64,000 nucleotides of DNA, from NCBI RefSeq assembly GCF_014203095.1, contig NZ_JACHIG010000013.1, positions 1 to 64,000 of the forward strand. The letters are read 5' to 3'. The stretch's first letter is position 1, and every line of letters begins with the position of its first letter. This stretch comes from Prosthecobacter vanneervenii (GTDB lineage Bacteria; Verrucomicrobiota; Verrucomicrobiia; Verrucomicrobiales; Verrucomicrobiaceae). The notes beneath the pieces are model-generated. The model was not told the origin of the DNA. It ran no database searches and worked only from the letters and a program-made list of their open reading frames with translations. Positions 1 to 64,000 of this stretch are shown here, piece by piece. The position numbers were made by a program, and so were the translations under genes.

Positions 1-693
1 GCTCCCACCATGCAAAGCGTTGGGTTTTCATCGACATGTCTTCTTGCCTCGATGCACCCAATTTGCCAATCGACAGGTTTTCAAACACGACCTAGCATGG
101 AGGGCATCCTCGCCTTCAATCGCGAAGGACCTTCGGACGCGCACTTTGACGGCGTGCATCTCGACATCGAGCCCCACGGCCTGCCCCAGTGGAAGAAAGC
201 CGACCTCGCTCAAAAGTGCGATCTCCTCACCCAGTTTGTGGAGGTCAATCACAAAGCCGTTTCCCGGGCTCACTCAGCGGAGCCCGGTTTGATCTACGGC
301 GTGGACATCGTCTTCTGGCTCGACAAAACCACGCCCGAAGGAAAGCCCGCCTACCCCGTCACCTTCCAGGGCGCTGCCAAAGACGCCGCCAAGCACTTGC
401 TCGACTGCGTCGATCACGTCGCCATCATGAGCTACCGCGACACCGCCGAAGGAAAAAACGGCATCGTCTCCCTCGTCGCCAAAACCATCGCCTACGCAGA
501 CACCACCAAGGCCAAAGTCTTCGTCGGTGCCAAGATGGCCAATATCGGCCCCATGATGGAAGGCTTCTACGGAATGACCGAAGCACAGATGATGTCAGCC
601 CTCAAAGCTGTGGACGATGCCTACACTCCGCATCCCGGCTACGCCGGGCTCGCCTTCTTCATGTACGAAGCATTCAAAATCATGCCTCCGTGA
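1..693 (+). CDS. GH18-like glycoside hydrolase fragment, 5' end missing or frameshifted
   Basis: The frame is open from the first base and ends at 693. It encodes the acidic motif DGVHLDIEP (about bases 148-174), which matches the DGxxxDxE catalytic signature of chitinase-like (GH18 fold) barrels. Further on come HVAIMSYRD and a C-terminal strand typical of the barrel. The first ~30 residues of this frame do not look like the family. Instead frame 3 (near base 15) and then frame 2 (FANRQVFKHDLA, near bases 59-100) read like barrel sequence leading into MEGILAFN of frame 1. This suggests one or two single-base frameshifts, or a gene starting outside the window. ATG at 10 is the first start in frame but has no visible ribosome site. 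The substrate cannot be told. Confidence 0.55.
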   Translation, partial: APTMQSVGFSSTCLLASMHPICQSTGFQTRPSMEGILAFNREGPSDAHFDGVHLDIEPHGLPQWKKADLAQKCDLLTQFVEVNHKAVSRAHSAEPGLIYGVDIVFWLDKTTPEGKPAYPVTFQGAAKDAAKHLLDCVDHVAIMSYRDTAEGKNGIVSLVAKTIAYADTTKAKVFVGAKMANIGPMMEGFYGMTEAQMMSALKAVDDAYTPHPGYAGLAFFMYEAFKIMPP

Positions 694-712
694 GACGAAA
701 ATTCGGAGGTCG

Positions 713-1693
713 CTACGCCAGTGGTAGATCTGATTGCGCTCTGCAATACGCATCATGCACGACCCGCACTGCATCTGCTTCAGCGCTGACAACGCTGCTT
801 CCAAGAGCTGTGATAAACCGGCACGAGGCAAATCGGGGCGCATGCTGGTCATAGGCCTCAATCCATTGCTTTCGTAGATGCACATGTTCTGCAGGGAAGG
901 GCCATTTGGATTTGGGCAGGCTCAGAGGCACCTTGTATTTCATTCGCCAGTACTTCGGGCTCACACGTGCGCGGAAGCAACCCTGCACCGCACACAGCCG
1001 GGCGAACCTCTTGTCGGCATTCAGTGCTTCCAGCGCTTTTCTGGCTGTCTCTCCCGCTGGGTCAAAAAGATCATGTATGGCCAGCAGGCGGTATCCGGCA
1101 GGGGTTTCATACACTCGCAGATGCCATGCTGGATGGACGGAGGAAAAAGCCTGAATGGCAGTCATTGCCTCCTTTTTGGCCTGTGCCTCCGCTTTGGGCA
1201 GCCTTCGCTTGTTGATCTGCTTCATGACCGATGAGACCAGCCAGGGCAGTCCGATGGCCAGGCTGAATCCCGCCATCGCCGACTTTGTCAAAATGCCGGT
1301 TACTACGCTGGTAACGATCATTGCCAGACATCCGCGCATGCTCATGTGCAGCATTCCTTTCGGGGATGCGTCAACATCGGCAAAGAAAACATCAGGGGTG
1401 TTCAAACACAGAGCCCCATAGCTGTTGCGCGTGATTACCACATTTTCGTGCCGCGACACCACTTCTTCACGTATGGGTACGCCATCTGCGCTGTCATAGG
1501 CTTCTTTTGGCTCTCGTCTCCGCAGCTTCTCTCCCGACTCGATGCAAGTCATCGCCTCCTGCACACGCTGGTCCGCTAGTTGCTGGGCATCTTCCTGGCT
1601 GATGTCAGACCATCCCCACCGGCGTACGGTGATTTGGCGCAAGGGTGTCTTATGCTGCAGGCGCGATTCCGCCCAGTAGTATGGAATGACCAT
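713..1693 (-). CDS. Conserved membrane protein of unknown function
   Basis: This is a 326-residue protein I cannot name. It begins with a charged region (MVIPYYWAESR, later RREPKEAYDSADGVPIREE and ITRNSYGALCLNTPDVFFADVD). A hydrophobic block of about 35 residues in the middle could form two membrane helices (GCLAMIVTSVVTGIL and AGFSLAIGLPWLVSSV). It ends with a basic region holding WHLRVYETPAGYRLLAIHDLFDP and CFRARVSPKYWRM. The FADVD and YETPAGYR motifs look conserved rather than random, so I think the gene is real. It stands alone, convergent with the GH18-like fragment and divergent from the ceramidase-like gene. No reaction can be proposed from the sequence. Confidence 0.7.
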   Translation of the reverse strand: MVIPYYWAESRLQHKTPLRQITVRRWGWSDISQEDAQQLADQRVQEAMTCIESGEKLRRREPKEAYDSADGVPIREEVVSRHENVVITRNSYGALCLNTPDVFFADVDASPKGMLHMSMRGCLAMIVTSVVTGILTKSAMAGFSLAIGLPWLVSSVMKQINKRRLPKAEAQAKKEAMTAIQAFSSVHPAWHLRVYETPAGYRLLAIHDLFDPAGETARKALEALNADKRFARLCAVQGCFRARVSPKYWRMKYKVPLSLPKSKWPFPAEHVHLRKQWIEAYDQHAPRFASCRFITALGSSVVSAEADAVRVVHDAYCRAQSDLPLA

Positions 1694-1803
1694 GCACTGA
1701 GAGTGGACGAAGGTCTCACGATGTCAAAGTGTGGGCTCGGGAGCATCCCTGGGTGCTGCTGGAAGACAGTTAATTTCACCACCTTAACTGCGTATCCTAA
1801 CAC

Positions 1804-3144
1804 ATGAAATGCCTCTGCCTCGCACTTCTCCTCCTGCTTCCTCTTCATCTTTCAGCTGCCTGGCAGGCCGGTGCAGCGAAAGCCGACATCACGCCCACAG
1901 AACCTGTCCCTCTCGCTGGCTATGGTGGCAAGACACGCATGTCCCAGCGCGTGGAGCATTCCATATGGCTGAAGGCCCTCGCGCTTAAAGATGACTCTGG
2001 AGCGACATCCGTCCTCGTCACCGCCGACCTCGTCGGCCTGAGCGACAAAATGGTCGCCATCATCGCCAAGGCAGCGCTCGAAAAACACGGCATTCCGCGC
2101 GAGCGCCTGATCCTCAACGCCTCTCATAATCACTCCTGCCCCATCACCGAGGATGTGCTCTGGCTCTATTACGAGCTCACGCCAGAAGAAGCGATGGTGA
2201 AGGACCGCTACACCGCCCTTGTTTATGCGAAGTATGCAGAGGTCATCGGCGCCGCCATCGCCAACCTCGCACCCGCAGAGCTCGCCTTTGATCAGGGCCT
2301 TGCCGGTGTCGCCGTGAACCGCCGCCGCTCACGCGGTCCTGAGAGCCGCGCCTTAGGTGGGCAGGTCGATCAGGACGTGCCCGTCATCACCGTGAAATCT
2401 GGCAACGATCTCAAAGCCATCCTCTTCGGCTACTCCTGCCACACCACCGCTCTCGGCGGCCTCAGCATCAATGGCGACTACGCAGGCTTCGCTCAGCTTG
2501 AGTTGGAAAAATCATTCCCCGGTTCTATCGCCCTGTTTGTACAAAACTGCGGCGGCGATGCCAATCCGCTCCCTCGCATTCGCGGCAGGGACATGGAGGC
2601 CACCGAACTCGCCCGCATGTATGGCAGCATTCTCGCCGAGGCCGTGCGCCAGGTGCTCACTGGCAAGATGACTCCTCTCACCGGCCCCATCCACGCCGCC
2701 ATGGGCCGGACAGAGCTTCAGCTCCAGCCCGGCATTCCGCTCGATGAACTCAAACAGCGCCTCCCCAACCTCACCGGCATGCCCAGGCGCGAGTTCGAGC
2801 ACTTCATCCGCCAGTATGAAACCCTCGGCTCACCGCCGGACCGCGTGCCATATCCCATCCAGGTCTGGCGCTTCGGCTCCGGCTTCCAGTTCATCGCCCT
2901 CACTGGCGAGACCGTGGTGGACTACTCCCTCAAATTCAAAGCCGCTTACGGCTGGAACACCACTTGGGTCTGCGGCTACAACAACGACCTCACCAGCTAC
3001 GTCCCCAGCCACCGCGTCCTCAGGGAGGGCGGCTACGAGGGCATCACCGGCATGTTCGAATACGGCCACCGCGCGCCTTACACCGAGACAGTGGAGGACT
3101 TGATCTCCAGCAAAGTCGGAGAGCTGATGCAGCAGACGAAATAG
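1804..3144 (+). CDS. Neutral/alkaline ceramidase-like secreted protein
   Basis: The protein has 446 residues with a clear signal peptide (MKCLCLALLLLLPLHLSAAW). It continues with AGAAKADITP and PLAGYGGKTR, the usual opening of the neutral/alkaline non-lysosomal ceramidase N-terminal domain. ASHNHS (about residue 102-107) matches the zinc-binding histidine motif of that family, and QNCGGDANP is the later conserved turn. At 446 residues it holds the catalytic domain but lacks the C-terminal domain of full ceramidases (~650-700). Many PVC bacteria encode such short homologues whose substrate is unknown, so amide hydrolysis is inferred. It is monocistronic, with its stop 1 base from the stop of the convergent DUF1080 gene. 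Confidence 0.85.
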   Translation: MKCLCLALLLLLPLHLSAAWQAGAAKADITPTEPVPLAGYGGKTRMSQRVEHSIWLKALALKDDSGATSVLVTADLVGLSDKMVAIIAKAALEKHGIPRERLILNASHNHSCPITEDVLWLYYELTPEEAMVKDRYTALVYAKYAEVIGAAIANLAPAELAFDQGLAGVAVNRRRSRGPESRALGGQVDQDVPVITVKSGNDLKAILFGYSCHTTALGGLSINGDYAGFAQLELEKSFPGSIALFVQNCGGDANPLPRIRGRDMEATELARMYGSILAEAVRQVLTGKMTPLTGPIHAAMGRTELQLQPGIPLDELKQRLPNLTGMPRREFEHFIRQYETLGSPPDRVPYPIQVWRFGSGFQFIALTGETVVDYSLKFKAAYGWNTTWVCGYNNDLTSYVPSHRVLREGGYEGITGMFEYGHRAPYTETVEDLISSKVGELMQQTK

Positions 3145-3145
3145 C

Positions 3146-3850
3146 CTATTTCACCACCGGAGCCGTCTGCTCCGGCGTCACTCTGCCGCCCGGCAGTTCC
3201 AAGATTCGGATGTTGCGAAAATGAATCTCCGCTCCTTCCGACTCCAGGCACAGATACCCTTTGCGCACTGTTGACTGGCTGATGCCGTTCACAAACTTTC
3301 CGTTGATCGACAGCTTCACCGTCCCGTCCACGCACACCACGTCATACGTGTTCCATTCGCCCTTGCCCTTGCAGCGCATCTCCCACGACATGCTGCGCTT
3401 CCCGCGCGGATTGTCCGGTACGCCCTCCAGCCCGTTCGCACCAAAGAGTTCGCCAGACACATAGCCCGGGTGGTTCGGCTGCCCGTCCTTTCCGGGGTGC
3501 AGCTTCGGCCATTCCAGCTCCAACATCTGTACCTCCATTCCTTTCGGCAGTTCTTTGCCCGGTGCCGCTGTTCCTTCGCTCCAGACAAACACGCCGGAAT
3601 TCCCTCCCGCCTCCATGTGCATCCATTCGATGTGCAAAATAAAATTCTCATACTGCTTTTCGCTGCGCATCACGCCGATCGGCAGCCCTTTGCACACCAG
3701 CATCCCATCTTTCACGCTCCAAGTCTCCGGGCTCGTATTCACATCCACCCAGCCGCTCAGGTCCTTCCCGTTAAAGAGTTCGCGCCATAGCGGTACGTCT
3801 TCCGCGATCAGGCTGGTACCCAGGAGAAGTTGGAGGATAAGGTGTTTCAT
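3146..3850 (-). CDS. DUF1080 family secreted protein (3-keto-disaccharide hydrolase fold)
   Basis: The protein has 234 residues from the ATG at 3850, which gives a signal peptide ([19 protein letters not shown]). An upstream in-frame start at 3904 would bury the signal sequence and is not preferred. [11 protein letters not shown] is the hallmark start of DUF1080, followed by [12 protein letters not shown], the GGNSGVFVW turn and a C-terminal strand FRNIRILEL. The fold is a concanavalin-like sandwich, and some relatives hydrolyse 3-keto-glucosides. It lies 50 bases downstream of a DUF1501 gene on the same strand, so the two probably share a transcript. The carbohydrate target is unknown. Confidence 0.87.
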
Positions 3851-3900
3851 GGCAGTAGTCTTACGAACCTGCAGAGCAATGGTTGCGATTCTGAAGCATC

Positions 3901-5277
3901 TCACAACAGCTCTGTCATCACCCTGCCACCTTCGGCCACGATGGGTCTCGGCCGGCCCTGTGGATCAATCCAGTTCGTATTTTGCGCGATCCCCAGATGG
4001 TGAAAGACCGTCGCGGCCAGGTCTCCGGGGGCGACACGGCGGGTTTCGATTTCTCCACCATGCTTGTCCGTGCTGCCGATCACCTGTCCATGGCGCAGCC
4101 CGCCTCCTGCCATTACCATCGACATCACACGCGGCCAGTGGTCGCGTCCTGCATTCTTGTTGATCACCGGACTGCGCCCAAATTCGCCCATCATGAGGAT
4201 CAGGGTGCTGTCCAGCAGCCCGCGGTCTTCGAGATCCGTGACAATCGCGTGTAGCGTGCGATCCACGCTGGGCAGCAGCGGAGTGAGGCCTTTTTTGATG
4301 CCTCCCCACTTCACTTCATCGCCATGATGATCAAAGTAGCCCCAGGCGCCGCTGACGGTGACAAACGTTGACCCCGCCTCAATGAGCCTGCGGGCGAGCA
4401 GCGCTTTTTCCCCGAGGCTGTCGCGTCCGTATCTGTCTCGCATCGCAGCAGATTCTTCCTCCAGATTCAGCGCACGCTGGGCGCTTCCTTCCATTAGCAC
4501 TTCATAAGCCTGCTGCGTAAAGTGGTCAGCCGATGCGACGGACTCATTCGCACCAATGCCGCGTTTCCACTGGTCCATTTGCTCAGCTAGATCACGACGG
4601 CTGCCGAGCCGTTCGATGCTGAGACCTTCCACCAGTTTGAGCCTGCCCGACAAATCCTTGCCGCTCACAGGGTTGAAGGCATTGCCCATGTGGCCAGCCC
4701 CCCAGATGTCGGCGGGCAGCGAATCCGCCAGCGCCACATATCCCGGAATGCCCGGTGCATTGGCTCCGCGAAACTTTGCGGCGATTGACCCCATGGACGG
4801 ATAGCCCCCGCCGTCACGGCCATCATTGGTGCGCCGAGCCAGGGGATTGCACGCCTGCATGGTGATCGGCGTGTGATCGCTCGCACTGCAGTCCACCGAA
4901 CGCACCAGCGTCAGCCGGTCCATGATTTTTGCCGTCAGCGGCAGATGTTCGCACACATGAATGCCCGGAACTTTGGTGCGGATATGCCCGAATGGCCCGC
5001 GAATTTCGCTCGGTGCTTCAGGTTTTGGGTCCCACATGTCGATGTGGCTCGGCCCGCCGGAGAGCCAGAAAAGCACCACATTGGTCTTTCGCGTCGCCTG
5101 TCCCGTGGCCGCGGCCAGGGCCTTCTGCTGGAAGAGCGCTGGCAGTGAAATGCCCGCCAGCCCCGCGAGTCCCGTCTGCAAAAAGCCGCGCCGGGTCGAG
5201 CCGATGCGCAGCAAATCGCCGCCGGCCGGACTGAAAGCCTGTGAAATGCTCGTGGGGGTGGAACGGCTGGTTTTCAT
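3901..5277 (-). CDS. DUF1501 family protein with Tat signal
   Basis: The protein has 458 residues. The N-terminus carries a twin-arginine signal ([23 protein letters not shown]), then [20 protein letters not shown], the signature of DUF1501. [23 protein letters not shown] is the second conserved block and resembles the metal-binding part of the alkaline phosphatase/sulfatase superfamily. Export folded through Tat fits a metalloenzyme. In PVC genomes DUF1501 genes usually sit beside a DUF1549/DUF1553 cytochrome gene, but here the partner is DUF1080. The actual reaction of DUF1501 is not established. Confidence 0.88.
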
Positions 5278-5318
5278 ACGCGTATGGGCGGGAACCCTGA
5301 TAACCTACGCTGCTAGAT

Positions 5319-5341
5319 GGGCGGCCTTGCTTAGGCCGCCC
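5319..5341. terminator. Hairpin with 9-bp perfect stem between DUF1501 gene and purM
   Basis: Bases 5319-5327 (GGGCGGCCT) pair perfectly with 5333-5341 across a 5-base loop. There is no run of T on either side, so a Rho-independent terminator is not shown; it may be a repeat-type hairpin or part of the purM leader. Confidence 0.45.
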
Positions 5342-5445
5342 AAATCGATCCCGCAGGGCAGGGGCGGCCCCCCTCCGCCCCTCCAGCCAAGTTTCCGTTT
5401 GAGCCGCCCCGGCTTTCGGGCTAGGCAACCGGCCACCATTTTCCC

Positions 5446-6447
5446 ATGAGCAGTTCCTCCGCACATACCTACAAACAAGCCGGCGTCGATATTCACGAAG
5501 CAGCATCGCTGGTCGATGACATCGGCGTGCTGGTGAAGCGCACCCAGCAGAAGCGGAAGCTGGCAAATCCCTTCGGCCTGTTCGCCGCCGCCTACGACCT
5601 CAGCGCCTACAAGCACCCCATCATTCTCACCGGCTGTGACGGTGTCGGCACCAAGATCGAGCTCCTGCTCAAGCACGACCAGCTCGAAGCCGCCGGCAAA
5701 GACCTCGTCGCTATGAACGTGAATGACGTGCTCACCACCGGCGCGGACCCCATCATGTTCCTCGACTACGTGGGCATCCCCAAGATCCAGAAGACGCAGA
5801 TCACCCGCATCATCGCTGGCATGACCGAATACCTGGAGGCCTGCAATTGCATCCTCGCTGGCGGTGAGACCGCCGAGATGCCCGGCATGGTGCCCGAGGG
5901 CATGGTCGAGCTCAGCGGCTTCGCCATCGGCGCCTGCGAAAAGGAAGACCTGCTCGATCCCGGCACCATCGCCGCTGGCGATGTGCTCATCGGCTGGCCC
6001 AGCGCGGGGTTCCACGCCAACGGCTTCAGCCTTGTCCGCCGCATCATTGAGAAGGAAAAGCTTCAGTTCAGCGAAGACGAAATGCGCACGCTGCTCCTGC
6101 CCACGCTGCTCTATCATGAGCAGCCCGCCGCTCTCAAAGCCGCAGGCATCCGCCCCCGGGCCATGGCCCACATCACCGGTGGTGGTCTGCCGGAAAACCT
6201 CGGCCGCATGTTCCTCAAGCGTGGCCTCGGTGCCAATCTCCGCATCCCCTTCTGGCAGAACGACGTCGTCCAGAAGGTTCTCCGCCACGCCGACCCAAAA
6301 GACGCCATCGACACCTTCAACATGGGCCTCGGCTGGGTCGCCATCGTCTCCCCGGCAGATGCCGACAAAGCCCTCGCCTGCGGCCAGAACGCCAAAATCA
6401 TTGGCGAGATGGACACCAGCGCCGAAGTCCGCGTCGAGATCGTCTGA
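5446..6447 (+). CDS. purM: Phosphoribosylformylglycinamidine cyclo-ligase
   Basis: PurM makes aminoimidazole ribotide from FGAM with ATP, the fifth step of purine synthesis, in the cytoplasm. The 333-residue length fits the family (330-350). Seen motifs are AGVDIHEA at the start, GCDGVGTKIELLL (the conserved GVGTK loop), MNVNDVLTTGADP, and the ATP-binding block AGGETAEMPGM. HITGGGLPENLGR marks the second domain. The ATG at 5446 follows a G+C-rich leader with a hairpin (5319-5341). No other purine gene is in the window. Third codon positions are strongly C-rich. Confidence 0.96.
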   Translation: MSSSSAHTYKQAGVDIHEAASLVDDIGVLVKRTQQKRKLANPFGLFAAAYDLSAYKHPIILTGCDGVGTKIELLLKHDQLEAAGKDLVAMNVNDVLTTGADPIMFLDYVGIPKIQKTQITRIIAGMTEYLEACNCILAGGETAEMPGMVPEGMVELSGFAIGACEKEDLLDPGTIAAGDVLIGWPSAGFHANGFSLVRRIIEKEKLQFSEDEMRTLLLPTLLYHEQPAALKAAGIRPRAMAHITGGGLPENLGRMFLKRGLGANLRIPFWQNDVVQKVLRHADPKDAIDTFNMGLGWVAIVSPADADKALACGQNAKIIGEMDTSAEVRVEIV

Positions 6448-6467
6448 AAGATTGGCTGATTTGAGCA

Positions 6468-7160
6468 GTGAAAGGAGGCATGCACCGCCTCCTTCCTGCT
6501 CTTTCCTTTCTTTTCATCGGCCTTCTCAGCGCCACCGCGCAGCAGCCACCCAAGCCCAAGCCGCCGCCCAATCCATCCCTGGCACCCATCCAGGATGTTG
6601 CAGGATTGCCGCGCGTCCTCCTCATCGGAGACTCCATCTCCATGGGCTACACCTTGCCTGTGCGCAAGCTCCTGGAGGGCAAAGCCAACGTCCATCGCAT
6701 TCCCACGAATGGCGGCCCCACCAAAAACGGCGTCGCCAGCATCGCCAAATGGCTCGGCACCGGCAAATGGGACGTCATCCACTTCAACTGGGGCATCCAC
6801 GACCTCAAATACATGCCCGATGGCAAGCGCCAGGTCGAGCCCGCCGCCTATGAGGCCAATCTCCGCAGCCTCGTCGCCACCATGAAAGCCACGGGCGCAA
6901 AGCTCATCTGGGCCACCACCACTCCCATCCCCGAGGGCGAGCTCAATCCGCCCCGCAAGTTCGGTCAGGTGAAGGAATACAACGACATCGCCGCCCGTGT
7001 CATGGCAGAAAATGGCATCGCCATCGACGACCTGAACGCCTGGATCACGCCCCAGCTCGCCACTATGCAGAATCCCCGCGACGTGCACTACACCGCCGCC
7101 GGCAGCGACTACCTCGCCAAGCAGGTCGCCGCAGAAATCACCAAGGCGCTCGGCAAGTAA
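6468..7160 (+). CDS. Secreted SGNH/GDSL-family esterase
   Basis: The protein has 230 residues with a signal peptide (MHRLLPALSFLFIGLLSATAQ) and a proline-rich linker (PPKPKPPPNPS). It carries the SGNH blocks: GDSISMG with the nucleophile Ser, TNGGPT for the glycine/asparagine oxyanion region, FNWGIHD in place of GxND, and DVHYTAAG with the catalytic Asp/His. It probably removes ester groups from polysaccharides outside the cytoplasm. The start could be GTG at 6468 or ATG at 6480. The purine-rich AAAGGAGG at 6471-6478 is too close to serve the latter. It follows purM by 20 bases and may share its transcript. Confidence 0.86.
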   Translation: MKGGMHRLLPALSFLFIGLLSATAQQPPKPKPPPNPSLAPIQDVAGLPRVLLIGDSISMGYTLPVRKLLEGKANVHRIPTNGGPTKNGVASIAKWLGTGKWDVIHFNWGIHDLKYMPDGKRQVEPAAYEANLRSLVATMKATGAKLIWATTTPIPEGELNPPRKFGQVKEYNDIAARVMAENGIAIDDLNAWITPQLATMQNPRDVHYTAAGSDYLAKQVAAEITKALGK

Positions 7161-7304
7161 CGCTGCCGCGCCAGCGTCCTGGAGTGCGCGGTCCTCCGGC
7201 GCTTTCGAGCGTCCTTGAGCTCGTTACAAAGACCGCCTCCGATTGTGCCATGCCTCTGCGAGATTCATGTGCATCTTGACCGTGCTCTAACCTGCGCGCT
7301 CGCC

Positions 7305-8570
7305 ATGAATACCCCGCCACTGCACCGAGTCTTCGTCATGGCGCTCATCGCTTTGGTGAGCCTTGCGCCGCTCCACGCAGCGGATCCATCTACCAGCAAC
7401 ACCCCTGCCACCCAGCTCAAGGAGTCCATGCTCCTCCCCGGTGTCAGCGTGTCCCAGGGCATTTCCGAGATCACCGGCGTGGCCATCAGCCCGCTCACCG
7501 GCGTCAGCGTTGTTGGAGCATGGACCTATTACAAAACAGAGCCGCACCTGCGTCATCGTCTTCCTTGGTACTGCCACCCCGGTGTATGGGGCACAGGTTT
7601 GGCGCTGCTCGCCGTCTGCTTCTTGAAGGACTTTCTCGGGGCCGCCGCACCGCCGCTCGTCAAAAAGCCGCTCGATTTCGCCGAGCTCTTTGAAAACAAG
7701 CTCAGCGCCCTCGTCGCCAGCGCCGGTTTTGTGCCGCTCGTCGCCCTCGCCATGGCCCACTTCAATCAAGCTCAGCCCCAGGCTGTGAGCGGCCTCGCAG
7801 ACTCAGGTCTCGCCGTCATCCCTCTTGCCAGTTGGGTCGATCTCACCGTGCACACCCCCTGGATCACCATTCCCGTCTCCCTCGTGGCCTTTGCGGTGGT
7901 CTGGCTTAGCGCACATGCCATCAATGTGCTCATCGCCCTCTCCCCCTTTGGCATCGTCGATGCCGGGCTCAAGCTCATCAAACTCGGCCTCATGGCCCTC
8001 GTGGCAGGTGCCACCTTCATTCATCCCTACGCCGGGGCCGCTGTGTCCCTGCTGCTGATCTTCATCGGCTTTCTCGTCGCAGGCTGGTCATTCCGCCTCA
8101 CCTGGTTCGGCACCCTGATGGGATCCGACTTCCTGCTCGGCAGACGCGCTGAGCCGGCCGATCTCAAAGTCGGCGTCCGTGGCTTCCTCGCCCGTCGCAC
8201 ACAGGGCGTGCCAGGACGCACCGCAGGCCGTCTCAAGCACGATACCTCAGGCAGTCTGGTCTTCAGCTACCATCCGTGGCTGCTGCTGCCAGAGCGGCAG
8301 ATCCCCCTGCTGGCGGAGAGCCCCAGCGTCATCTGCAAAGGTCTGCTCCATCCTTCGCTGGCCCACCGGGAGGACTCCGCCTCGGCTTCCACCCGCAGCG
8401 CTCTCATCCTGCTGCCACGCTATCGCGGGCTGGAGGACATGATCGCCCGCCATTTTGGTTGCCAGGAGGTCATGGACGGCGCCCTCATTCGCGGCTTCAA
8501 GGCCATGCGCCAGTGGCTGGTGGACATGCTCTCCTCCGGCAGAAAACTCGTGGAAATGCACCCCGGATGA
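7305..8570 (+). CDS. Inner-membrane protein of unknown function
   Basis: From ATG at 7305 the protein has 421 residues and starts with a signal sequence (PLHRVFVMALIALVSLAPLHAADP). Several hydrophobic helices follow: GVWGTGLALLAVCFLKDFLG, LSALVASAGFVPLVALAMA, WITIPVSLVAFAVVWLSAHAI, LIKLGLMALVAGATFI and GAAVSLLLIFIGFLVAGW. The C-terminal 150 residues are soluble and basic. I do not recognise a catalytic motif. An earlier in-frame start at 7215 would bury the signal sequence. The 144-base gap before it contains a G+C-rich stretch resembling dispersed PVC repeat fragments. The next gene, lysA, begins 52 bases later. Confidence 0.72.
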   Translation: MNTPPLHRVFVMALIALVSLAPLHAADPSTSNTPATQLKESMLLPGVSVSQGISEITGVAISPLTGVSVVGAWTYYKTEPHLRHRLPWYCHPGVWGTGLALLAVCFLKDFLGAAAPPLVKKPLDFAELFENKLSALVASAGFVPLVALAMAHFNQAQPQAVSGLADSGLAVIPLASWVDLTVHTPWITIPVSLVAFAVVWLSAHAINVLIALSPFGIVDAGLKLIKLGLMALVAGATFIHPYAGAAVSLLLIFIGFLVAGWSFRLTWFGTLMGSDFLLGRRAEPADLKVGVRGFLARRTQGVPGRTAGRLKHDTSGSLVFSYHPWLLLPERQIPLLAESPSVICKGLLHPSLAHREDSASASTRSALILLPRYRGLEDMIARHFGCQEVMDGALIRGFKAMRQWLVDMLSSGRKLVEMHPG

Positions 8571-8622
8571 ACCTGAGGAGGGTTGCGCAGGCCTGAATCC
8601 CGCCTATCTACGCGGCCCGCTT

Positions 8623-9915
8623 ATGCATAGTTTCCGCTACCACCAAGGCCAGCTTTTTGCCGAAAACGTCCCGCTTCAATCCCTCGCCGAGAAACACGGC
8701 ACGCCGCTCTACGTCTATTCAAAGGCCACCATCACCGGCCATTTCACCCGTCTGGACGCATCTCTGGCAAAGCTGAACCACCTCATCTGCTATGCGGTGA
8801 AGGCCAATTCCAACATCGCCGTGCTCAGCACCATCGCCAAGCTCGGCGGCGGTTTCGACATCGTCTCCGCAGGCGAGCTCTATCGCGTGATCAAGGCCGG
8901 TGGCGATCCCGCCAAATGCACCTTCGCAGGCGTGGGCAAAACCCGCGACGAGATCGAGTACGCCCTCAAGCAGGGCATCTACTGCTTCAATGCCGAGTCC
9001 GAGGCCGAGCTGCACTACATCAATCAGGTCGCCGGAGAACTCGGCATGAAGGCCCCCGTGGCCGTCCGTGTGAATCCCAACGTTGACGCCAAGACCCACG
9101 CCAAGATCACCACTGGCAAGAGCGAAAACAAATTCGGCATCGACTTCGACCAGATCCTCGACGTTTACGCCCGTGCTGCAGCCAGCTGTCCCCATCTGGT
9201 CATCAAAGGCCTTCAGATGCACATTGGCTCCCAGCTCACCAATGTGGCTCCCTTCCTCGAGGCCGTGCAGAAGGTCATCCCCCTCGTCACTGAGGTGAAG
9301 GCCAAATACGGCATCGAGTTCTTCAGCATCGGCGGCGGCATTGGCATCAACTACAAGCAGAGCCTCGACTCTGGCGACGCTGCCTGGTGGCAGGAAAACG
9401 CCGAAGTCCACCCCCTCACCGTTCAGGCCTACGCCGAAGCGGTGGTGCCTCACCTGGAGCCTCTCGGCCTGCGCATCCTCTGCGAGCCCGGCCGCTTCAT
9501 GGTCGGCAATGCCGGCGTCATGCTCACCAAGGTGCTCTATGAAAAGCGCGGTGCCGCCAAGGTCTTCAAGATCGTCGATGCCGGCATGAACGACCTCATC
9601 CGCCCCACCCTCTATGAAGGCTGGCACCAGATCGTCCCGCTCAAGCAGCCTGCAGACGCCACCGTGGAAAAGGTCGATGTCGTCGGCCCCATCTGTGAAT
9701 CTGGCGACTTCCTGGCGCAGAATCGCGAAATCCCGCTCGTCAAAGCGGGCGAATACCTTGCCGTTCTCAGCGCTGGAGCCTACGGCTTCACCATGGCCTC
9801 CAACTACAACACCCGCCCCATGCCTGCCGAAATCCTCGTGGATGGAGACAAGGCCACCGTCGTCCGCGAGCGCCAGACCCTCGAAGACGTCCTCAAAGGC
9901 GAGCACCTGGCTTGA
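8623..9915 (+). CDS. lysA: Diaminopimelate decarboxylase
   Basis: This PLP enzyme turns meso-diaminopimelate into L-lysine, the last lysine step. Starting at ATG 8623 gives 430 residues, the normal length; a longer in-frame extension from 8455 overlaps the previous gene and is not family sequence. CYAVKANSN holds the PLP-binding lysine, HIGSQL and SIGGGIGINY are the barrel phosphate-binding parts, CEPGRFMVGNAG is conserved, and GPICESGDFLA carries the active-site cysteine of the second domain. It is followed 23 bases later by metF. The window also encodes DapL (57183-58415), so lysine is made by the LL-DAP aminotransferase route. Confidence 0.96.
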   Translation: MHSFRYHQGQLFAENVPLQSLAEKHGTPLYVYSKATITGHFTRLDASLAKLNHLICYAVKANSNIAVLSTIAKLGGGFDIVSAGELYRVIKAGGDPAKCTFAGVGKTRDEIEYALKQGIYCFNAESEAELHYINQVAGELGMKAPVAVRVNPNVDAKTHAKITTGKSENKFGIDFDQILDVYARAAASCPHLVIKGLQMHIGSQLTNVAPFLEAVQKVIPLVTEVKAKYGIEFFSIGGGIGINYKQSLDSGDAAWWQENAEVHPLTVQAYAEAVVPHLEPLGLRILCEPGRFMVGNAGVMLTKVLYEKRGAAKVFKIVDAGMNDLIRPTLYEGWHQIVPLKQPADATVEKVDVVGPICESGDFLAQNREIPLVKAGEYLAVLSAGAYGFTMASNYNTRPMPAEILVDGDKATVVRERQTLEDVLKGEHLA

Positions 9916-9938
9916 TTAATAGGGAATTCTAGACCTCC

Positions 9939-10862
9939 ATGCACATCGCCGATATTCTTCAGTCCCAGCGCCCCACCCTCTCGTTTGAGTTCTTCCCGCC
10001 GAAGACCGCCGAGGCTTTTGAGGCGCTTTATCAGACCATCGGCGAGTTGGAGGCCTTCAAGCCCTCCTTTGTCAGCGTTACCTACGGCGCAGGCGGTTCC
10101 ACCCGCGAGCTCACCCACGATCTGGTGGTGCGTATCAACACCACCACCAGCCTCGATGCCGTGCCGCATCTCACCTGCGTCTGCCATAGCGAGGCCGACA
10201 TCGCCGCCATCCTGGAGCGCTACGCCCAGGCCGGCGTCAGCAACATCCTCGCCCTCGGTGGCGATCCGCCCAAAAACCTTGCCGGTTACGACCGCTCCAA
10301 GGATGCCTTCCAGCACGCCGCCGACCTCGTCGCCTTCATCAAGAAGTTCAACGACAGCGGCGCACATCCGGACAAGCGCGGCTTCGGCATCGGTGTGGCG
10401 GGCTTCCCAGAAGGCCATCCTGCCACGCCTAATCGCGTCCTGGAGATGGACTACCTCAAGGCCAAGGTGGATGCCGGTGCGGACTACATCTGCACCCAGC
10501 TCTTTTTCGACAACCACGACTTCTACGACTTCCGCGAGCGCTGCCACCTGGCCGGGATCAATATCCCCATCATCGCTGGCATCATGCCCATCACCAGTGC
10601 CTCCGGCATGCGCCGCATGGCCGAGCTGGCCGCCGGTGCCCGCTACCCCGCCAAGCTCCTCCGCGCCATCCAGCGCTGTGGCAATGACGAGGCCGCCGTG
10701 CAGAAAGTCGGGATCCACTATGCCACCGAGCAGTGCCGCGATCTCCTCGATCACGGCGTGGATGGCATCCATTTCTACACTCTCAACAAATCGCACGCCA
10801 CGCGCGAGATCTACTCCAGTCTCGGCATCCGTGACTCCGCCGCCGTGCGGCCGCATTCATGA
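9939..10862 (+). CDS. metF: 5,10-methylenetetrahydrofolate reductase
   Basis: MetF reduces methylene-THF to methyl-THF with NADH and FAD, feeding methionine synthesis. The 307-residue length fits bacterial MetF. LSFEFFPPKTAEAFEAL is the family start with the catalytic Glu, FVSVTYGAGGSTRE and LTCVCHSEADI are conserved barrel strands, and NILALGGDPP is the folate/FAD loop. FGIGVAGFPEGHP and DAGADYICTQLFFD complete the signature. Its stop overlaps the start of the ROK kinase gene by 4 bases (ATGA), indicating coupled translation in a lysA-metF-ROK unit. Confidence 0.96.
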   Translation: MHIADILQSQRPTLSFEFFPPKTAEAFEALYQTIGELEAFKPSFVSVTYGAGGSTRELTHDLVVRINTTTSLDAVPHLTCVCHSEADIAAILERYAQAGVSNILALGGDPPKNLAGYDRSKDAFQHAADLVAFIKKFNDSGAHPDKRGFGIGVAGFPEGHPATPNRVLEMDYLKAKVDAGADYICTQLFFDNHDFYDFRERCHLAGINIPIIAGIMPITSASGMRRMAELAAGARYPAKLLRAIQRCGNDEAAVQKVGIHYATEQCRDLLDHGVDGIHFYTLNKSHATREIYSSLGIRDSAAVRPHS

Positions 10863-11806
10863 GCGAAGAACTTCCTCTCATTGCCGCCATCGAGGCCGGC
10901 GGCACCAAGTTCGTCTGCGCCGTAGGCACCGGCCCTCACGACATTCGTGATGTCACCCGCATCGCCACCACCACCCCGGAGGAAACTATGGCGGGCGTCA
11001 CGCGCTTTCTCTCCATGGCCAAGTCCAAGCACGGCCCCATTGCCGCCATCGGCATCGGTTCCTTCGGCCCCATCGACTTGGACAGAAACAGCGAGACCTA
11101 CGGCTACATCACCTCCACGCCCAAGCCCGGCTGGCAGTTCACCAATGTCGTGCCCATGCTGCACGACCGCTACCACGTGCCAATTGCCTGGGACACCGAC
11201 GTGAATGCCGCCGTTCTCGGAGAGTACCTCTGGGGCGCAGGGCAGGGGATGGATCCCCTCGTTTATATCACGGTCGGCACCGGCGTCGGCGGCGGCGTGT
11301 TGATGAATGGTCAGCTCCTCCACGGACTGCTCCATCCGGAGATCGGCCATCTGCTGGTTCCCCCTCCTCAAAATTCCTCCGCCATCCAGCACGCCTGCCA
11401 CTGCCCTTTTCACAAGAGCTGCGTCGAAGGCTACATCAGCGGCACTTCACTGGCCTCACGCTGGGGTGTCAAAGCCGACTCCCTGCCCCCGGACCACCCC
11501 GCCTGGGAGGAGGTGGCGGACGTCATGGCGCATGCGCTCATGAATCTTACCCTCAGCCTCTGTCCCAAACGCATCATCCTCGGCGGCGGTGTCATGAGCC
11601 AGGAGCACATTCTTCCGCTCGTGCGTGGCCGTCTCACCAAGCTCAACAACGGCTACCTCCGAGTGCCGGAGCTTGATCGCGGCATCGATGACTTCATCGT
11701 CTCCCCCGGCCTCGGTGCCCGCTCCGGACTGCTCGGCGCTCTCGCGCTTGGCAAGTACGAGCTGGACCGTCACAACAACGGCGCAGCCGCTCCTGTCGGT
11801 GTTTGA
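10859..11806 (+). CDS. ROK-family sugar kinase, probably fructokinase
   Basis: The 315-residue protein starts with AAIEAGGTKFVCAVG, the ATP-binding DxGGTK-like loop with Glu in place of Asp, as in fructokinase-type ROK proteins. IGSFGPIDL, WDTDVNAAVLGE (sugar-binding), TVGTGVGGGVLMNG and the zinc site built from HACHCPFHKSCVEGY are all present. GARSGLLGALALG is the C-terminal nucleotide loop. Fructokinase (fructose to fructose-6-phosphate) is the best guess, though mannokinase or broad hexose kinase is possible. It is translationally coupled to metF. Confidence 0.9.
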   Translation: MSEELPLIAAIEAGGTKFVCAVGTGPHDIRDVTRIATTTPEETMAGVTRFLSMAKSKHGPIAAIGIGSFGPIDLDRNSETYGYITSTPKPGWQFTNVVPMLHDRYHVPIAWDTDVNAAVLGEYLWGAGQGMDPLVYITVGTGVGGGVLMNGQLLHGLLHPEIGHLLVPPPQNSSAIQHACHCPFHKSCVEGYISGTSLASRWGVKADSLPPDHPAWEEVADVMAHALMNLTLSLCPKRIILGGGVMSQEHILPLVRGRLTKLNNGYLRVPELDRGIDDFIVSPGLGARSGLLGALALGKYELDRHNNGAAAPVGV

Positions 11807-11809
11807 TCT

Positions 11810-11932
11810 GAGCGCTGTCTTGCAGGCGAGCTCTGCTTGCCTTCTTGGGGCATTCTGACCCTGTTTGATTAGGCGGCAAACCTGCCGTGTTGTCGGCGGC
11901 GTATGGATTTCTGTGTTGCTTGCAAGACGCTC
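11810..11932. repeat. Spaced inverted repeat after the ROK kinase gene
   Basis: GAGCG plus TCTTGCA (11810-11827, with a 3-base bulge) is complementary to TGCAAGACGCTC (11921-11932). The ends are about 90 bases apart and enclose CTGCTTGCCTT and other weakly paired sequence. The pair fills most of the 149-base gap before the next gene and may be a degenerate palindromic element. Confidence 0.4.
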
Positions 11933-11955
11933 GCGACCAGAGTTGATTTATTCCC

Positions 11956-14262
11956 ATGAAACTGCCGCTCCTTTCAGCCGCTTTGCTGGTAATGGCTTTG
12001 CCTACTCTGGCCCAGCAGTCGGAAACACTGCCGGACACCCAGCCGCTGATCAAAGACGGGGACATCTCCGAGCAGATGCATGCGGCGGCGTTGGAAGACA
12101 TGGATCAGCTCATCACCGATTCGGTGAAAACCCGTGCAAAGCACTGGCATCGCAACGTCTCTTCCCCGCAAGCTTACGTCGAGTCCATCCGTGAAAACCG
12201 CGAGCACTTCCGGCACATCATCGGTCTCAAGGACAAGCGCGTTCCCGTGGCGCTGGAACGCTACGGCGACGAGACCAATCTTGCCCTCGTCGGCAAGACC
12301 AAGACCTACCGCGTCTATCAGGTGCGCTGGCCGGTGCTGGAGCAGGTTTCTGGCGAAGGCCTGCTGCTGGAGCCCAAGGGCAAGCCTCGTGGTTACATCA
12401 TCGCCATCCCGGATGCAGATCAGACGCCCGAGCAGATCGCCGGTCTTGCTGGCGGCGTGCCCGCAGAGGCCCAGATCGCCCGCCGCTTTGTGGAAAACGG
12501 CTTCGCCGTCATCGTGCCCGTTTTGATCAACCGCAGCGACGCTGGCTCCGGCAATCCGGCCATCCTCATGACGAACATGCCGCATCGTGAGTGGATTCAT
12601 CGCCAGGCCTATATGATGGGCCGCCACATCATCGGTTACGAAGTGCAGAAGGTGCTCGCGCTTGTGGACTGGGTGAACATTCACCGTCACGACCAGATTG
12701 GCGTGGCCGGTTATGGCGAGGGCGGCCTCATCGCCATGTATGCGGCTGCGGTGGATACCCGCATCGACGCCGCATTGGTCAGCGGTTACTTCAAATCCCG
12801 CCAGCGTACCTGGCGCGAACCTCTCTACCGCAATGTCTGGGGCCTGCTCGCCGAGTTCGGCGACGCTGAGATCGCCTCTCTCATCGCTCCTCGCGGCCTC
12901 GTCATTCATTACACGGATGAGCCGGATGTGGACGGCCCTCCCGAGCCCAAGGGCAAGAAAAGCCAGGCCGCACCAGGCAGGCTCAGCACGCCTGAATTCG
13001 ACGAAGTTGAGGAGGAATACCTGCGCATCGACTCCCTCGTGCCCGCCAGCCTGCAGCGTCGTTCGCTTGTGCGCAGCGATGCCGCTGCCGCCAACGCCCT
13101 GGCCAAACTCCTTAAGACCGACGCAAACATGGCCCTCTCCAAGGAACTGCCGCAAAACCTGCGCCAGACTTATCTGCCCGCCGTGCGCCAGCTCGCGCAG
13201 ATGAAGGAGCTTGAGGCCCATGTGCAGCGTCTTCTTCGCGGCTCCGACCAGGTCCGCAATGAGTTCTATCTCTACAAGATCATGCCCGAGTTCCGCAACG
13301 AAGCCTGGACCTACGCCCAGTTTGCCGACAAAAAGCCGGACAAATTCATCACAGCTTCCAAAGAGTTCCGCAAAACTTTCTGGGATGACGTCATTGGTCG
13401 CATCGACTCACCGCTGCCCACCCCCAAGCCCCGCACGCGCAAGATCTACGACAAGCCCAAGTGGACAGGTTACGAGGTCGTGCTGGATGTCGGCGGCGAA
13501 GGCTTCGCCTGGGGCGTGCTCCTGCTTCCCAAAGATCTGCAGCCCGGAGAGAAGCGCCCCGTCGTCGTCTGCCAGCATGGCCGCAATGGCGTGCCGTCAG
13601 ATGTCATCGAGGGAGACAAACCTGCTTACCATGACTTTGCTGCGCATCTGGCGGAACGCGGCTTCATCACCCTCGCGCCGCACAATCTCTACAAGGTTGA
13701 GGATCAATACCGCACCCTCTCCCGCAAGGGCAATACTGTGAAAGCCTCCATGTTCTCCGTCATGTTGCGGCATCACGAGCAGTGGCTGAACTGGCTCGCC
13801 TCGCTGCCGCAGGTGGATGAAAAACGCGTCGGTTTCTACGGTCTGAGCTACGGCGGAGAATCTGCCGTCCGTATTCCTCCGCTGCTGGACGGCTACTGTC
13901 TTTCCATCTGCTCCGGCGATTTCAACGACTGGACCCGCAAGGTGGCCACCACCGAGGACAAGCACAGCTTCATGTTCACCGACGAGTGGGAGATGCCCTA
14001 CTTCAACATGGGCAGCACCTTCAGCTACGCCGAGCTCACCTACCTGATGTTCCCCCGACCCTTCATGGTCGAGCGCGGTCACCACGACGGCGTCTCCATC
14101 GACCCCTGGGTGGCCTACGAGTACGCCAAGACACGCTGGCTCTACGCCCAGTTTGGCCAGGAGGACCGCACCGAGATCGAGTTCTTCAACGGCGGCCATA
14201 CCATCAACGGCCAGGGCACCTTCGAGTTCCTGCACAAACAGCTCAACTGGCCCAAGCGCTAG
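11956..14262 (+). CDS. Secreted tandem alpha/beta-hydrolase (dienelactone hydrolase/acetyl-xylan-esterase like)
   Basis: The 768-residue protein has a signal peptide (MKLPLLSAALLVMALPTLAQQ) and two hydrolase-like halves. In the N-terminal half the nucleophile elbow reads GYGEGG near residue 254, with Glu where Ser is expected, so this half is probably not catalytic. The C-terminal half has KRPVVVCQHG, then GLSYGGES near residue 631 with the nucleophile Ser, and a final GGHTINGQ with the catalytic His. PVC bacteria have many such esterases acting on plant or algal polysaccharide esters; the substrate here is inferred. The stop codon lies inside the left end of a 167-bp palindrome. Confidence 0.85.
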   Translation: MKLPLLSAALLVMALPTLAQQSETLPDTQPLIKDGDISEQMHAAALEDMDQLITDSVKTRAKHWHRNVSSPQAYVESIRENREHFRHIIGLKDKRVPVALERYGDETNLALVGKTKTYRVYQVRWPVLEQVSGEGLLLEPKGKPRGYIIAIPDADQTPEQIAGLAGGVPAEAQIARRFVENGFAVIVPVLINRSDAGSGNPAILMTNMPHREWIHRQAYMMGRHIIGYEVQKVLALVDWVNIHRHDQIGVAGYGEGGLIAMYAAAVDTRIDAALVSGYFKSRQRTWREPLYRNVWGLLAEFGDAEIASLIAPRGLVIHYTDEPDVDGPPEPKGKKSQAAPGRLSTPEFDEVEEEYLRIDSLVPASLQRRSLVRSDAAAANALAKLLKTDANMALSKELPQNLRQTYLPAVRQLAQMKELEAHVQRLLRGSDQVRNEFYLYKIMPEFRNEAWTYAQFADKKPDKFITASKEFRKTFWDDVIGRIDSPLPTPKPRTRKIYDKPKWTGYEVVLDVGGEGFAWGVLLLPKDLQPGEKRPVVVCQHGRNGVPSDVIEGDKPAYHDFAAHLAERGFITLAPHNLYKVEDQYRTLSRKGNTVKASMFSVMLRHHEQWLNWLASLPQVDEKRVGFYGLSYGGESAVRIPPLLDGYCLSICSGDFNDWTRKVATTEDKHSFMFTDEWEMPYFNMGSTFSYAELTYLMFPRPFMVERGHHDGVSIDPWVAYEYAKTRWLYAQFGQEDRTEIEFFNGGHTINGQGTFEFLHKQLNWPKR

Positions 14263-14427
14263 ACCTGTTCTCGAAAAGAATGTCCGATTGAACCGGCGAG
14301 CGCAGCGGTCCCAGTGGCAAGGCGGGAGCGCCGCCTGCTATTTAAAAATAACAGGCAAGCGACCAACGCAGCCAATGGGGCCGCTCCGCCGCTCGGGCAA
14401 GGTGACAGGCTTTTCGAGGACTGGTCT
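14261..14427. repeat. 167-bp imperfect palindrome (MITE-like) starting on the esterase stop codon
   Basis: Bases 14261-14278 and 14410-14427 are inverted repeats matching at 16 of 18 positions (AGACC..GT.CTCGAAAAG). Pairing continues inward (ACCGG..GCGGTCCCA..TGGC against GCCAATGGGGCCGC) and ends at a central stem GCCTG.TATTT/AAATA.CAGGC (14333-14356). The centres of the outer and inner arms coincide at 14344, so the whole element folds on itself. It encodes nothing. It could be a non-autonomous mobile element or a large 3' hairpin. Confidence 0.7.
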
Positions 14428-14439
14428 AACGCCCCCATA

Positions 14440-14510
14440 GTGGTCCGCACAGTCCTCTGTGCGGCTCGCAAGCTCGCTGCGTTCCAAGCCACCCTTCGAA
14501 TGCGCAGAAT
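14440..14510. repeat. Short palindromic repeat fragment
   Basis: A hairpin with arms GTCCGCACAG/CTGTGCGG (about 14442-14463) is followed by CTCGCAAGCTCGCTGCG. It resembles dispersed hairpin repeats of PVC genomes. It fills the gap between the 167-bp palindrome and the GNAT gene. Confidence 0.4.
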
Positions 14511-14531
14511 CCAGCGCTCGCTCCCGTCTGG

Positions 14532-15116
14532 CTACAGCTTCTTCGTCCAATACGTCAGCGTCTTCGGAGACTCCTCATCTTCCCCGATTTCCTTCCATAC
14601 AAACGTGGCCTGCAACTCTGGATGCCGCACGTACCCCTGGCTGCGCCAGAATTCATCCAGCGGTCGATATCCCTGCGGACGCAGCGGGTGCGTCTCCGGG
14701 CGGTCCACGGCGCAGAAGGTGCTGAGCTTCAGACCCAGCGCTCTGGCATGCGCCTCACGACGCACAAAGAACTCCTTGCCGATGCCTTGGCCGCGATATT
14801 CCGGCAGCAGGATCGATTCGCCGAAATAACAGATTGTGGAGATGTCATAGCCACCCTCAACAAACGGGGCTTTGAATTCCGGACCCTCATCTGGCATCGG
14901 CAGGCACGTGGTGGCACCCACCACCTTTTCCCCATCAAACACCAGCACCACGAGGCTGCCCGCTGATCTCACATACGTGCCCAGGTAATCCCGCTCATTT
15001 TCCAGATTGCCGATGTAAAGATACGGATACTCATGAAAAACCGCGATGCGCAGCGCACCCAGAGCATCAATGTGCGGAGCCAGTTCGGCGCCGTGGAAGT
15101 TTTGCAGACGAAGCAT
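14532..15116 (-). CDS. GNAT-family N-acetyltransferase
   Basis: The 194-residue protein has the GNAT acetyl-CoA site: a central strand FGESILLPEYRGQGIGKEFFVRRE with the RGQGIG pyrophosphate loop, and LKLSTFCAVDRP as the next strand. VVLVFDGEKVVGATTCLP is the preceding strand pair. The acceptor substrate cannot be read from the sequence. It starts 2 bases after sufE ends and is the third gene of a tight minus-strand operon (pseudokinase-sufE-GNAT). Confidence 0.88.
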   Translation of the reverse strand: MLRLQNFHGAELAPHIDALGALRIAVFHEYPYLYIGNLENERDYLGTYVRSAGSLVVLVFDGEKVVGATTCLPMPDEGPEFKAPFVEGGYDISTICYFGESILLPEYRGQGIGKEFFVRREAHARALGLKLSTFCAVDRPETHPLRPQGYRPLDEFWRSQGYVRHPELQATFVWKEIGEDEESPKTLTYWTKKL

Positions 15117-15118
15117 GA

Positions 15119-15544
15119 TCAGTGAGAAACGGGGGAGATGGAAAACTGTTCTGACATCGCGCGAATTTTGAGCCTCATGTTGGCCAGTCCGTTCAGGCGG
15201 GTGGGGGAGATCATTTTGGTGAAGCCACAGGCTTCCCAGACACGCGGCTCCACGGTCACTGCCTCAGCAGGAGTCACACCACTGTACAAATCGCACAGCA
15301 GCGAGGCCAGGCCCTTGACCATCGGAGATTCCGCATCGCAGGTGAATCGTGTCAGGCCTTCTGCGCACTCTCCATGCAGCCACACGCGCGAGACACAGCC
15401 CGGCACGAGATTGGCTTCTATCTTGAAAGCCGCATTCATTTTCATCGCCGTGCCACGGGATACCACGGCGTTCAGGCGTTCGTGCGGGTCGGGAATGAAA
15501 TTTAAGTCGTCGATCAGCGACTGCTGTTTTTCCACAAGACTCAT
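15119..15544 (-). CDS. sufE: SufE-like Fe-S cluster assembly sulfur acceptor
   Basis: From ATG at 15544 the protein has 141 residues, normal for SufE, which takes persulfide sulfur from the SufS cysteine desulfurase and stimulates it. LIDDLNFIPDPHERL is the N-terminal helix, and NLVPGCVSRVWL contains the conserved cysteine. SPMVKGLASLLCDLYSG and the C-terminal RLNGLANM complete the fold. The longer in-frame start at 15574 lies within the kinase gene. The ATG overlaps the kinase stop by 4 bases, so the two are coupled. No other suf gene is nearby. Confidence 0.9.
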   Translation of the reverse strand: MSLVEKQQSLIDDLNFIPDPHERLNAVVSRGTAMKMNAAFKIEANLVPGCVSRVWLHGECAEGLTRFTCDAESPMVKGLASLLCDLYSGVTPAEAVTVEPRVWEACGFTKMISPTRLNGLANMRLKIRAMSEQFSISPVSH

Positions 15545-18123
15545 TTCAGCTTTGCCAGACGGCCCTTGCTCCAATTCAGCCCCGTCTGGATGGCCTCATC
15601 ATTGGCGATGGCGGCTGCCAGCTTTTCCCAGATGGCCACGGCGTTGGCAAAGGCGGCCTTGGCTTCGGTCTTCTTGCCGGCGCTCTCGCTGGTGTGACCC
15701 AGAGAACCGTAAAGCTGAGCCAGCTGACTGGCCCACATGCGGCGCTCAGGAGTCAGTTTGTCTGTCATCGGCTGAGCCTTGATCAGGGCTTCAAGCGAGT
15801 CCACCGCCTGCTTCGCAATTGGGATGGCGGCGGCCGTCTTGTTGCTGTCCGCCAGCAGTTCGGCGTACTCACCGCGCAGCTTGGCCAGCAGGAAACCGTA
15901 GCGCACGTTCTCCTTGTCGTCGGCCAGGATCTCATTCACCAGCTCGATGGCGTCCTGCTTTTTCTTGCTGGCCTCTGCCGGATTCCCGGCGTCACGGGAC
16001 AGTGAGGCCAGGGCGCCGTAGTTGCGGGCCAGCAGGTACTTTACCTCCGCCCATTCAGGCAGCAGGCGGTTGAGCTCCAGGAGGATCGGCACAGCCTGGT
16101 TGTGCGCTTCCTTGGCGTCCGCTCCGCTGAAGTGGCGGCCGATCAGTTCGGCCAGTTCGGTGTAGGCCTCAGCCAGCAGCAGCGCCTGATCCTGGTTGCG
16201 CGGGCTGCTGCCCAGCACCAGCTCTCCCATGTCCTTCACAGAGTCGATCAGCGTATTCAGCGCCTCCTCCACCTTCCCTGCATCACGCTGGCTGATGCCC
16301 TTGGCAAACTTGGCGCGGGCCAGGATGAATTTTTCGTCGGTGATCAGGTCATGCCCGATCTGCTTGGCATCCAGAATCGCCGGAACGCGTGCCAGCGCCT
16401 GCTCGGAATCTGCCACGTCGCCATTGCGCAGGGTGCGCAGTCCATACTCCAGCCAGGCACGGGCGCACTCGTTGCGCGCCAGACGGTTTTTGGGATCGGC
16501 CGCCAGCCCCTTGTCCAGATTGACGGTGGCTTCTTTGAGCAGAGTCAGGGATTCCACATGGCGTCCTTCACGGCCGCGGATGTCCGAAAGCAGCAGGCTG
16601 TAGCGTCCCAGCCACTGTTGGAAGAGGGCTATTTGTGACGCCTCCACCGCTCCTTTGCTGATCAGCTCGGCCGCTTGATCGCGTGCTTTGGTCAGAAAGG
16701 TGACGGCCTGCGTGGTGTTGCGCAGCTTGAGATGCAACTGGCCTATGTTGCCATAGGCGCGCAGGCGTTCGATGCCCAGGGCCGGGCTTTGCTCCAGTGC
16801 AGGCAGGCCGCGCATGCAGTAGGCCAGCGCATCATTGAGCTGCTCTTTCTGAAAGCTGGCTTCCATTTCATTCCCCGTGGGGGTCTGCAGCAGCTGTGTC
16901 AGGAACTGATCCACCGCATTCTGCGAGTTCTGCAAATTTTGATCTGCCACGACCTTGGCACTGCGTGCGGTGTCGCGTTCGCCAACCAATTCATCAATGC
17001 GGCTGTGCAGGGAGTCCGTCTCCATCTTGTGCACGTTGTTGATGCTGGCGATCTGGCTTTCTGCCTTCTGCAATTCACGCTTGGTCGTGAAGGCATACAA
17101 AAAGCACAGCACAAAAATGATCAGCAGGGAGATGGCGGCGGTCTGCCAGGTGAGCACTCTCTTGGCCTGCTTCTGCCGCTCGCGCACCGTCTGCTCGCGG
17201 GATTCCTCCAGCAGGTAGTCGCTTTCCAGCACCTCAAACTCACGCACCACCTCGCGCATGTCCACCCAGCGTGCGGCAGGGTTCAGGTCCAGCGCGCGTT
17301 CGATGATGTTGCGGCGGCGCTCCTCCCACTTGGACTGTGCTGTCTGTGGCCAGTAGATTTTCGGCTGCGCCTTGACGGCCGCCAGCAGGGCATTGCTGTC
17401 AATCTGCACGGCCAGTCCTGAGGCTGCCTTCTGGCGCGCACGCTCCACCTCAGTTTCCCACATTTCAGCACCGCGTGGCAGGGTGCCGTTCAGCAGGCGG
17501 TAAGCCAGCACGCCAAAGCTGTAAACGTCCCAAGAGGGCCCATAGCCGGCAAAGACGCCGTCTGGGTTCTCCGCCTGTTCGGGGCAGAGATGCACAAAAT
17601 GGTCCGTCAGCTCCAGATGATGAATACCGCCCACCCAGCCCTGGGCAATGTCGCTCAGGCGGATCGAGGACTCAGGATCGTCCTCCAGCAGGATGTTGGA
17701 GGGCCGCAGGTTTCCGTGGGGAATGCCGTGCTTGTGCAGCCAGGAAAGCGCATCGGCCACCTCATAGATGTGGCGCCAGGCCTGTTCGGGCGGCAGGCCG
17801 GAGCAGGCAGACTCCAGCGTGGGCGTCTGCCACTGGCGTCTGCCGTGGCTGTCCTTCGTCATCACGCCCACCAACGGCATGACGCAGAAGTAGGGCGTCC
17901 GGTCAAAGCTGTAGTTCTCCACCGGGAGCACGCCTCGGTGGTGGGGCATCTGCTGCAGGGCACGGAAGGCGGTGGTCAGCGCCTTGCGATTGATCGCCAT
18001 GGAGCTGAAGACCTTGACCGCGCAGGCTTTGCCATTGGATGCCACTGCGCGATACACGGCTCCACACCGTCCGCTGCCTACCAAGTCCTGCAATTCATGT
18101 CCGGCGATTTCGGGCAGACTCAT
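15541..18123 (-). CDS. Membrane Ser/Thr protein kinase homologue with degenerate active site and TPR-like C-terminus
   Basis: In 860 residues there are a kinase domain (1-300), a membrane helix (about 325-347), a coiled coil (about 348-400) and a long helical repeat region like tetratricopeptide repeats. The glycine loop GSGRCGAV (16-23) and Lys37 (ACAVKVF) are intact. The catalytic loop reads HGNLRPSN (136-143), with Asn for the catalytic Asp and Arg for the Lys, and the DFG motif reads DIA (158-160). It is therefore probably a pseudokinase, binding nucleotide or acting as a scaffold. The helical repeats would be on the far side of the membrane. It leads an operon with sufE and a GNAT gene, an unusual grouping. 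Confidence 0.88.
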   Translation of the reverse strand: MSLPEIAGHELQDLVGSGRCGAVYRAVASNGKACAVKVFSSMAINRKALTTAFRALQQMPHHRGVLPVENYSFDRTPYFCVMPLVGVMTKDSHGRRQWQTPTLESACSGLPPEQAWRHIYEVADALSWLHKHGIPHGNLRPSNILLEDDPESSIRLSDIAQGWVGGIHHLELTDHFVHLCPEQAENPDGVFAGYGPSWDVYSFGVLAYRLLNGTLPRGAEMWETEVERARQKAASGLAVQIDSNALLAAVKAQPKIYWPQTAQSKWEERRRNIIERALDLNPAARWVDMREVVREFEVLESDYLLEESREQTVRERQKQAKRVLTWQTAAISLLIIFVLCFLYAFTTKRELQKAESQIASINNVHKMETDSLHSRIDELVGERDTARSAKVVADQNLQNSQNAVDQFLTQLLQTPTGNEMEASFQKEQLNDALAYCMRGLPALEQSPALGIERLRAYGNIGQLHLKLRNTTQAVTFLTKARDQAAELISKGAVEASQIALFQQWLGRYSLLLSDIRGREGRHVESLTLLKEATVNLDKGLAADPKNRLARNECARAWLEYGLRTLRNGDVADSEQALARVPAILDAKQIGHDLITDEKFILARAKFAKGISQRDAGKVEEALNTLIDSVKDMGELVLGSSPRNQDQALLLAEAYTELAELIGRHFSGADAKEAHNQAVPILLELNRLLPEWAEVKYLLARNYGALASLSRDAGNPAEASKKKQDAIELVNEILADDKENVRYGFLLAKLRGEYAELLADSNKTAAAIPIAKQAVDSLEALIKAQPMTDKLTPERRMWASQLAQLYGSLGHTSESAGKKTEAKAAFANAVAIWEKLAAAIANDEAIQTGLNWSKGRLAKLK

Positions 18124-18279
18124 GCGTGCTTCTGTTGTCTAGAGGATGGTGGTTGACCCTGATGCCGCCAAAAGTGGACTGGTGCAGCAATGGAGAAGAG
18201 TACGATGGGGGCGGAATGAGAAATCTCAAATCCAAATGCCACTTTGCAAAAAACGCATGCCATAACCCCCATTGAAGCC

Positions 18280-18735
18280 ATGCTGGGCATGCACCGCATG
18301 AAAAACCGCAAACCAGTCCCGGAGTTCCGCCAGGAAATAGAGGCCATTTACGCCGAACTGGAACTTCGCCCGCTGCCTCGTCAGTGCGAGATGCGCACCG
18401 GCTGCTGCCATTTCCGTCTGGCCGGGCACACCCCCATGCTGACTCGTGGGGAGGCGCTGCATGCGGCCCAGGGGGTGCGGGCCAGTGGGCGCAAAGAACT
18501 TAAACCCCACCCCGATGGAGCCTGTCCGCTGCTGGGAAGAGAAGGACGGTGCACCATCTACAAACATCGCCCCTTTGGCTGCCGCACCCACTTTTGCGCG
18601 GAAGCTGGTGGCATGTACCCACGCAAGCACGTAGCTGACCTTATCCAGCGGCTGGAAGCCCTCGACGAGCGTCTCGGCGGCAGCGGCTCACGTCCGCTGG
18701 AGGCCGCCGTCAGCGATGCTCTGGCTGCTTTTTGA
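18280..18735 (+). CDS. YkgJ-type cysteine cluster protein
   Basis: The 151-residue protein carries cysteines spaced as in the zinc/iron-chelating YkgJ family: CEMRTGCC near the start, then GACPLL, GRCTIYKHRPFGCR and FC. These proteins probably bind a metal, but their role is not known. ATG at 18280 is the first ATG; TTG at 18244 and ATGs at 18289 and 18298 are alternatives. It is divergent from the pseudokinase gene (157 bases between starts) and converges on the cytochrome gene, with stops directly adjacent. Confidence 0.83.
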   Translation: MLGMHRMKNRKPVPEFRQEIEAIYAELELRPLPRQCEMRTGCCHFRLAGHTPMLTRGEALHAAQGVRASGRKELKPHPDGACPLLGREGRCTIYKHRPFGCRTHFCAEAGGMYPRKHVADLIQRLEALDERLGGSGSRPLEAAVSDALAAF

Positions 18736-19311
18736 TCAGGGAGCCGCGCAGTCACGGGCCTGTTTCTGGCTTTCCTCGGAGAGCTTGGCCAGCGGGTAGG
18801 CCACCTCGGCGGCGTTCAGCGGCATGCGCAATACCACATTGTCTCCGTCCAGACGCACGAAGCCGGCCTTGATCTTTTTGCCCTCCATGTTGGTCCAGCT
18901 CATTATGGGCGGGAGAGATTTTTTGGCTGCCACGGGCGTCATTTTAGGCGCATCTTTGTCAAAGCTGGCCCCTTCAGAGATCCATTCGGTGATCTTTTTG
19001 ATGTCTGAGGTGGAGAGCTGCTCATCGGGCGGCATGTGGTTCTTGCCGTTGTTGACCAGGATTTCCAAGAAATGGCTTTCCGCAGGTTTGCCAGGACGGA
19101 TCTGGGCCACGTCATTGTCCTTGATGTCCAGTTTGAAGGTTTCCAGGTCGTCGAAGACAAACCCTGCCTTTTTCTTCCCGGTTTTCACGCTGTGGCATTC
19201 GTAGCAGTTGCGCTCCAGAATGGGCTGGATGTCCTTCTTGAAGTCCGCCGCCAGGGCGGAGTAGGCTGCAAAAAGCAGGGTGGTGTACAAGGGGAGACGA
19301 AGCTGGGTCAT
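18736..19311 (-). CDS. Small secreted c-type cytochrome with SHD1-like domain
   Basis: From ATG at 19311 there are 191 residues with a signal peptide (PLYTTLLFAAYSALAADF). FKKDIQPILERNCYECHS is the planctomycete-type cytochrome C domain with a single CxxCH haem site; NHMPPDEQLSTSDIKKITEWISEGA holds the distal Met region. The C-terminus (SWTNMEGKKIKAGFVRLDGDN, later PLAKLSEESQ) matches the SHD1 domain often attached to PVC secreted proteins. It probably transfers electrons in the periplasm. It stands alone and is divergent from the pseudouridine synthase gene. Confidence 0.86.
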   Translation of the reverse strand: MTQLRLPLYTTLLFAAYSALAADFKKDIQPILERNCYECHSVKTGKKKAGFVFDDLETFKLDIKDNDVAQIRPGKPAESHFLEILVNNGKNHMPPDEQLSTSDIKKITEWISEGASFDKDAPKMTPVAAKKSLPPIMSWTNMEGKKIKAGFVRLDGDNVVLRMPLNAAEVAYPLAKLSEESQKQARDCAAP

Positions 19312-19390
19312 GGCGCGCGTTTGGGACCATCTGCAACGTGCCACCCCGCTTTTCCTTAGCCAGCATCTTTTTTCCGTGTCATGTCATCCC

Positions 19391-20257
19391 ATGTCCGATA
19401 ACCGCACCGTCAACGCCCCCACCACTCTCCTGCCATATCTTTTCGAAAGCTGGCCAGATGTGAAGCGCACGCGCATCAAGCAGTGGCTGAAATACGGCAG
19501 CGTCCGGGTCAACTCACGTGCCGTGACCCGCCATGACCACCCGCTGGAGCCGGGGGACAAAGTGACTATCAAGGTGGAGCGAGCCCCTCGGACGAAGGCC
19601 GCCCCCATGCCTGCCGGGCTCAAGATTGTGTATGAAGACGAGGCCATCATCGTGCTAGACAAGGGCGCTGGCTGGCTGACCGTGGCCACCGATTCTGGCA
19701 AAGGCCGCACCGCCTACGCTGCTCTGACCGACCACGTGCGTGCAACGGATGCGCGCAACCGCGTCTGGATCGTGCACCGCCTGGACCGTGACACTTCCGG
19801 GCTCATCGTCTTTGCGAAGACGGAGCCCTTCAAGCGCATCCTGCAGCAGAACTGGCACAAGTTTGATAAAACCTATCTCGCTGTGGCTGAAGGGGTTATC
19901 AAGCGTGACTCCGGCACTCTACGCTGCCACCTGAATGAAGAATTTTCCCTGCGAGTGCGCAGTGTGCCGCCGGATGAAGACACCCGCGAGGCTATCACCC
20001 ATTTCAAGGTGCTGAAGCGCACCCAGAACACCACCTTGGTGGAACTGAAACTGGAGACCGGCCGCAGGCACCAGATCCGCGTCCACCTCTCCGACATGGG
20101 CCACCCGATCGTGGGAGACAAGCCCTACGGAGCCGTCACGGACCCCGCCAAACGCCTGGCCCTGCACTCCAGCGAGCTCCACTTTGTACACCCCATGACC
20201 GGGGAGAAAATGGACTTCGTGCTGCCTCTGCCAGACCCTCTGGCCAAGCTGGTGTGA
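19391..20257 (+). CDS. RluA-family pseudouridine synthase
   Basis: The enzyme isomerises uridine to pseudouridine in rRNA or tRNA. From ATG at 19391 it has 288 residues, with an N-terminal S4 RNA-binding domain (RTRIKQWLKYGSVRVNSRAV) and the catalytic block HRLDRDTSGLIVFAK with the essential Asp. LKLETGRRHQIRVHLSDMGHPIVGD is the RluA C-terminal signature. Whether it is RluC, RluD or another member cannot be decided. The 185 bases that follow lead to rpsB. Confidence 0.93.
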   Translation: MSDNRTVNAPTTLLPYLFESWPDVKRTRIKQWLKYGSVRVNSRAVTRHDHPLEPGDKVTIKVERAPRTKAAPMPAGLKIVYEDEAIIVLDKGAGWLTVATDSGKGRTAYAALTDHVRATDARNRVWIVHRLDRDTSGLIVFAKTEPFKRILQQNWHKFDKTYLAVAEGVIKRDSGTLRCHLNEEFSLRVRSVPPDEDTREAITHFKVLKRTQNTTLVELKLETGRRHQIRVHLSDMGHPIVGDKPYGAVTDPAKRLALHSSELHFVHPMTGEKMDFVLPLPDPLAKLV

Positions 20258-20280
20258 CGATTTTGAGGGAGAAAAACCGC

Positions 20281-20308
20281 TTGCCGTGCGAGGCTATGCC
20301 GGTAACAT
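20281..20308 (+). promoter_or_regulatory. Possible sigma-70-type promoter for rpsB-tsf
   Basis: TTGCCG (20281-20286) and TAACAT (20303-20308) are spaced by 16 bases in the 185-base gap before rpsB. Downstream lies a small hairpin TCAGCC/GGCTGA (20376-20390), which could be part of an S2 leader. Assignment is by consensus only. Confidence 0.35.
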
Positions 20309-20442
20309 CGCGCCCCTTTTGCCGGGCCACGTTGGTCAGGCCAAAGGGTTTTAACACTTAGCCCGTTTGACCGGATCAGCCTCAGGCTGAGCGTTTTGCG
20401 AACCAAATCGTGCGGAAGAACTGGCGTCAGATACCCTACTAC

Positions 20443-21135
20443 ATGTCAACACAGATCCTTGCCGAGCTCGTCGAAGCCGGCGTCCACTTCGGACATCAGA
20501 CCAAGCGCTGGAACCCCAAGATGAAGAGCTTCATCATGGGCACCAAGAACCAGATTCACATCCTCAACATCGAGGAAACCGTCAAGCAGATCGACAAGGC
20601 CGCCGACTTCCTGGCCGACCTCGCCCGCCGCGGCAAAAAGATCCTCTTCGTGGGCTGCAAACGCCAGGCCCAGGAAGCCGTGAAGCAGGCCTCCGAAGCT
20701 TGCGGCCAGTTCTACGTCAATCATCGCTGGCTGGGCGGCACGCTCACCAACATGGAGACGATCAAGAAGAGCATCGCCCGTCTCAACTACCTCGAAGACA
20801 TCGAGAACAAGCCCGAGTTCAAGCTCATGTCCAAGAAGGAGCTGGCCGGCCTGAACCGCGAGCGCATCAAGCTGGAGCGCAACCTTCGTGGCATCCGCCA
20901 CATGGGCCGCACTCCTGACGCCGTGGTGATCGTGGACTCCGCCCGTGAGCACATCGCCGTGCACGAAGCCCGCCGTCTGAACATCCCGATCGTGGCCCTG
21001 GTGGACACGAACGCCGATCCGAACATCATCGACTACCCGATCGCCGCCAACGACGACGCCATCCGCTCCATCCGCATCATCCTGCAGAAGCTGATCGACC
21101 CCGTCATTGTGGCGACCGCTGAAGCCAAAAAGTAA
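20443..21135 (+). CDS. rpsB: 30S ribosomal protein S2
   Basis: S2 belongs to the small ribosomal subunit. From ATG 20443 it has 230 residues starting [19 protein letters not shown], the standard S2 N-terminus; the longer in-frame start at 20410 is not conserved. [26 protein letters not shown] and [19 protein letters not shown] are typical. [21 protein letters not shown] is the C-terminal signature. tsf follows after 21 bases, the widespread rpsB-tsf order. Confidence 0.98.
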
Positions 21136-21156
21136 TTTTTATCCCCAAAACTGACC

Positions 21157-21753
21157 ATGGCTGAAATCTCCGCTAAACTCGTCATGACCCTGCGTGAAAA
21201 GACCAACGCAGGCATGATGGAATGCAAAAAAGCCCTCACGGAAGCCGGTGGCGACCTGGAGAAGGCAGAAACCATCCTCCGCAAGAGCGGCACCATCAAG
21301 GCCGAGAAGAAGGCCGACCGCCAGACGAAGGAAGGCATCATCGCCTCCTACATCCACATGGCTGGCCGCATTGGCGTGCTTATTGAGGTGAACTGCGAAA
21401 CTGACTTCGTGGCCCGCAATGAGAACTTCCAGGCGCTGGTGAAGGACATCTCCCTGCACATTGCTGCAGCCAACCCACGCTATCTGCAGCGCGAAGACAT
21501 CCCAGCGGATCTCATCGCCAAGGAACGCGAGATCGGCGCTGAGCTGGTCAAGGGCAAGCCCGCGAACATCGTGGACAAGATCGTTGATGGCAAAATGGAG
21601 AAGTTCTACGCAGACAACTGCCTTCTGGAACAGGCTTTCATCAAGGATCCTGATCTTACCATCGCGAACCTGATCAAGGGCAAGATTACCGAATTGGGTG
21701 AAAACCTCGTCGTGCGCCGCTTTGTGCGTTACGCCGTGGGTGAAGACATCTAA
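21157..21753 (+). CDS. tsf: Translation elongation factor Ts
   Basis: EF-Ts recharges EF-Tu with GTP. The 198-residue protein is of the short type, like those of cyanobacteria and several other phyla. KLVMTLREKTNAGMMECKKAL is the N-terminal UBA-like domain signature, and GVLIEVNCETDFVARNE is the second EF-Ts signature. The C-terminal dimerisation part is reduced. It is transcribed with rpsB and followed by a strong terminator. Confidence 0.97.
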   Translation: MAEISAKLVMTLREKTNAGMMECKKALTEAGGDLEKAETILRKSGTIKAEKKADRQTKEGIIASYIHMAGRIGVLIEVNCETDFVARNENFQALVKDISLHIAAANPRYLQREDIPADLIAKEREIGAELVKGKPANIVDKIVDGKMEKFYADNCLLEQAFIKDPDLTIANLIKGKITELGENLVVRRFVRYAVGEDI

Positions 21754-21780
21754 TCCATCTGGCTTTAGAAAATCACATGA

Positions 21781-21808
21781 AAGGCGGTCGGAAACGGCCG
21801 CCTTTTTT
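21781..21808 (+). terminator. Rho-independent terminator of rpsB-tsf
   Basis: A 10-bp stem (AAGGCGGTCG with CGGCCGCCTT, one G-T pair) closes on a GAAA tetraloop and is followed by TTTTTT and a second T run. It lies 27 bases after the tsf stop. Confidence 0.92.
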
Positions 21809-22133
21809 GTTTTTTGGAGCGGGCGAAAAGGCGCTTTTTTGTGTCGGATTCAGCAATGGGTGAATTGATATTAAGCTTTGCCAAAGCATTTGGCCCAATG
21901 TAAAATTTCTGTAATTGGCATATTTGCTATGCGTGGGAACCCACCCCTGGCCGCTCATGCCTGATCCAGCGTTCGCTCCAGCTTTCCGGCGATCTGTCCT
22001 GTTGCCTGAGTCCTAGGCACCAATGGCGGCAGCTTGCCGCGAGGTGGTATTTCGCATCTTCCTTCAACTTTCGGTTTCCTAGCTGGCCAGAAGACTCCAT
22101 TCTGCGCGCCCGCTTTTTTGCCCCCTATTTGCC
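21809..22133 (+). other. Non-coding leader region between tsf and aroG
   Basis: This A+T-rich gap holds the promoter at 21878-21906 and a long untranslated leader. A short frame encoding MRGNPPLAAHA lies in it, but it has no run of aromatic residues and is not a convincing attenuator peptide. The strand-composition change described in the findings lies close by. Confidence 0.5.
21878..21906 (+). promoter_or_regulatory. Sigma-70-type promoter upstream of aroG-hldA-gmhA
   Basis: TTGCCA (21878-21883) and TAAAAT (21901-21906) are separated by exactly 17 bases in an A+T-rich stretch. Transcription would begin about 21913 and leave a leader of about 220 bases before the GTG start of aroG. No riboswitch or attenuator was recognised in that leader. 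Confidence 0.6.
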
Positions 22134-23201
22134 GTGAGCCAGTCGCATCCAACTGATGACCTTCGGGTCGCTGAAATCCTTCCTCTCATCCAGCCAGCCC
22201 TGCTCATGCATGAGTTTCGGCTGGGCGAACTGGAGTCCGCATTTGTCGAAGAGTCGCGCAAGCGTGCGGAGGCGATTCTGACGCTGAAGGATGACCGCCT
22301 GCTGGTGGTGGTGGGGCCGTGCTCGATCCATGACACGAAGTCTGCGCTGGAATACGGGCAGCACATCGTGCAGGCCCGCGAGAAATACGGCAAGGACCTG
22401 GAGATCGTGATGCGCGTGTATTTTGAGAAGCCGCGCACGACGGTGGGCTGGAAGGGCTTCATCAATGACCCGCATCTGGACGGGTCGTTTGACATCAACG
22501 CGGGCCTGCGTGGTGCGCGTGATCTTTTGATCAAGCTGACGAAGCGCGGGATTCCTGCGGGAACGGAGTTTCTGGATGTGATCACGCCGCAGTACATTGC
22601 GGATGTGGTGGCGTGGGGCGCGATCGGCGCGCGCACGACGGAGAGCCAGGTGCACCGCCAGCTGGCGTCCGGGCTTTCGATGCCCGTGGGATTCAAGAAC
22701 GGAACGGACGGCGGCATTCAGGTGGCGCTGGACGCGATCGAAGCAGCCAAGGGGCAGCACTGCTTCCTGTCTGTGACGAAGGACGGCGTGGCCGCCATCG
22801 TGAACACGAAGGGCAACAACGCCTGCCATGTGATTCTGCGTGGTGGCAAGGGCGGCACGAACTTTGACGCCGCCTCCATCAAGACAGTGGCCGACCAGCT
22901 GACCGCACGTGGGCTGCCGGCGAGCGTGATGGTGGACTGCAGCCATGGCAACAGCCTGAAAGACTACCGCAAGCAGCCGATCGCCTCCGCCTCACTGGCT
23001 GAGCAGATTTCCGGTGGAAGCAAAGCGATCACGGGCGTGATGATCGAGAGCCATCTGGTGGAAGGCCGCCAGGACACCAAGCCTGGACAGCCGCTGACCT
23101 ACGGGCAGAGCATCACGGACGCCTGTGTGTCGTGGGCGACCACGGAAGCCATGCTGGAGGAGCTGGCCTCCGCCGTGCGTGAACGTCGCAGCCGCAAATA
23201 A
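22134..23201 (+). CDS. aroG: 3-deoxy-7-phosphoheptulonate (DAHP) synthase, class I
   Basis: It condenses phosphoenolpyruvate with erythrose-4-phosphate, the first shikimate step. The 355 residues match the AroF/G/H type. LLVVVGPCSIHD contains the active-site Cys, MRVYFEKPRTTVGWKG binds phosphate, SMPVGFKNGTDG and HVILRGGKGGTNFD line the site, and VDCSHGNS is the metal region. The start is GTG at 22134. Which aromatic amino acid inhibits it cannot be read. Its TAA overlaps the hldA ATG by 1 base. Confidence 0.94.
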   Translation: MSQSHPTDDLRVAEILPLIQPALLMHEFRLGELESAFVEESRKRAEAILTLKDDRLLVVVGPCSIHDTKSALEYGQHIVQAREKYGKDLEIVMRVYFEKPRTTVGWKGFINDPHLDGSFDINAGLRGARDLLIKLTKRGIPAGTEFLDVITPQYIADVVAWGAIGARTTESQVHRQLASGLSMPVGFKNGTDGGIQVALDAIEAAKGQHCFLSVTKDGVAAIVNTKGNNACHVILRGGKGGTNFDAASIKTVADQLTARGLPASVMVDCSHGNSLKDYRKQPIASASLAEQISGGSKAITGVMIESHLVEGRQDTKPGQPLTYGQSITDACVSWATTEAMLEELASAVRERRSRK

Positions 23202-24199
23202 TGACCTTTACCCGCAACTGCCTCGGCAACCTGGCGAAGTGCCGCATTCTCGTCATTGGCGATGTGATGCTGGACCACTTCATCTGGGGGCATGTGCGCC
23301 GGATTTCGCCGGAGGCTCCGGTGCCGATCGTGGAGGTGACGAAGGAGGAGTTTTATCCTGGTGGTGCGGCCAACGTGGCGCGCAACATTTCTCCGTTTTC
23401 GCCGAACACGCATCTGATGGGCCGTGTGGGCAAGGACATGGCGGCGGACAAGCTGCGCACGCTGCTGATCGAGGACCGGGTGGACCCGGCACCGCTGCTG
23501 GTGCATGAGACGCTGCCGACGATCTCGAAGGCGCGTGTGTCTGCACGGCAGCAGCAGATCGTGCGTGTGGACCGTGAGAAGCTGATGCCGCTGGCGGACA
23601 GCGAGCTGGCGGAGATCGAGCAACGGCTGCGCAAGCTGGCTCCGAACCTGGACGCGATCATTCTGGAAGACTACGGCAAAGGGTTTGTGACCACGGCGCT
23701 GATGGAGCTGGTGGCGAAGATCGCGGCTGAGCACAAGCTGATCGTGACAGTGGATCCGTCTCCGCGCAATCCGCTGCCGTGGGCCGGGGTGTCGCTGGTG
23801 AAGCCGAACCGGTTGGAGGCCTTTGCGGCCGCCGGGCTGGAGGATCACCTGCTGCCGGGGCCGCCGCTGCAAAACGCCGAGCTGCTGGAAGTGGGGCGTG
23901 TGCTGCTGGAGAAATGGAATGTGGCCAGCGTGCTGGTGACGCTGGGCGAGCATGGCATGATGCTGTTTGAGCGCGGCAAGGAGCCGCACCACATCCCGAC
24001 GCGTGCACGCGAGGTCTATGATGTCTCTGGTGCAGGTGACACGGCGATCGCGCTGCTGACGCTGGCGCTGGCCGCTGGATTTTCGCTGCAGGATGCGGCG
24101 GACATCGCCAATCATGCGAGCGGCATCGTGGTGGGCAAACTGGGCACCGCGACATTGACGCCTGACGAACTGCTGGCAGCCTTCGCATCCAAACCATGA
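23201..24199 (+). CDS. hldA: D-glycero-beta-D-manno-heptose-7-phosphate kinase
   Basis: This PfkB-family kinase phosphorylates heptose-7-phosphate at C1 for ADP- or GDP-heptose. The 332 residues cover the kinase half of HldE only; no nucleotidyltransferase domain is attached. RILVIGDVMLDHFIWG, YPGGAANVARNIS and DVSGAGDTAIALLTLALA (the GAGD anion hole with the catalytic Asp) are clear. It lies between aroG (1-base overlap) and gmhA (4-base overlap), which act in the same precursor path for LPS or surface polysaccharide. Confidence 0.92.
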   Translation: MTFTRNCLGNLAKCRILVIGDVMLDHFIWGHVRRISPEAPVPIVEVTKEEFYPGGAANVARNISPFSPNTHLMGRVGKDMAADKLRTLLIEDRVDPAPLLVHETLPTISKARVSARQQQIVRVDREKLMPLADSELAEIEQRLRKLAPNLDAIILEDYGKGFVTTALMELVAKIAAEHKLIVTVDPSPRNPLPWAGVSLVKPNRLEAFAAAGLEDHLLPGPPLQNAELLEVGRVLLEKWNVASVLVTLGEHGMMLFERGKEPHHIPTRAREVYDVSGAGDTAIALLTLALAAGFSLQDAADIANHASGIVVGKLGTATLTPDELLAAFASKP

Positions 24200-24774
24200 G
24201 CACCGATTTCGCCTCTCTTTTCAAGACCCACCTCAGCGAGCACCAGGACGCCATCGGCCGACTGAGTGCAATGAGCGAGCAGATCGCGCCGCTGGCTGAA
24301 GCCTGGCTGAAGGCACTGCGCGATGGCAAGAAGATCCTCTTCTTTGGGAATGGGGGCAGCGCGGCTGATGCGCAGCACCTGGCTGCCGAGCTGGTGGTGC
24401 GATATCGCGTCAACCGTCCGGCGCTGGCGGGGCTGGCGCTTACGACGGACACCTCGGTGCTGACGGCACACAGCAATGACTTTGGCTATGAGACGGTGTT
24501 TGCGCGGCAGATTGAAGCGCTGGCGCAGCCGGGGGATGTGGTGATCGGGATCTCCACCTCCGGGACGAGCAAGAATGTGCTGCTGGGACTGCAGGCGGCA
24601 AACAAGCGCGGGTGCGTGACGATCGCCTTCACGGGTGAGAAGGGCGCGGACTGTGCGGCTGAAGCGGCGCTGAGTTTCAAGGCACCGTCGGGTGTCACGG
24701 CGCGGGTGCAGGAGTGCCATCTGCTGATCGGGCACCTGCTGTGCGATGTGGTGGAGCAGGTGTCTGCGGAGTGA
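24196..24774 (+). CDS. gmhA: Sedoheptulose-7-phosphate isomerase
   Basis: GmhA converts sedoheptulose-7-phosphate to D-glycero-D-manno-heptose-7-phosphate, the substrate of HldA. The 192 residues fit the family. FFGNGGSAADAQHLAAELVVRY is the SIS-domain start, AHSNDFGYETVFARQ is typical of GmhA, and VVIGISTSGTSKNVL binds phosphate. HLLIGHLLCDVVEQ is the C-terminal helix with metal histidines. It ends the aroG-hldA-gmhA operon and comes directly before the repeat-rich border of the polysaccharide island. Confidence 0.94.
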   Translation: MSTDFASLFKTHLSEHQDAIGRLSAMSEQIAPLAEAWLKALRDGKKILFFGNGGSAADAQHLAAELVVRYRVNRPALAGLALTTDTSVLTAHSNDFGYETVFARQIEALAQPGDVVIGISTSGTSKNVLLGLQAANKRGCVTIAFTGEKGADCAAEAALSFKAPSGVTARVQECHLLIGHLLCDVVEQVSAE

Positions 24775-24921
24775 GTTTTTGGGGGAGCCTTGGGCGATAC
24801 CGTGCGCGGTTGTGAAAATGAGTCTGGCAAAAGGCAGCGGTGGTTACCAAGGCGTCTCAGGGGCCTCGTTTTTTGGGAGGCGTCTTGTGTGTCCATGTGC
24901 GCGTGGTGACTGTGGCGGCAT

Positions 24922-25063
24922 GGCGGATGGACGCTGCTGGAGGATGCGGTGTGATGAAGAGAGCGCTGGGTTTGCTTTCCGTAGTGGCTGTGATCTAACC
25001 CAGGGCTGCCTCGCCAAGGCTCGGCTCGCCCTGGGCTGAGTCCACAGCCCCTTTGGGGCTGGT
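24922..25063 (+). repeat. Dispersed composite repeat, family A copy 1
   Basis: The order is GACGCTGCTGG, GCTGGGTTTGCTTTCC, then a hairpin with arms AACCCAGGG/CCCTGGGCT (24998-25037) and the terminal hairpin AGCCCCTTTGGGGCT (25047-25061). It is matched by six other copies in the window in the same orientation. Confidence 0.8.
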
Positions 25064-25162
25064 GTGAAGTGATATCAGGCACGGCTGAAAACGGGCTCCA
25101 TCTATGGATGCTGACACTTCATGTCGCGCGCCAGTGCTCTGGAGGAGAGTGCATTCTAATCT

Positions 25163-25290
25163 TACACGCTCATGCATCGCCCGGCGTTCTCGCAGATCCG
25201 CGAACACGCTGCGGGTGGGGGGATCAAGATGATCCCCCTCCGTCGGCTCGTGGATCCGCCTTCAGGTCCGGTTTCATCTCGATATGGTAT
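25163..25290 (+). repeat. Dispersed repeat, family C copy 1
   Basis: This stretch of about 128 bases matches 25662-25790 closely. It contains ACACGCTCATGC, a small palindrome CGCAGATCCGCG, a perfect 9-bp hairpin GGGGGATCA/TGATCCCCC and CCGTCGGCTCGTG. Confidence 0.75.
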
Positions 25291-25550
25291 GATACCACCA
25301 TCTGTTGAAAACGGGTCTGTCTCAGAGGGAGAGTTTGCTGCGGAAGACTTGGGGGGCGGAGTCGTATTGAAGCGCGTTCTGAAAGCGGGGGCCGATGTGC
25401 GGCGGAGCGCAAGGCAGACGCTGCTGGTGAACGCGGTGTGATGTAGAAAGTCTTGGGTTTGCTTCCCAGCCGGTGGCTTGCAGAACCAGGGTCGCCTCGC
25501 TGAGGCTCGGCTGACCCTGGGCTCAATTACGCAACCCCTTTGGGGTTGGC
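25288..25550 (+). repeat. Dispersed composite repeat, family A copy 2 (full length, empty site)
   Basis: This is the longest uninterrupted copy: GATACCACCATCTG, CTCAGAGGGAGAGTTTGCTG, GCGGAGCGCAAGGCAGACG, GTTTGCTTCCC, the hairpin with arms CCAGGGTC/GACCCTGG enclosing GCCTC/GAGGC, and the hairpin CAACCCCTTTGGGGTTG. It serves as the empty-site reference for copies 4 and 6. Confidence 0.82.
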
Positions 25551-25606
25551 GTAAAGAGGGGCTGAGTGACGAAAAGAGAACAGACCTGTTTTCAATGGGT
25601 TGTGGT

Positions 25607-25631
25607 ATGAGAGGTTGGTGGCAAAGACGGA
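25607..25631 (+). repeat. 25-bp direct repeat flanking family C copy 2, left
   Basis: The 25 bases starting ATGAGAGGTTGGTGG are identical to 25790-25814, 183 bases away. The pair brackets family C copy 2, so it may be an element end or a duplication. Confidence 0.75.
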
Positions 25632-25661
25632 AGGAAAGTTAGTTAAAGTGATCACCCCGAT

Positions 25662-25814
25662 CTCACACGCTCATGCGTTGCCCAGCGCTCTCGCAGATCT
25701 GCGAACACGCTGCAGGTGGGGGGATCAAGATGATCCCCCTCCGTCGGCTCGTGAATCCGCCTTCAGGGGCGTTTTCATCTCGACATGGCATGAGAGGTTG
25801 GTGGCAAAGACGGA
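25662..25814 (+). repeat. Dispersed repeat, family C copy 2, with right 25-bp direct repeat
   Basis: It matches copy 1 through the palindrome CGCAGATCTGCG, the 9-bp hairpin GGGGGATCA/TGATCCCCC and the CGTCGGCTCGTG tail. The right direct repeat occupies 25790-25814. The next gene starts 93 bases later. Confidence 0.75.
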
Positions 25815-25907
25815 TGGAACTGTTGCCTATCGATTGGGGTGCTCATTACCCATGTTTGTGAGTGCAGAGCCAGCCTGGCTTAATGCTGGAGAAAAGCCTT
25901 TTGTGAC

Positions 25908-27428
25908 ATGAGATCGAATCCTATCATTACTATTTTGGTTGCGTTTGCGGCGGCGATTTATGCCATCGTGGATGTGATGATGGGGTATACGGGGCCGCTG
26001 GCGATTGCGGCGAAGTGGATGGGGATCGGGCTGGTGGTGGCGAGCTTTGTGAGGCCGAAGGCGGGGCTGTTCATCCTGGGCGTTTTGTGTTTTTACGGTG
26101 ACTTCTACAAGAAGCTGGCGGTGGTGTACGGCACGGCGAGCATGCAGACAGTGATCGAGGTGCTGGCGATCAACATGGCGGTGGTGTGCGCGATCATTGC
26201 GGGGACGCTGAACAAGATTTTTCTCAACGGACGAGCACCGCACAAGTCGGTGATCATGGTGTGGCTGCTGAGCCTGTTCATCTCAGGGCTGCTGATGCTG
26301 ACGGAAGGACCGCTGAGCGGACGTGCGCAGCTGGCGGTGAACGGGGGGCTGTATCTGGCGCTGGCGGGGGTGATCGGGTATCAGTATCCGAAACCGGGAG
26401 AGAGTCTGGCGATCAGCCGCCTGCACTACCTGCTGGGGATTCCGTGGGTGTTCGTGGCGGTGCACCAGTATTTTTATGGTTTTGCCGACATGGACTATGT
26501 GTATGCGCGGACGAACCTTTCCCCGGTGTTTTCGGCGCAGTTCTTCATGGAGAACGCGCGTGTGTTTGGACTGGCGGGGTCGGCTTCCGCGTATGGTGCG
26601 GTGACGCTGCTGCTGACGTACGGGCTGTGGCGGGTGTTTCAGCCGGGGACGCGAAAGGTGGGGTGGCTGATCGGGAGCGGGATTTATTTTATCGGGCTGG
26701 TGGTGTCCACGCAGCGCACGAGCCTGCTGCAGCCGCTGATCGTGCTGGTGGTGTGGAGGCTTTTCACCCACCGGTCGAGCACGCGGGCTTTTTATATGGT
26801 GACGGTCTGCGGTGCGGTGCTGCTGATCTCGCTGTCGAATGTGCTGCTGAACAGCCTGGAGCCGGTGGATGCGGTGCTGAGGCGAATCACGGGTGATCAT
26901 GGGTGGGCGGCGCAGGTGGTGCGAGTGAGCACGTTTGCCGACCGTCTGAAGGGCTGGACGCGCCTGATGAAGCCGGAGAGCTACAGCTTGTTTGGAACGA
27001 AGCAGGGGTATGTGCAGGAGGTGACCTTTGATGACGATGACTATGCGCATGACATGATCAACAGCGTGCTGATGAACCACGGCGTGGTGGGGCTGCTGGC
27101 ATGCATCGTGGTGATGGTGGTGGCGGTGAGGAAGACGCATGCGATGGTCTTCCAGGTGAAGGATGAGCGGGACCGGAGCACGCTGGCCTTTATTTTGGCG
27201 AACCTCACGATCAATCTGCTGCTGACAATGATGGGGGGCAGCAACATCCACACGGTGCCGATCAATCTGATCTTTGCGACGCTGGCCGGGCATGCGGTGG
27301 CGATCCTGGCGCGGCATGGGACGGCGGCGACTCAGGCGCCTGCGATGCCTGCACAGGTGGCACCGCGTGTGATGCCCTGGGGGATGCCAGATGCGGTGGA
27401 GCCTGGGTGGAGAAGGCCGTTTAAATGA
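25908..27428 (+). CDS. O-antigen ligase/polymerase-like membrane protein
   Basis: The 506-residue protein is nearly all membrane helices, about 11-12, with a large soluble loop near residues 300-370 (VDAVLRRITGDHGWAAQVVRVSTFADRLKGWTRL). That loop and the following LFGTKQGYVQEV...DYAHDMINSVLMNHGVVGLL have the look of Wzy/WaaL proteins (O-antigen ligase superfamily), where a periplasmic Arg and His are important. It would polymerise or ligate the island's polysaccharide. It is the first gene of the island, and no repeat unit can be predicted. The C-terminal 40 residues are Ala/Pro-rich. Codons end mainly in G. Confidence 0.82.
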   Translation: MRSNPIITILVAFAAAIYAIVDVMMGYTGPLAIAAKWMGIGLVVASFVRPKAGLFILGVLCFYGDFYKKLAVVYGTASMQTVIEVLAINMAVVCAIIAGTLNKIFLNGRAPHKSVIMVWLLSLFISGLLMLTEGPLSGRAQLAVNGGLYLALAGVIGYQYPKPGESLAISRLHYLLGIPWVFVAVHQYFYGFADMDYVYARTNLSPVFSAQFFMENARVFGLAGSASAYGAVTLLLTYGLWRVFQPGTRKVGWLIGSGIYFIGLVVSTQRTSLLQPLIVLVVWRLFTHRSSTRAFYMVTVCGAVLLISLSNVLLNSLEPVDAVLRRITGDHGWAAQVVRVSTFADRLKGWTRLMKPESYSLFGTKQGYVQEVTFDDDDYAHDMINSVLMNHGVVGLLACIVVMVVAVRKTHAMVFQVKDERDRSTLAFILANLTINLLLTMMGGSNIHTVPINLIFATLAGHAVAILARHGTAATQAPAMPAQVAPRVMPWGMPDAVEPGWRRPFK

Positions 27429-27460
27429 CGAATGAGTAAGTCCGAATGACGAAATAATGA
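27424..27460 (+). repeat. 37-bp repeat, family D copy 1
   Basis: These 37 bases, rich in GAATGA, match 47592-47628 at 36 positions. This copy contains the stop codon of the polymerase gene. Confidence 0.75.
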
Positions 27461-27556
27461 TGAAGCTCGAATGCGGATTGGGGGCGTGGTTGTGATATGA
27501 GACAGCTTGGGAGATGCGTCTGTTTTTGGGCATGGCGATGAGTGTGACAGGGGGAC

Positions 27557-27671
27557 AAGTGCTGGCATCGTTACGCGATGGGAGGGGCTTCATATGTTCA
27601 GAGAGGTTTGCATTCGAGGGGTGTCGCTGCGCTCAACTCCTCGCTACAGGCTGGGATGGCTACGCCATCTG
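27557..27671 (+). repeat. Triple-hairpin repeat, family B copy 1
   Basis: It matches 42219-42331 and 43300-43412. Three hairpins follow each other: GCATCG-TTA-CGCGATG, CGAGGGGTGTCGC with its partner CTCAACTCCTCG, and GATGGC-TAC-GCCATC. A 66-residue open frame across it is a product of the repeat. It takes up much of the gap between the polymerase and flippase genes. Confidence 0.78.
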
Positions 27672-27723
27672 CTGGGGGCAAGCTGATGAGCGGTGTGATG
27701 TGATGCCGAGATGATGTTTTGTT

Positions 27724-29106
27724 TTGAGTGAAGTTTTGGTAGATATGGATGCTTCAGCCACAGTAACTGAGTCCGCGAAGGCGGGAGGGGGATCGCTGCT
27801 GCGGAGGCTGGTGGCGAACCTGGGGTGGCTGGGGGCGCAGAAGGTGTTTGTGATTCTGCTGGGCGTGGCTGCGACGGGGCTGGTGGCGCGGCAACTGGGG
27901 CCGACTCAAACTGGGCTGCTGGCGGAGGCGCAAGCGCTGGCGGTGTTGTTTGGCGTGGCGTCGATGGGCGTGGATGGGACGGTTTTTATCCGGCATCTGA
28001 AAAGCCACCCGGAGAATGAAGCGGGCATTCTGGGAGGCACGGCGTGTGTGCTGGCGGTGACGGGAACGGCGAGCTGGCTGCTGCTGGTGTGCTACCTGAT
28101 GTGGGTGGATCAAGGACCCCTGCCTCTGCGGATGGCGGCGGCGGTGATCGGGCTGAGGATGTGCCTGATGTTTCCTGCGCCTGTGGCGCTGTGGTTTCAG
28201 GCTAAGCTGGACACACGCGAGGTGGCGCTGGCGAACACGGCGGGCACGCTGGTGTACCGGCTGTGGCAGGTGCTGTGCAGCCTCTCGGGATGGAGTGTGA
28301 TCCGGATTGCGTGGGCGGATGTGCTATCTTTTTCGACCGTGACGCTGGTGTCTGTGCGGGCCTATTTGAAGAAGGGCGGGAGCGTGAGGAAGTGGAAGGC
28401 TGACTGGCGGAGCGGGTGGGCGGTGCTGGCGGAGTCTCTGCCGGCGCTGGTGGCGGCGTGTCTGGTGACTTTCATGTCGCGCATTGATGTGATCATGCTG
28501 CGTGCGCTGAAGGGCGAGGGGGAGGTGGGATTTTTCACGGCGGCGTCTTCGATTACGGAGAGCCTGATGTTTTTAAGCGGGATGATGGTGACGGTTTTCA
28601 GCCCGGTGCTGGTGAGGTCGTTTCATGAGGATGCCGCTGTGTATGCGCGGCAGAGCGCGGCGTGCACGCGGCTGACGGTGTGTGCGGGCTGGTGCCTGGC
28701 GCTGGGGATTTCCGGGATGAGTACCTGGATCATCGCGATTGTGTTTGGTGCGGCGTACCAGCCTGCGGCGGCGGTGCTGGCGGTGCATGCGTTTCTGCTG
28801 GTGCCAGCGATGCTGGGGGCGGTGACGCAGTGCCGGCTGACGATTGAGCGTAGGCTGCGGTGGCTGCTCATGATTTTGGTGGTGGCGCTGGTGCTGGATG
28901 TGGTGCTGAACCTGGTGCTGATCCCAAGAATGGGGGCTGCGGGTGCGGCTCTGGCGAGCGTGATGGCGGCGGTGAGTGCGTATGCCATTGTGCCGGTGCT
29001 GGTGCCTGCGACGCGGGGTGTGGGGCTGGTGGCGCTGGGCGCGCTGCTGATGCCGCTGCCGAGGCGCGGGGATGCGGGGGCGTTTGGGGGAACGGGGAAG
29101 ATTTGA
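27724..29106 (+). CDS. Wzx-type oligosaccharide flippase
   Basis: The 460-residue protein has about 12 predicted membrane helices and the opening seen in polysaccharide flippases of the MVF/MATE superfamily (LVANLGWLGAQKVFVILLGVAATGLVARQLGP). FMSRIDVIMLRALKGEGEVGFFTAASSI is the second-half equivalent. It would move lipid-linked repeat units across the inner membrane to the Wzy-like protein encoded upstream. The start may be TTG at 27724 or ATG at 27745; neither has a clear ribosome site. The C-terminus is short and basic. Confidence 0.88.
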   Translation: MSEVLVDMDASATVTESAKAGGGSLLRRLVANLGWLGAQKVFVILLGVAATGLVARQLGPTQTGLLAEAQALAVLFGVASMGVDGTVFIRHLKSHPENEAGILGGTACVLAVTGTASWLLLVCYLMWVDQGPLPLRMAAAVIGLRMCLMFPAPVALWFQAKLDTREVALANTAGTLVYRLWQVLCSLSGWSVIRIAWADVLSFSTVTLVSVRAYLKKGGSVRKWKADWRSGWAVLAESLPALVAACLVTFMSRIDVIMLRALKGEGEVGFFTAASSITESLMFLSGMMVTVFSPVLVRSFHEDAAVYARQSAACTRLTVCAGWCLALGISGMSTWIIAIVFGAAYQPAAAVLAVHAFLLVPAMLGAVTQCRLTIERRLRWLLMILVVALVLDVVLNLVLIPRMGAAGAALASVMAAVSAYAIVPVLVPATRGVGLVALGALLMPLPRRGDAGAFGGTGKI

Positions 29107-29117
29107 GGGGGCGATGG

Positions 29118-29150
29118 AGTGAACAGACGTTTTTCAATGAATCGTGGTGT
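29118..29150 (+). repeat. Recurring upstream motif, second of three
   Basis: GAACAGACG, TTTTTCAATG and TCGTGGTGTCATG follow in the same order as at 25578-25610 and 30934-30968. It lies in the gap upstream of a glycosyltransferase gene. Confidence 0.45.
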
Positions 29151-29164
29151 CATGGGGCCTGCGG

Positions 29165-29282
29165 GGAATTTCCTGCGCTCCTTCAGAGCGCGACCTTTTG
29201 GAGGAATGTGGATGACATGTGCAAACCCAGGGCTTGCTACGCTGCGCCCTGGGCTGAGTCCTGCGGGCCTTTGGCCCGCGAG
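29165..29282 (+). repeat. Divergent composite repeat, family A copy 3
   Basis: CTGCGCTCCTTCAGAGCGCG is followed by the paired arms AACCCAGGGC/GCCCTGGG (29224-29253) and a hairpin CGGGCCTTTGGCCCG. It keeps the two-hairpin plan of family A but with a different upstream part. Confidence 0.6.
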
Positions 29283-29325
29283 CTGCGAGTGATGAAGTGG
29301 GTGCTGTGTGACTGCGAGTGATTGA

Positions 29326-30384
29326 ATGAAGATTGCGATGACATCGCGGTTGTTTTTTCCGCTGAAGGGCGGGGTGCCGGTGATCGTGAGGCTGCTGGCG
29401 AATGCGTGGCAGCGGCAGGGGCATGAGGTGAGGCTGCTGACGCGGACGGCTGCAGATGGGAGCGATGCGCCCGAGGCTGACTGCCCGACGATCCGGATGC
29501 CGACGACGGCGGATCTGCTGAGTGCGGCACGCTGGTGTGACGTGGTATTCCAAATGGAGGTGAGCCTGAAGATGATCTGGCCCTTCATGCTTTTCAGGCG
29601 GCCGTGCATCATCAGCCATCAGACGCATTTTGCGGATACGCCGCAGGTGTCGCTCTCCCGGAATATGCAGCGATGGATCGCGGCGTGCAGTCATCCGGTG
29701 GCGTGCAGCGAGGTGATCCGAAAGAGCTGGGGCGGGCATGGGATCGTGATCGGGAATCCGTATGATGAGGCGGTGTTTCATCTGCCCGGAGAAGAGGAGG
29801 CGAGGCCGAATCAGGTGCTGTTTGTGGGAAGGCTGGTGCGTGCGAAGGGGCTGGATGTGCTGCTGCGTGCGCTGGCCATCCTGAGTGCGCAGGGGCGAGC
29901 GGTGCACCTGCGTGTGGTGGGGGATGAAGTGCAAGATGGAGCCAGCCTGCTGCCGGAGTGGCGGCAGGAAGCTGCGAGCCTGGGGCTGGCGGAAAAGGTG
30001 ACGTTTCTGGGAGGGAGGAACTCGGAGGAGATCGCTGAAGAGATGCGGCGCGCGAGGATCCTGGTGGTGCCGTCCACGTGGCAGGAGCCGTTTGGCATCG
30101 TGGCGCTGGAAGGGCTGGCGTCGGGGTGCCGAGTGGTGGCGTCTGCCGGTGGCGGGCTGAAGGATGCGGGAGGGCCTTTCGCGAGCTATTTTGAAAACGG
30201 AAATGCGGAGGATCTGGCGCGCGTGCTGGGGCCGCTGCTGGAGGCGCCGCTGCCGGATTGTGAAGATGCGGCGCTGTGCGGGCATCTGGAGCGCCACCGG
30301 GCCGAGGCGGTGGCGGAGAAGTTTGTGAGTCATTTTCATGCGGCGCTGGGACATCCGGTGGCGTGCGCGGCTTTGATGGCATGA
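29326..30384 (+). CDS. Glycosyltransferase family 4 (GT-B) protein
   Basis: The 352-residue protein starts MKIAMTSRLFFPLKGGVPV, the N-terminal Rossmann strand of GT4. VLFVGRLVRAKGLDVLLRALAIL is the nucleotide-domain signature, and VVPSTWQEPFGIVALEGLASGCRVVAS contains the conserved E(x7)E motif that binds the sugar nucleotide. It adds a sugar to the lipid-linked repeat unit at the cytoplasmic face. Donor and acceptor are unknown. A 607-base repeat block follows it. Confidence 0.92.
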   Translation: MKIAMTSRLFFPLKGGVPVIVRLLANAWQRQGHEVRLLTRTAADGSDAPEADCPTIRMPTTADLLSAARWCDVVFQMEVSLKMIWPFMLFRRPCIISHQTHFADTPQVSLSRNMQRWIAACSHPVACSEVIRKSWGGHGIVIGNPYDEAVFHLPGEEEARPNQVLFVGRLVRAKGLDVLLRALAILSAQGRAVHLRVVGDEVQDGASLLPEWRQEAASLGLAEKVTFLGGRNSEEIAEEMRRARILVVPSTWQEPFGIVALEGLASGCRVVASAGGGLKDAGGPFASYFENGNAEDLARVLGPLLEAPLPDCEDAALCGHLERHRAEAVAEKFVSHFHAALGHPVACAALMA

Positions 30385-30449
30385 TGGGGGGATGTTTTTG
30401 AGAGTCTCGTTGTATTGTTGGCATGCGGAGTGGTGCTATGGCAGCGGCG

Positions 30450-30592
30450 GTGCGTTGAGGTCGCTGCTGGAGTGCGCGGCGAGCGGAGAAAGTCTTGGGT
30501 TTGCTTCCCTGTCAGCTGGTTGAGAACCTAGGGCGTCGCTCGCTGAGGCTCGCTTTGCCCTGGGCTGCGATAGGCCGCCCCTTTGGGGCTGA
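30450..30592 (+). repeat. Dispersed composite repeat, family A copy 4
   Basis: GTCGCTGCTGG, AAGTCTTGGGTTTGCTTCCC, the paired arms CCTAGGGCG/CCCTGGG and the hairpin GCCCCTTTGGGGC follow in the family order. The first arm carries a CTA variant. Confidence 0.75.
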
Positions 30593-30611
30593 GAAGAGTG
30601 AAGCCAAGTCT

Positions 30612-30903
30612 AATACCACCATCTGTGAAAACGGGGCTGTCTCAGAGGGAGAGTTTGCTGCGGAAGACTTGGGGGAGCGGAGTCGTATTGGAGCGCGTTC
30701 TGAAAGCGGGGGGCGATGTGCGGCGGAGCGCAAGGCAGACGCTGCTGGTGAACGAGGTGGGAGAACAAGGTCTTGGATTTGCTTCCCAGTCGGTGGCTTG
30801 CAGACCCAGGGTCGCCTCGCTGAGGCTTCCTCCTTCGCTCTACGAGCTTCGGAGGACAAGCTGGCTGACCCTGGGCTCAATTACGCAACCCCTTTGGGGT
30901 TGG
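30612..30903 (+). repeat. Dispersed composite repeat, family A copy 5, interrupted by a small hairpin
   Basis: It follows copy 2 (25288-25550) closely throughout, from ATACCACCATCTG to CAACCCCTTTGGGGTTG. Inside the main hairpin, after GAGGCT, it carries about 37 bases (30828-30864) where copy 2 has CGG. The insert is itself a hairpin, TCCTCC...GGAGGA, followed by CAAG. Confidence 0.82.
30828..30864. mobile_element. 37-base hairpin insert inside family A copy 5
   Basis: TCCTCCTTCGCTC pairs imperfectly with GAGCTTCGGAGGA around TAC and continues with CAAGCTGG. It replaces CGG of the empty site in copy 2. It shares the TTCGCT core and GGAC-AAG end with the insert at 40271-40301. Confidence 0.55.
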
Positions 30904-30933
30904 TGAAACAAGGAGTGCTTGGGCGGGAAGAGA

Positions 30934-30968
30934 ATCGAACAGTTATCAACGCATCGTGGTATAGGGTG
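30934..30968 (+). repeat. Recurring upstream motif, third of three
   Basis: GAATCGAACAG, TATCAACG and ATCGTGGTATAGGGTGAG resemble 25578-25610 and 29118-29150. Here it ends 32 bases before the acyltransferase ATG, a position that would suit a promoter or leader. Confidence 0.45.
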
Positions 30969-31000
30969 AGAGCGAAGATCGCGTTAAACAGTTGGCATTC

Positions 31001-32044
31001 ATGGTGACCTTCTTGAGAGCTGGTCTTGGACCTGGGGTGACGCGGCTGCTGCTGGCGATGGTGGTTTTTGTCAGCCACTTCAGTGCGCTGGCGATTGGGG
31101 CACCTGCGGTGGCGTCGTTTTTTGCGCTGAGCGGGTACTGGATTGCGGGGCTGTGGGAGCAGCAGGGTGGTGATGGGGTGAGGCGCTATGCGGGCTTTGT
31201 GGTGAGCCGGTGGCTGAGGATCGCGCCGCTGCTCATCATTGCGATCTGCGGGCAGGCTTTCATTGATGCGATGCTGGGGGTGACGTCCCCGGCAAGCAGC
31301 GGACTCCTGTGGTGGGCGGCGCAGGGATTGATCGCAGGAAGTGCGAGCGCAGGGCTGGTGCTGCCGCAGCAGTGGTCGCTGGATGTGGAGATGCAGTTTT
31401 ACCTGCTGGCACCGTTTCTGGCGCTGCTGGCTGGGAGGCTGCCTCGTGTGGCGGCGTGGGGGCTGGTGGGTGTGATGATGGCCCTTGGTGCGTGGATGTT
31501 TCATACAGGCACGGCGTTGAGCGCGGCCACGGTGCTGCCGCATGCGGGGTTTTTCCTGGCGGGGATGCTGTGGCGGATGAGGCCGCCGATGCCATGGGCT
31601 GGTATGCTGCAGTGGGGGCCAGTTTTTGTAGTGGCGGTGCTGGTGGCCGTGCCGAGTGTGAGGCCGCTGCTCAGCAGCCTGCATGTGACGGATGCCGCGC
31701 CACCTGAAGTGAGGTGTGCTCAGGCGCTGCTGATGATGGGGATCGGGGTGGCGTTTCTGCCGCTGGTGCTGCGAAGCGTGAGGGTGAAGTCCTCGAAGCT
31801 GGATCGCTGGATCGGGGATCTGGCGTATCCGGTGTATCTGTTTCACTGGTGGTTCCGGAGCGTGGTTTATCATTTGAGGCCGGCGGATGCGACGGCGCTG
31901 CACAAGCTGATGGACACGGGGATGGCGCTGGTGGGGACGCTGGTGGTGTCTGCCGTGATGCTATGGCTTGTGGACGGGCCAGTGCAGCGCTGGCGACGAA
32001 GGCTGGGCGGTGGTGGGGCCGAGCCGGTGATGGTGCATGTATGA
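31001..32044 (+). CDS. Acyltransferase family 3 membrane protein (OafA/OatA-like)
   Basis: From ATG 31001 the protein has 347 residues and about 10 membrane helices. FVSHFSALAIGAPAVASFFALSGYWIAGLW includes the conserved His of acyltransferase-3 proteins and the FFALSGY motif, and RWLRIAPLL matches the R-x-x-R-I-xP motif. It would transfer acetyl or another acyl group onto a sugar of the surface polysaccharide. TTG at 30992 is an alternative start. The gene overlaps the methyltransferase start by 8 bases. Confidence 0.87.
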   Translation: MVTFLRAGLGPGVTRLLLAMVVFVSHFSALAIGAPAVASFFALSGYWIAGLWEQQGGDGVRRYAGFVVSRWLRIAPLLIIAICGQAFIDAMLGVTSPASSGLLWWAAQGLIAGSASAGLVLPQQWSLDVEMQFYLLAPFLALLAGRLPRVAAWGLVGVMMALGAWMFHTGTALSAATVLPHAGFFLAGMLWRMRPPMPWAGMLQWGPVFVVAVLVAVPSVRPLLSSLHVTDAAPPEVRCAQALLMMGIGVAFLPLVLRSVRVKSSKLDRWIGDLAYPVYLFHWWFRSVVYHLRPADATALHKLMDTGMALVGTLVVSAVMLWLVDGPVQRWRRRLGGGGAEPVMVHV

Positions 32045-32774
32045 ATTTAAACTGAGCTTCTCATATTCGATGAAACTGCTACGCCGATTTTTACGACGCT
32101 ATCTTCTGACTGCGAACACGCTGCGATATCGCGTGGAGTGGCCGAGGGTGAGGGATGCTTTTTTGAAGGTGCCGACGGGAGGAACGTTGTTTGACGGAGG
32201 GGCGGGGTCTGGAGAGTTTCTGCGGCTGGCGCTGAAGGCGGGCTTTGCGCAGAAGGTGATCGCGCTGGAGTATGATGCGCAGAATTTTGCGAGGCTGGAG
32301 GAGAACCTGGGTGATGAGCCGAGGGCGAGGCTGATCCGGGGCTCGCTTCTGGAGGTGCCGCTGGAGGATGAGTCGGTGGACCTGGTGATGAGCACGCAGG
32401 TGATCGAGCACATCGCTGAGCATGAGAAGGCGGCGGCGGAGCTGTGCCGGATATTGAAGCCGGGAGGGCATGCGGTGATCACGGTGCCGCATCCGCCGGA
32501 GCCGTTTCCGAATGATGACCACTGCCGTGAAGGCTACACGGCGGAAGAGATGGCGGCGCTGTTTGCGCCGTATGGAATGACGGCGCTGCATACGGACTAC
32601 TTTCTGGTGCGAGGCACAACGGACCGCCTGCTGGCGGCGTGGAAGATGCCGATGCGCGGTGTGTTTATGCCCGTGGCGTGGGCGGATGTGGAGACGCACC
32701 TGAGTGCGGCGGAGCGCAAGGCCGGAACGCCGTTTGGAATCCTGACTCTTTTCCGCAAGGAGCGGACGCATTGA
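32037..32774 (+). CDS. Class I SAM-dependent methyltransferase
   Basis: The 245-residue protein has the SAM-binding motif I as LFDGGAGSGEFLRLALKAG, motif II acidic VIALEYDAQNF, and VDLVMSTQVIEHIAEHEKAAAELCRILKPGG, typical of Methyltransf_11 proteins. It probably methylates a sugar or lipid intermediate of the polysaccharide. Starts at 32037 (ATG, overlapping the acyltransferase) or 32070 (ATG, MKLLRRF) are both possible. The stop overlaps the TTG of the next gene by 4 bases. Confidence 0.87.
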   Translation: MYEFKLSFSYSMKLLRRFLRRYLLTANTLRYRVEWPRVRDAFLKVPTGGTLFDGGAGSGEFLRLALKAGFAQKVIALEYDAQNFARLEENLGDEPRARLIRGSLLEVPLEDESVDLVMSTQVIEHIAEHEKAAAELCRILKPGGHAVITVPHPPEPFPNDDHCREGYTAEEMAALFAPYGMTALHTDYFLVRGTTDRLLAAWKMPMRGVFMPVAWADVETHLSAAERKAGTPFGILTLFRKERTH

Positions 32775-33886
32775 AGCTGCTGATCATTGATCCGAATGTG
32801 AGCGTCTCCAGCCCGTCGATGCGCGGGGTGGTGCTGGCGCTGCCGTTTTTGGTGCAGCGAGGATGGAGCATCGAGGTGTGGTGCTGGGAATGTGATGAAG
32901 GGCTGCCAGTGGATCGAGTGGTGAAGCTGCCGCGTGTGGGGAATGTGCCGGCGCTGGGGCTGCATGTGTTTGGCTGGTGGGCGCAGAGGCGGCACCGGCA
33001 ACTGGGTCGGGTGGCGGATGTGGTGATGAGCATCTCGCCGTATGAGCCTAACTGCGATGCGTGTCTGGTGCAGTTCTCCCCGTTTGACTGGGAGAGACGG
33101 CAGCGGGTGCTGGGGATGGAGTCGATGCGCGATGTGTATGAACGTGCGGTGAATGCGCTGGGGCTGTGGGTGGCGCGGCGCTTTTTCCGCCGGACGACGG
33201 CGCGGGTGGTGATGGCGGTATCTGAGGCGGTGGCGAATGATCTGCGCGAGGAGAACGCTGCGCTGAATGTGCGCCTGCTGCCAAACAGCTATGATCCGAG
33301 GCGGTTTCATGCGGGAGTGAGGGATGCGTTTCGAGGTGAGACGCGCAGGCGGCTGGGGTATGAAGAGGCGCAGCGGGTGTTTGTCTTTGCGAGCACGGGG
33401 CACTACCGGCGGAAGGGATTTTTTCTGGCGGTGGAAGCGATGAAGGAGCTGCGTGTGAAGCACCCGGAAGCGCGGCTGCTGGTGGTGGGCGGAACGCCTG
33501 CGCGGCTGGCGGCGCTGAAGAAGGAGCTGGGAGAAGAGTGCGAGTGGATCAGCTACACGGGGATGGTGACGGATGTGGAGCGCTACTTTGCGGCTGCGGA
33601 TGCGTTTCTGTTTCCTTCCTATTCGGAGGCGTTTGCGCTGGTGGAGGTGGAGGCGGCGGCATGCGGGCTACCGCTTTTTCTGACGCCGCATCATGGGGCG
33701 GAGATGATCCTGGAAGAAGGGGGGAACGGAAGGCAGATCCCGTTTGATGCAAAGGGAGCGGCGAATGTGCTGGCGGAGTTTTTAGATGGGAGCTGGAAGC
33801 CGCAGAAGGCGATGATGAAGCATGCGATCGACAGCGAGACGTATGCGGTGCGGCTGGATGAGATGCTGAAGGAGGCGGCGGCATGA
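32771..33886 (+). CDS. Glycosyltransferase family 4 protein
   Basis: The 371 residues begin at TTG 32771 (LKLLIIDPNVSVSSPSMRG) overlapping the methyltransferase stop; the in-frame extension to 32639 is not GT sequence. VFVFASTGHYRRKGFFLAVEAMKEL is the donor-domain start, and FLFPSYSEAFALVEVEAAACGLPLFLTP holds the E(x7)E motif. YEPNCDACLVQFSPFDWERRQ lies in the acceptor half. It overlaps the next glycosyltransferase by 4 bases. The sugar is unknown. Confidence 0.9.
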   Translation: MKLLIIDPNVSVSSPSMRGVVLALPFLVQRGWSIEVWCWECDEGLPVDRVVKLPRVGNVPALGLHVFGWWAQRRHRQLGRVADVVMSISPYEPNCDACLVQFSPFDWERRQRVLGMESMRDVYERAVNALGLWVARRFFRRTTARVVMAVSEAVANDLREENAALNVRLLPNSYDPRRFHAGVRDAFRGETRRRLGYEEAQRVFVFASTGHYRRKGFFLAVEAMKELRVKHPEARLLVVGGTPARLAALKKELGEECEWISYTGMVTDVERYFAAADAFLFPSYSEAFALVEVEAAACGLPLFLTPHHGAEMILEEGGNGRQIPFDAKGAANVLAEFLDGSWKPQKAMMKHAIDSETYAVRLDEMLKEAAA

Positions 33887-35088
33887 GTGCGGGAAAACCG
33901 AGGCTGCTGATGGTGGGGCACATGTATGCGACCGCCTTTAACCGGAGGAAGCTGAATCCGCTGGCGGATGATTTTGAAGTGACGTGTGTGACGTGGGAGC
34001 TGAATGAGACGAAGCTTTTTGGGCTGCCGCTGGCGGTGTTTGAGAAGGAGGATCATGAACCGCGGTATGAACTGGTGCGGCTGCCGGTGTGGCCGAGGCG
34101 CGCGGGCATCACCCGGTATGTGCATGAAGGGCTGAGCCGGGTGATGCGCGAGAAGGCGTATGATGTGGTGCTGGTGGACAGCGAGCCGTGGGGGCTGATC
34201 CGGTGGCAGGTGTGGGCGATGACGCGGATGATGCAGCCGTGGGCGATGTTTGGTGAGTTTACGTGGGAGAACGTCGAGCGGTGCGGGCTGAAGGGCGGTG
34301 TGCTGTCGGTGATCTACCGGCTGGCTGCATGCACGCATGATTTTTCAATCTCGGGCAACCAGGCGTGCCGTGCGATCCTGCTGAAGCATGGGGCGAAGGC
34401 GGAGATGAATCTGGTGGCGGCGCAGCTGGGGGTGGAGAGTGCGGATTTTCGCCCGGCGACTGCGGCTGAGAAGGCTGAACTGCGGGTGAAGCTGGGTGTA
34501 GCGAAAGAGGGATTTCTGGTCGGGTTTTGCGGAAGGCTGAATGCCGAAAAGGGAATCCGCGAGCTGCTGGCTGCGGTGGAGGAGGTGCGTGCGCTGATGC
34601 CGGAGCGTGACGTGCGGCTGGCGCTGCTGGGGCACGGGCTGATGGATGATGAGCTGAAGGCGATGCGGGCGGAGAAGCGGTGGCTGGATGTGCTGGCGCC
34701 GAGGCCGCACCGTGAGGTGGCGGAGTTTATGCGTAGCCTGGACCTGTTTGTACTGGCGAGCAAACCGGTGCACGAGGGACCGAGCGTGTGGGAGGAGCAG
34801 TTTGGGCATGTGCTGATCGAGGCGATGGCGGCGCGTGTGGCGACGCTGGGCTCTGCGAGCGGGGCGATCCCGGAGGTGATCGGGATGGAGGAGGCGGTGT
34901 TTGCGCATTCGGATGCGAAGGCGCTGGCGGATGTGATGGCGCGGTGGGTGCGTGATGATGAGGGCAGAGAGAGGCTGGCGGAGGCGCAGCGGCAGCGGAC
35001 GCTGGCGAACTACACGCATGAGGCGCTGGGGCGGACGTGGAGTGATTTTCTGCTGAAGAACCTGAAGAAGAGGAGGCTCGTGAGCTGA
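33883..35088 (+). CDS. Glycosyltransferase family 4 protein
   Basis: The 401-residue protein has an N-terminal Rossmann half (KPRLLMVGHMYATAFNRRKL) and the donor half FLVGFCGRLNAEKGIRELLAAVEEV. DLFVLASKPVHEGPSVWEEQFGHVLIEAMAARVATLGSASGAIPEVIG is the E(x7)E region. LVDSEPWGLIRWQVWAM is a typical acceptor-domain stretch. It is joined to the preceding glycosyltransferase by a 4-base overlap, and the FkbM gene begins 2 bases after it. Donor and acceptor are unknown. Confidence 0.91.
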   Translation: MSAGKPRLLMVGHMYATAFNRRKLNPLADDFEVTCVTWELNETKLFGLPLAVFEKEDHEPRYELVRLPVWPRRAGITRYVHEGLSRVMREKAYDVVLVDSEPWGLIRWQVWAMTRMMQPWAMFGEFTWENVERCGLKGGVLSVIYRLAACTHDFSISGNQACRAILLKHGAKAEMNLVAAQLGVESADFRPATAAEKAELRVKLGVAKEGFLVGFCGRLNAEKGIRELLAAVEEVRALMPERDVRLALLGHGLMDDELKAMRAEKRWLDVLAPRPHREVAEFMRSLDLFVLASKPVHEGPSVWEEQFGHVLIEAMAARVATLGSASGAIPEVIGMEEAVFAHSDAKALADVMARWVRDDEGRERLAEAQRQRTLANYTHEALGRTWSDFLLKNLKKRRLVS

Positions 35089-35090
35089 AG

Positions 35091-35891
35091 ATGGAGGCTA
35101 TGTCTTTTTTTGAAAAGCTACGACGGGCTGTGCGCGATGCGCTGCCGCCTGCGCTGGGGCTGTGCCTGACGCTGCGGGCGAATCCGCTGCTGGGGCTGGC
35201 GTTTTTGATCTTCCGCCGACGGTTTCATCTGGGTGGTATGGTGTTTGAGGTGCCGCTGGAAGGACGGAGCTGGAGCTCGCTGGCGACGTATTGGTTTGAT
35301 GATTACGAAGCGCCGGAGAGGGAATTTTGCCAGAAGCTGATCCGAGCGGAGGACCGGGTGTGCGAGCTGGGCGGGTGTCTCGGGATTGTGTCGATGACGA
35401 TCAATCGCAGGCTGGCGGCGCCGGAGGGGCATGTGGTGCTGGAGGCGAATGCGGAGCTGGTGCCGTTTCTGGAGAGGAACCGCGAGCGGAACGGAGGGCG
35501 ATTTTCGGTGATGCATGCGGCGATCGGAGATGGGAATCCGGTGGCGCTGGATGTGTCGCATGGACTGCTGACGAGCACGCGTGCGGAGGGTGAGAAGGCC
35601 GGGAAGATGGAGATGGTGGCGAGCTGCACGCTGGAGGATCTGTGTGCGAAGCGGGGGCCGTTTGATGTGCTGGTGATGGATGTGGAGGGGGCGGAGCAGC
35701 AGGTGATTTTGGGTGAAGGAGAGGCGTGGCGCGGGATGAGGCTGATCATTTTGGAGTGGCATCCGCCGCTGATCGGGATGGAGATGATCGAGCGCGGGAG
35801 AAGGGCGCTGGAGGGGGCGGGCTTCCGATGCGTGGAGAGTCGGCAGGGAGATCTGCATATTGTGGAAGCATGGGAGAAGCCGGAAACATGA
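35091..35891 (+). CDS. FkbM-family methyltransferase
   Basis: The 266-residue protein has EDRVCELGGCLGIVSMTINRRL (motif I), HVVLEANAELVPFLERNRERNG, and LEDLCAKRGPFDVLVMDVEGAEQQVI, the FkbM signature with a DVEGAE block. FkbM proteins O-methylate sugars or polyketides. ATG at 35091 or 35100 may be the start. The stop overlaps the following glycosyltransferase start by 4 bases, so it lies inside a continuous translation-coupled run. Confidence 0.9.
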   Translation: MEAMSFFEKLRRAVRDALPPALGLCLTLRANPLLGLAFLIFRRRFHLGGMVFEVPLEGRSWSSLATYWFDDYEAPEREFCQKLIRAEDRVCELGGCLGIVSMTINRRLAAPEGHVVLEANAELVPFLERNRERNGGRFSVMHAAIGDGNPVALDVSHGLLTSTRAEGEKAGKMEMVASCTLEDLCAKRGPFDVLVMDVEGAEQQVILGEGEAWRGMRLIILEWHPPLIGMEMIERGRRALEGAGFRCVESRQGDLHIVEAWEKPET

Positions 35892-36994
35892 GTGCTGACG
35901 TGATGTGGCTGCCGGCATCGCCGCTGGAAGGATGGGCGAGCATGGACCGATACTGGCGCGAGCTGGAGAGGGTGGTGTGTGAAGCGCCGCCTGATGATGT
36001 GAGGATCGGTTGTGTGCTGAAAGGAGCAGCGCCGATGAAGTCGGCGGAAGGAACGAGGATGCAGCGGATGTTTGAAAAGTATGTGGCGTATCCTTTGCGG
36101 GCGAAACGAGTGCGCGCGCCGCTGTGCCATGTGCTGGATCATAGCTATGCGCATCTGCTGAGGCATCTGCCGCGAAGTGCGCGGAAGGTGGTGACGGTGT
36201 TTGACCTGGTGCCGCTGGAGGATCCGGGGGCGCTGAGTGCGGCACAGGTGGAGAGGTTTCGACGCACGGTGCAGAACCTGCGGCTGGCGGATCATGTGAT
36301 CTCGATTTCGGAAGAGACGCGGAGGAAGCTGGGGACGATGCTGGGGATCGAGCAGGAGAGGGTGACGGTGGCGGTGCCGGGAGTGGATGCGGCGGCTTTT
36401 CAGAAGAAGGTGGCGGAGGACAATGCGGTGAGGCGGAGGCTGGCGGGAATGCCGGGGGTGATTTTGTCGGTGGGGAGCGCGGTGAAGCGTAAGAACCTGG
36501 AGTCTCTGCCGGGGATGTTTGAGCGGATGCGCGGGGCGTTTGAGCAGCGGCATTGTTGCTTTGTGCGAGCAGGGGAACGACTGCCGGAGGGGCTGAGGCG
36601 GGAGATCGTGGCGGTGACTGGGGAGGATGGGTTTGTGGAGCTGGGGCCGATTTTTGGAGAGGATCTGGTGGCGGCGTATCAGGCGGCGCGAGTGCTGATT
36701 TTTTCTTCGACGCTGGAGGGGCTGACGTTTGTGATTCCGGAGGCGATGGCGGCCGGGTGCACGGTGGTGACGAACCGGCTGACGGCGAACCCGGAGGCGG
36801 GTGGTGATGCGGCGCTGTATTATGATGAAGGGCAGCCTGAGTCGGCGGCACGGCAGCTTTTGATGATGCTGGAAAATGACGAGGAGCATGCGAAGCGCCG
36901 TGAGCTGGGACGCAAACGCGTGGACGAGTGGACGTGGAAGCGGCACTTTGAGACGGTGATGGGAGTTTACCGCCAACAACTGAAACGAGCATGA
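35888..36994 (+). CDS. Glycosyltransferase family 4 protein
   Basis: From ATG 35888 the protein has 368 residues; an upstream extension to 35726 lies inside the FkbM gene. KVVTVFDLVPLEDPG and HVISISEETRRKLGTML are GT4 acceptor-domain strands like those of WbpY/mannosyltransferases, VILSVGSAVKRKNLESLPGMFERM starts the donor domain, and IFSSTLEGLTFVIPEAMAAGCTVV is the E(x7)E region. TNRLTANPEAGGDAALYYD follows. It overlaps the exosortase start by 4 bases. Confidence 0.9.
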   Translation: MSADVMWLPASPLEGWASMDRYWRELERVVCEAPPDDVRIGCVLKGAAPMKSAEGTRMQRMFEKYVAYPLRAKRVRAPLCHVLDHSYAHLLRHLPRSARKVVTVFDLVPLEDPGALSAAQVERFRRTVQNLRLADHVISISEETRRKLGTMLGIEQERVTVAVPGVDAAAFQKKVAEDNAVRRRLAGMPGVILSVGSAVKRKNLESLPGMFERMRGAFEQRHCCFVRAGERLPEGLRREIVAVTGEDGFVELGPIFGEDLVAAYQAARVLIFSSTLEGLTFVIPEAMAAGCTVVTNRLTANPEAGGDAALYYDEGQPESAARQLLMMLENDEEHAKRRELGRKRVDEWTWKRHFETVMGVYRQQLKRA

Positions 36995-37956
36995 AGCGCC
37001 GTGGTGTCATATCGTGGTGCCTCGTGGCCGCCGGGCTGGTGCTGCTGATGGTGGTGCAGCCGTATGCGGCGGGGTACGGGCCTTTCCGGCGCACGATTTT
37101 TCAAGAACTCATGATGCAGTGGCGGAATGCGACGTGGCAGCATGGGGCGCTGGTGCCGTTTATCGCGGGCTATCTGCTGTGGCAGCGGCGGGAGGAAACG
37201 GCGCGGCTGCCTGAGAAGAGCAGCGCCTGGGGGATGGGATTGATTTTGTTTGGGCTGTTTCTGTACTTTGCGGGGTTCAGGGCGAATGTGTTTTACTGCG
37301 GCTATGCGGGGATCATGACGTTGGTGGCGGGAGCGGCGGTGTGGCTGGAGGGGAAGGAGCGAGCGAGGAGAAGGTTGTTTGCGTGGCTGGTGCTGGGTTT
37401 CATGTGGCCGCTGCCGTTTCTGGAGGAGAGCCTGGGCTACCAGATGAGGCTCATGATGGTGAAGACCACGGGCTTTGTACTGAACGGCGTGGGTGTGGAG
37501 TCGCTGGTGGCGGGGACGGCGCTGCAGTCGATGCCGAATGTGGAGCTGGGGAGGAAAGCAGGGCAGCTTTTCAGCGTGGGGATCGCCGCGCCGTGCTCGG
37601 GGATGAGGTCGCTGTTTGCGCTGCTGGTGGTGGGGGTGCTTTTCAGCTATTTCCGACAGCGGGTGATGTGGAGGCGGGCGGTGCTTTTCAGCACGATCCT
37701 GCCCATCGCGATCGTGGCGAACATGGTGCGCATTTTGGTGCTGATTTTTGCGGCGATGATGTTTGGGCAGCAGTGGGCGATCGGAGATGCGGAGAAGGAG
37801 GTGTCCACGTTTCATGAGCTGACAGGCATCGTGGTGTTTCTGGTGGCGCTGATGCTGCTGCAGGCGGTTTCATGGCTGCTGAACCGCTGCTGTGACGGGA
37901 TGAGAGGCGGGCGGTCGCGAACGGTTTCACGTCAGGTGTCGGCGCAGGTGATATGA
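36991..37956 (+). CDS. Exosortase/archaeosortase-family transpeptidase
   Basis: The 321-residue multi-helix membrane protein carries the exosortase catalytic triad: Cys202 in AAPCSGMRS, Arg247 in VANMVRI and His275 in STFHELTG. Exosortases cut short C-terminal sorting signals (PEP-CTERM type) and help anchor or release envelope proteins with exopolysaccharide. The EpsI-like gene directly follows with a 4-base overlap, matching the XrtD/EpsI arrangement. No obvious substrate with a PEP-CTERM tail is encoded in the window, so the substrates must be elsewhere. Confidence 0.92.
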   Translation: MKRRGVISWCLVAAGLVLLMVVQPYAAGYGPFRRTIFQELMMQWRNATWQHGALVPFIAGYLLWQRREETARLPEKSSAWGMGLILFGLFLYFAGFRANVFYCGYAGIMTLVAGAAVWLEGKERARRRLFAWLVLGFMWPLPFLEESLGYQMRLMMVKTTGFVLNGVGVESLVAGTALQSMPNVELGRKAGQLFSVGIAAPCSGMRSLFALLVVGVLFSYFRQRVMWRRAVLFSTILPIAIVANMVRILVLIFAAMMFGQQWAIGDAEKEVSTFHELTGIVVFLVALMLLQAVSWLLNRCCDGMRGGRSRTVSRQVSAQVI

Positions 37957-38666
37957 CAACGAGAGCGGTCATCGTTTTAATGCTGTGCGGGATGACGGTC
38001 CTGCTGTGTCAGTTTTCGCCGCAGCCGAAAGGAGAGGGCGCGGCCGGGGTGCTGGCTGAGCTGCCGATGGTGGCGGGGGAATTTGTGGGTGACAAAGAGG
38101 AGGCGAGCGAGAGGGAGCGAGAACTGCTGCCGGCTGACACGATCATCGTGAAGCGGGCGTACCACACGCCAGGGAGGGGGCAAGGGGGCGCAGATCTGGC
38201 GCATGCCTCGCTGGTGATCGCGGGGAATGACACGCGGAGCATTCACCGGCCTGAAGTGTGTCTGGACGGGCAGGGGTGGACGATCACCAGCGCGGTGGTG
38301 CGTGAGGTGAAGATGAACTCGGGGGCGGTCTTGAAGGTGAAAGACCTGAGCATTCAGCGTGAAGTTTTGATGCCCGACCGGACGAAGCTGCCGCTGAGGG
38401 CGCACTATATGTACTGGTTTGTGGGGGATGACATCAGCACGCCGAGCAATCTGGAGAGGCAGCTGATCAGCCTGAAGGACAGCGTGCTGCGGAATGTGAA
38501 CCACCGCTGGGCGTACCCGTCTGTGATGGCGAGGGTGACGGACAACCTGTCGCCACAGCAGAGCGGTGAGAGAAAGCGCGATGACGAGGAGACGGTGAAA
38601 ATGATTCTTTCGCTGATCCGCAGCCTTGCGCCGAGGATTCAGAAGGATTTGATGAACGCACCATGA
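37953..38666 (+). CDS. EpsI-like exosortase-associated protein (DUF3485)
   Basis: The 237-residue protein has an N-terminal membrane segment (AVIVLMLCGMTVLLCQFSPQ), then LPMVAGEFVGD and IHRPEVCLDGQGW, the defining block of EpsI/DUF3485 proteins, and LPLRAHYMYWFVGDDI. EpsI is needed with exosortase in polysaccharide clusters, though its exact role is not known. It forms an exosortase-EpsI pair coupled by overlap at both ends: the exosortase upstream and larE downstream. Confidence 0.9.
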   Translation: MTTRAVIVLMLCGMTVLLCQFSPQPKGEGAAGVLAELPMVAGEFVGDKEEASERERELLPADTIIVKRAYHTPGRGQGGADLAHASLVIAGNDTRSIHRPEVCLDGQGWTITSAVVREVKMNSGAVLKVKDLSIQREVLMPDRTKLPLRAHYMYWFVGDDISTPSNLERQLISLKDSVLRNVNHRWAYPSVMARVTDNLSPQQSGERKRDDEETVKMILSLIRSLAPRIQKDLMNAP

Positions 38667-39463
38667 TTCAAAAGCTGCTCGATCATCTGCGCCCACTGGG
38701 GCGTGTGGCTGTGGCCTACTCGGGAGGGGTGGACAGCACGCTGGTGCTGAAGGCCTGCCTGGATGCGCTGGGGAGAAAGAATGTGGTGGCGCTGCTGGCG
38801 GTATCGCCCAGCCTGCCGCAGAGCGAGAAGGATGAGGCGGTGGCGCTGGCGAAGTCGATGGGTGCGAGGCTGGAAATGCTGCCGACGCTGGAGGTGGAGG
38901 ATCCGGCGTATCAGGCGAATGCGCCGAGCCGCTGCTACTTCTGCAAGGATCATGTGTACCGTGCGCTGCGGAAGTATGCGGAGCAGCATGACATCATGCA
39001 TGTGCTGGACGGGATGAATGCGGAGGACACGCTGGATGTGCGGCCGGGGAGAGCGGCGGCGCGGGAGCTGAAAATCCTGAGCCCGCTGCATGATCTGGGC
39101 TTCAGCAAGAAGGATGTGAGAGAAGCGGCGAAGGCGCTGGGGCTGCCGAACTGGGACAAGCCAGCGGCAGCGTGTCTGGCCTCCCGCGTACCGTATGGCA
39201 CGAGTGTGACGCCGAGGCTGCTATCGCAGATCGAGCGGGCGGAGGCGGCGCTGTTTGACCTTGGGTTTCGAGAGCTGCGGGTGAGGCATCATGGTGATGT
39301 GGCACGGCTGGAGGTGCCGGAGGGAGATCTGATGCGTGCTTTGCAACAGAGGGAGGATATCACGAATGCGCTGCGTGCGACGGGGTACACGTATGTGACG
39401 CTGGATCTGGCGGGGCTGAGGTCTGGCAGCATGAACGAAGTGCTGAAAGGACGGACGGCATGA
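38663..39463 (+). CDS. larE: ATP-dependent sacrificial sulfur transferase LarE
   Basis: LarE adds sulfur to the nickel-pincer precursor made by LarB. The 266-residue protein has the PP-loop VAYSGGVDSTLVLKA, the CYFCKDHVY motif with cysteines, and LPNWDKPAAACLASRVPYG, a strongly conserved LarE block. RELRVRHHGDVARLEVPEGD is the C-terminal part. It overlaps EpsI and larB by 4 bases each. No larA or larC is in the window, so the lactate racemase pathway is not complete here. Confidence 0.93.
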   Translation: MIQKLLDHLRPLGRVAVAYSGGVDSTLVLKACLDALGRKNVVALLAVSPSLPQSEKDEAVALAKSMGARLEMLPTLEVEDPAYQANAPSRCYFCKDHVYRALRKYAEQHDIMHVLDGMNAEDTLDVRPGRAAARELKILSPLHDLGFSKKDVREAAKALGLPNWDKPAAACLASRVPYGTSVTPRLLSQIERAEAALFDLGFRELRVRHHGDVARLEVPEGDLMRALQQREDITNALRATGYTYVTLDLAGLRSGSMNEVLKGRTA

Positions 39464-40218
39464 ACGAAGGGAAGCTGGGAGAGCTGCTGGGCCAGGTGGC
39501 TGCGGGGACGCTGAGCGCGGAGCAGGCGCTGGAGCGGCTGCGGGTGCTGCCTTTTGCCGAGGCGGGGCAGGTGCTGGCGGATACGCACCGGATGATACGG
39601 CAGGGGTTTCCCGAGGCCGTGTATGCGGAAGGAAAGACGCTGGAGCAGACCTCGGATGCGCTTGCCGCGCTGGTGGCGGCGCATGGATGCGCGCTGGCGA
39701 CGCGAGTGAATGCAGAGGCGGGCGAGATGCTGATGCAGCGGTTTCCGACGGGCAGCTATGATGGTGTGTCGCGGCTGTACCGCATCGGACGAATGAGCGG
39801 TGATTTTAAAGCGCTGACAGTGGCGGTGGTGTGTGCAGGGACTTCGGATGTGCCGGTGGCGGAGGAGGCGGCGCAGACGCTGGAGTTTGCGGGAGTGAGT
39901 GTGAGACGAATCACGGATGTGGGCGTGGCGGGGCTGCACCGGCTGCTGGCGAGGCTGGATGATGTGCGGGCAGCGAGCCTCGTGATCGCGGTGGCGGGGA
40001 TGGAGGGGGCGCTGCCGAGCGTGCTGGGCGGGCTGGTGGCGGCACCGGTGATCGCCGTGCCGACGAGTGTGGGTTATGGTGCGAATTTGCAGGGGGTGGC
40101 GGCACTGCTGGGCATGCTGAACTCGTGCGCGAGCGGGTTGAGCGTGGTGAATATTGACAATGGGTTTGGCGCGGCGATGGCGGCGATACGGATGCTGAAT
40201 GTGATGGTGAAGGCGTAG
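39460..40218 (+). CDS. larB: Nickel-pincer cofactor biosynthesis protein LarB
   Basis: LarB carboxylates and hydrolyses nicotinic acid adenine dinucleotide, the first step of the nickel-pincer cofactor. The 252-residue protein has the AIR-carboxylase-like fold, with VAVVCAGTSDVPVAEEAAQTLE and VIAVAGMEGALPSVLGGLVAAPVIAVPTSVGYG, both close to PurE-type active-site loops. LLGMLNSCASGLSVVNIDNGFGAA is the C-terminal signature. It is coupled to larE and closes the exosortase operon. A repeat-filled gap follows. Confidence 0.94.
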   Translation: MNEGKLGELLGQVAAGTLSAEQALERLRVLPFAEAGQVLADTHRMIRQGFPEAVYAEGKTLEQTSDALAALVAAHGCALATRVNAEAGEMLMQRFPTGSYDGVSRLYRIGRMSGDFKALTVAVVCAGTSDVPVAEEAAQTLEFAGVSVRRITDVGVAGLHRLLARLDDVRAASLVIAVAGMEGALPSVLGGLVAAPVIAVPTSVGYGANLQGVAALLGMLNSCASGLSVVNIDNGFGAAMAAIRMLNVMVKA

Positions 40219-40234
40219 CGGGGCGCGGGCTGAC

Positions 40235-40433
40235 AGCGGAGCCAATGCGCGGCGGAGCGCGAGGCAGACGTCCATTCTTCGCTAAAGCTACGAAGGACAA
40301 GCTGCTGGTGGACTCGGTGCGTGAAGAAAGTCGTGGGTTTGCTTTTCCGGGTCTCGTGTGCACATACCCAGGGTCTGCCTCGCTGAGGCTCGGCTGACCC
40401 TGGGCTCAATTACGCAGCCCCTTTGGGGCTGGT
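40235..40433 (+). repeat. Dispersed composite repeat, family A copy 6, interrupted by a small hairpin
   Basis: It keeps the order GCGCGGCGGAGCGC, GGCAGACG, CTGCTGGTG, GTTTGCTT, the hairpin CCCAGGGTC/GACCCTGGG and the hairpin GCCCCTTTGGGGC. Between GGCAGACG and CTGCTGGTG it carries a 31-base insert (40271-40301) absent from copy 2. The insert begins TCCATTCTTCGCT and ends GAAGGACAAG. Confidence 0.84.
40271..40301. mobile_element. 31-base hairpin insert inside a family A repeat
   Basis: Its ends TCCATTCTTCG and CGAAGGACAAG pair as an imperfect hairpin around TAAAGCTA. The flanking bases are continuous with the empty site in copy 2 (25288-25550). A related insert is at 30828-30864. No target duplication is apparent. 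Confidence 0.6.
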
Positions 40434-40814
40434 CTGGATGCGGGGCGATTGTGCGAAAGAGAACCCTATCCCGATGAGAAGTGTGAATGCGCTGGCCTTC
40501 TGAAACTTGCTGGGCGGCTGAAAATCTCTCGCATACCTCCGGCATGCGCCCCTGAAGAGAACTGTGTTTGTTTCGGAGTCCGGTGGTTTCCGCTGCACCG
40601 CTTCGCGGTTTCGCTTCACCACCGGCTAATTTCTTTGCTCCCTTCAGGAGCCCGGAGCGAGGTTGTCTTGCCTGGTTGCCGGCAGGCTGCGGCGGATCGC
40701 TGACCGTCACTTGATTGGATGAATCTCGACACTTGCGGTTACGAGACAATCCTTCTCTTTCGGAGCCAAAGTTTTGCGAGTCTGATCCTTGTTGAAAAGT
40801 AGTCCTTAACGATC

Positions 40815-42179
40815 ATGTCCTTGGAAGACGCGCTTTATCCGCTGCTCAAAATGTATGAGGCAGCGCCGCAGGTGATTAAGTCGCTGGTGGGGCGGGTGTA
40901 TCGGGCGATTCCGGCTTCGCTGAGATATGGTGCGGAGTATGCGAGGTTTCAGCGTGAGGCGCGGGAGGTGGAGGGGTGGGATGCGGAGGCGATCAGGCGG
41001 TATCAGATCGCGGCTTTGAGGGAGTCGCTGATGGCTGCGGGGAAGGCGCCGTTTTATGCGGAGCGGTTTGCTGCGTGTGGAGTGGATCCGGCGAAGTTTG
41101 AGGCGCTGGAGCAACTGGCGGACTATCCGCTGCTGACGAAGCAGGACATCCTTTTGAACCGGGAGCGGATGGTGAATCCTGAGAGTGATGCCGGGCGGAG
41201 GCTGTATATCACCACGGGTGGATCGAGCGGGGTGCCGGTGGGGTTTTATCTGGAGAAGGGGGTGAGCCGGCCGAAGGAGCAGGCCTACCTGGAGGCGCAG
41301 TGGTCCAGACGCGGGTATCGCTCAGGGGACCGGGTGGCGGTGATCCGAGGCGGGGTGACCTCGAGCCGGTCGGCGGGGGACATCAGCTATTACGATGCGA
41401 CGCGGAACTGGCTGATTTTATCGTCGTATCATCTGACGCTGGAGCGGCTGCCTGAGTATGTGGAGGCGCTGAATCGATTCCGCCCGCAGCATCTGCATGC
41501 GTACCCCAGCGCGGCGCTGATGCTGGCTCGGGGGCTGGAGCAGACGGGGCAGAGGCTTGGGTTTGAGCTGACTTCGCTGCTGTGTGGGTCGGAGAAGCTG
41601 AGTGCGGAAGCGCAGAGCTATCTGGAGGGCTTTTTTGGCGCGCGGGTGTTTCACTGGTACGGGCACAGCGAGCGCGTCGTGCTGGCGGCGCAGGGGCGGG
41701 AGTCGAACGAGCTGCAATTCTCGCCGACTTATGGGTTTGTGGAGTTTGGCGAAGCGGATGCGGAGGGGAACCGGGAGATTATTGGGACGTCGTTTCATAA
41801 TCGCGTGATGCCGCTGGTGCGGTATCGGACGGGGGATTATGCGAAGGTAACGAACGAGGTGGTGACGGAGGTGGTGGGGCGGGATTATGAGTTTCTGGTG
41901 AGCGGGACGGGAAGGCGGATTTCGCTGACGGCGATCAACATGCATGACCGGATTTTTGACGGGCTGCTGGCGGTGCAGTTTTTTCAGGAACGCGCGGGCG
42001 TGGTGGAGTGCCGGTATCAGCCAGGGCCGCGGTGGCAGCGAGAATCCGAGGGGGCGATGCATGCGGGGCTGATGCGGAAGCTGGGGGATGATTTTGTGCT
42101 GGAGATGCGGGAGGTGAAGGAGGTGGAGAAGACCCCGGCGGGGAAGCATAGGTGGCTGGTGACGCTGATGGGAGGATGA
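40815..42179 (+). CDS. CapK/PaaK-like AMP-binding protein
   Basis: The 454-residue protein resembles CapK and phenylacetate-CoA ligase-like proteins of capsule clusters. TTGGSSGVPVGFYLEKG is the adenylate-forming phosphate loop, LHAYPSAALMLARGLEQ and LLCGSEKLSAEAQSYLEGFFGARVFHWYGHSE form the second site, and PLVRYRTGDYAK is the conserved core motif. Its role in polysaccharide synthesis is unknown, perhaps activating an acid for transfer to the sugar chain. It starts a new transcription block after the repeat-filled gap. Confidence 0.87.
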   Translation: MSLEDALYPLLKMYEAAPQVIKSLVGRVYRAIPASLRYGAEYARFQREAREVEGWDAEAIRRYQIAALRESLMAAGKAPFYAERFAACGVDPAKFEALEQLADYPLLTKQDILLNRERMVNPESDAGRRLYITTGGSSGVPVGFYLEKGVSRPKEQAYLEAQWSRRGYRSGDRVAVIRGGVTSSRSAGDISYYDATRNWLILSSYHLTLERLPEYVEALNRFRPQHLHAYPSAALMLARGLEQTGQRLGFELTSLLCGSEKLSAEAQSYLEGFFGARVFHWYGHSERVVLAAQGRESNELQFSPTYGFVEFGEADAEGNREIIGTSFHNRVMPLVRYRTGDYAKVTNEVVTEVVGRDYEFLVSGTGRRISLTAINMHDRIFDGLLAVQFFQERAGVVECRYQPGPRWQRESEGAMHAGLMRKLGDDFVLEMREVKEVEKTPAGKHRWLVTLMGG

Positions 42180-42218
42180 ATGAGGGAGCGTGTGCGTGCA
42201 GGAAGTGGCAGGTACGTG

Positions 42219-42331
42219 AGTGCTGGCATCGCTACGCGATGCGAGTGCCTTTGTGAGCGTGGATGCTTGGCGTTCGAGGGGTGTCGCTACGCTCAACCCC
42301 TCGCTACAGGCTGGGATGGCTACGCCATCCG
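42219..42331 (+). repeat. Triple-hairpin repeat, family B copy 2
   Basis: The hairpins are GCATCGC-TAC-GCGATGC, CGAGGGGT...ACCCCTCG (with GCGACACC partly inside) and GGATGGC-TAC-GCCATCC. It is very close to copy 3 (43300-43412). Confidence 0.82.
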
Positions 42332-42443
42332 GAGATGTGTGTTCATGCTCTCGCTGAGCAGGGTGGATGAAGTGGAGAAAAAACAAATTTAGCAGGAGCA
42401 GGTGGCTGGTGAGCAAGCTGGCAGCGGGCTGAGATCAAAGAAG

Positions 42444-43208
42444 ATGAATCCTTTTATACCTATGTATGGCACTGTGCTGGGAACGCGGCTGGATGTGACC
42501 GACTATGAACAGGCGCTGAACCATGTGGTGGCGCTGGCTCGATGCGGAGGCGTGGCTGCGGTGGCGGCGGCCAACACGCACCTACTGGCTGAGGCGGCGG
42601 CGAATGCTGACTTTGCCGCAGTGCTGAAAAGCTTTGATGTGGTGCTGCCAGACGGAATGCCGCTGGTGTGGGGCTTGAAGCTGGATGGACATGACATCAA
42701 GGAGCGTGTGTACGGGCCCTACTTTATGCAGCATGTGCTGCGGCATGCTCCTGCGGGACTGAAGCACTATTTCTTTGGCGGCACGAAAGAATGCCTGAAG
42801 AGGCTGGAGGAACGAGCGCGTGAGCTGAATCCGCAGGTGTGCATCGCGGGAGCGGTTTCGCCGCCGTTTGGGCGCTGGGATGACGAGACGGAGACGCGGC
42901 TGATCGACGAGATCAATGCGGCGGATGCTGACTTTGTCTGGATCGCTCTCGGAGGGGTGAAGCAGGAGACGTGGATCGCGCAAAACCGACATCGGTTTAA
43001 GCGCGGGGTTTTTCTGGCGGTGGGCGATGCGTTTGCGCTGGTGGCGGGCTTGCGGAGCTATGCGCCGAAATGGATGCAGCGCTGTGGGCTAACCTGGGTG
43101 TACCGCCTGTCTCAAGAGCCGAAGCGGCTGCTTGGACGTTACCTGATTTACAACACACGGTTTGTGCTGGCGTTTCTCGGCGAGAGATGGAGGCGGGCGC
43201 ATTCGTGA
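42444..43208 (+). CDS. WecB/TagA/CpsF-family glycosyltransferase
   Basis: The 254 residues from ATG 42444 start GTVLGTRLDVTDYEQALNHV. VAAANTHLLAEAAANADF, VLPDGMPLVWGLK and FVWIALGGVKQETWIAQNRHRF are the signature of the UDP-N-acetyl-mannosamine(uronic acid) transferase family (GT26). It would add a second sugar to lipid-linked GlcNAc or a similar acceptor. A GTG at 42402 is an in-frame alternative. It stands between two family B repeats. Confidence 0.93.
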   Translation: MNPFIPMYGTVLGTRLDVTDYEQALNHVVALARCGGVAAVAAANTHLLAEAAANADFAAVLKSFDVVLPDGMPLVWGLKLDGHDIKERVYGPYFMQHVLRHAPAGLKHYFFGGTKECLKRLEERARELNPQVCIAGAVSPPFGRWDDETETRLIDEINAADADFVWIALGGVKQETWIAQNRHRFKRGVFLAVGDAFALVAGLRSYAPKWMQRCGLTWVYRLSQEPKRLLGRYLIYNTRFVLAFLGERWRRAHS

Positions 43209-43299
43209 AGGGGGCGAAGCGGCTGGTGGGGGGGAAGAGGCGTATGTTTGTTTGGCTGTGCGGGATGTGAATGTGAGGATGGAGAGTGGAGTGGACGTA

Positions 43300-43412
43300 A
43301 GTGCTGGCATCGCTACGCGATGCGAGTGCCTTTATGAGCGTGAATGCTTGGCGTTCGAGGGGTGTCGCCTCGCTCAACCCCTCGCTACAGGCTGGGATGG
43401 CTACGCCATCTG
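43300..43412 (+). repeat. Triple-hairpin repeat, family B copy 3
   Basis: It has the same hairpins as copy 2, with the last reading GATGGC-TAC-GCCATC. Copies 2 and 3 flank the WecB/TagA gene in direct orientation, 1.08 kb apart, so recombination between them would remove that gene. Confidence 0.82.
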
Positions 43413-43605
43413 GTCGAGTTTGGCGCTGTGACTGGATGGGGAAGATGAGATCAGCGGCGGGGATGGCGCTGTGGCGGATGTTTTCAACGCGAATATCCAC
43501 GAATTTTGATGAATGGGGATGGGGGGCGCGGTTGTGGGTGGATGAATAAATGCTGCGGAGAGTGTGAAAGTGAGTTTGCTAGGGTGGCTTAACGATTGAT
43601 CGAAA
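43413..43605. other. Intergenic DNA before the fused oxidoreductase gene
   Basis: Together with the family B repeat this forms a 397-base gap. No promoter or gene stands out. Confidence 0.5.
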
Positions 43606-45738
43606 ATGAAACAACTCGCCCAATATCAGGATGGACGGCTGGAGCAGCAGGAGGTACCTGCGCCGGTGGCACCGCCGGGAGGAATTCTGGTGAGGACGAC
43701 GTGCTCGGTCATTTCTCCGGGGACGGAGAGGATGAAGGTGGAGCAGGCGCGGATGTCGCTGCTGCAAAAGGCGAAGGCGCGGCCGGATCAGGTGAAGAAG
43801 GTGATCGACACGGCGAAGACGCTGGGCTGGAAGGCGGCGATGGAGAAGGTGCGCAACCGGCTGGAGTCGCCGACGCCGCTGGGATATTCCGCCGCAGGCG
43901 TGGTGGTGGCGGTGGATGAGCTGAACACGCGCTTCCGTGTGGGGGACCGGGTGGCGTGCGGCGGGGCGGAGTGTGCGTTTCATGCGGAGATGATCGCGGT
44001 GCCGGATCTGCTGGCGGTTCCGATTCCGGAAGGGGTGGAGGACTGGCAGGGGGCGTATACGACGCTGGCGTCGATCTCGATGGAGGCGGTGCGACAAAGT
44101 GGAGCACGGCTGGGTGAGCGTGTGCTGGTGATGGGGCAGGGGCTGGTGGGGCTGCTGGCGACGAGCCTGCTCAAAGCCTCCGGTGCGCGGGTGATGAGCG
44201 CGGATTTTGTGGCCGGGCGGCTGGAGACTGCCCTGAATATGGGGGCGGAGCGGGTGGTGAATCCGGCGCAGTCGAAGCTGGAGGATGAGGTGCGCGCGTG
44301 GACGTGCGGGCATGGCGTGGACGCGGTGCTGCTGTGCGTGGGCGGGAAAGGACGAGACGCTGCGGACAGCGCGATTGCGTGCCTGCGTGACCGGGGCGTG
44401 ATGGTGATCGTGGGGATCTATGACGCGGAGCTTTCGTGGAAGACGGCGTACCTGAAGGACATTCAGGTGCGGTATTCGCGCAGCTATGGGCCGGGACGAT
44501 ATGACCTGCAGTATGAGTGGGGCGGGCAGGACTACCCGATCGGGCATGTGCGGTGGACGGAGAACCGGAACTTTGAGGCGTGCCTGGAGCTGATGCGCAC
44601 GGGACAGCTGGATCTGAGGCCGGTGACGACGAGGCGGGTGGGGTTTGAGGATGTGCTGGGTGTGTATGACCAACTGGAGAGCGAGCTGGGCGTGGTGATT
44701 GAGTATGGTGGCGGAGGTTCAATCGCCCGTGCGTGCAGGCCGGATGAAGCTGAGTTTCCGAAGTGTGCCAATGAGCGGCTGCAAAGCGGAGTGGAGAGGC
44801 TGGATGTGATCGGGGCGGGGAACTTTGCACGGACGATGCTGCTGCCGCATGTGAAGGGGCCGATGGCACTGGGGACGATCGTGAATGCGACGGGGCTCTC
44901 GGCAAGGCATGTGAAGGAGAAGTTTGGCTTTGCGCATGCGGAGACGGATGCGGCGAAGGTGCTGGAGGGCGGAACTGCTGATGCGGCGGTGATGATCGGG
45001 ACGCGGCATCATCTGCACGCAGCGATGGTGCTGAAGGCGCTGAAGGCGGGCAGGCAGGTGTTTGTGGAAAAACCGCTGTGCCTGACGCAGGAGGAGCTGG
45101 GACAAATCGATGCTGCGGTGGTGGAGTCGAAGGGGAGCGTGATGGTGGGATTCAACCGACGCTTTGCCCCTGCGACGGTGGTGATGATGGAGGTGCTGAG
45201 CAAGGTGTCAGGACCGAAGACGCTGGCCTTTCATGTGAATGCGGGCGTGCTGGCACCGGACCACTGGTATGCGAATGTGGCGGAGAGCGGCGGACGTGTG
45301 CTGGGGGAGGCGTGCCACTTCTTTGACTTTGCCTGCCATGTGCTGGGACGGCCGGTGAAGGTGACGGCGCAGACGGTGGGCCGGCCGAAGGTGCCGGACT
45401 CGGTGACGGCGCAGATCGAATATGCAGACGGGTCTGCGGCGCAGGTGGTGTACTCGGCGGAGGGTGATGTGAGCTATCCGAAAGAGACTTTCCGGGTGTT
45501 TGCGAGCGGGCTGGTGGTGGAGTGTGAGAACTTCATGAAGCTCTCGGTTTTCAAACAGCGGAAGACGACGGTGAGGAAGTACGCCTCGAAGGGACATGCG
45601 GAGGAAATGGCGGCGTGGCTGGCGTATCTGAAAGGCGTGGCGGTGCATCCGCTGCCGTATGAGGAGGCGCGGCAAAGCATGAAGCTGACGTTTGCCGTGC
45701 TGGAGTCGATCCGCGAAGGTAGGAGCATCGAACTGTGA
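43606..45738 (+). CDS. Bi-domain oxidoreductase: MDR alcohol dehydrogenase fused to Gfo/Idh/MocA
   Basis: The 710-residue protein joins an N-terminal zinc-dependent dehydrogenase (VISPGTERMKVEQARMS; Rossmann VLVMGQGLVGLLATSLLKASGARV) to a C-terminal Gfo/Idh/MocA domain (about residues 395-710; DVIGAGNFARTMLLPHVKG, then VFVEKPLCLT with the catalytic Lys of the EKP motif). Such fusions are common in polysaccharide clusters, where they probably oxidise a nucleotide sugar or linked intermediate. The heparinase-like gene follows with a 4-base overlap, suggesting a joint function. Confidence 0.92.
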   Translation: MKQLAQYQDGRLEQQEVPAPVAPPGGILVRTTCSVISPGTERMKVEQARMSLLQKAKARPDQVKKVIDTAKTLGWKAAMEKVRNRLESPTPLGYSAAGVVVAVDELNTRFRVGDRVACGGAECAFHAEMIAVPDLLAVPIPEGVEDWQGAYTTLASISMEAVRQSGARLGERVLVMGQGLVGLLATSLLKASGARVMSADFVAGRLETALNMGAERVVNPAQSKLEDEVRAWTCGHGVDAVLLCVGGKGRDAADSAIACLRDRGVMVIVGIYDAELSWKTAYLKDIQVRYSRSYGPGRYDLQYEWGGQDYPIGHVRWTENRNFEACLELMRTGQLDLRPVTTRRVGFEDVLGVYDQLESELGVVIEYGGGGSIARACRPDEAEFPKCANERLQSGVERLDVIGAGNFARTMLLPHVKGPMALGTIVNATGLSARHVKEKFGFAHAETDAAKVLEGGTADAAVMIGTRHHLHAAMVLKALKAGRQVFVEKPLCLTQEELGQIDAAVVESKGSVMVGFNRRFAPATVVMMEVLSKVSGPKTLAFHVNAGVLAPDHWYANVAESGGRVLGEACHFFDFACHVLGRPVKVTAQTVGRPKVPDSVTAQIEYADGSAAQVVYSAEGDVSYPKETFRVFASGLVVECENFMKLSVFKQRKTTVRKYASKGHAEEMAAWLAYLKGVAVHPLPYEEARQSMKLTFAVLESIREGRSIEL

Positions 45739-47570
45739 TGACACTTGTCTGGTACCTGCAACGGCTGCGCGCGATGAGCGCGGGGGAGGTGGTGCATCGT
45801 GTGAAGGAGCGGCTGGGCCGATGGAATGAGGCCGGGAAGCTGAGGCGGGTGGCGGGCCAGAAGTGGGACGCGCGCTGCCTGGAGGTGCCGAGGCTGCCGT
45901 GGCGCGAACGCGTGCCGCCGGAGCTGGGCAAGCAGCTGGCGGCGGATGCGGAGAAGCTGATCAGCGGGGAGTGGCAGCTGTTTGGCTGGAAGAGCGTGGC
46001 TGTGGGTGCGCCACCGTGCTGGCACCGGGATGCCACGCTGGGCGTGGTGGTGGATCCGGAGATCCCCGCGCGCAAGCTGGACCACCGGCATCTGGAGCAT
46101 GATGCGGATGCGAGGGCGATCTGGGAGATCAACCGCTGGAACGAGGTGACGCGACTGGCGATGCACAGTGCGCTGAACGGGGATGAGCAGGCGATCCGCA
46201 CGGCGCAGATCTGGCTGGAGGACTGGTGCGAGCGCAACACGCCGGGACGAGGCATCAACTGGACGAGCCCGCTGGAGGCCGCGCTGAGGCTCATGAATTA
46301 CTGCTGGTTTGACGCGATCGTGCGCGGGTGCTGCGACGGGGAACTGGTGCAGCGGCAAGATGCGCTGACGGCGCGAATCGTGCCTGCGCATGCGTGGTGG
46401 ATCTGGAAGCGGCGCTCGTTTGGGTCATCGGCGAACAATCATCTCATAGGCGAGCTGAGCGCGCTGGTGATGGCGACAGCGCGGTGGCCGGGGCTGGAGA
46501 AGATGACGTGTGCGGCGAAAGAGGTGAAGGAGCTGCTGGAGGGGGAGATTTTGAGGCAGTTCGCCACGGATGGCGGCAATCTGGAGCAGGCGCTGCATTA
46601 CCACCTTTTTGCGTGGGAGATGTGCTGGCATGCGGGACTGGCGGCGGGTGGATACAAGCCGGAGGTGATGGAGCGGCTGACGCGTGCGGCGCAGTATTTT
46701 GTGGATGCGGTGGAAGCGCCGGAGAGCTGGGACTTTGGAGACTCGGATGATGCGCAGGTGCTGCCGCTGACGCTGAGGCGGATGAATGCGGCGGCGGAGT
46801 TTCGCGGATGGTTTCTGAACCGGGCGGAGGGCGCGACGTTGCGCTTCTGGCTGGGGGAACCACCGAGGGGGATCAAGGCGGCGATGCGGGGCCAGTGGCT
46901 GACGTATGACGAGAGCGGGCAGGCGCTGTGGCGTGATGCAAGATGGACGGTGCGGGCCGATGCGTCTGCGCTGGGCCTGGGCAGCATGGCGTCGCACGGG
47001 CATCTGGATGCGCTACATGTGTCTCTGTGGTATGAGCAGCATGCGCTGGTGATTGATCCGGGAACGGGGGCCTACTACGGGAATGCGGCGCTGAGAGCGA
47101 AGCTGGCCGCGTGGGAGGCGCACAATGGACCGGTGCCGGTGTCAGGCCGTGCGACGCCGCGACGGATGGGGGCGTTTTTGTGGGCGGATCATCATGAGAA
47201 GCCGGGGCTGGCGGTGCATGAGGAAATCTGCGTGATGAGCCTGGAAAGCGAAGGCGAAAGCGTGAGGCGTGCGGTGCATGCGACGCATGATCTGGTGGAG
47301 ATCTGCGATGAGGTGGGGGCGGAGCAAAGCTATGTGATCACGTGGCAACTGGGGCCTGGATGGCGTGTGGAGCAGGAGCGGCCGAGGGGCTTTGTGTGCC
47401 GGCATGCGGAGGCGATTCCGGCGGGGGTGACCTTTAATGGAGATGGGATCGAGAGCTGCGAGGTGGTGGAGTGCGAGGCATCGCCGCATTTTCGTGAGCG
47501 GGTGATGACGCAGGCGCTGAGGGTGACTTTCCGTGGGACGATGACGACGGTGTGGCGGAAGTGCGGGTGA
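45735..47570 (+). CDS. Heparinase II/III-like protein
   Basis: The 611-residue protein has the alpha-helical N-terminal region of alginate/heparin lyases (FGSSANNHLIGELSALVMATARWPGLEK) and the C-terminal heparinase II/III domain with GSMASHGHLDALHVSLWYEQHALVIDPGTGAYYG, which carries the conserved His. It has no evident signal peptide. Homologues lie in polysaccharide clusters and may trim or release chains. GTG at 45735 or ATG at 45738 is the start, coupled to the oxidoreductase. It is the last gene of the island, before a strong terminator. Confidence 0.9.
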   Translation: MMTLVWYLQRLRAMSAGEVVHRVKERLGRWNEAGKLRRVAGQKWDARCLEVPRLPWRERVPPELGKQLAADAEKLISGEWQLFGWKSVAVGAPPCWHRDATLGVVVDPEIPARKLDHRHLEHDADARAIWEINRWNEVTRLAMHSALNGDEQAIRTAQIWLEDWCERNTPGRGINWTSPLEAALRLMNYCWFDAIVRGCCDGELVQRQDALTARIVPAHAWWIWKRRSFGSSANNHLIGELSALVMATARWPGLEKMTCAAKEVKELLEGEILRQFATDGGNLEQALHYHLFAWEMCWHAGLAAGGYKPEVMERLTRAAQYFVDAVEAPESWDFGDSDDAQVLPLTLRRMNAAAEFRGWFLNRAEGATLRFWLGEPPRGIKAAMRGQWLTYDESGQALWRDARWTVRADASALGLGSMASHGHLDALHVSLWYEQHALVIDPGTGAYYGNAALRAKLAAWEAHNGPVPVSGRATPRRMGAFLWADHHEKPGLAVHEEICVMSLESEGESVRRAVHATHDLVEICDEVGAEQSYVITWQLGPGWRVEQERPRGFVCRHAEAIPAGVTFNGDGIESCEVVECEASPHFRERVMTQALRVTFRGTMTTVWRKCG

Positions 47571-47591
47571 GGGGGGAGGGGAAATGGTGGG

Positions 47592-47628
47592 AATGACGAA
47601 TGAGTAAATCCGAATGACGAAATAATGA
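47592..47628 (+). repeat. 37-bp repeat, family D copy 2
   Basis: It matches 27424-27460 at 36 of 37 positions and lies 21 bases after the heparinase-like stop. Both copies follow the ends of island genes. Confidence 0.75.
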
Positions 47629-47684
47629 CGAGGGGTGAATGACGAATGATGTGAGCGAGGTGGTGTTTTCACGTTTCGGATGGC

Positions 47685-47800
47685 CATGAGCCCCCTCACC
47701 CCAGTCCTTTGACTCCGTCCATCTCCGCTGCGCTCCGGTTCCCCGAAGAGATGTTTATTTCTTGGTGTGTGTCAGGGGCGGGGAGAGGGAGGGCAGTGTT
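47685..47800. repeat. Inverted C-rich/G-rich repeat
   Basis: GCCCCCTCACCCC (about 47690-47702) and GGGGCGGGGAGAGGG (about 47773-47787) are near-complementary. The layout resembles dispersed PVC hairpins. It is the main content of the gap besides the family D repeat. Confidence 0.45.
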
Positions 47801-47897
47801 TGCCGCCCAAGATGAGACGGTTACATCTTTATTTTAATTGCTATAAGATGAGGTAGCTCGAACGAGGGCTGACGAAGACAATAGCAAGATGATGAGA

Positions 47898-47927
47898 GGC
47901 GCGGGATGATATCCCGCGCCTTTTTTT
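47898..47927 (+). terminator. Rho-independent terminator at the end of the polysaccharide island
   Basis: A perfect 10-bp stem (GGCGCGGGAT with ATCCCGCGCC) around a 3-base loop is followed by seven T on the + strand. The minus-strand gene converges just beyond it, but on that strand the hairpin lacks a T run. Confidence 0.88.
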
Positions 47928-47938
47928 GTGCCTGCGGC

Positions 47939-49567
47939 CTATGGCTTCAGCTCGATGGCTTTGTAACAGCGGTGCTCGAGGAGGGAGGGTTTGAGGCCTT
48001 TGACTTCGGGGCGCATGAGGTAGGAGTGGGTGTACCAGTAGATGGGAAGCATGGGGGCTTCGTTGAGGAGGATGGTCTCGGCTTCGTTGAGGAGCTGGAG
48101 GCGCTTGGTGACGTTGCCTTCGAGGAAGCTCTGGTGGATGAGCTCGTCGTAGCGGGGGCTGCTCCAGCCGGTGTTGTTGTTGCCATCGCCGGTCTGCCAG
48201 ATGGAGAGGAAGGTGGAGGGGTCGAGGTAGTCGCCGACCCAGCCGAAGCGGGCGATGGTGTAGTCGAGCTTGCGCTGGGACTCGATGTAAACGCCCCAGT
48301 CCTGATTGAGGACACCGGCGGGGATGTGGAGGTGCTCTTTCCACATGGCCTGGACGGCTTCGGCGAGGGAGCGGTGTGCCTCGCTGGTATTGATAAGGAT
48401 GTCGAAGGGCGGGAAGCCTTTGCCATCGGGGAATCCTGCCTGGGCGAGGAGGCGGCGTGCCTCGGCGGGATCGAAGCGCATGATGCTGGGGACGCGGTAG
48501 TCGGGATTGCAGCCGGGCGGGGTGAGGCCGGTGGCGGGCTGCTGACCTGCGCGGAGGATATTGCGAGTGATGCTTTCGCGGTCGATGGCGAGAGCGAGGG
48601 CTTTTCGGACGAGGGGATTGTCGAAGGGTTTTTTGGTGGTGTTGCAGCGGTACATGTACACGCTGAGGAGCGGGTCATTGTGATAGAAGGGTGATTTGCT
48701 CTCGCGATAGATGGGGATCTTGGAGAGAGGCATGGTGAGCGTGACGTGGAGCTGGCCGTCATTGAAGGCGCGCTCCTCGGTGGTGTCGCTGGAGATGGGG
48801 AGGAAGACGATGCCGTTGAGCTTGACGGTGGCGGCGTCCCAGTAGTGGGGGTTGCGCTCGACGGAGACGGCCTGATTGACGTCCCAACTTTTGAGCTTGA
48901 AGGGGCCGTTGGTGACCATGTTGGCGGGGCGCGTCCAGCGGGTGTTGCGGTCGGAGATTTTGCCGAATTTTTCGATGACATGTCGTGGCACGGGGAACCA
49001 AGAGTAGTGCTTGAGCATGCTGGGCAGATAAGGCGTGGGGCCTTTGAGGGTGATCTGCAGGGTTAGGGGATCGAGGGCTTTGACACCGACCTGGGAGAAG
49101 TCTTTGATTTTGCCGGTGTGGTACTCCTCGGCATTGAGCATGGGGTAGAGCATGCCGGCGTAGTCGGCTCCGAGCTGGGCGGTGAGGATGCGCTGGTAGG
49201 CGTAGCAGAAATCGGCGGCGGTGAGCGGTGTGCCGTCGCTCCATTTTCCGTGAGGCTGGAGCTTGAAGGTCCAGACGGTGAAGTTTTCGGAGGTCCAGGA
49301 AGCGGCTGCGCCGGGGGCGTCGGAGTCGGGATGGTCAGCGGCGGGAGCGATGAGGCCCTCGAAGAGCGCATGGAAAATCATGTGCTCGGGCTGGCCGCTG
49401 ACGATCTGGGGATCGAGGGCGGCGGGCTCGGAGCCATTGCCGAGGAGGAGGATGCCGGCGCGGTTGGCGAGCTCGACCCGAGTGGGGCGGTGGGTGCGGA
49501 CGTGGTGGAACCACGCGATGCCGCCGATGAAGGCGAGGAGAGTGAGGGCACGGTAAAGCCAGCGCAT
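47939..49567 (-). CDS. Oligopeptide-type ABC transporter solute-binding protein (OppA-like)
   Basis: From ATG 49567 the protein has 542 residues and an N-terminal signal/anchor (MRWLYRALTLLAFIGGIAWF). GILLLGNGSEPAALDPQIVSG and WTFKLQPHGKWSDGTPLTAADFCYAYQRIL are SBP_bac_5 signatures. RNPHYWDAATVKLNGIVF and PLVRKALALAIDRESI continue the family order. It captures peptides or small oligomers outside the membrane. It lies downstream of two permease genes and a small secreted protein; no ATPase gene is nearby. Confidence 0.93.
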   Translation of the reverse strand: MRWLYRALTLLAFIGGIAWFHHVRTHRPTRVELANRAGILLLGNGSEPAALDPQIVSGQPEHMIFHALFEGLIAPAADHPDSDAPGAAASWTSENFTVWTFKLQPHGKWSDGTPLTAADFCYAYQRILTAQLGADYAGMLYPMLNAEEYHTGKIKDFSQVGVKALDPLTLQITLKGPTPYLPSMLKHYSWFPVPRHVIEKFGKISDRNTRWTRPANMVTNGPFKLKSWDVNQAVSVERNPHYWDAATVKLNGIVFLPISSDTTEERAFNDGQLHVTLTMPLSKIPIYRESKSPFYHNDPLLSVYMYRCNTTKKPFDNPLVRKALALAIDRESITRNILRAGQQPATGLTPPGCNPDYRVPSIMRFDPAEARRLLAQAGFPDGKGFPPFDILINTSEAHRSLAEAVQAMWKEHLHIPAGVLNQDWGVYIESQRKLDYTIARFGWVGDYLDPSTFLSIWQTGDGNNNTGWSSPRYDELIHQSFLEGNVTKRLQLLNEAETILLNEAPMLPIYWYTHSYLMRPEVKGLKPSLLEHRCYKAIELKP

Positions 49568-49611
49568 GTGGAAACATGACACGAGGCGGGAGCATCGTGC
49601 AACGAGGCATC

Positions 49612-49646
49612 AACAAAACGGCCCCGTCAGTGCACTGACGGGGCCG
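49612..49646 (-). terminator. Rho-independent terminator after the small secreted protein
   Basis: A 12-bp perfect stem (49619-49630 with 49635-49646, arms CGGCCCCGTCAG/CTGACGGGGCCG) closes on TGCA and is followed on the minus strand by TTTTGTT. It separates this gene from the solute-binding protein gene. Confidence 0.85.
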
Positions 49647-49678
49647 AGCAGGAGGCCATGCCTCAGGTCTTCACGCTA

Positions 49679-50026
49679 CTACCTGTGAAAACCGTGATGG
49701 TGATGGCCGTAACCGTAGCCGGGGTTGTAGCTGCGATAGCCAGGGCTGCAACTACCGCCACCGATGCCGAAGCTGAGATTGATGCCTGGCTGGACGTACA
49801 CGGGGCGAGGGGTGTTGCAGCCATACTGGGCCCCCTGAGTGACCCATTGATAGATGGGGCGGCCACAGTGGTCATAACCGACCACCTGGAAGACCGAGAC
49901 GATGGGGCTGCCGTATGCGGTGTAGCCCACGATGCGGGTCTGGCCTGGGAAGTCGGCCTTGGCAGTGGAGGGGGCTGCAAAGCCAAGAACTGCGGCTGCA
50001 GCGAGGACTGAAACGATTGTTTTCAT
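49679..50026 (-). CDS. Small secreted Gly/Tyr/His-rich protein
   Basis: The 115-residue protein has a signal peptide (MKTIVSVLAAAAVLGFAAPSTAKA). RIVGYTAYGSPIVSVFQVVGYDHCGRPIYQWVTQG looks like a duplicated 'VGY-x-GxPI' segment. The tail GYGYGHHHHGFHR contains four consecutive His and could bind metal. I know no function. It lies between the oppC-like and oppA-like genes in the same direction but has its own strong terminator, so it may be transcribed separately. Confidence 0.8.
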   Translation of the reverse strand: MKTIVSVLAAAAVLGFAAPSTAKADFPGQTRIVGYTAYGSPIVSVFQVVGYDHCGRPIYQWVTQGAQYGCNTPRPVYVQPGINLSFGIGGGSCSPGYRSYNPGYGYGHHHHGFHR

Positions 50027-50101
50027 GAGAGGATGGAATTGGTTTCCATCATCTCAGACGAGACTGCTTCATGGGTATTCATGAAGCGTGAAAATATTTT
50101 T

Positions 50102-50971
50102 TTAATGCTGTGACATCGATTTGGGATCGAAGGCATCGCGGAGGCCGTCGCCGAGGAGATTGAGGGCGAGGAGGGTGGTGGAGAAGAAGAGGCCGGGGTA
50201 GAGGAGGAGCCAGGGGTAGGCCTCCATGGAGCCGGAGCCTTCGCGGATGAGGACGCCCCAACTGGCGTCCGGCGGCTGGATGCCGAGACCGAGGAAGCTG
50301 AGCGCGGCCTCCAGGAGCATGACGCCGGGGACGGTGAGGCTGGCGTAGATGATGACCTGACCGGAGACATTAGGCAGGAGGTGCTTCCACACGATGTGCC
50401 AGAAGCCTGCACCGCTGGCGCGTGCGGCAGTGACGAATTCGAGATTCTTTAATGCCAATACCTGGCCGCGAACGACGCGGGCCATGGTGAGCCACTCGAC
50501 GGCACCAATAGCGACGAAGATGAGCCAGAACTCGCGGCCGACGATGACCATGAGGAGGATGACGAAATTGATGAAGGGGAAGGCGTAGAGGATATCCACG
50601 ATGCGCATCATGGCCGAGTCTGTGCGGCCACCGGCGAGGCCGGAGATCATGCCGTAGAAGACGCCGATGACGGCGGCGACGGCGGTGGCGAGGAGGCCGA
50701 CCTCAAGCGAGACGCGGCCGCCGTGGAGGATGCGAGTGAGCATGTCGCGCCCGAGGGGATCGGTGCCGAGCCAGTGGGAGGCGGTGGGAGAGGTGGCCTT
50801 GAGAGCGAGGTTTTGCTGAGCCTGATCGTAGGGGGAGAGCCAGGGGCCGACGACGCAGAGGACGATGAGCGCGGCGAGGAAGCCGAGGGCCCAGGCATTG
50901 AGGCGCTGGCGCATGAGCCTGCGCCAGGCGGCGCGCATGGGTGAGATGCTCTGGTGTGCGGTGATGCTCAT
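50102..50971 (-). CDS. Oligopeptide-type ABC permease (OppC/DppC-like)
   Basis: The 289-residue inner-membrane protein has an N-terminal OppC-type extension (SPMRAAWRRLMRQRLNAWALG) and several membrane helices. HWLGTDPLGRDMLTRILHGGRVSLEVG is the classic OppC/DppC motif. AARASGAGFWHIVWKHLLPN is the EAA loop that docks the ATPase. PPDASWGVLIREG is another family block. Its start overlaps the OppB-like stop by 4 bases. Confidence 0.94.
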   Translation of the reverse strand: MSITAHQSISPMRAAWRRLMRQRLNAWALGFLAALIVLCVVGPWLSPYDQAQQNLALKATSPTASHWLGTDPLGRDMLTRILHGGRVSLEVGLLATAVAAVIGVFYGMISGLAGGRTDSAMMRIVDILYAFPFINFVILLMVIVGREFWLIFVAIGAVEWLTMARVVRGQVLALKNLEFVTAARASGAGFWHIVWKHLLPNVSGQVIIYASLTVPGVMLLEAALSFLGLGIQPPDASWGVLIREGSGSMEAYPWLLLYPGLFFSTTLLALNLLGDGLRDAFDPKSMSQH

Positions 50972-51888
50972 GCCTGGAGGCGAATGCGGGGGTTGAGCAT
51001 GGCCTGGAGGATGTCCACGATGAAATTGAACGTGACGATGAGGGCGGCGTAGAAGACGGAGATGGCGATGGTGAGCTGGTGGTCGCCGTTTGTGGCTGCG
51101 GCGATGAAGAACTGGCCGAGGCCGGGGAGCTGGAAGACAGTTTCAACGATGAAGGAGCCGGTGAGCAGACCAGCGGCAGCGGGGCCGAGGAAATTGAGCA
51201 CGGGCAGACTGGCGAGCTTCATGGCGTGGAAGAAGACCACGGAGGACTCGCTGGCACCTTTGGCGCGTGCGGTGCGGACGAATTCCTGAGCGAGGGTTTC
51301 GCGCAGGCTGCCGCGAGTGAGGCGGGCGATGTAGGCGCTGTAGATGATGCCGAGGGTGAGCGCGGGAAGGACCCAGTCTGAGGAGTCGAACCAGCCGGAG
51401 GCATTGAACCAACGAAGCTGGAGGCCGAAGAGCATGGCGATGAGCGGGCCGAGCACCATGCTGGGCGTGCAGATGCCGAGTGTGGCGGCGAGGGTGCTGG
51501 TGCGGTCTTCGATGGTGTTGGGCCGCAGCGCCGCGAGTGCACCGAGAGGTACGCCGACTGCCAGGGCGATGAGCAGTGCGGCGCCGCCGACGGCTGCGGA
51601 GACCGGGAAGCCGGAGGCGATGATCTCATCCACCCCACGGCCTTTGTAGTGATAGGACTCCGGGAGATCGAGTGTGGCGTAGTGTTTGAACTGCAAAGCG
51701 AGCTGGACATACCAAGGTTTGTTGAGGCCGTAGTATTCCTCCTGGGCCTTGCGTGCCTCGGCGGTGATGTTGCGCTCGGTACGAATCGCGCCGCCGGGCA
51801 CCATCTGGGAAAGTGCGAAGGTGATGGTGATCACCGCGAAGATCACGATGATGCCCTGCACGAAGCGGCTGACGATGAAGCGGATCAT
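50968..51888 (-). CDS. Oligopeptide-type ABC permease (OppB/DppB-like)
   Basis: From ATG 51888 the protein has 306 residues; the in-frame extension to 52116 is antisense-like within the creatininase gene. MIRFIVSRFVQGIIVIFAVITITFALSQMVPG is the OppB opening, DWVLPALTLGIIYSAYIARLTRGSLRE is conserved, and RTARAKGASESSVVFFHAMK is the EAA loop. VETVFQLPGLGQFFIAA completes the family. It overlaps the creatininase-family stop and the OppC-like start by 4 bases each. Confidence 0.94.
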   Translation of the reverse strand: MIRFIVSRFVQGIIVIFAVITITFALSQMVPGGAIRTERNITAEARKAQEEYYGLNKPWYVQLALQFKHYATLDLPESYHYKGRGVDEIIASGFPVSAAVGGAALLIALAVGVPLGALAALRPNTIEDRTSTLAATLGICTPSMVLGPLIAMLFGLQLRWFNASGWFDSSDWVLPALTLGIIYSAYIARLTRGSLRETLAQEFVRTARAKGASESSVVFFHAMKLASLPVLNFLGPAAAGLLTGSFIVETVFQLPGLGQFFIAAATNGDHQLTIAISVFYAALIVTFNFIVDILQAMLNPRIRLQA

Positions 51889-52661
51889 TGGGGCTGCTCG
51901 TAGAGGGAGCTGATGTCTGCGGCGGAGAGTTCGACGAGGTAGGAGGCGATTTTGGCGGCGAGGGCCTCGTAGTAGCGTTTGCCTTTTTCGGCGGTGCTGT
52001 GCTGGGGATCGCCTGAGCCTGTGTCGTTGGTGGCCTTGGTCCAGGCGCGCTGGGCCCAGGCCCACTTTTCGTTGATGGCCTTGAGCTTCCAGCGGTTGTC
52101 GGTGCCGGGGCCCCACTCGGACTTTGGCAGAACGAGGTGAGGGTGGAAGTGCATCATGAGGCTGGTCTCGCGCTCGTCGGCGTGATCTCCGACGATGGTG
52201 AAGATGTCGTCTCCTTTGACCGCATTGAACCAGGAGACGGTGGAGAGGAACATCTTGGGGTGGCGGGCCTGGAGTTCGCGGAGCATCTGGCGGAAGTCGT
52301 TTCCGCCGTGGCCGTTGAGGATGACGAATTTCATGATGCCCACGCCTTCGAGACTGCTGATGACGTCTTCGAGGACCATCATCTGGGTGGTGGGGTTCAT
52401 GTTGATGCAGAAGGGGATGTCGAGCTGGCCGGTCTGCACACCAAAGGGCATGTTGGGGAGGATGCCGACTTTGGCCCCGGCCTCCCAGGCGATGCGTCCG
52501 GCCTCGGCGGCAATGGCGTCGTTTTGGAGGGAGTCGGTGCCGTAGGGGAGGTGCCAGTTGTGAGCCTCGGTGGCGCCCCAGGGAAGCACGGCGGCCTCGT
52601 AGCGGGTGGTCTTGATCTGCTTCCAGTTGGTTTCAGCGATAATCCAGGGACGTGGGCTCAT
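51885..52661 (-). CDS. Creatininase-family amidohydrolase
   Basis: From ATG 52661 the protein has 258 residues. VLPWGATEAHNWHLPYGTDS, MKFVILNGHGGNDFRQMLRELQ and GDHADERETSLMMHFHPHLV are the metal-binding blocks of the creatininase superfamily (Glu, His and Asp ligands). Family members open cyclic amides in creatinine, formamides or other small compounds. The gene leads the opp-like operon with 4-base overlap, so the imported compound may be its substrate. A longer in-frame start to 52865 crosses the divergent gene and is unlikely. Confidence 0.88.
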   Translation of the reverse strand: MSPRPWIIAETNWKQIKTTRYEAAVLPWGATEAHNWHLPYGTDSLQNDAIAAEAGRIAWEAGAKVGILPNMPFGVQTGQLDIPFCINMNPTTQMMVLEDVISSLEGVGIMKFVILNGHGGNDFRQMLRELQARHPKMFLSTVSWFNAVKGDDIFTIVGDHADERETSLMMHFHPHLVLPKSEWGPGTDNRWKLKAINEKWAWAQRAWTKATNDTGSGDPQHSTAEKGKRYYEALAAKIASYLVELSAADISSLYEQPQ

Positions 52662-52743
52662 GGTGTGGGGGAAGTAAAAGAGGCGGGCGGGAGATGCAAC
52701 GTCCGACAAAGTCGGGCAGAAGGGGGCGTTTCTTACCACCCCC

Positions 52744-54069
52744 ATGTTTCGTGCCTGCTTTTTCCTCGTCCTAATAGCGTCCGCCGGTGCTGCTGAGATT
52801 TCATTCTCGCGGCAGGTCGCGCCTCTTTTGATCGACCAATGCGTGGAGTGCCACCGGGCGGACAAGGCGAAGGGCGGCTACCGGCTTGATACGGTGGAGC
52901 GGATGCTGAAGGCGGGCGATAGTGAGGCTGCGCCGGTGAAGGCGGGCAAGCCTGAGGAGAGCGAGCTGTACCGGCTGATCGCGACGCATGATGAGGACGA
53001 CCGCATGCCCAAGAAGGCGGATGCGCTGCCGGAGAAGGAGGTGAAGCTGATCCGGGACTGGATCGCGAGTGGTGCGAAGGTGGATGTGGCGGACGTGAAG
53101 GCTGCACTGAGGAGTGTGGTGCCGGAGCAGCAGGCGAAGACACCGGAGAAATATCCGCAGCCGCTGCCGGTGACCGCGCTAGCGCTGAACCCTGCGGGGG
53201 ATGAGCTAGGCACGAGCGGGTATCATGAAGTGCTGGTGTGGGAGGCGGGAACGGGGAAGCTGAAGGCAAGGCTGGGAGGCATGCCAGAACGGGTGCTGGC
53301 GCTGGCCTGGCCTGCGGTGGGACAGATGGCTGTGGCCGGAGGTGTGCCCGGACGCTCTGGCGAGGTGTGGCTGGTGAATCCGGCGCAGCCGAAGGAGCGC
53401 AAACGGCTGGTGAGCGCGCGTGACTGTGTGCTGGCGATGGTGGCGAGCCCGGACGGGAAGCTGCTGGCGTGCGGCGGTGCGGACAATCAGGTGCGCTGCT
53501 TTGAGCTGCCATCCGGCAAGCTGAAATGGCAGATCGAGCCGCATGCGGACTGGATCATGGGGATGGCGTTTTCAGCGGATGGAAAACACATCGCGACGGC
53601 GAGCCGGGACCGCACGGCGAAGCGGATTGACGCAGGCAGCGGGCAGATCGAGGCGACCTACACGGGGCATGAGAGCGCGGTGCTGAGCGTGGTTTTTTCA
53701 GCCGACAGCCAGGACACGCTGAGCGGGGATGTGCAGGGGGAGATCCGTCGCTGGGATGGCAATGGGGATTTGAAGAAAGATGGAACGCTGAGACCGGGCG
53801 GACGGAATGAGGTGCTGGCGATGGGATTTGCAGAAGGTGACAACCTGGTGACTGCGGCCGGTGATGGAGCCATTCTTTCCGTGGATGTGAAGGCGCGGAA
53901 GGTGAAGGGCAAGGTCTCGAGGCATGAGGATCGGGTGAATGTGCTGCTGGTGCGGCGTGCGGAGAAAGGCGTGAGGATCATCTCTGGCTGCCATGACGGG
54001 CGGGTGAGGATCAACGAGATGGAGAAGGCGGAGCCGGTGTTGCAATTTGTGGCTTCGCCGGGATGGTAG
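52744..54069 (+). CDS. Secreted c-type cytochrome with WD40 propeller
   Basis: The 441-residue protein has a signal peptide (FRACFFLVLIASAGAAE) and ISFSRQVAPLLIDQCVECH, the planctomycete cytochrome C domain with a CxxCH site. A Lys/Asp-rich linker leads to WD40-like repeats from about residue 145 (GDELGTSGYHEVLVWEAGTGKLKA; later DWIMGMAFSADGKHIATASRDRTAKRID). It may be an electron-transfer or scaffold protein on the outer face. The next gene overlaps its stop. Confidence 0.88.
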   Translation: MFRACFFLVLIASAGAAEISFSRQVAPLLIDQCVECHRADKAKGGYRLDTVERMLKAGDSEAAPVKAGKPEESELYRLIATHDEDDRMPKKADALPEKEVKLIRDWIASGAKVDVADVKAALRSVVPEQQAKTPEKYPQPLPVTALALNPAGDELGTSGYHEVLVWEAGTGKLKARLGGMPERVLALAWPAVGQMAVAGGVPGRSGEVWLVNPAQPKERKRLVSARDCVLAMVASPDGKLLACGGADNQVRCFELPSGKLKWQIEPHADWIMGMAFSADGKHIATASRDRTAKRIDAGSGQIEATYTGHESAVLSVVFSADSQDTLSGDVQGEIRRWDGNGDLKKDGTLRPGGRNEVLAMGFAEGDNLVTAAGDGAILSVDVKARKVKGKVSRHEDRVNVLLVRRAEKGVRIISGCHDGRVRINEMEKAEPVLQFVASPGW

Positions 54070-54425
54070 GAGCCATGTTTGAGTCGCGCACCGAGCCTCT
54101 TGCCAGTCGATTTGTTTTTGTACGACGGGTGATCAAGTATGTCCTTCTGGGGATGGGCGTGTGCGGAGGGGCGCTGGGGATTGGGATTCTGGGGTATCAC
54201 TACATCGCGAGGTTCAGCTGGATCGACAGCCTGCTGAATGCCTCGATGATCTTGGGAGGGATGGGGCCGATGGGGGATCTGCCGAATGATGGGGCGAAGC
54301 TGTTTGCTTCGTTTTATGCGCTGTTCAGCGGGCTGGTTTTTATTTCGGTGATGGGGATCATGCTGGCACCGGCGGCGCATCGGGCGCTGCATCTGTTTCA
54401 TCTGGATGATGAGGACCAGAAGTGA
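54063..54425 (+). CDS. Small membrane protein of unknown function
   Basis: The 120-residue protein has two hydrophobic segments (YVLLGMGVCGGALGIGILGYHYIA and LFASFYALFSGLVFISVMGIML) and a C-terminal acidic tail (HLDDEDQK). It starts at ATG 54063, overlapping the cytochrome/WD40 stop by 7 bases, or at ATG 54075. The coupling suggests a helper to that protein. I do not recognise the family. Confidence 0.7.
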   Translation: MVGAMFESRTEPLASRFVFVRRVIKYVLLGMGVCGGALGIGILGYHYIARFSWIDSLLNASMILGGMGPMGDLPNDGAKLFASFYALFSGLVFISVMGIMLAPAAHRALHLFHLDDEDQK

Positions 54426-54457
54426 GAGGGTGGGAGAGGGGGGGGCTGCGGCGGGAT

Positions 54458-54601
54458 GGCGTGCAGACGCTGCTGGTGGATGCGGTGAGGTGGAGAGAGC
54501 GCTGGGTTTGCTTTCCGGATTTGATCGCAGATAACCCAGGGCGGCGCTCGCTTAGGCTCGCTTTGCCCTGGGCTTCGATAGGTCGCACCTTTGGTGCTGA
54601 A
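54458..54601 (+). repeat. Dispersed composite repeat, family A copy 7
   Basis: GCAGACGCTGCTGGTGG, CGCTGGGTTTGCTTTCC, the hairpin AACCCAGGGC/GCCCTGGG and CACCTTTGGTG follow in the family order. The element fills much of the 325-base gap between the membrane protein and the CoA-binding protein, and no other gene is seen there. Confidence 0.78.
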
Positions 54602-54750
54602 ATGCTTGTTTGTAGCGATGCGAGCGAATCAGCGCCTTTTGCCTGAAGCCATTCGTGCATCTCGGTGTATCAGGATGATCGTAATTAATGTGTGTCTATT
54701 CGTCGTGTCAGAGACAGCGAGGATCTGAACCGTCAAAAACCAATCACCTT

Positions 54751-55119
54751 ATGAGCCAAGAGAGAGTTGTCATTATTGGAGCGAGCGATAATCCTGAACG
54801 GTACAGTCATCGTGCGCTGCTGCTGCTGAGGAAGCATGGGCATGAGGTGGTGCCGGTGCATCCGAAGCTGGCGGAGATCGAGGGTGTACCGGTGGTGACG
54901 GATGCGGGGCTGGTCACGGGGCCGGTGGACACGGTGACGATGTATGTGGGGGCGGCGATCTCGTCGGGGCTGCAGGAAAAGATCATCGCGATGAAGCCGA
55001 AACGAGTGATTTTCAATCCTGGCGCGGAAAATGCGATACTGGAAGATGCATTGCAAAAAGCCGGAATTGCCTGCGAGGAGGCGTGCACGCTGGTGCTGCT
55101 GAACACGGGGCAGTTTTGA
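54751..55119 (+). CDS. CoA-binding (YccU-like) protein
   Basis: From ATG 54751 the protein has 122 residues. VVIIGASDNPERYSHRALLLLRKHGHEVVPVHPK is the Rossmann opening of the CoA-binding domain (CoA_binding_2), and AEIEGVPVVTDAGLV and VIFNPGAENAILEDALQKAGIACEEACTLVLL are its usual later blocks. It probably binds CoA or acetyl-CoA, but its function is unknown. The longer in-frame start at 54688 is not conserved. A small gene follows after 42 bases. Confidence 0.88.
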   Translation: MSQERVVIIGASDNPERYSHRALLLLRKHGHEVVPVHPKLAEIEGVPVVTDAGLVTGPVDTVTMYVGAAISSGLQEKIIAMKPKRVIFNPGAENAILEDALQKAGIACEEACTLVLLNTGQF

Positions 55120-55161
55120 ACGCTGCAAGGCACCTGCCAGTCTGAGTCACGTAAAGATGCC

Positions 55162-55356
55162 ATGTTAGAGATCCATAAATATCGAATCCTGGAACGCAGC
55201 CGACTGCGGGCCAAGGGTGTGAGCGAGGACGAGATCGAGAAGATGCAGCACCTGCCGTTCAAGCCTGCTTTTGTCGGGGGCAAGCGCCGGGAGAGAGAAG
55301 ATGGTGGCGACCACCAACTCTCCGCCGAGCAGTTTGCCTTTCGCCGGAAGAGCTGA
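55162..55356 (+). CDS. Small conserved-looking hypothetical protein
   Basis: This 64-residue charged protein starts MLEIHKYRILERSRLRAKGVSEDEIEKMQHL and ends with a basic tail. It has no membrane segment or known motif. Its placement in a gap between same-strand genes and its orderly helix-like N-terminus favour a real gene, but this is uncertain. Confidence 0.45.
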   Translation: MLEIHKYRILERSRLRAKGVSEDEIEKMQHLPFKPAFVGGKRREREDGGDHQLSAEQFAFRRKS

Positions 55357-55410
55357 AGCAGCGGCCTTGCCCACCTGCGACGACCTGCTAGCATCGCGGC
55401 ACCCACCTGC

Positions 55411-56682
55411 ATGCCAGCGAACCGTTTTTACACCACCTTTGATCTCGAAACCCTGGATTCACGCCCGGTGCATGCCGGGGAATACCGGAGCGCCTTTCAG
55501 ATCGATCGCGACCGAATCATCCACAGCAGCGCCTTCCGTCGGCTGCAGAACAAGACGCAGGTGTTTCTGTCCGGTGAGTATGACTTTTACAGGACGCGAC
55601 TGACGCACAGCATCGAGGTGGCACAGATCGGGCGGAGCATCTGCGGGTGGCTGACGCAGCAGAGCGAGTTTCTGGATGATGGCTGCTACATTGACTCCGA
55701 CCTGGTGGAGAGCGCGTGCCTGAGCCATGACCTGGGGCATCCGCCGTTTGGCCATGCCGGAGAGCGGACGCTGCACAAGCTGATGGCGCCGTATGGCGGC
55801 TTTGAGGGGAATGCACAGACTCTGCGAATCCTGACACAGACGCTTTTCAGCGAAGGGCGCAGCGGGATGAATCCGACGCGTGCGCTGCTGGATGGCGTGC
55901 TGAAGTACAAGACGCTGTTTGTGGAGGATGCGAAGGCGAAGAACCACTACCTGTATGACGAGCAGGAGCGGTGGCTGGACTTTACGCTAGGCGGGCAGGC
56001 CTTTCCGGTGGAGCTGACGCCGGGGAAGGTGCGCAACGAATTCCGAAGCATCGAGTGCCAGGTAATGGACTGGGCAGATGACACGGCCTACTCGCTGAAT
56101 GACATCGCGGACGGGATTCATGCGGGATTCATCAATGTGCAGCGGCTGGAGCGCTGGGCGGGGGAGCAGGAGCTCTCGGAGACGGATCAGGCGGATGTGG
56201 AGTTTCTGTGCAAAGCGGTGCGTGAGGGGCGCGTGGAGGGGCGGCTGAACCGGCTGATCGGCGAATGCATCCGGGCGACGAAGCTGGTGCCTGCGGCGAA
56301 TTTTCTGAGCCAGAGCACAAAGCGGCACCAGTATGCGCTGGAGATCGATCCGGTGCAGCGCCGGAGGGCGGACCTGCATAAGAAGATCGCGCTGGAGCTG
56401 GTCTTCCTGAGCCCGCAGCTGCAGCAGCTGGACCACAAGGCGGACTTTATTCTGACGAGGCTGTTTGGAGTGATGAAGGAGCGCTACATCGACACGGTGC
56501 AGCCGCGTGGTCTGCACCTGATGCCGGCAGCGATCGAGAAGGAGATTCAGACTGCGGCGGATGCACCGGCGCGTGCGCGGCTGGTGTGCGACTGGATCGC
56601 GAACATGACGGACCATTTTGCGTTCCGGACGTACCGGAGGCTGTTTGACGCGGACTTTGGGTCGATCACGGATTTCGTGTGA
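55411..56682 (+). CDS. dgt: dGTPase-family deoxynucleoside triphosphohydrolase
   Basis: The 423-residue HD-domain protein removes triphosphate from dGTP or other dNTPs. RDRIIHSSAFRRLQNKTQVFLSG, RLTHSIEVAQIGRSI (first His), ACLSHDLGHPPFGHAGE (HD pair) and DWADDTAYSLNDIADGIH (last Asp) give the full metal site. It is shorter than E. coli Dgt (505) and fits the short bacterial form. It converges on a toxin gene, with 6 bases between the stops. Confidence 0.94.
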   Translation: MPANRFYTTFDLETLDSRPVHAGEYRSAFQIDRDRIIHSSAFRRLQNKTQVFLSGEYDFYRTRLTHSIEVAQIGRSICGWLTQQSEFLDDGCYIDSDLVESACLSHDLGHPPFGHAGERTLHKLMAPYGGFEGNAQTLRILTQTLFSEGRSGMNPTRALLDGVLKYKTLFVEDAKAKNHYLYDEQERWLDFTLGGQAFPVELTPGKVRNEFRSIECQVMDWADDTAYSLNDIADGIHAGFINVQRLERWAGEQELSETDQADVEFLCKAVREGRVEGRLNRLIGECIRATKLVPAANFLSQSTKRHQYALEIDPVQRRRADLHKKIALELVFLSPQLQQLDHKADFILTRLFGVMKERYIDTVQPRGLHLMPAAIEKEIQTAADAPARARLVCDWIANMTDHFAFRTYRRLFDADFGSITDFV

Positions 56683-56688
56683 GCCTGG

Positions 56689-56946
56689 TCACTTATAGAC
56701 TTCGCGGCGGTGGCCCATTGCGATCAGGTAGATCTCATTTCTTGGAATATCGAACTCGTAGATGATGCGGTAGTCACCGACACGGAGTTTGAACTCGTTT
56801 CGTCCTTGAAGGCGCATGTGCGGGTAGCTCTCCAACCTGCTGCCCAGGTCACGGATTCTGGTCTCAATGCGCTGCTTGATAGTCGCAGACAGGCCGAGAT
56901 AGACATGATCAAACTCCTTGGAATAAACCTCGGTGGCCTGATGCAT
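56689..56946 (-). CDS. RelE/ParE-family toxin
   Basis: This 85-residue protein has the RelE fold order: ATIKQRIETRIRDLGSR, YPHMRLQGRNEFKLRVGDYRIIYEFD and IPRNEIYLIAMGHRREVY, with the basic residues needed for mRNA cleavage on the ribosome. Its gene lies 6 bases after that of a small acidic protein, the likely antitoxin. The genes form an isolated cassette between dgt and dapL. Confidence 0.87.
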   Translation of the reverse strand: MHQATEVYSKEFDHVYLGLSATIKQRIETRIRDLGSRLESYPHMRLQGRNEFKLRVGDYRIIYEFDIPRNEIYLIAMGHRREVYK

Positions 56947-56952
56947 GCTTGT

Positions 56953-57147
56953 TCAGGAGTTGCCGGGACTTACTACACGACTAAGATTGGCTTCCAGATC
57001 GCTTTTCCCACGCTCGATGGAGGCGAGAAAATCGGCAGACAACTCTTCCTGATCATCGAGATAATCAGCCAGCCAGTCCTGCAACTCCAGCGCTGCATCG
57101 CGCGGGAGCTGCCTGATGTCGTTTTCGATGGCCTCAAGAACTGGCAT
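56953..57147 (-). CDS. Antitoxin partner of the RelE-family toxin
   Basis: The 64-residue acidic protein MPVLEAIENDIRQLPRDAALELQDWLADYL is of the small addiction-module type that lacks an obvious DNA-binding ribbon in its first residues. It is placed first in the pair, as usual for antitoxins. LSADFLASIERGKSDLEANLSRV may bind the toxin. Confidence 0.75.
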   Translation of the reverse strand: MPVLEAIENDIRQLPRDAALELQDWLADYLDDQEELSADFLASIERGKSDLEANLSRVVSPGNS

Positions 57148-57182
57148 GGCTGTAGTATAAGATCAGATGAAGCGGTTGCAAA

Positions 57183-58415
57183 TTACAGCTGAGCGATGCG
57201 GCGGCAGACTTCTTCGACGTTGGCGCGGCTGTTGAAGGCGCTGATGCGGAAGTAGCCTTCGCCAGCGCTGCCGAAGCCGCTGCCGGGGGTGATGACGACG
57301 TTGGCTTCGTTGAGCATTTTGTCGAACATCTGCCAGCTGGTGAGGCCGGAAGGGCAGCCCACCCAAACGTAGGGGGCATTCACCCCCCCATAGACGGATA
57401 GGCCGGCTTTTTTGCAGGCTTCAACGAGGAGGGCGGCATTGCCCATGTAGTGCTCGATGAGCGCGGTGACCTGCTGCTTACCCTCAGGTGAGTAGATGGC
57501 CTCGGCGCCGCGCTGGACGATGTAGGCGGTGCCGTTGAACTTGGTGCTGTGGCGGCGGCTCCAGAGCGGGTGGATGGCCTGCTTGGTGCCGTCCTTTTTC
57601 TTGCCCATGAGGCCCTTGGGGATGACGACGACGCCGCAACGGACGCCGGTGAAGCCGCCGTTTTTGGAGAAGCTTCTAAATTCGATGGCGCAGTCGCGGG
57701 CGCCTTCGATCTCAAAGATGGAGTGGGGCAGCTCGGGGTCGCGGATGAAGGCCTCGTAGGCGGCGTCGTAGAGGATGATGGCCTCGTTGGCGAGGGCGTA
57801 TTTGACCCAGGCCTCGAGCTGGGCGCGGGTGGCGACGGCTCCGGTGGGATTGTTGGGGTAGCAGAGGTAAACGAGGTCCACGCGCTCGGAGGGGATCTCT
57901 GGGACAAACCCATTTGCGGGGGTGCACTTGAGGTAGTGCAGGCCGGCGTAGGCACCGTTTTCGTCGGCGTCTCCGGTGTTGCCAGCCATGACGTTGGTGT
58001 CCACGTAGACAGGGTAAACAGGGTCGGTGATGGCGATCTTGTTTCCGGCGCCGAAGATGTCGAGAATGTTGCCGGTGTCGCACTTGCTGCCGTCGGAGAT
58101 GAAAATCTCATCTGCCTCAATCTGGATGCCGCGGGCCTTGAAGTCGTTCTCGGAGACGGCGTTGCGGAGGAAGTCGTAGCCCTGCTCGGGGCCGTAGCCT
58201 CGGAAGGAGGCGCGGTCGCCCATTTCATCGACAGCCTTGTGCATGGCGGAGCGGACGGCCTCGGGGAGGGCCTCGGTGACGTCGCCAATGCCGCAGCGGA
58301 TGAGGCGCTTGGCGGCGTCGGGATTGGCCTCTGTGAAGGCCTTCACACGACGGGCGATTTCGGGGAAGAGGTAACCGGCTTTGAGCTTGTTGTAGTTTTC
58401 GTTGATGTAGGCCAT
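57183..58415 (-). CDS. dapL: LL-diaminopimelate aminotransferase
   Basis: DapL makes LL-DAP from tetrahydrodipicolinate and Glu in a single step, bypassing the acylated intermediates. From ATG 58415 it has 410 residues, the usual size. [24 protein letters not shown] is the DapL N-terminus, [13 protein letters not shown] and [23 protein letters not shown] (the PLP lysine) are aminotransferase motifs, and [21 protein letters not shown] the C-terminus. The pathway matches lysA (8623-9915). Confidence 0.95.
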
Positions 58416-58564
58416 GGCGGGAAAGGGGGCGGCAGTGTGGCGAATCGGCGCGGGGATGCAAGGCTGGCGAAATCGTGACACAGGCCTGAATTAGTATTTA
58501 CATCTCTTACATTTGAGAATTACTATCATGTGTGAAATTCAAAAAAGAAAAATTTCACACCGCC

Positions 58565-59251
58565 ATGAAGAAAAGCGCATTTTCTCTAAGTCTTTGCTTA
58601 TGGACTGCCTGCCTGGTCAGTAACTGTGCGTACCATGAGATCGCATGGCAGAACAAGGAGATCAGCGGGAGTGCTGTGAGTCCGCTGGGAGCGGGCAAGC
58701 CGGTGAGCTACAACAAGCCGCAGCTCTGGAACAAGCGGCATCTGACGTGGCAGCTGGACACTGCGAAGCCGGTGCCTGCGCGACTTTCCGAGGAGGAGCT
58801 GATTCGTGAGATCGACGAGAGCTTTAAGAGCTGGGAGGCTGCGGGGGTGTTTACTTTCTCCCGTGCGCGGGCTGGTGAGCCTGCGGATATCGTGATCAGC
58901 TTTGGCACGCCGCCGGGGAAGCCATGGGATGGGCAGACGGGGCTCATGGGGCATGCCTCCTTTCCCTGGAGCCGGGATCGCGGGCACATCTACCTGGACC
59001 CATCTGAGTGGTGGAGCACGCGCTCCTTTGCGCTGGTGGGAGACCCGATCACGAAATGGCTGCCGCATGAAATCGGTCATGTGCTGGGCCTGCAGCACAC
59101 GCATGCGTCCAACGAGACGATGAGCGAAAACGGCCCCTATAAGATGCCGGACAAGACCAGCTATGCACAGCTCCGCCATCTGTATGCGCCGCTGACGCCG
59201 GTCTTTACCTGGGTGCACTGCGTGATGGATGTCTCGGCCGAGGCTGAGTGA
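58565..59251 (+). CDS. Matrixin-like metalloprotease lipoprotein
   Basis: From ATG 58565 there are 228 residues with a lipobox (LSLCLWTACLVSNC) for outer anchoring. LPHEIGHVLGLQHTHASNETMS contains HExGHxxGxxH, the zinc site of matrixin/metzincin proteases, with a Met-turn-like TMS nearby. It is preceded by an A+T-rich gap shared with the divergent dapL. It probably cuts secreted proteins. It is in the same direction as the PVC cytochrome gene, 70 bases upstream. Confidence 0.87.
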   Translation: MKKSAFSLSLCLWTACLVSNCAYHEIAWQNKEISGSAVSPLGAGKPVSYNKPQLWNKRHLTWQLDTAKPVPARLSEEELIREIDESFKSWEAAGVFTFSRARAGEPADIVISFGTPPGKPWDGQTGLMGHASFPWSRDRGHIYLDPSEWWSTRSFALVGDPITKWLPHEIGHVLGLQHTHASNETMSENGPYKMPDKTSYAQLRHLYAPLTPVFTWVHCVMDVSAEAE

Positions 59252-59321
59252 GGCGGGCTTTTTTTGTGAGGCGAGAGCCGCAGGAGGGCAAGAAAGTGCC
59301 GCCTGCGGGCGTCCTCAATGG

Positions 59322-62300
59322 ATGCAAAAACGACTGACTGGCTGGCTGGCTTTGTCCCTGTGCGCACCTTTGGCCGTGTGGTCGGCGGAGGAGCTGAAGT
59401 TTCCCACGTCGCCGTCGGTGGCGCCGAAGGATGCGGCGAGGACATTCCATGTGCTGGATGGGTTTGAGATGCAGCTGATCGCCGCGGAGCCGCTGGTGAC
59501 GGACCCGGTGGCGGTGACGTATGACGAGGACGGGCGCGCCTATGTGTGCGAGATGAACGACTACCCGTACACGGACAAGGAGCACCACAAGCATGCGCAG
59601 GAAAATCCGACGGACCTGGCGATCGGGAAAGTGAGGCTGCTGACGGACACGGATGGAGATGGGGTCTTTGACAAGGCGACGGTGTTTGCGGAGGGGCTGT
59701 CGTGGCCGACGGGGGTGGCGTGCTGGAAGGGGGGCATCTTTGTGACGGCGACTCCGGATGTGTGGTACCTGAAGGACACGAATGGTGATGGCGTGGCGGA
59801 TGTGCGGCAGAAGGTCTTTACCGGATTTAAAAAGCTGAATGTGCAGGCGGTGATGAACAATCCCATCTGGGGGCTGGATCACCGCATCTATGTGGCAGGA
59901 GGAAGCAATGGCGGGGAGATCCAGCGTGTGCCGGGCAGCGAGGCGGTGATGCCGCTGCCGGCGGATTTCAAGCCGCTGTCGATCAAGCGCAATGACTTCA
60001 GCTTTGACCCGAGCACGGGTGACGTGCGGCTGGAGAGCGGCGGTGCGCGGTTTGGGAACACCTTTGACGACTGGGGGAACCGCTTCCTGTGCAACATCCG
60101 CAACCCCTGTCAGCATGTGGTGCTGCCGTACCGCTATCTGGCGAGGAATCCGTATCTGGTGGTGCCGAGTGCGCTGAATGACTGCGCGGAGGCGGGTGAC
60201 CAGCTGCCGGTGTATCGCACGAGCCCGCCGGAGTCGTGGCGGGAATTCCGCGCGAAGCGCTGGGTGAAGGAGGGCAGTACGCTGCCGAAGAGCGAACTGG
60301 TGGGCGCGGGGGTGGTGACGTCGTCGGCAGGGATCACGGTGTATCGCGGTGATGCGTATCCGGCGGAGTACCGGGACTTTGCCTTTGTGGCGGATGTGGC
60401 GGGTAATCTTTTCTACCGGATGAAGCTGGTGCCTGACGGCGTGACTTTCAAAGCGGTGCAGGTGGATGGGAGCAAGAACTTCTGCACAAGCGATGACCTG
60501 TGGTTCCGGCCGGTGAATTTCAGCAACGCACCGGATGGCTGCCTGACGGTGTGCGACATGTACCGTGAGGTGATCGAGCACCCGTGGAGCATCCCGGATG
60601 ACATTCATGCGGCGGTGGATCTGCTGCGCGGGAGCGACAAGGGGCGGCTTTTTCGACTGGCTCCGAAATCATTTCACCAGCGTGCTACGCCGAAGCTAAG
60701 CGAGGCGAGCACGGCTGAGCTGGTGGCGCTGCTGGACCATGCGAATGCATGGCACCGGGAGACGGCGCAGAGGCTGCTTTTTGAGAGGCAGGACAAGGGG
60801 GCGGTGGAGTTGTTGTGTTCGATGGTTAAAGAGGGGAAACGAGCTCAGGGCAGGGTCGCTGCATTATGGTCGTTGCAGGCAATTGCTTTAAAGCAGGAAT
60901 GGCAGCTTGCTCTGGATCGTGGGAAGGGGGGGCGGGATATTTTGCCCAATTCAGACGGACGAGTGATGAAGCCAGATCCACAACTCGCCAAGGATCGTCG
61001 GGAGATGCGCAGAGAAGCTCTGCATGATTCAGACCCACAGGTGCGAGCCCAGGCTGTTGAAGTGCTCGACAGCTATTATAATAATAGCGACGGCACGGAA
61101 AATTGGTCCGCTGTGGATGAGGTCAAGGACTTGCGAAACGATCCCTCAAAACGGGTGAGATTTGTGGCCGCGCTCGCACTCGGTGGACATGAGCTTGACC
61201 AATATGCCATCCATACAGGGCCACCTCTCATTTTGGGTGTCACGGACATTGGTCTTCAAGACGCTGGTGATCCATGGCTTGAAGCGGCGCTTCTAAGCTC
61301 CAACAAAAGTGTCTATGAATTGTTTGAAGGCATGCTTGGGCATGACATGCTGAAGCCAGCACAGACCCTGCTGCTTTCTACAGCAGGGAAGTTGATAGCG
61401 CAGACGCAGTGGATGGCTCTCGCTCCGTCGGACTGTTTTTGCAATGTGGCTGTTTGCGAGCGGCTTTCGGACGATCAGAAACGCCAGATCATGCAGGCGA
61501 TGGCTGAAGGAATGAGTGCTGCGGGCAGGCCAGCCACAGAGCTGCTGACAGCCCATGAACCGCGTAACATTGATGGAGGTCAGAAATATGTTTCTCGCTG
61601 GCAGGCTGAGTCGCATCAGGTTCTCGACCATGCTGCGTCGAGTACGGAGGATAAAATCAGAGCCATGCGGATGCTTTCCTTGTTTGAGCCATTGAAACAA
61701 GTGGAACCTCAGGTGCTCAAAAGTCTGGCACCCACCCAGCCCGCCGAACTCCAATTTGCTGCGCTTGAAGCACTTCGTTTTTCTCAAGATCCCGCCGTCG
61801 CCGGCATCCTCATCGAATCCTGGCCCAAACTCACTCCAGCCCTTCGCGATAAAGCCGCCACGCTCCTTCTCTCCCGCACCGACCGCATCGCCAGGCTGCT
61901 GGATGCCATCGAAGCACAAAAGATACTTCCCTCACAGCTCAGCGCAGCCACGAAGGCCACACTGGGCCGCCAGAAAACTCCCGCGCTCGCTGTGCGCATT
62001 GCAAAATTGATTGGCGACGGCTCATCCTCCAATCGCAAAGCAGTGATCGATCAATACATCACGGCGATGTTTGGCGATGCGGCTGGTGCGGGCAGGAGTG
62101 CCCGCATTACTGGGGACGCGGGACGTGGAGCGAAGGTGTATGAGACGATGTGCCTGGTGTGCCACCGGCATCTGGACCGTGGGAATGATGTGGGGCCGAA
62201 CCTGGGAACGATCAAGGCGTGGACGGATGAGCAGATCCTGACGAACGTGCTGGACCCGAACCGTGAGGTGTCGCCGAACTTTGCGCTCTACATTGTGGAG

Positions 62301-62513
62301 ACGAATGACGGGCGGACGCTTTCGGGGCTGATCGCGAGCGAGGCGGCGGGAAATCTGACGCTGAAGCGTGCTGATGGCGGTACGGACAGCGTGCTGAGGA
62401 GCGAGATCAAGTCGCTGACGAGCCCGGGGATCTCGCTGATGCCGGAGGGGCTGGAGGGGGCGATCACGCCGCAGCAGATGGCGGATTTGATTGCGTATTT
62501 GAAGGCGCCGTGA
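59322..62513 (+). CDS. PVC-type membrane-bound dehydrogenase with CxxCH haem domain
   Basis: From ATG 59322 the protein has 1063 residues and a signal peptide. VLDGFEMQLIAAEPLVTDPVAVTYDEDGRAYVCEMNDYPY is the start of the verrucomicrobial/planctomycete six-bladed dehydrogenase-like domain (TIGR02604 type). HEAT-like repeats follow, and CLVCHRHLDRGNDVGPNLG is the C-terminal cytochrome site. It probably oxidises a sugar and passes electrons on. Base composition changes in the middle (about 60.8-62.1 kb), see findings. The gene converges on a DUF1501 gene. Confidence 0.93.
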   Translation: MQKRLTGWLALSLCAPLAVWSAEELKFPTSPSVAPKDAARTFHVLDGFEMQLIAAEPLVTDPVAVTYDEDGRAYVCEMNDYPYTDKEHHKHAQENPTDLAIGKVRLLTDTDGDGVFDKATVFAEGLSWPTGVACWKGGIFVTATPDVWYLKDTNGDGVADVRQKVFTGFKKLNVQAVMNNPIWGLDHRIYVAGGSNGGEIQRVPGSEAVMPLPADFKPLSIKRNDFSFDPSTGDVRLESGGARFGNTFDDWGNRFLCNIRNPCQHVVLPYRYLARNPYLVVPSALNDCAEAGDQLPVYRTSPPESWREFRAKRWVKEGSTLPKSELVGAGVVTSSAGITVYRGDAYPAEYRDFAFVADVAGNLFYRMKLVPDGVTFKAVQVDGSKNFCTSDDLWFRPVNFSNAPDGCLTVCDMYREVIEHPWSIPDDIHAAVDLLRGSDKGRLFRLAPKSFHQRATPKLSEASTAELVALLDHANAWHRETAQRLLFERQDKGAVELLCSMVKEGKRAQGRVAALWSLQAIALKQEWQLALDRGKGGRDILPNSDGRVMKPDPQLAKDRREMRREALHDSDPQVRAQAVEVLDSYYNNSDGTENWSAVDEVKDLRNDPSKRVRFVAALALGGHELDQYAIHTGPPLILGVTDIGLQDAGDPWLEAALLSSNKSVYELFEGMLGHDMLKPAQTLLLSTAGKLIAQTQWMALAPSDCFCNVAVCERLSDDQKRQIMQAMAEGMSAAGRPATELLTAHEPRNIDGGQKYVSRWQAESHQVLDHAASSTEDKIRAMRMLSLFEPLKQVEPQVLKSLAPTQPAELQFAALEALRFSQDPAVAGILIESWPKLTPALRDKAATLLLSRTDRIARLLDAIEAQKILPSQLSAATKATLGRQKTPALAVRIAKLIGDGSSSNRKAVIDQYITAMFGDAAGAGRSARITGDAGRGAKVYETMCLVCHRHLDRGNDVGPNLGTIKAWTDEQILTNVLDPNREVSPNFALYIVETNDGRTLSGLIASEAAGNLTLKRADGGTDSVLRSEIKSLTSPGISLMPEGLEGAITPQQMADLIAYLKAP

Positions 62514-62517
62514 GCCT

Positions 62518-63876
62518 TCAAGCCACGACCGGTGTGATGACGTCGCCATACACATCGGTCAGCCGGAAGTCGCGCCCTGCGTAGCGGTAAGTCAGCTCTT
62601 CGTGGTTAATGCCCATGAGGTGCAGGATGGTGGCATGCAGATCGTGCACGCTGGTGGGGTTTTCCTGCGCCGCGAAGCCGAATTCATCGGTGCTGCCGTG
62701 CACGGTCCCGCCTTTGATGCCGCCACCGGCCATCCAGACGGAGAAGCCGTAGTGGTTGTGGTCGCGGCCGAGCTTTGATTTCGCCCCGCTCATTTCGACT
62801 GTGGGCGTGCGGCCGAATTCACCGCCCCAGAGAATGAGGGTGTCCTCCAGCATGCCACGCTGCTTGAGGTCTGCGATCAGCGCGGCAATGGGCTGGTCGA
62901 TTTCGGCGGAGAGCTTGCGGTGGTTTGTTTCGATGTTGTCGTGATTGTCCCAAGGCTGGCCAGCGCCATGCCAGAGCTGCACCATGCGCACGCCACGCTC
63001 CAGCAGACGCCGTGCGATGAGGGTCTGCCGCGCATGCACGCCTTCGCCATACATGTCCCGAATGTGCTGAGGCTCGCGCGAGACATCGAAAGCATCTGAA
63101 GCCTCCATCTGCATGCGGTAGGCCAGCTCGAAGCTCTGGATGCGAGCCTCCAGCCGGGGATCGCTGCGCTCCCTGCGGTGAGCTTCATTGATGCGGCGCA
63201 GCAGATCGAGCTGGCGGTTCTGCACACGCGAATCTGCATGCGGACTGCGGATGTTTTCAATCAGGCGGTCCACCTGCTCATGCTTTGAATCGACGTAGGT
63301 GCCCTGATAGGCACCTGGAAGAAATGCGGCCTGCCAGTTTTCCGCGCTTTTGATCGGCATGCCGCCGGGGCACATGGCGATGAAGCCGGGCAGGTTTTCG
63401 TTCGCACTGCCGAGACCATAGGTGAGCCAGGCACCGAGGCTCGGGCGTGCCTGTATTGAGTCTCCGCAGTTCATGAGCATGAGCGAGGGCTCATGGTTCG
63501 GCACCTGCGCCTGCATGGAACGGATGACTGCGATGTCATCAATGTGAGCCGCCGTTTTGGCAAAGAGCTCGCTCACCTCAATGCCGCTCTGGCCGTAGCG
63601 CTGGAATTTGAACGGCGAAGGAAAGGCTGCGCCCGTTTTTCGCTCGGTGAGGCGATGACTCGGCACCGGCTTGCCGGCAAAGCGCTCCAGGGCGGGCTTG
63701 GGATCAAAAGTGTCCACATGGGAGGGGCCGCCATTGAGGAAGAAATGGATCACGCGCTTCGCCTTGGGAGCATGGTGCGGCTTTGCGCCTGCCATCGCAT
63801 CGCCCAGGCCTAGCATCGCCATGCCCATGCCGGAGCGGCGCAAAAAATCCCGGCGTGTGAGAGGGGGAGTGTTCAT
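62518..63876 (-). CDS. DUF1501 family protein with Tat signal
   Basis: From ATG 63876 the protein has 452 residues; TTG at 63888 would add 4. TRRDFLRRSGMGMAMLGLGDAMA is a twin-arginine signal, RVIHFFLNGGPSHVDTFDPKP is the DUF1501 opening, and TLILWGGEFGRTPTVE, GRDHNHYGFSVWMAGGGIKGG and GINHEELTYRYAGRDFRLTDVYG are the usual later blocks. It starts 1 base after the stop of a DUF1553-type gene, the classic PVC pair. Confidence 0.94.
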   Translation of the reverse strand: MNTPPLTRRDFLRRSGMGMAMLGLGDAMAGAKPHHAPKAKRVIHFFLNGGPSHVDTFDPKPALERFAGKPVPSHRLTERKTGAAFPSPFKFQRYGQSGIEVSELFAKTAAHIDDIAVIRSMQAQVPNHEPSLMLMNCGDSIQARPSLGAWLTYGLGSANENLPGFIAMCPGGMPIKSAENWQAAFLPGAYQGTYVDSKHEQVDRLIENIRSPHADSRVQNRQLDLLRRINEAHRRERSDPRLEARIQSFELAYRMQMEASDAFDVSREPQHIRDMYGEGVHARQTLIARRLLERGVRMVQLWHGAGQPWDNHDNIETNHRKLSAEIDQPIAALIADLKQRGMLEDTLILWGGEFGRTPTVEMSGAKSKLGRDHNHYGFSVWMAGGGIKGGTVHGSTDEFGFAAQENPTSVHDLHATILHLMGINHEELTYRYAGRDFRLTDVYGDVITPVVA

Positions 63877-63877
63877 A

Positions 63878-64000
63878 TCAATCGACAAACATGAACTCGT
63901 TGGAGAGCATCAGCACCTGCACCAGCTGCTCCCAGGCATTGAGAGGCTGCTTTGGCTGCGCGGAGAAATCTTTTTCGGCATCCCAGGTTTCCTGAGAGGA
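63878..64000 (-). CDS. DUF1553-type protein, C-terminal end (5' part outside window)
   Basis: Translating 64000 to 63878 gives a C-terminus ending NAWEQLVQVLMLSNEFMFVD before the stop. That tail (WEQLxQxLxxSNEFMFVD) is the hallmark of DUF1553 proteins, which carry a cytochrome and DUF1549 domain upstream. Only the last 40 codons are in the window. Confidence 0.88.
   Translation of the reverse strand, partial: SSQETWDAEKDFSAQPKQPLNAWEQLVQVLMLSNEFMFVD

Follow-up and report, generated by a model that had tools for sequence, protein, structure and literature searches.

A probable IS630-type MITE family in Prosthecobacter with an excess of copies at stop codons

A long palindrome that begins on the stop codon of a gene in Prosthecobacter vanneervenii is very probably a non-autonomous MITE of the IS630/Tc1-mariner type that is moved by an IS630 transposase and for which stop codons are tolerated, over-represented sites. 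It lies within 64,000 nucleotides of contig NZ_JACHIG010000013.1, the whole stretch of DNA analysed here (the window). The initial annotation had offered a MITE inserted at the gene end as one of several readings; many copies, a full-length transposon whose ends match, TA on either side and element-free orthologous sites make this the best-supported one. An unexplained palindrome is thereby assigned to a recognised kind of mobile DNA with a likely mover, and it is a clear example of a transposon that, through its own ends, restores the stop codon into which it inserts.

Anatomy, copies and candidate mover

The palindrome described at 14261–14427 is present: its outer 18-bp arms, which start at 14261 and 14427, agree at 16 of 18 positions, and both the centre and the start on a stop codon are as first described (Table 1). 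An inverted-repeat comparison gives arms of 29 nt (14256–14284 and 14404–14432) that are 83% complementary. Aligned globally with its own reverse complement, the element is 70% identical and is therefore an imperfect palindrome. Alignment with other copies places the borders at 14260–14428, TA included; the 165 bp between the two TAs leave no room for a transposase gene. The upstream gene scores below the cut-off for the acetyl-xylan-esterase model (AXE1). An inverted-repeat scan of the window for others (at least 24 bp, seed 12) returned none, at a setting so strict that it misses this MITE too and is uninformative, and an Rfam search of 14000–14700 up to E = 1 gave no matches. A second, unrelated short palindromic repeat (GTGGTCCGCACAGTCCTCTGTGCGG...), REP/BIME-like, adjoins the MITE at 14430–14480; it has 53 matches in the genome (itself included), several of them as inverted pairs about 30–180 bp apart, and occurs in relatives as well.

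Table 1. Features of the proposed MITE and the gene upstream of it (window positions).
Feature	Position	Strand	Basis
Upstream gene, 768 aa, dienelactone-hydrolase family	11956–14262	+	Pfam DLH above cut-off
Stop codon TAG of upstream gene: target TA plus first G of element	14260–14262	+	
Left TA target duplication; bases 1–2 of upstream stop codon	14260–14261		Aligned copies; element-free orthologous sites have TAG here
Body of proposed MITE, 165 bp, imperfect palindrome without transposase gene	14262–14426	+	Sequence, copies, folding
Left terminal inverted repeat; with TA, TAGACCTGTTCTCGAAAAGAATGTC	14262–14284	+	23/25 against left IS630 end in same genome
Central hairpin, GCCTGCTATTTAAAAATAACAGGC	14333–14356		5 of 9 pairs of matching consensus helix changed on both sides between copies
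Right terminal inverted repeat; with TA, TAGACCAGTCCTCGAAAAGCCTGTC	14404–14426	−	19–20/25 against ends of same-genome IS630 element
Right TA target duplication	14427–14428		Aligned copies

A genome-wide search for the arms together with a matching full-length transposon had been proposed as a check; the genome has many copies and also such a transposon. The genome (G000; 6.66 Mb in 33 contigs) holds at least 22 near-full-length copies, the window copy included, and 7 partial matches that stand outside the copy classification; with 40 of 54 candidates scored, the copy number is a lower bound. The other near-full-length copies show 85–98% identity. All 22 are dispersed copies with common borders, and 18 have TA at both ends; one or both terminal TAs are altered in L020, L021, L027 and L029. 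When the terminal inverted repeat was used as a search pattern with up to 3 mismatches, 51 sites matched, the majority being ends of these copies, while the reversed pattern, run as a control, matched once. Two copies (L012:2976–3220 and L019:2952–3196) also have flanks in common on both sides (90% identity over 50 bp, 92% over 26 bp); either the surroundings were copied along with the element or the element entered another short repeat there. A further dispersed repeat lies near some copies, in the right flanks of L014, L020 and L024 and the left flank of L168 (alignments of about 60–310 bp, 73–86% identity).

Among the 56 genomes that were searched, matches occur in 20 of the 35 from the same genus and in none of the 21 from other genera; in three of the 20 (G003, G010 and G028) the match spans only 35–43 bp. 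A shallower search across the phylum, with two candidates scored per genome, gave matches in 2 of 288 genomes, namely the genome itself and a 36-bp match in G118 that we take for chance; at least three genomes of the same genus (G018, G236 and G247) had no match in this search. For copy statistics we counted 66 copies, 22 from the genome itself and 44 from relatives. The latter are those with both ends recognised among 60 loci fetched from the matches listed for the genus, mostly long ones; the other 16 were left out (L041, L046, L051, L160, L161, L166, L170, L172, L173, L181, L189, L194, L204, L206, L207 and L208), 8 of these being loci with only the end sequences printed. The counted copies are 162–175 bp long, and identity to the window copy falls as low as 65% among 12 non-redundant representatives.

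A search of the genome with the NCBIfam model for IS630 family transposases (NF033545) returned one strong match and one weak, partial match. The strong match (202.5 bits; cut-off 100) lies within a 1129-bp element (L089:1503–2631), apparently intact by sequence, with a 345-codon frame (L089:1526–2563, minus strand) free of internal stops that encodes Pfam DDE_3 and helix-turn-helix domains. The ends of this element, TAGACCGGTTCTCAAAAAGAATGTC and TAGACCGGTTCTCAGAAAGGATGTC, have TA on both sides and agree with the left end of the window MITE at 23/25 and 21/25 positions and with its right end at 20/25 and 19/25, so that the MITE has its terminal inverted repeats in common with a putative autonomous element; four ends of other IS630 elements in the genus agree with the MITE at only 9–10/25. 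The same type of terminal repeat flanks all four near-complete relatives of the transposase (L155–L158), from three Verrucomicrobia(ceae) MAGs, in which a fifth locus (L159) is cut off with one end visible, and it is also found on a decayed transposon copy in G010. The likeness between MITE and transposon is confined to the outer 25–32 bp, with unrelated interiors, and gives no support to an origin of the MITE by simple internal deletion of the IS630 element, which we considered and rejected.

We infer from these matching ends that the L089 transposase mobilises the MITE: it would bind the MITE's terminal repeats and, acting in trans, insert the element at TA dinucleotides with duplication of the TA. 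In the draft assemblies of two relatives with 16 matches each (G001 and G016) an intact transposase of this type was not found; the driver there has been lost, is unassembled or is a different one, and these copies may be stranded. Ends of other IS630 elements were obtained with a script that pairs TA-ended repeats; the pairs were clear for L239 and L240 (25/26 and 24/26), weaker for L241, L243, L246, L247 and L253 (19–20/26) and absent for L242, L244 and L252 (12–13/26). At one of these loci, which lies in G016, an approximately 169-bp MITE-like copy (L246:1271–1439, the same as L131 and L263) has its terminal TA in common with a different IS630 end (TAGAGCATTTTAAATAA); the second copy of that IS630 element (L243) lacks an adjoining MITE-like copy.

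Target site and placement at stop codons

The flanking target duplications that the initial annotation had suggested looking for were found, as TA at both ends. The target is TA, as for IS630/Tc1-mariner elements, and YTAR is the preferred context: A follows the TA in 48% of half-sites compared with 18% in the flanks, and in 47% (37/78 half-sites) for the intergenic copies alone. All 44 counted copies from relatives have TA at both ends, which the script required. Sites without the element accompany the duplications, as it is absent from the relatives viewed at each of four tested loci. At the window locus G001, G002 and G013 lack it, the last having about 300 bp of other sequence there, and all three have TAG at the same codon of the orthologous gene. 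At L010, L022 and L015 it is absent from all nine relatives viewed at each (34 genomes searched per locus, the own genome included). The element is thus multi-copy and missing from viewed relatives, whereas a unique palindrome conserved in place had been named as the pattern that would favour a terminator.

Orthologues at L010 and L022 end exactly at the codon where the element sits (9/9 each). This codon is TGA in 17 of the 18 and TAG in one (G013 at L010), so that the target TA as it was before insertion is visible only at the window locus (G001, G002 and G013) and in G013 at L010; at L010 and L022 the own genome presumably read TAA before insertion. At L015 the orthologues end one codon earlier in 7 of 9 and the other two have diverged; only 4 of the 9 have a right flank that could be matched. 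The flanks of the relatives are only about 76–90% identical to those of the own genome.

Eighteen of the 66 copies supply the stop codon of a neighbouring gene through their terminal TAG. Of the remainder, 39 lie between genes and 9 overlap a called gene differently; gene calls come from a simple codon-score script and no standard gene finder. In six of these 9 a gene start was called within the element (L012, L023, L043, L163, L169 and L200); at L013 the element splits a gene, and at L178 and L187 frames run through it. Insertion is therefore not limited to harmless sites. The supply of TA predicts a ratio of coding to intergenic copies of 52:38, against 9:39 seen, a rarity inside genes such as selection against disruption would give.

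Stop codons hold 5.9% (71/1205) of the non-coding TA sites in the flanks, or 7.1% after weighting by target preference, whereas the stop-codon class makes up 18 of the 57 copies that do not otherwise overlap genes (tail probability 4.9 × 10−8), and 7 of 19 in the own genome alone (2.2 × 10−4). Two of the 18 (L193 and L196) represent a single insertion shared by two species, and one (L205) does not give back a stop codon when the element and one TA are removed; without L205 and one of the pair the class is 16/55 (8.5 × 10−7). Upon such removal 15 of the 18 sites read TAA and 2 read TAG. As the target preference favours a purine after TA (60/78 intergenic half-sites) and would by itself regenerate a stop in about 77% of cases, this agreement at 17 sites is on its own a weak argument. 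An arm bias, suggested by the own genome, where the left arm is at the stop codon in 6 of 7 cases, was rejected over all 18 (8 left, 10 right).

These observations fit a simple scheme. The element reads TA-G from either side, and its insertion into a TAA or TAG stop codon would leave TAG and an unchanged protein. Because either end supplies the TAG, insertions into stop codons would be silent, such sites would be tolerated or preferred, and they would become over-represented among surviving copies. The excess thus probably reflects survival more than active targeting, although survival alone is not an obvious cause of an excess over other intergenic TA sites unless insertions near gene starts and in control regions are purged too.

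Folding and alternative readings

Folding of the RNA, another of the checks proposed at the outset, gave −106.2 kcal/mol for the + strand at 14241–14447 compared with a shuffled mean of −73.8 (z = −7.7), and none of 200 shuffles was as good. Strong folding is common to all 66 copies (z from −4.0 to −15.5; 30 mononucleotide shuffles each). Covariation was measured in an alignment of 20 rows, the 12 non-redundant representatives and 8 hand-picked from the 66 copies. Pairing holds in 94.4% of the cells of its 43 consensus pairs. Both sides have changed in 19 of these pairs, compared with 13.1 in shuffles, of which 1 in 500 reached as many, and double changes fill 80 cells against 27.8 in shuffles. 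All covariation measures drop when the partner is slid by 1–3 columns. As the structure comes from the same alignment and a few subfamilies supply the double-change cells, independent events are far fewer than these counts.

Within the own genome the picture is different from that among subfamilies. The 22 copies carry 111 stem changes over 130 positions and 40 loop changes over 39 positions; the stem changes include 67 that break pairs, 30 one-sided changes that keep them and 7 two-sided changes, 3 of which keep the pair. Stems thus change about as often as loops, and the single copy seems to be under next to no constraint; it is apparently the spreading lineages, rather than resident copies, that preserve the palindrome. 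Transposition itself, repeated rebirth of the element or an effect on RNA may account for this. One possible, though doubtful, explanation is that stop codons are the genomic niche of the family, with ends that repair themselves in TAA or TAG in either orientation and about a third of non-disruptive insertions made there, and that active lineages keep the palindrome because insertion appends a hairpin to the mRNA at the stop codon, where the terminating ribosome would meet it.

The hairpin could instead have been kept as a functional 3' element of the mRNA (a terminator, an RNA stabiliser or an RNase III site) and have spread through benefit to the host, mobility being only its route of arrival. 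The uniform folding, the paired changes (19/43 pairs, 80 cells) and the frequent position directly at gene ends agree with this, as do reports that ERIC affects mRNA stability and that Correia/NEMIS transcripts are cut by RNase III (PMC2229807, in its available portions). We nevertheless consider it unlikely. Own-genome stems vary about as much as loops, the viewed orthologous genes lack the element at these places, and neither arm is preferred overall at stop codons. The large terminator proposed initially is not supported either: the stem is not followed by the run of T expected of an intrinsic terminator with its GC-rich stem, and a terminator scan gave one weak site, on the other strand and within the left arm, compared with 0.6 in shuffles, that is, no signal above chance. 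A scan for sigma-70 promoters gave nothing above shuffles. As a MITE, the element may still serve secondarily as a processed 3' hairpin.

Another reading, which we regard as highly improbable, holds that the stop-codon excess is an artefact of elements that landed inside genes and truncated them in frame, TAG being the first codon read. One of the 18 sites (L205) indeed gives back no stop codon, and orthologues were compared for only 4 of 18. The stronger argument against truncation combines the orthologues at these four loci with the reading frames. Random truncation predicts twice as many out-of-frame as in-frame cases, but 18 genes end at the terminal TAG and only 3 copies (L013, L178 and L187) are entered or crossed by the frame of a gene. 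Orthologues stop at the same codon wherever compared at the window locus (3/3), L010 and L022, and one codon earlier in most cases at L015, by which truncation is largely refuted for the four; that 17 of 18 sites would regenerate TAA or TAG points the same way, within the limit set by target preference. It is scarcely credible that a RAYT (TnpA-REP) transposase, and not an IS630 enzyme, moves the element as a REP/BIME-type repeat: it is palindromic, mostly intergenic and multi-copy, and a separate REP-like repeat adjoins it, but such repeats are defined as palindromes of 20–40 bp linked to a RAYT gene (PMC3733652, as far as its available text goes), whereas this element has 165 bp, long terminal repeats, TA at its ends and, strongest of all, ends that match an IS630 element.

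Comparison with known elements

Several families described in the available portions of the sources cited here have the same anatomy as the proposed MITE. RUP of Streptococcus pneumoniae (107 bp, with IS630-Spn1) is likewise small and non-coding, with a TA target and ends that resemble those of a co-resident IS630 element (PMC2229807, PMC3049150), whereas the window MITE has 165 bp, is GC-rich and palindromic over its whole length, and is concentrated at stop codons. An excess of RUP between convergent genes has been reported (PMC3049150), and insertion into stop codons goes unmentioned in those portions of the two sources. ERIC/MITEPlu5 of Photorhabdus (about 123–127 bp) resembles the MITE in its TA duplication, its very strong secondary structure and its ends, which are like those of a subset of IS630-type transposons (PMC6267812, PMC2229807); it differs in hosts and sequence, and a stop-codon excess is not mentioned for it in the available text of these sources. 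One copy of ERIC/RU-1 reportedly had the opposite outcome, removing the stop codon of a gene and extending the protein (PMC2759123).

Correia/NEMIS elements of Neisseria are MITEs of 107–155 bp with TA at their ends; their hairpin transcripts are cleaved by RNase III (PMC2229807). The window MITE differs from them in sequence and hosts. YPAL/RU-2 of Yersinia (about 168 bp) is similar in size and palindromy, but lacks TA ends and makes variable target duplications of 3–26 bp (PMC2229807). Short and geneless, with TA and IS630-like ends and a strong hairpin, the element agrees in anatomy with the published descriptions of RUP, ERIC/MITEPlu5 and Correia. As it belongs to another host group, it represents a new family within a known kind.

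The less ordinary feature of the family is its placement at stop codons. In the open-licence literature, as far as its text was available, we found no report of this MITE family or of a stop-codon excess, and the terms 'stop codon' and 'IS630' do not occur in the available part of a 2024 review of prokaryotic MITEs (PMC10969869). If the excess holds for other IS630-type elements, it would help to explain hairpin repeats at gene ends without a role for the host. Two other IS630 ends in the genus also begin with TAG: L239 (in G021) and L240 (in G002) represent another IS630 type, with near-perfect ends (TAGTGTGCTGTCAGAGAAGTTCATT and a close variant).
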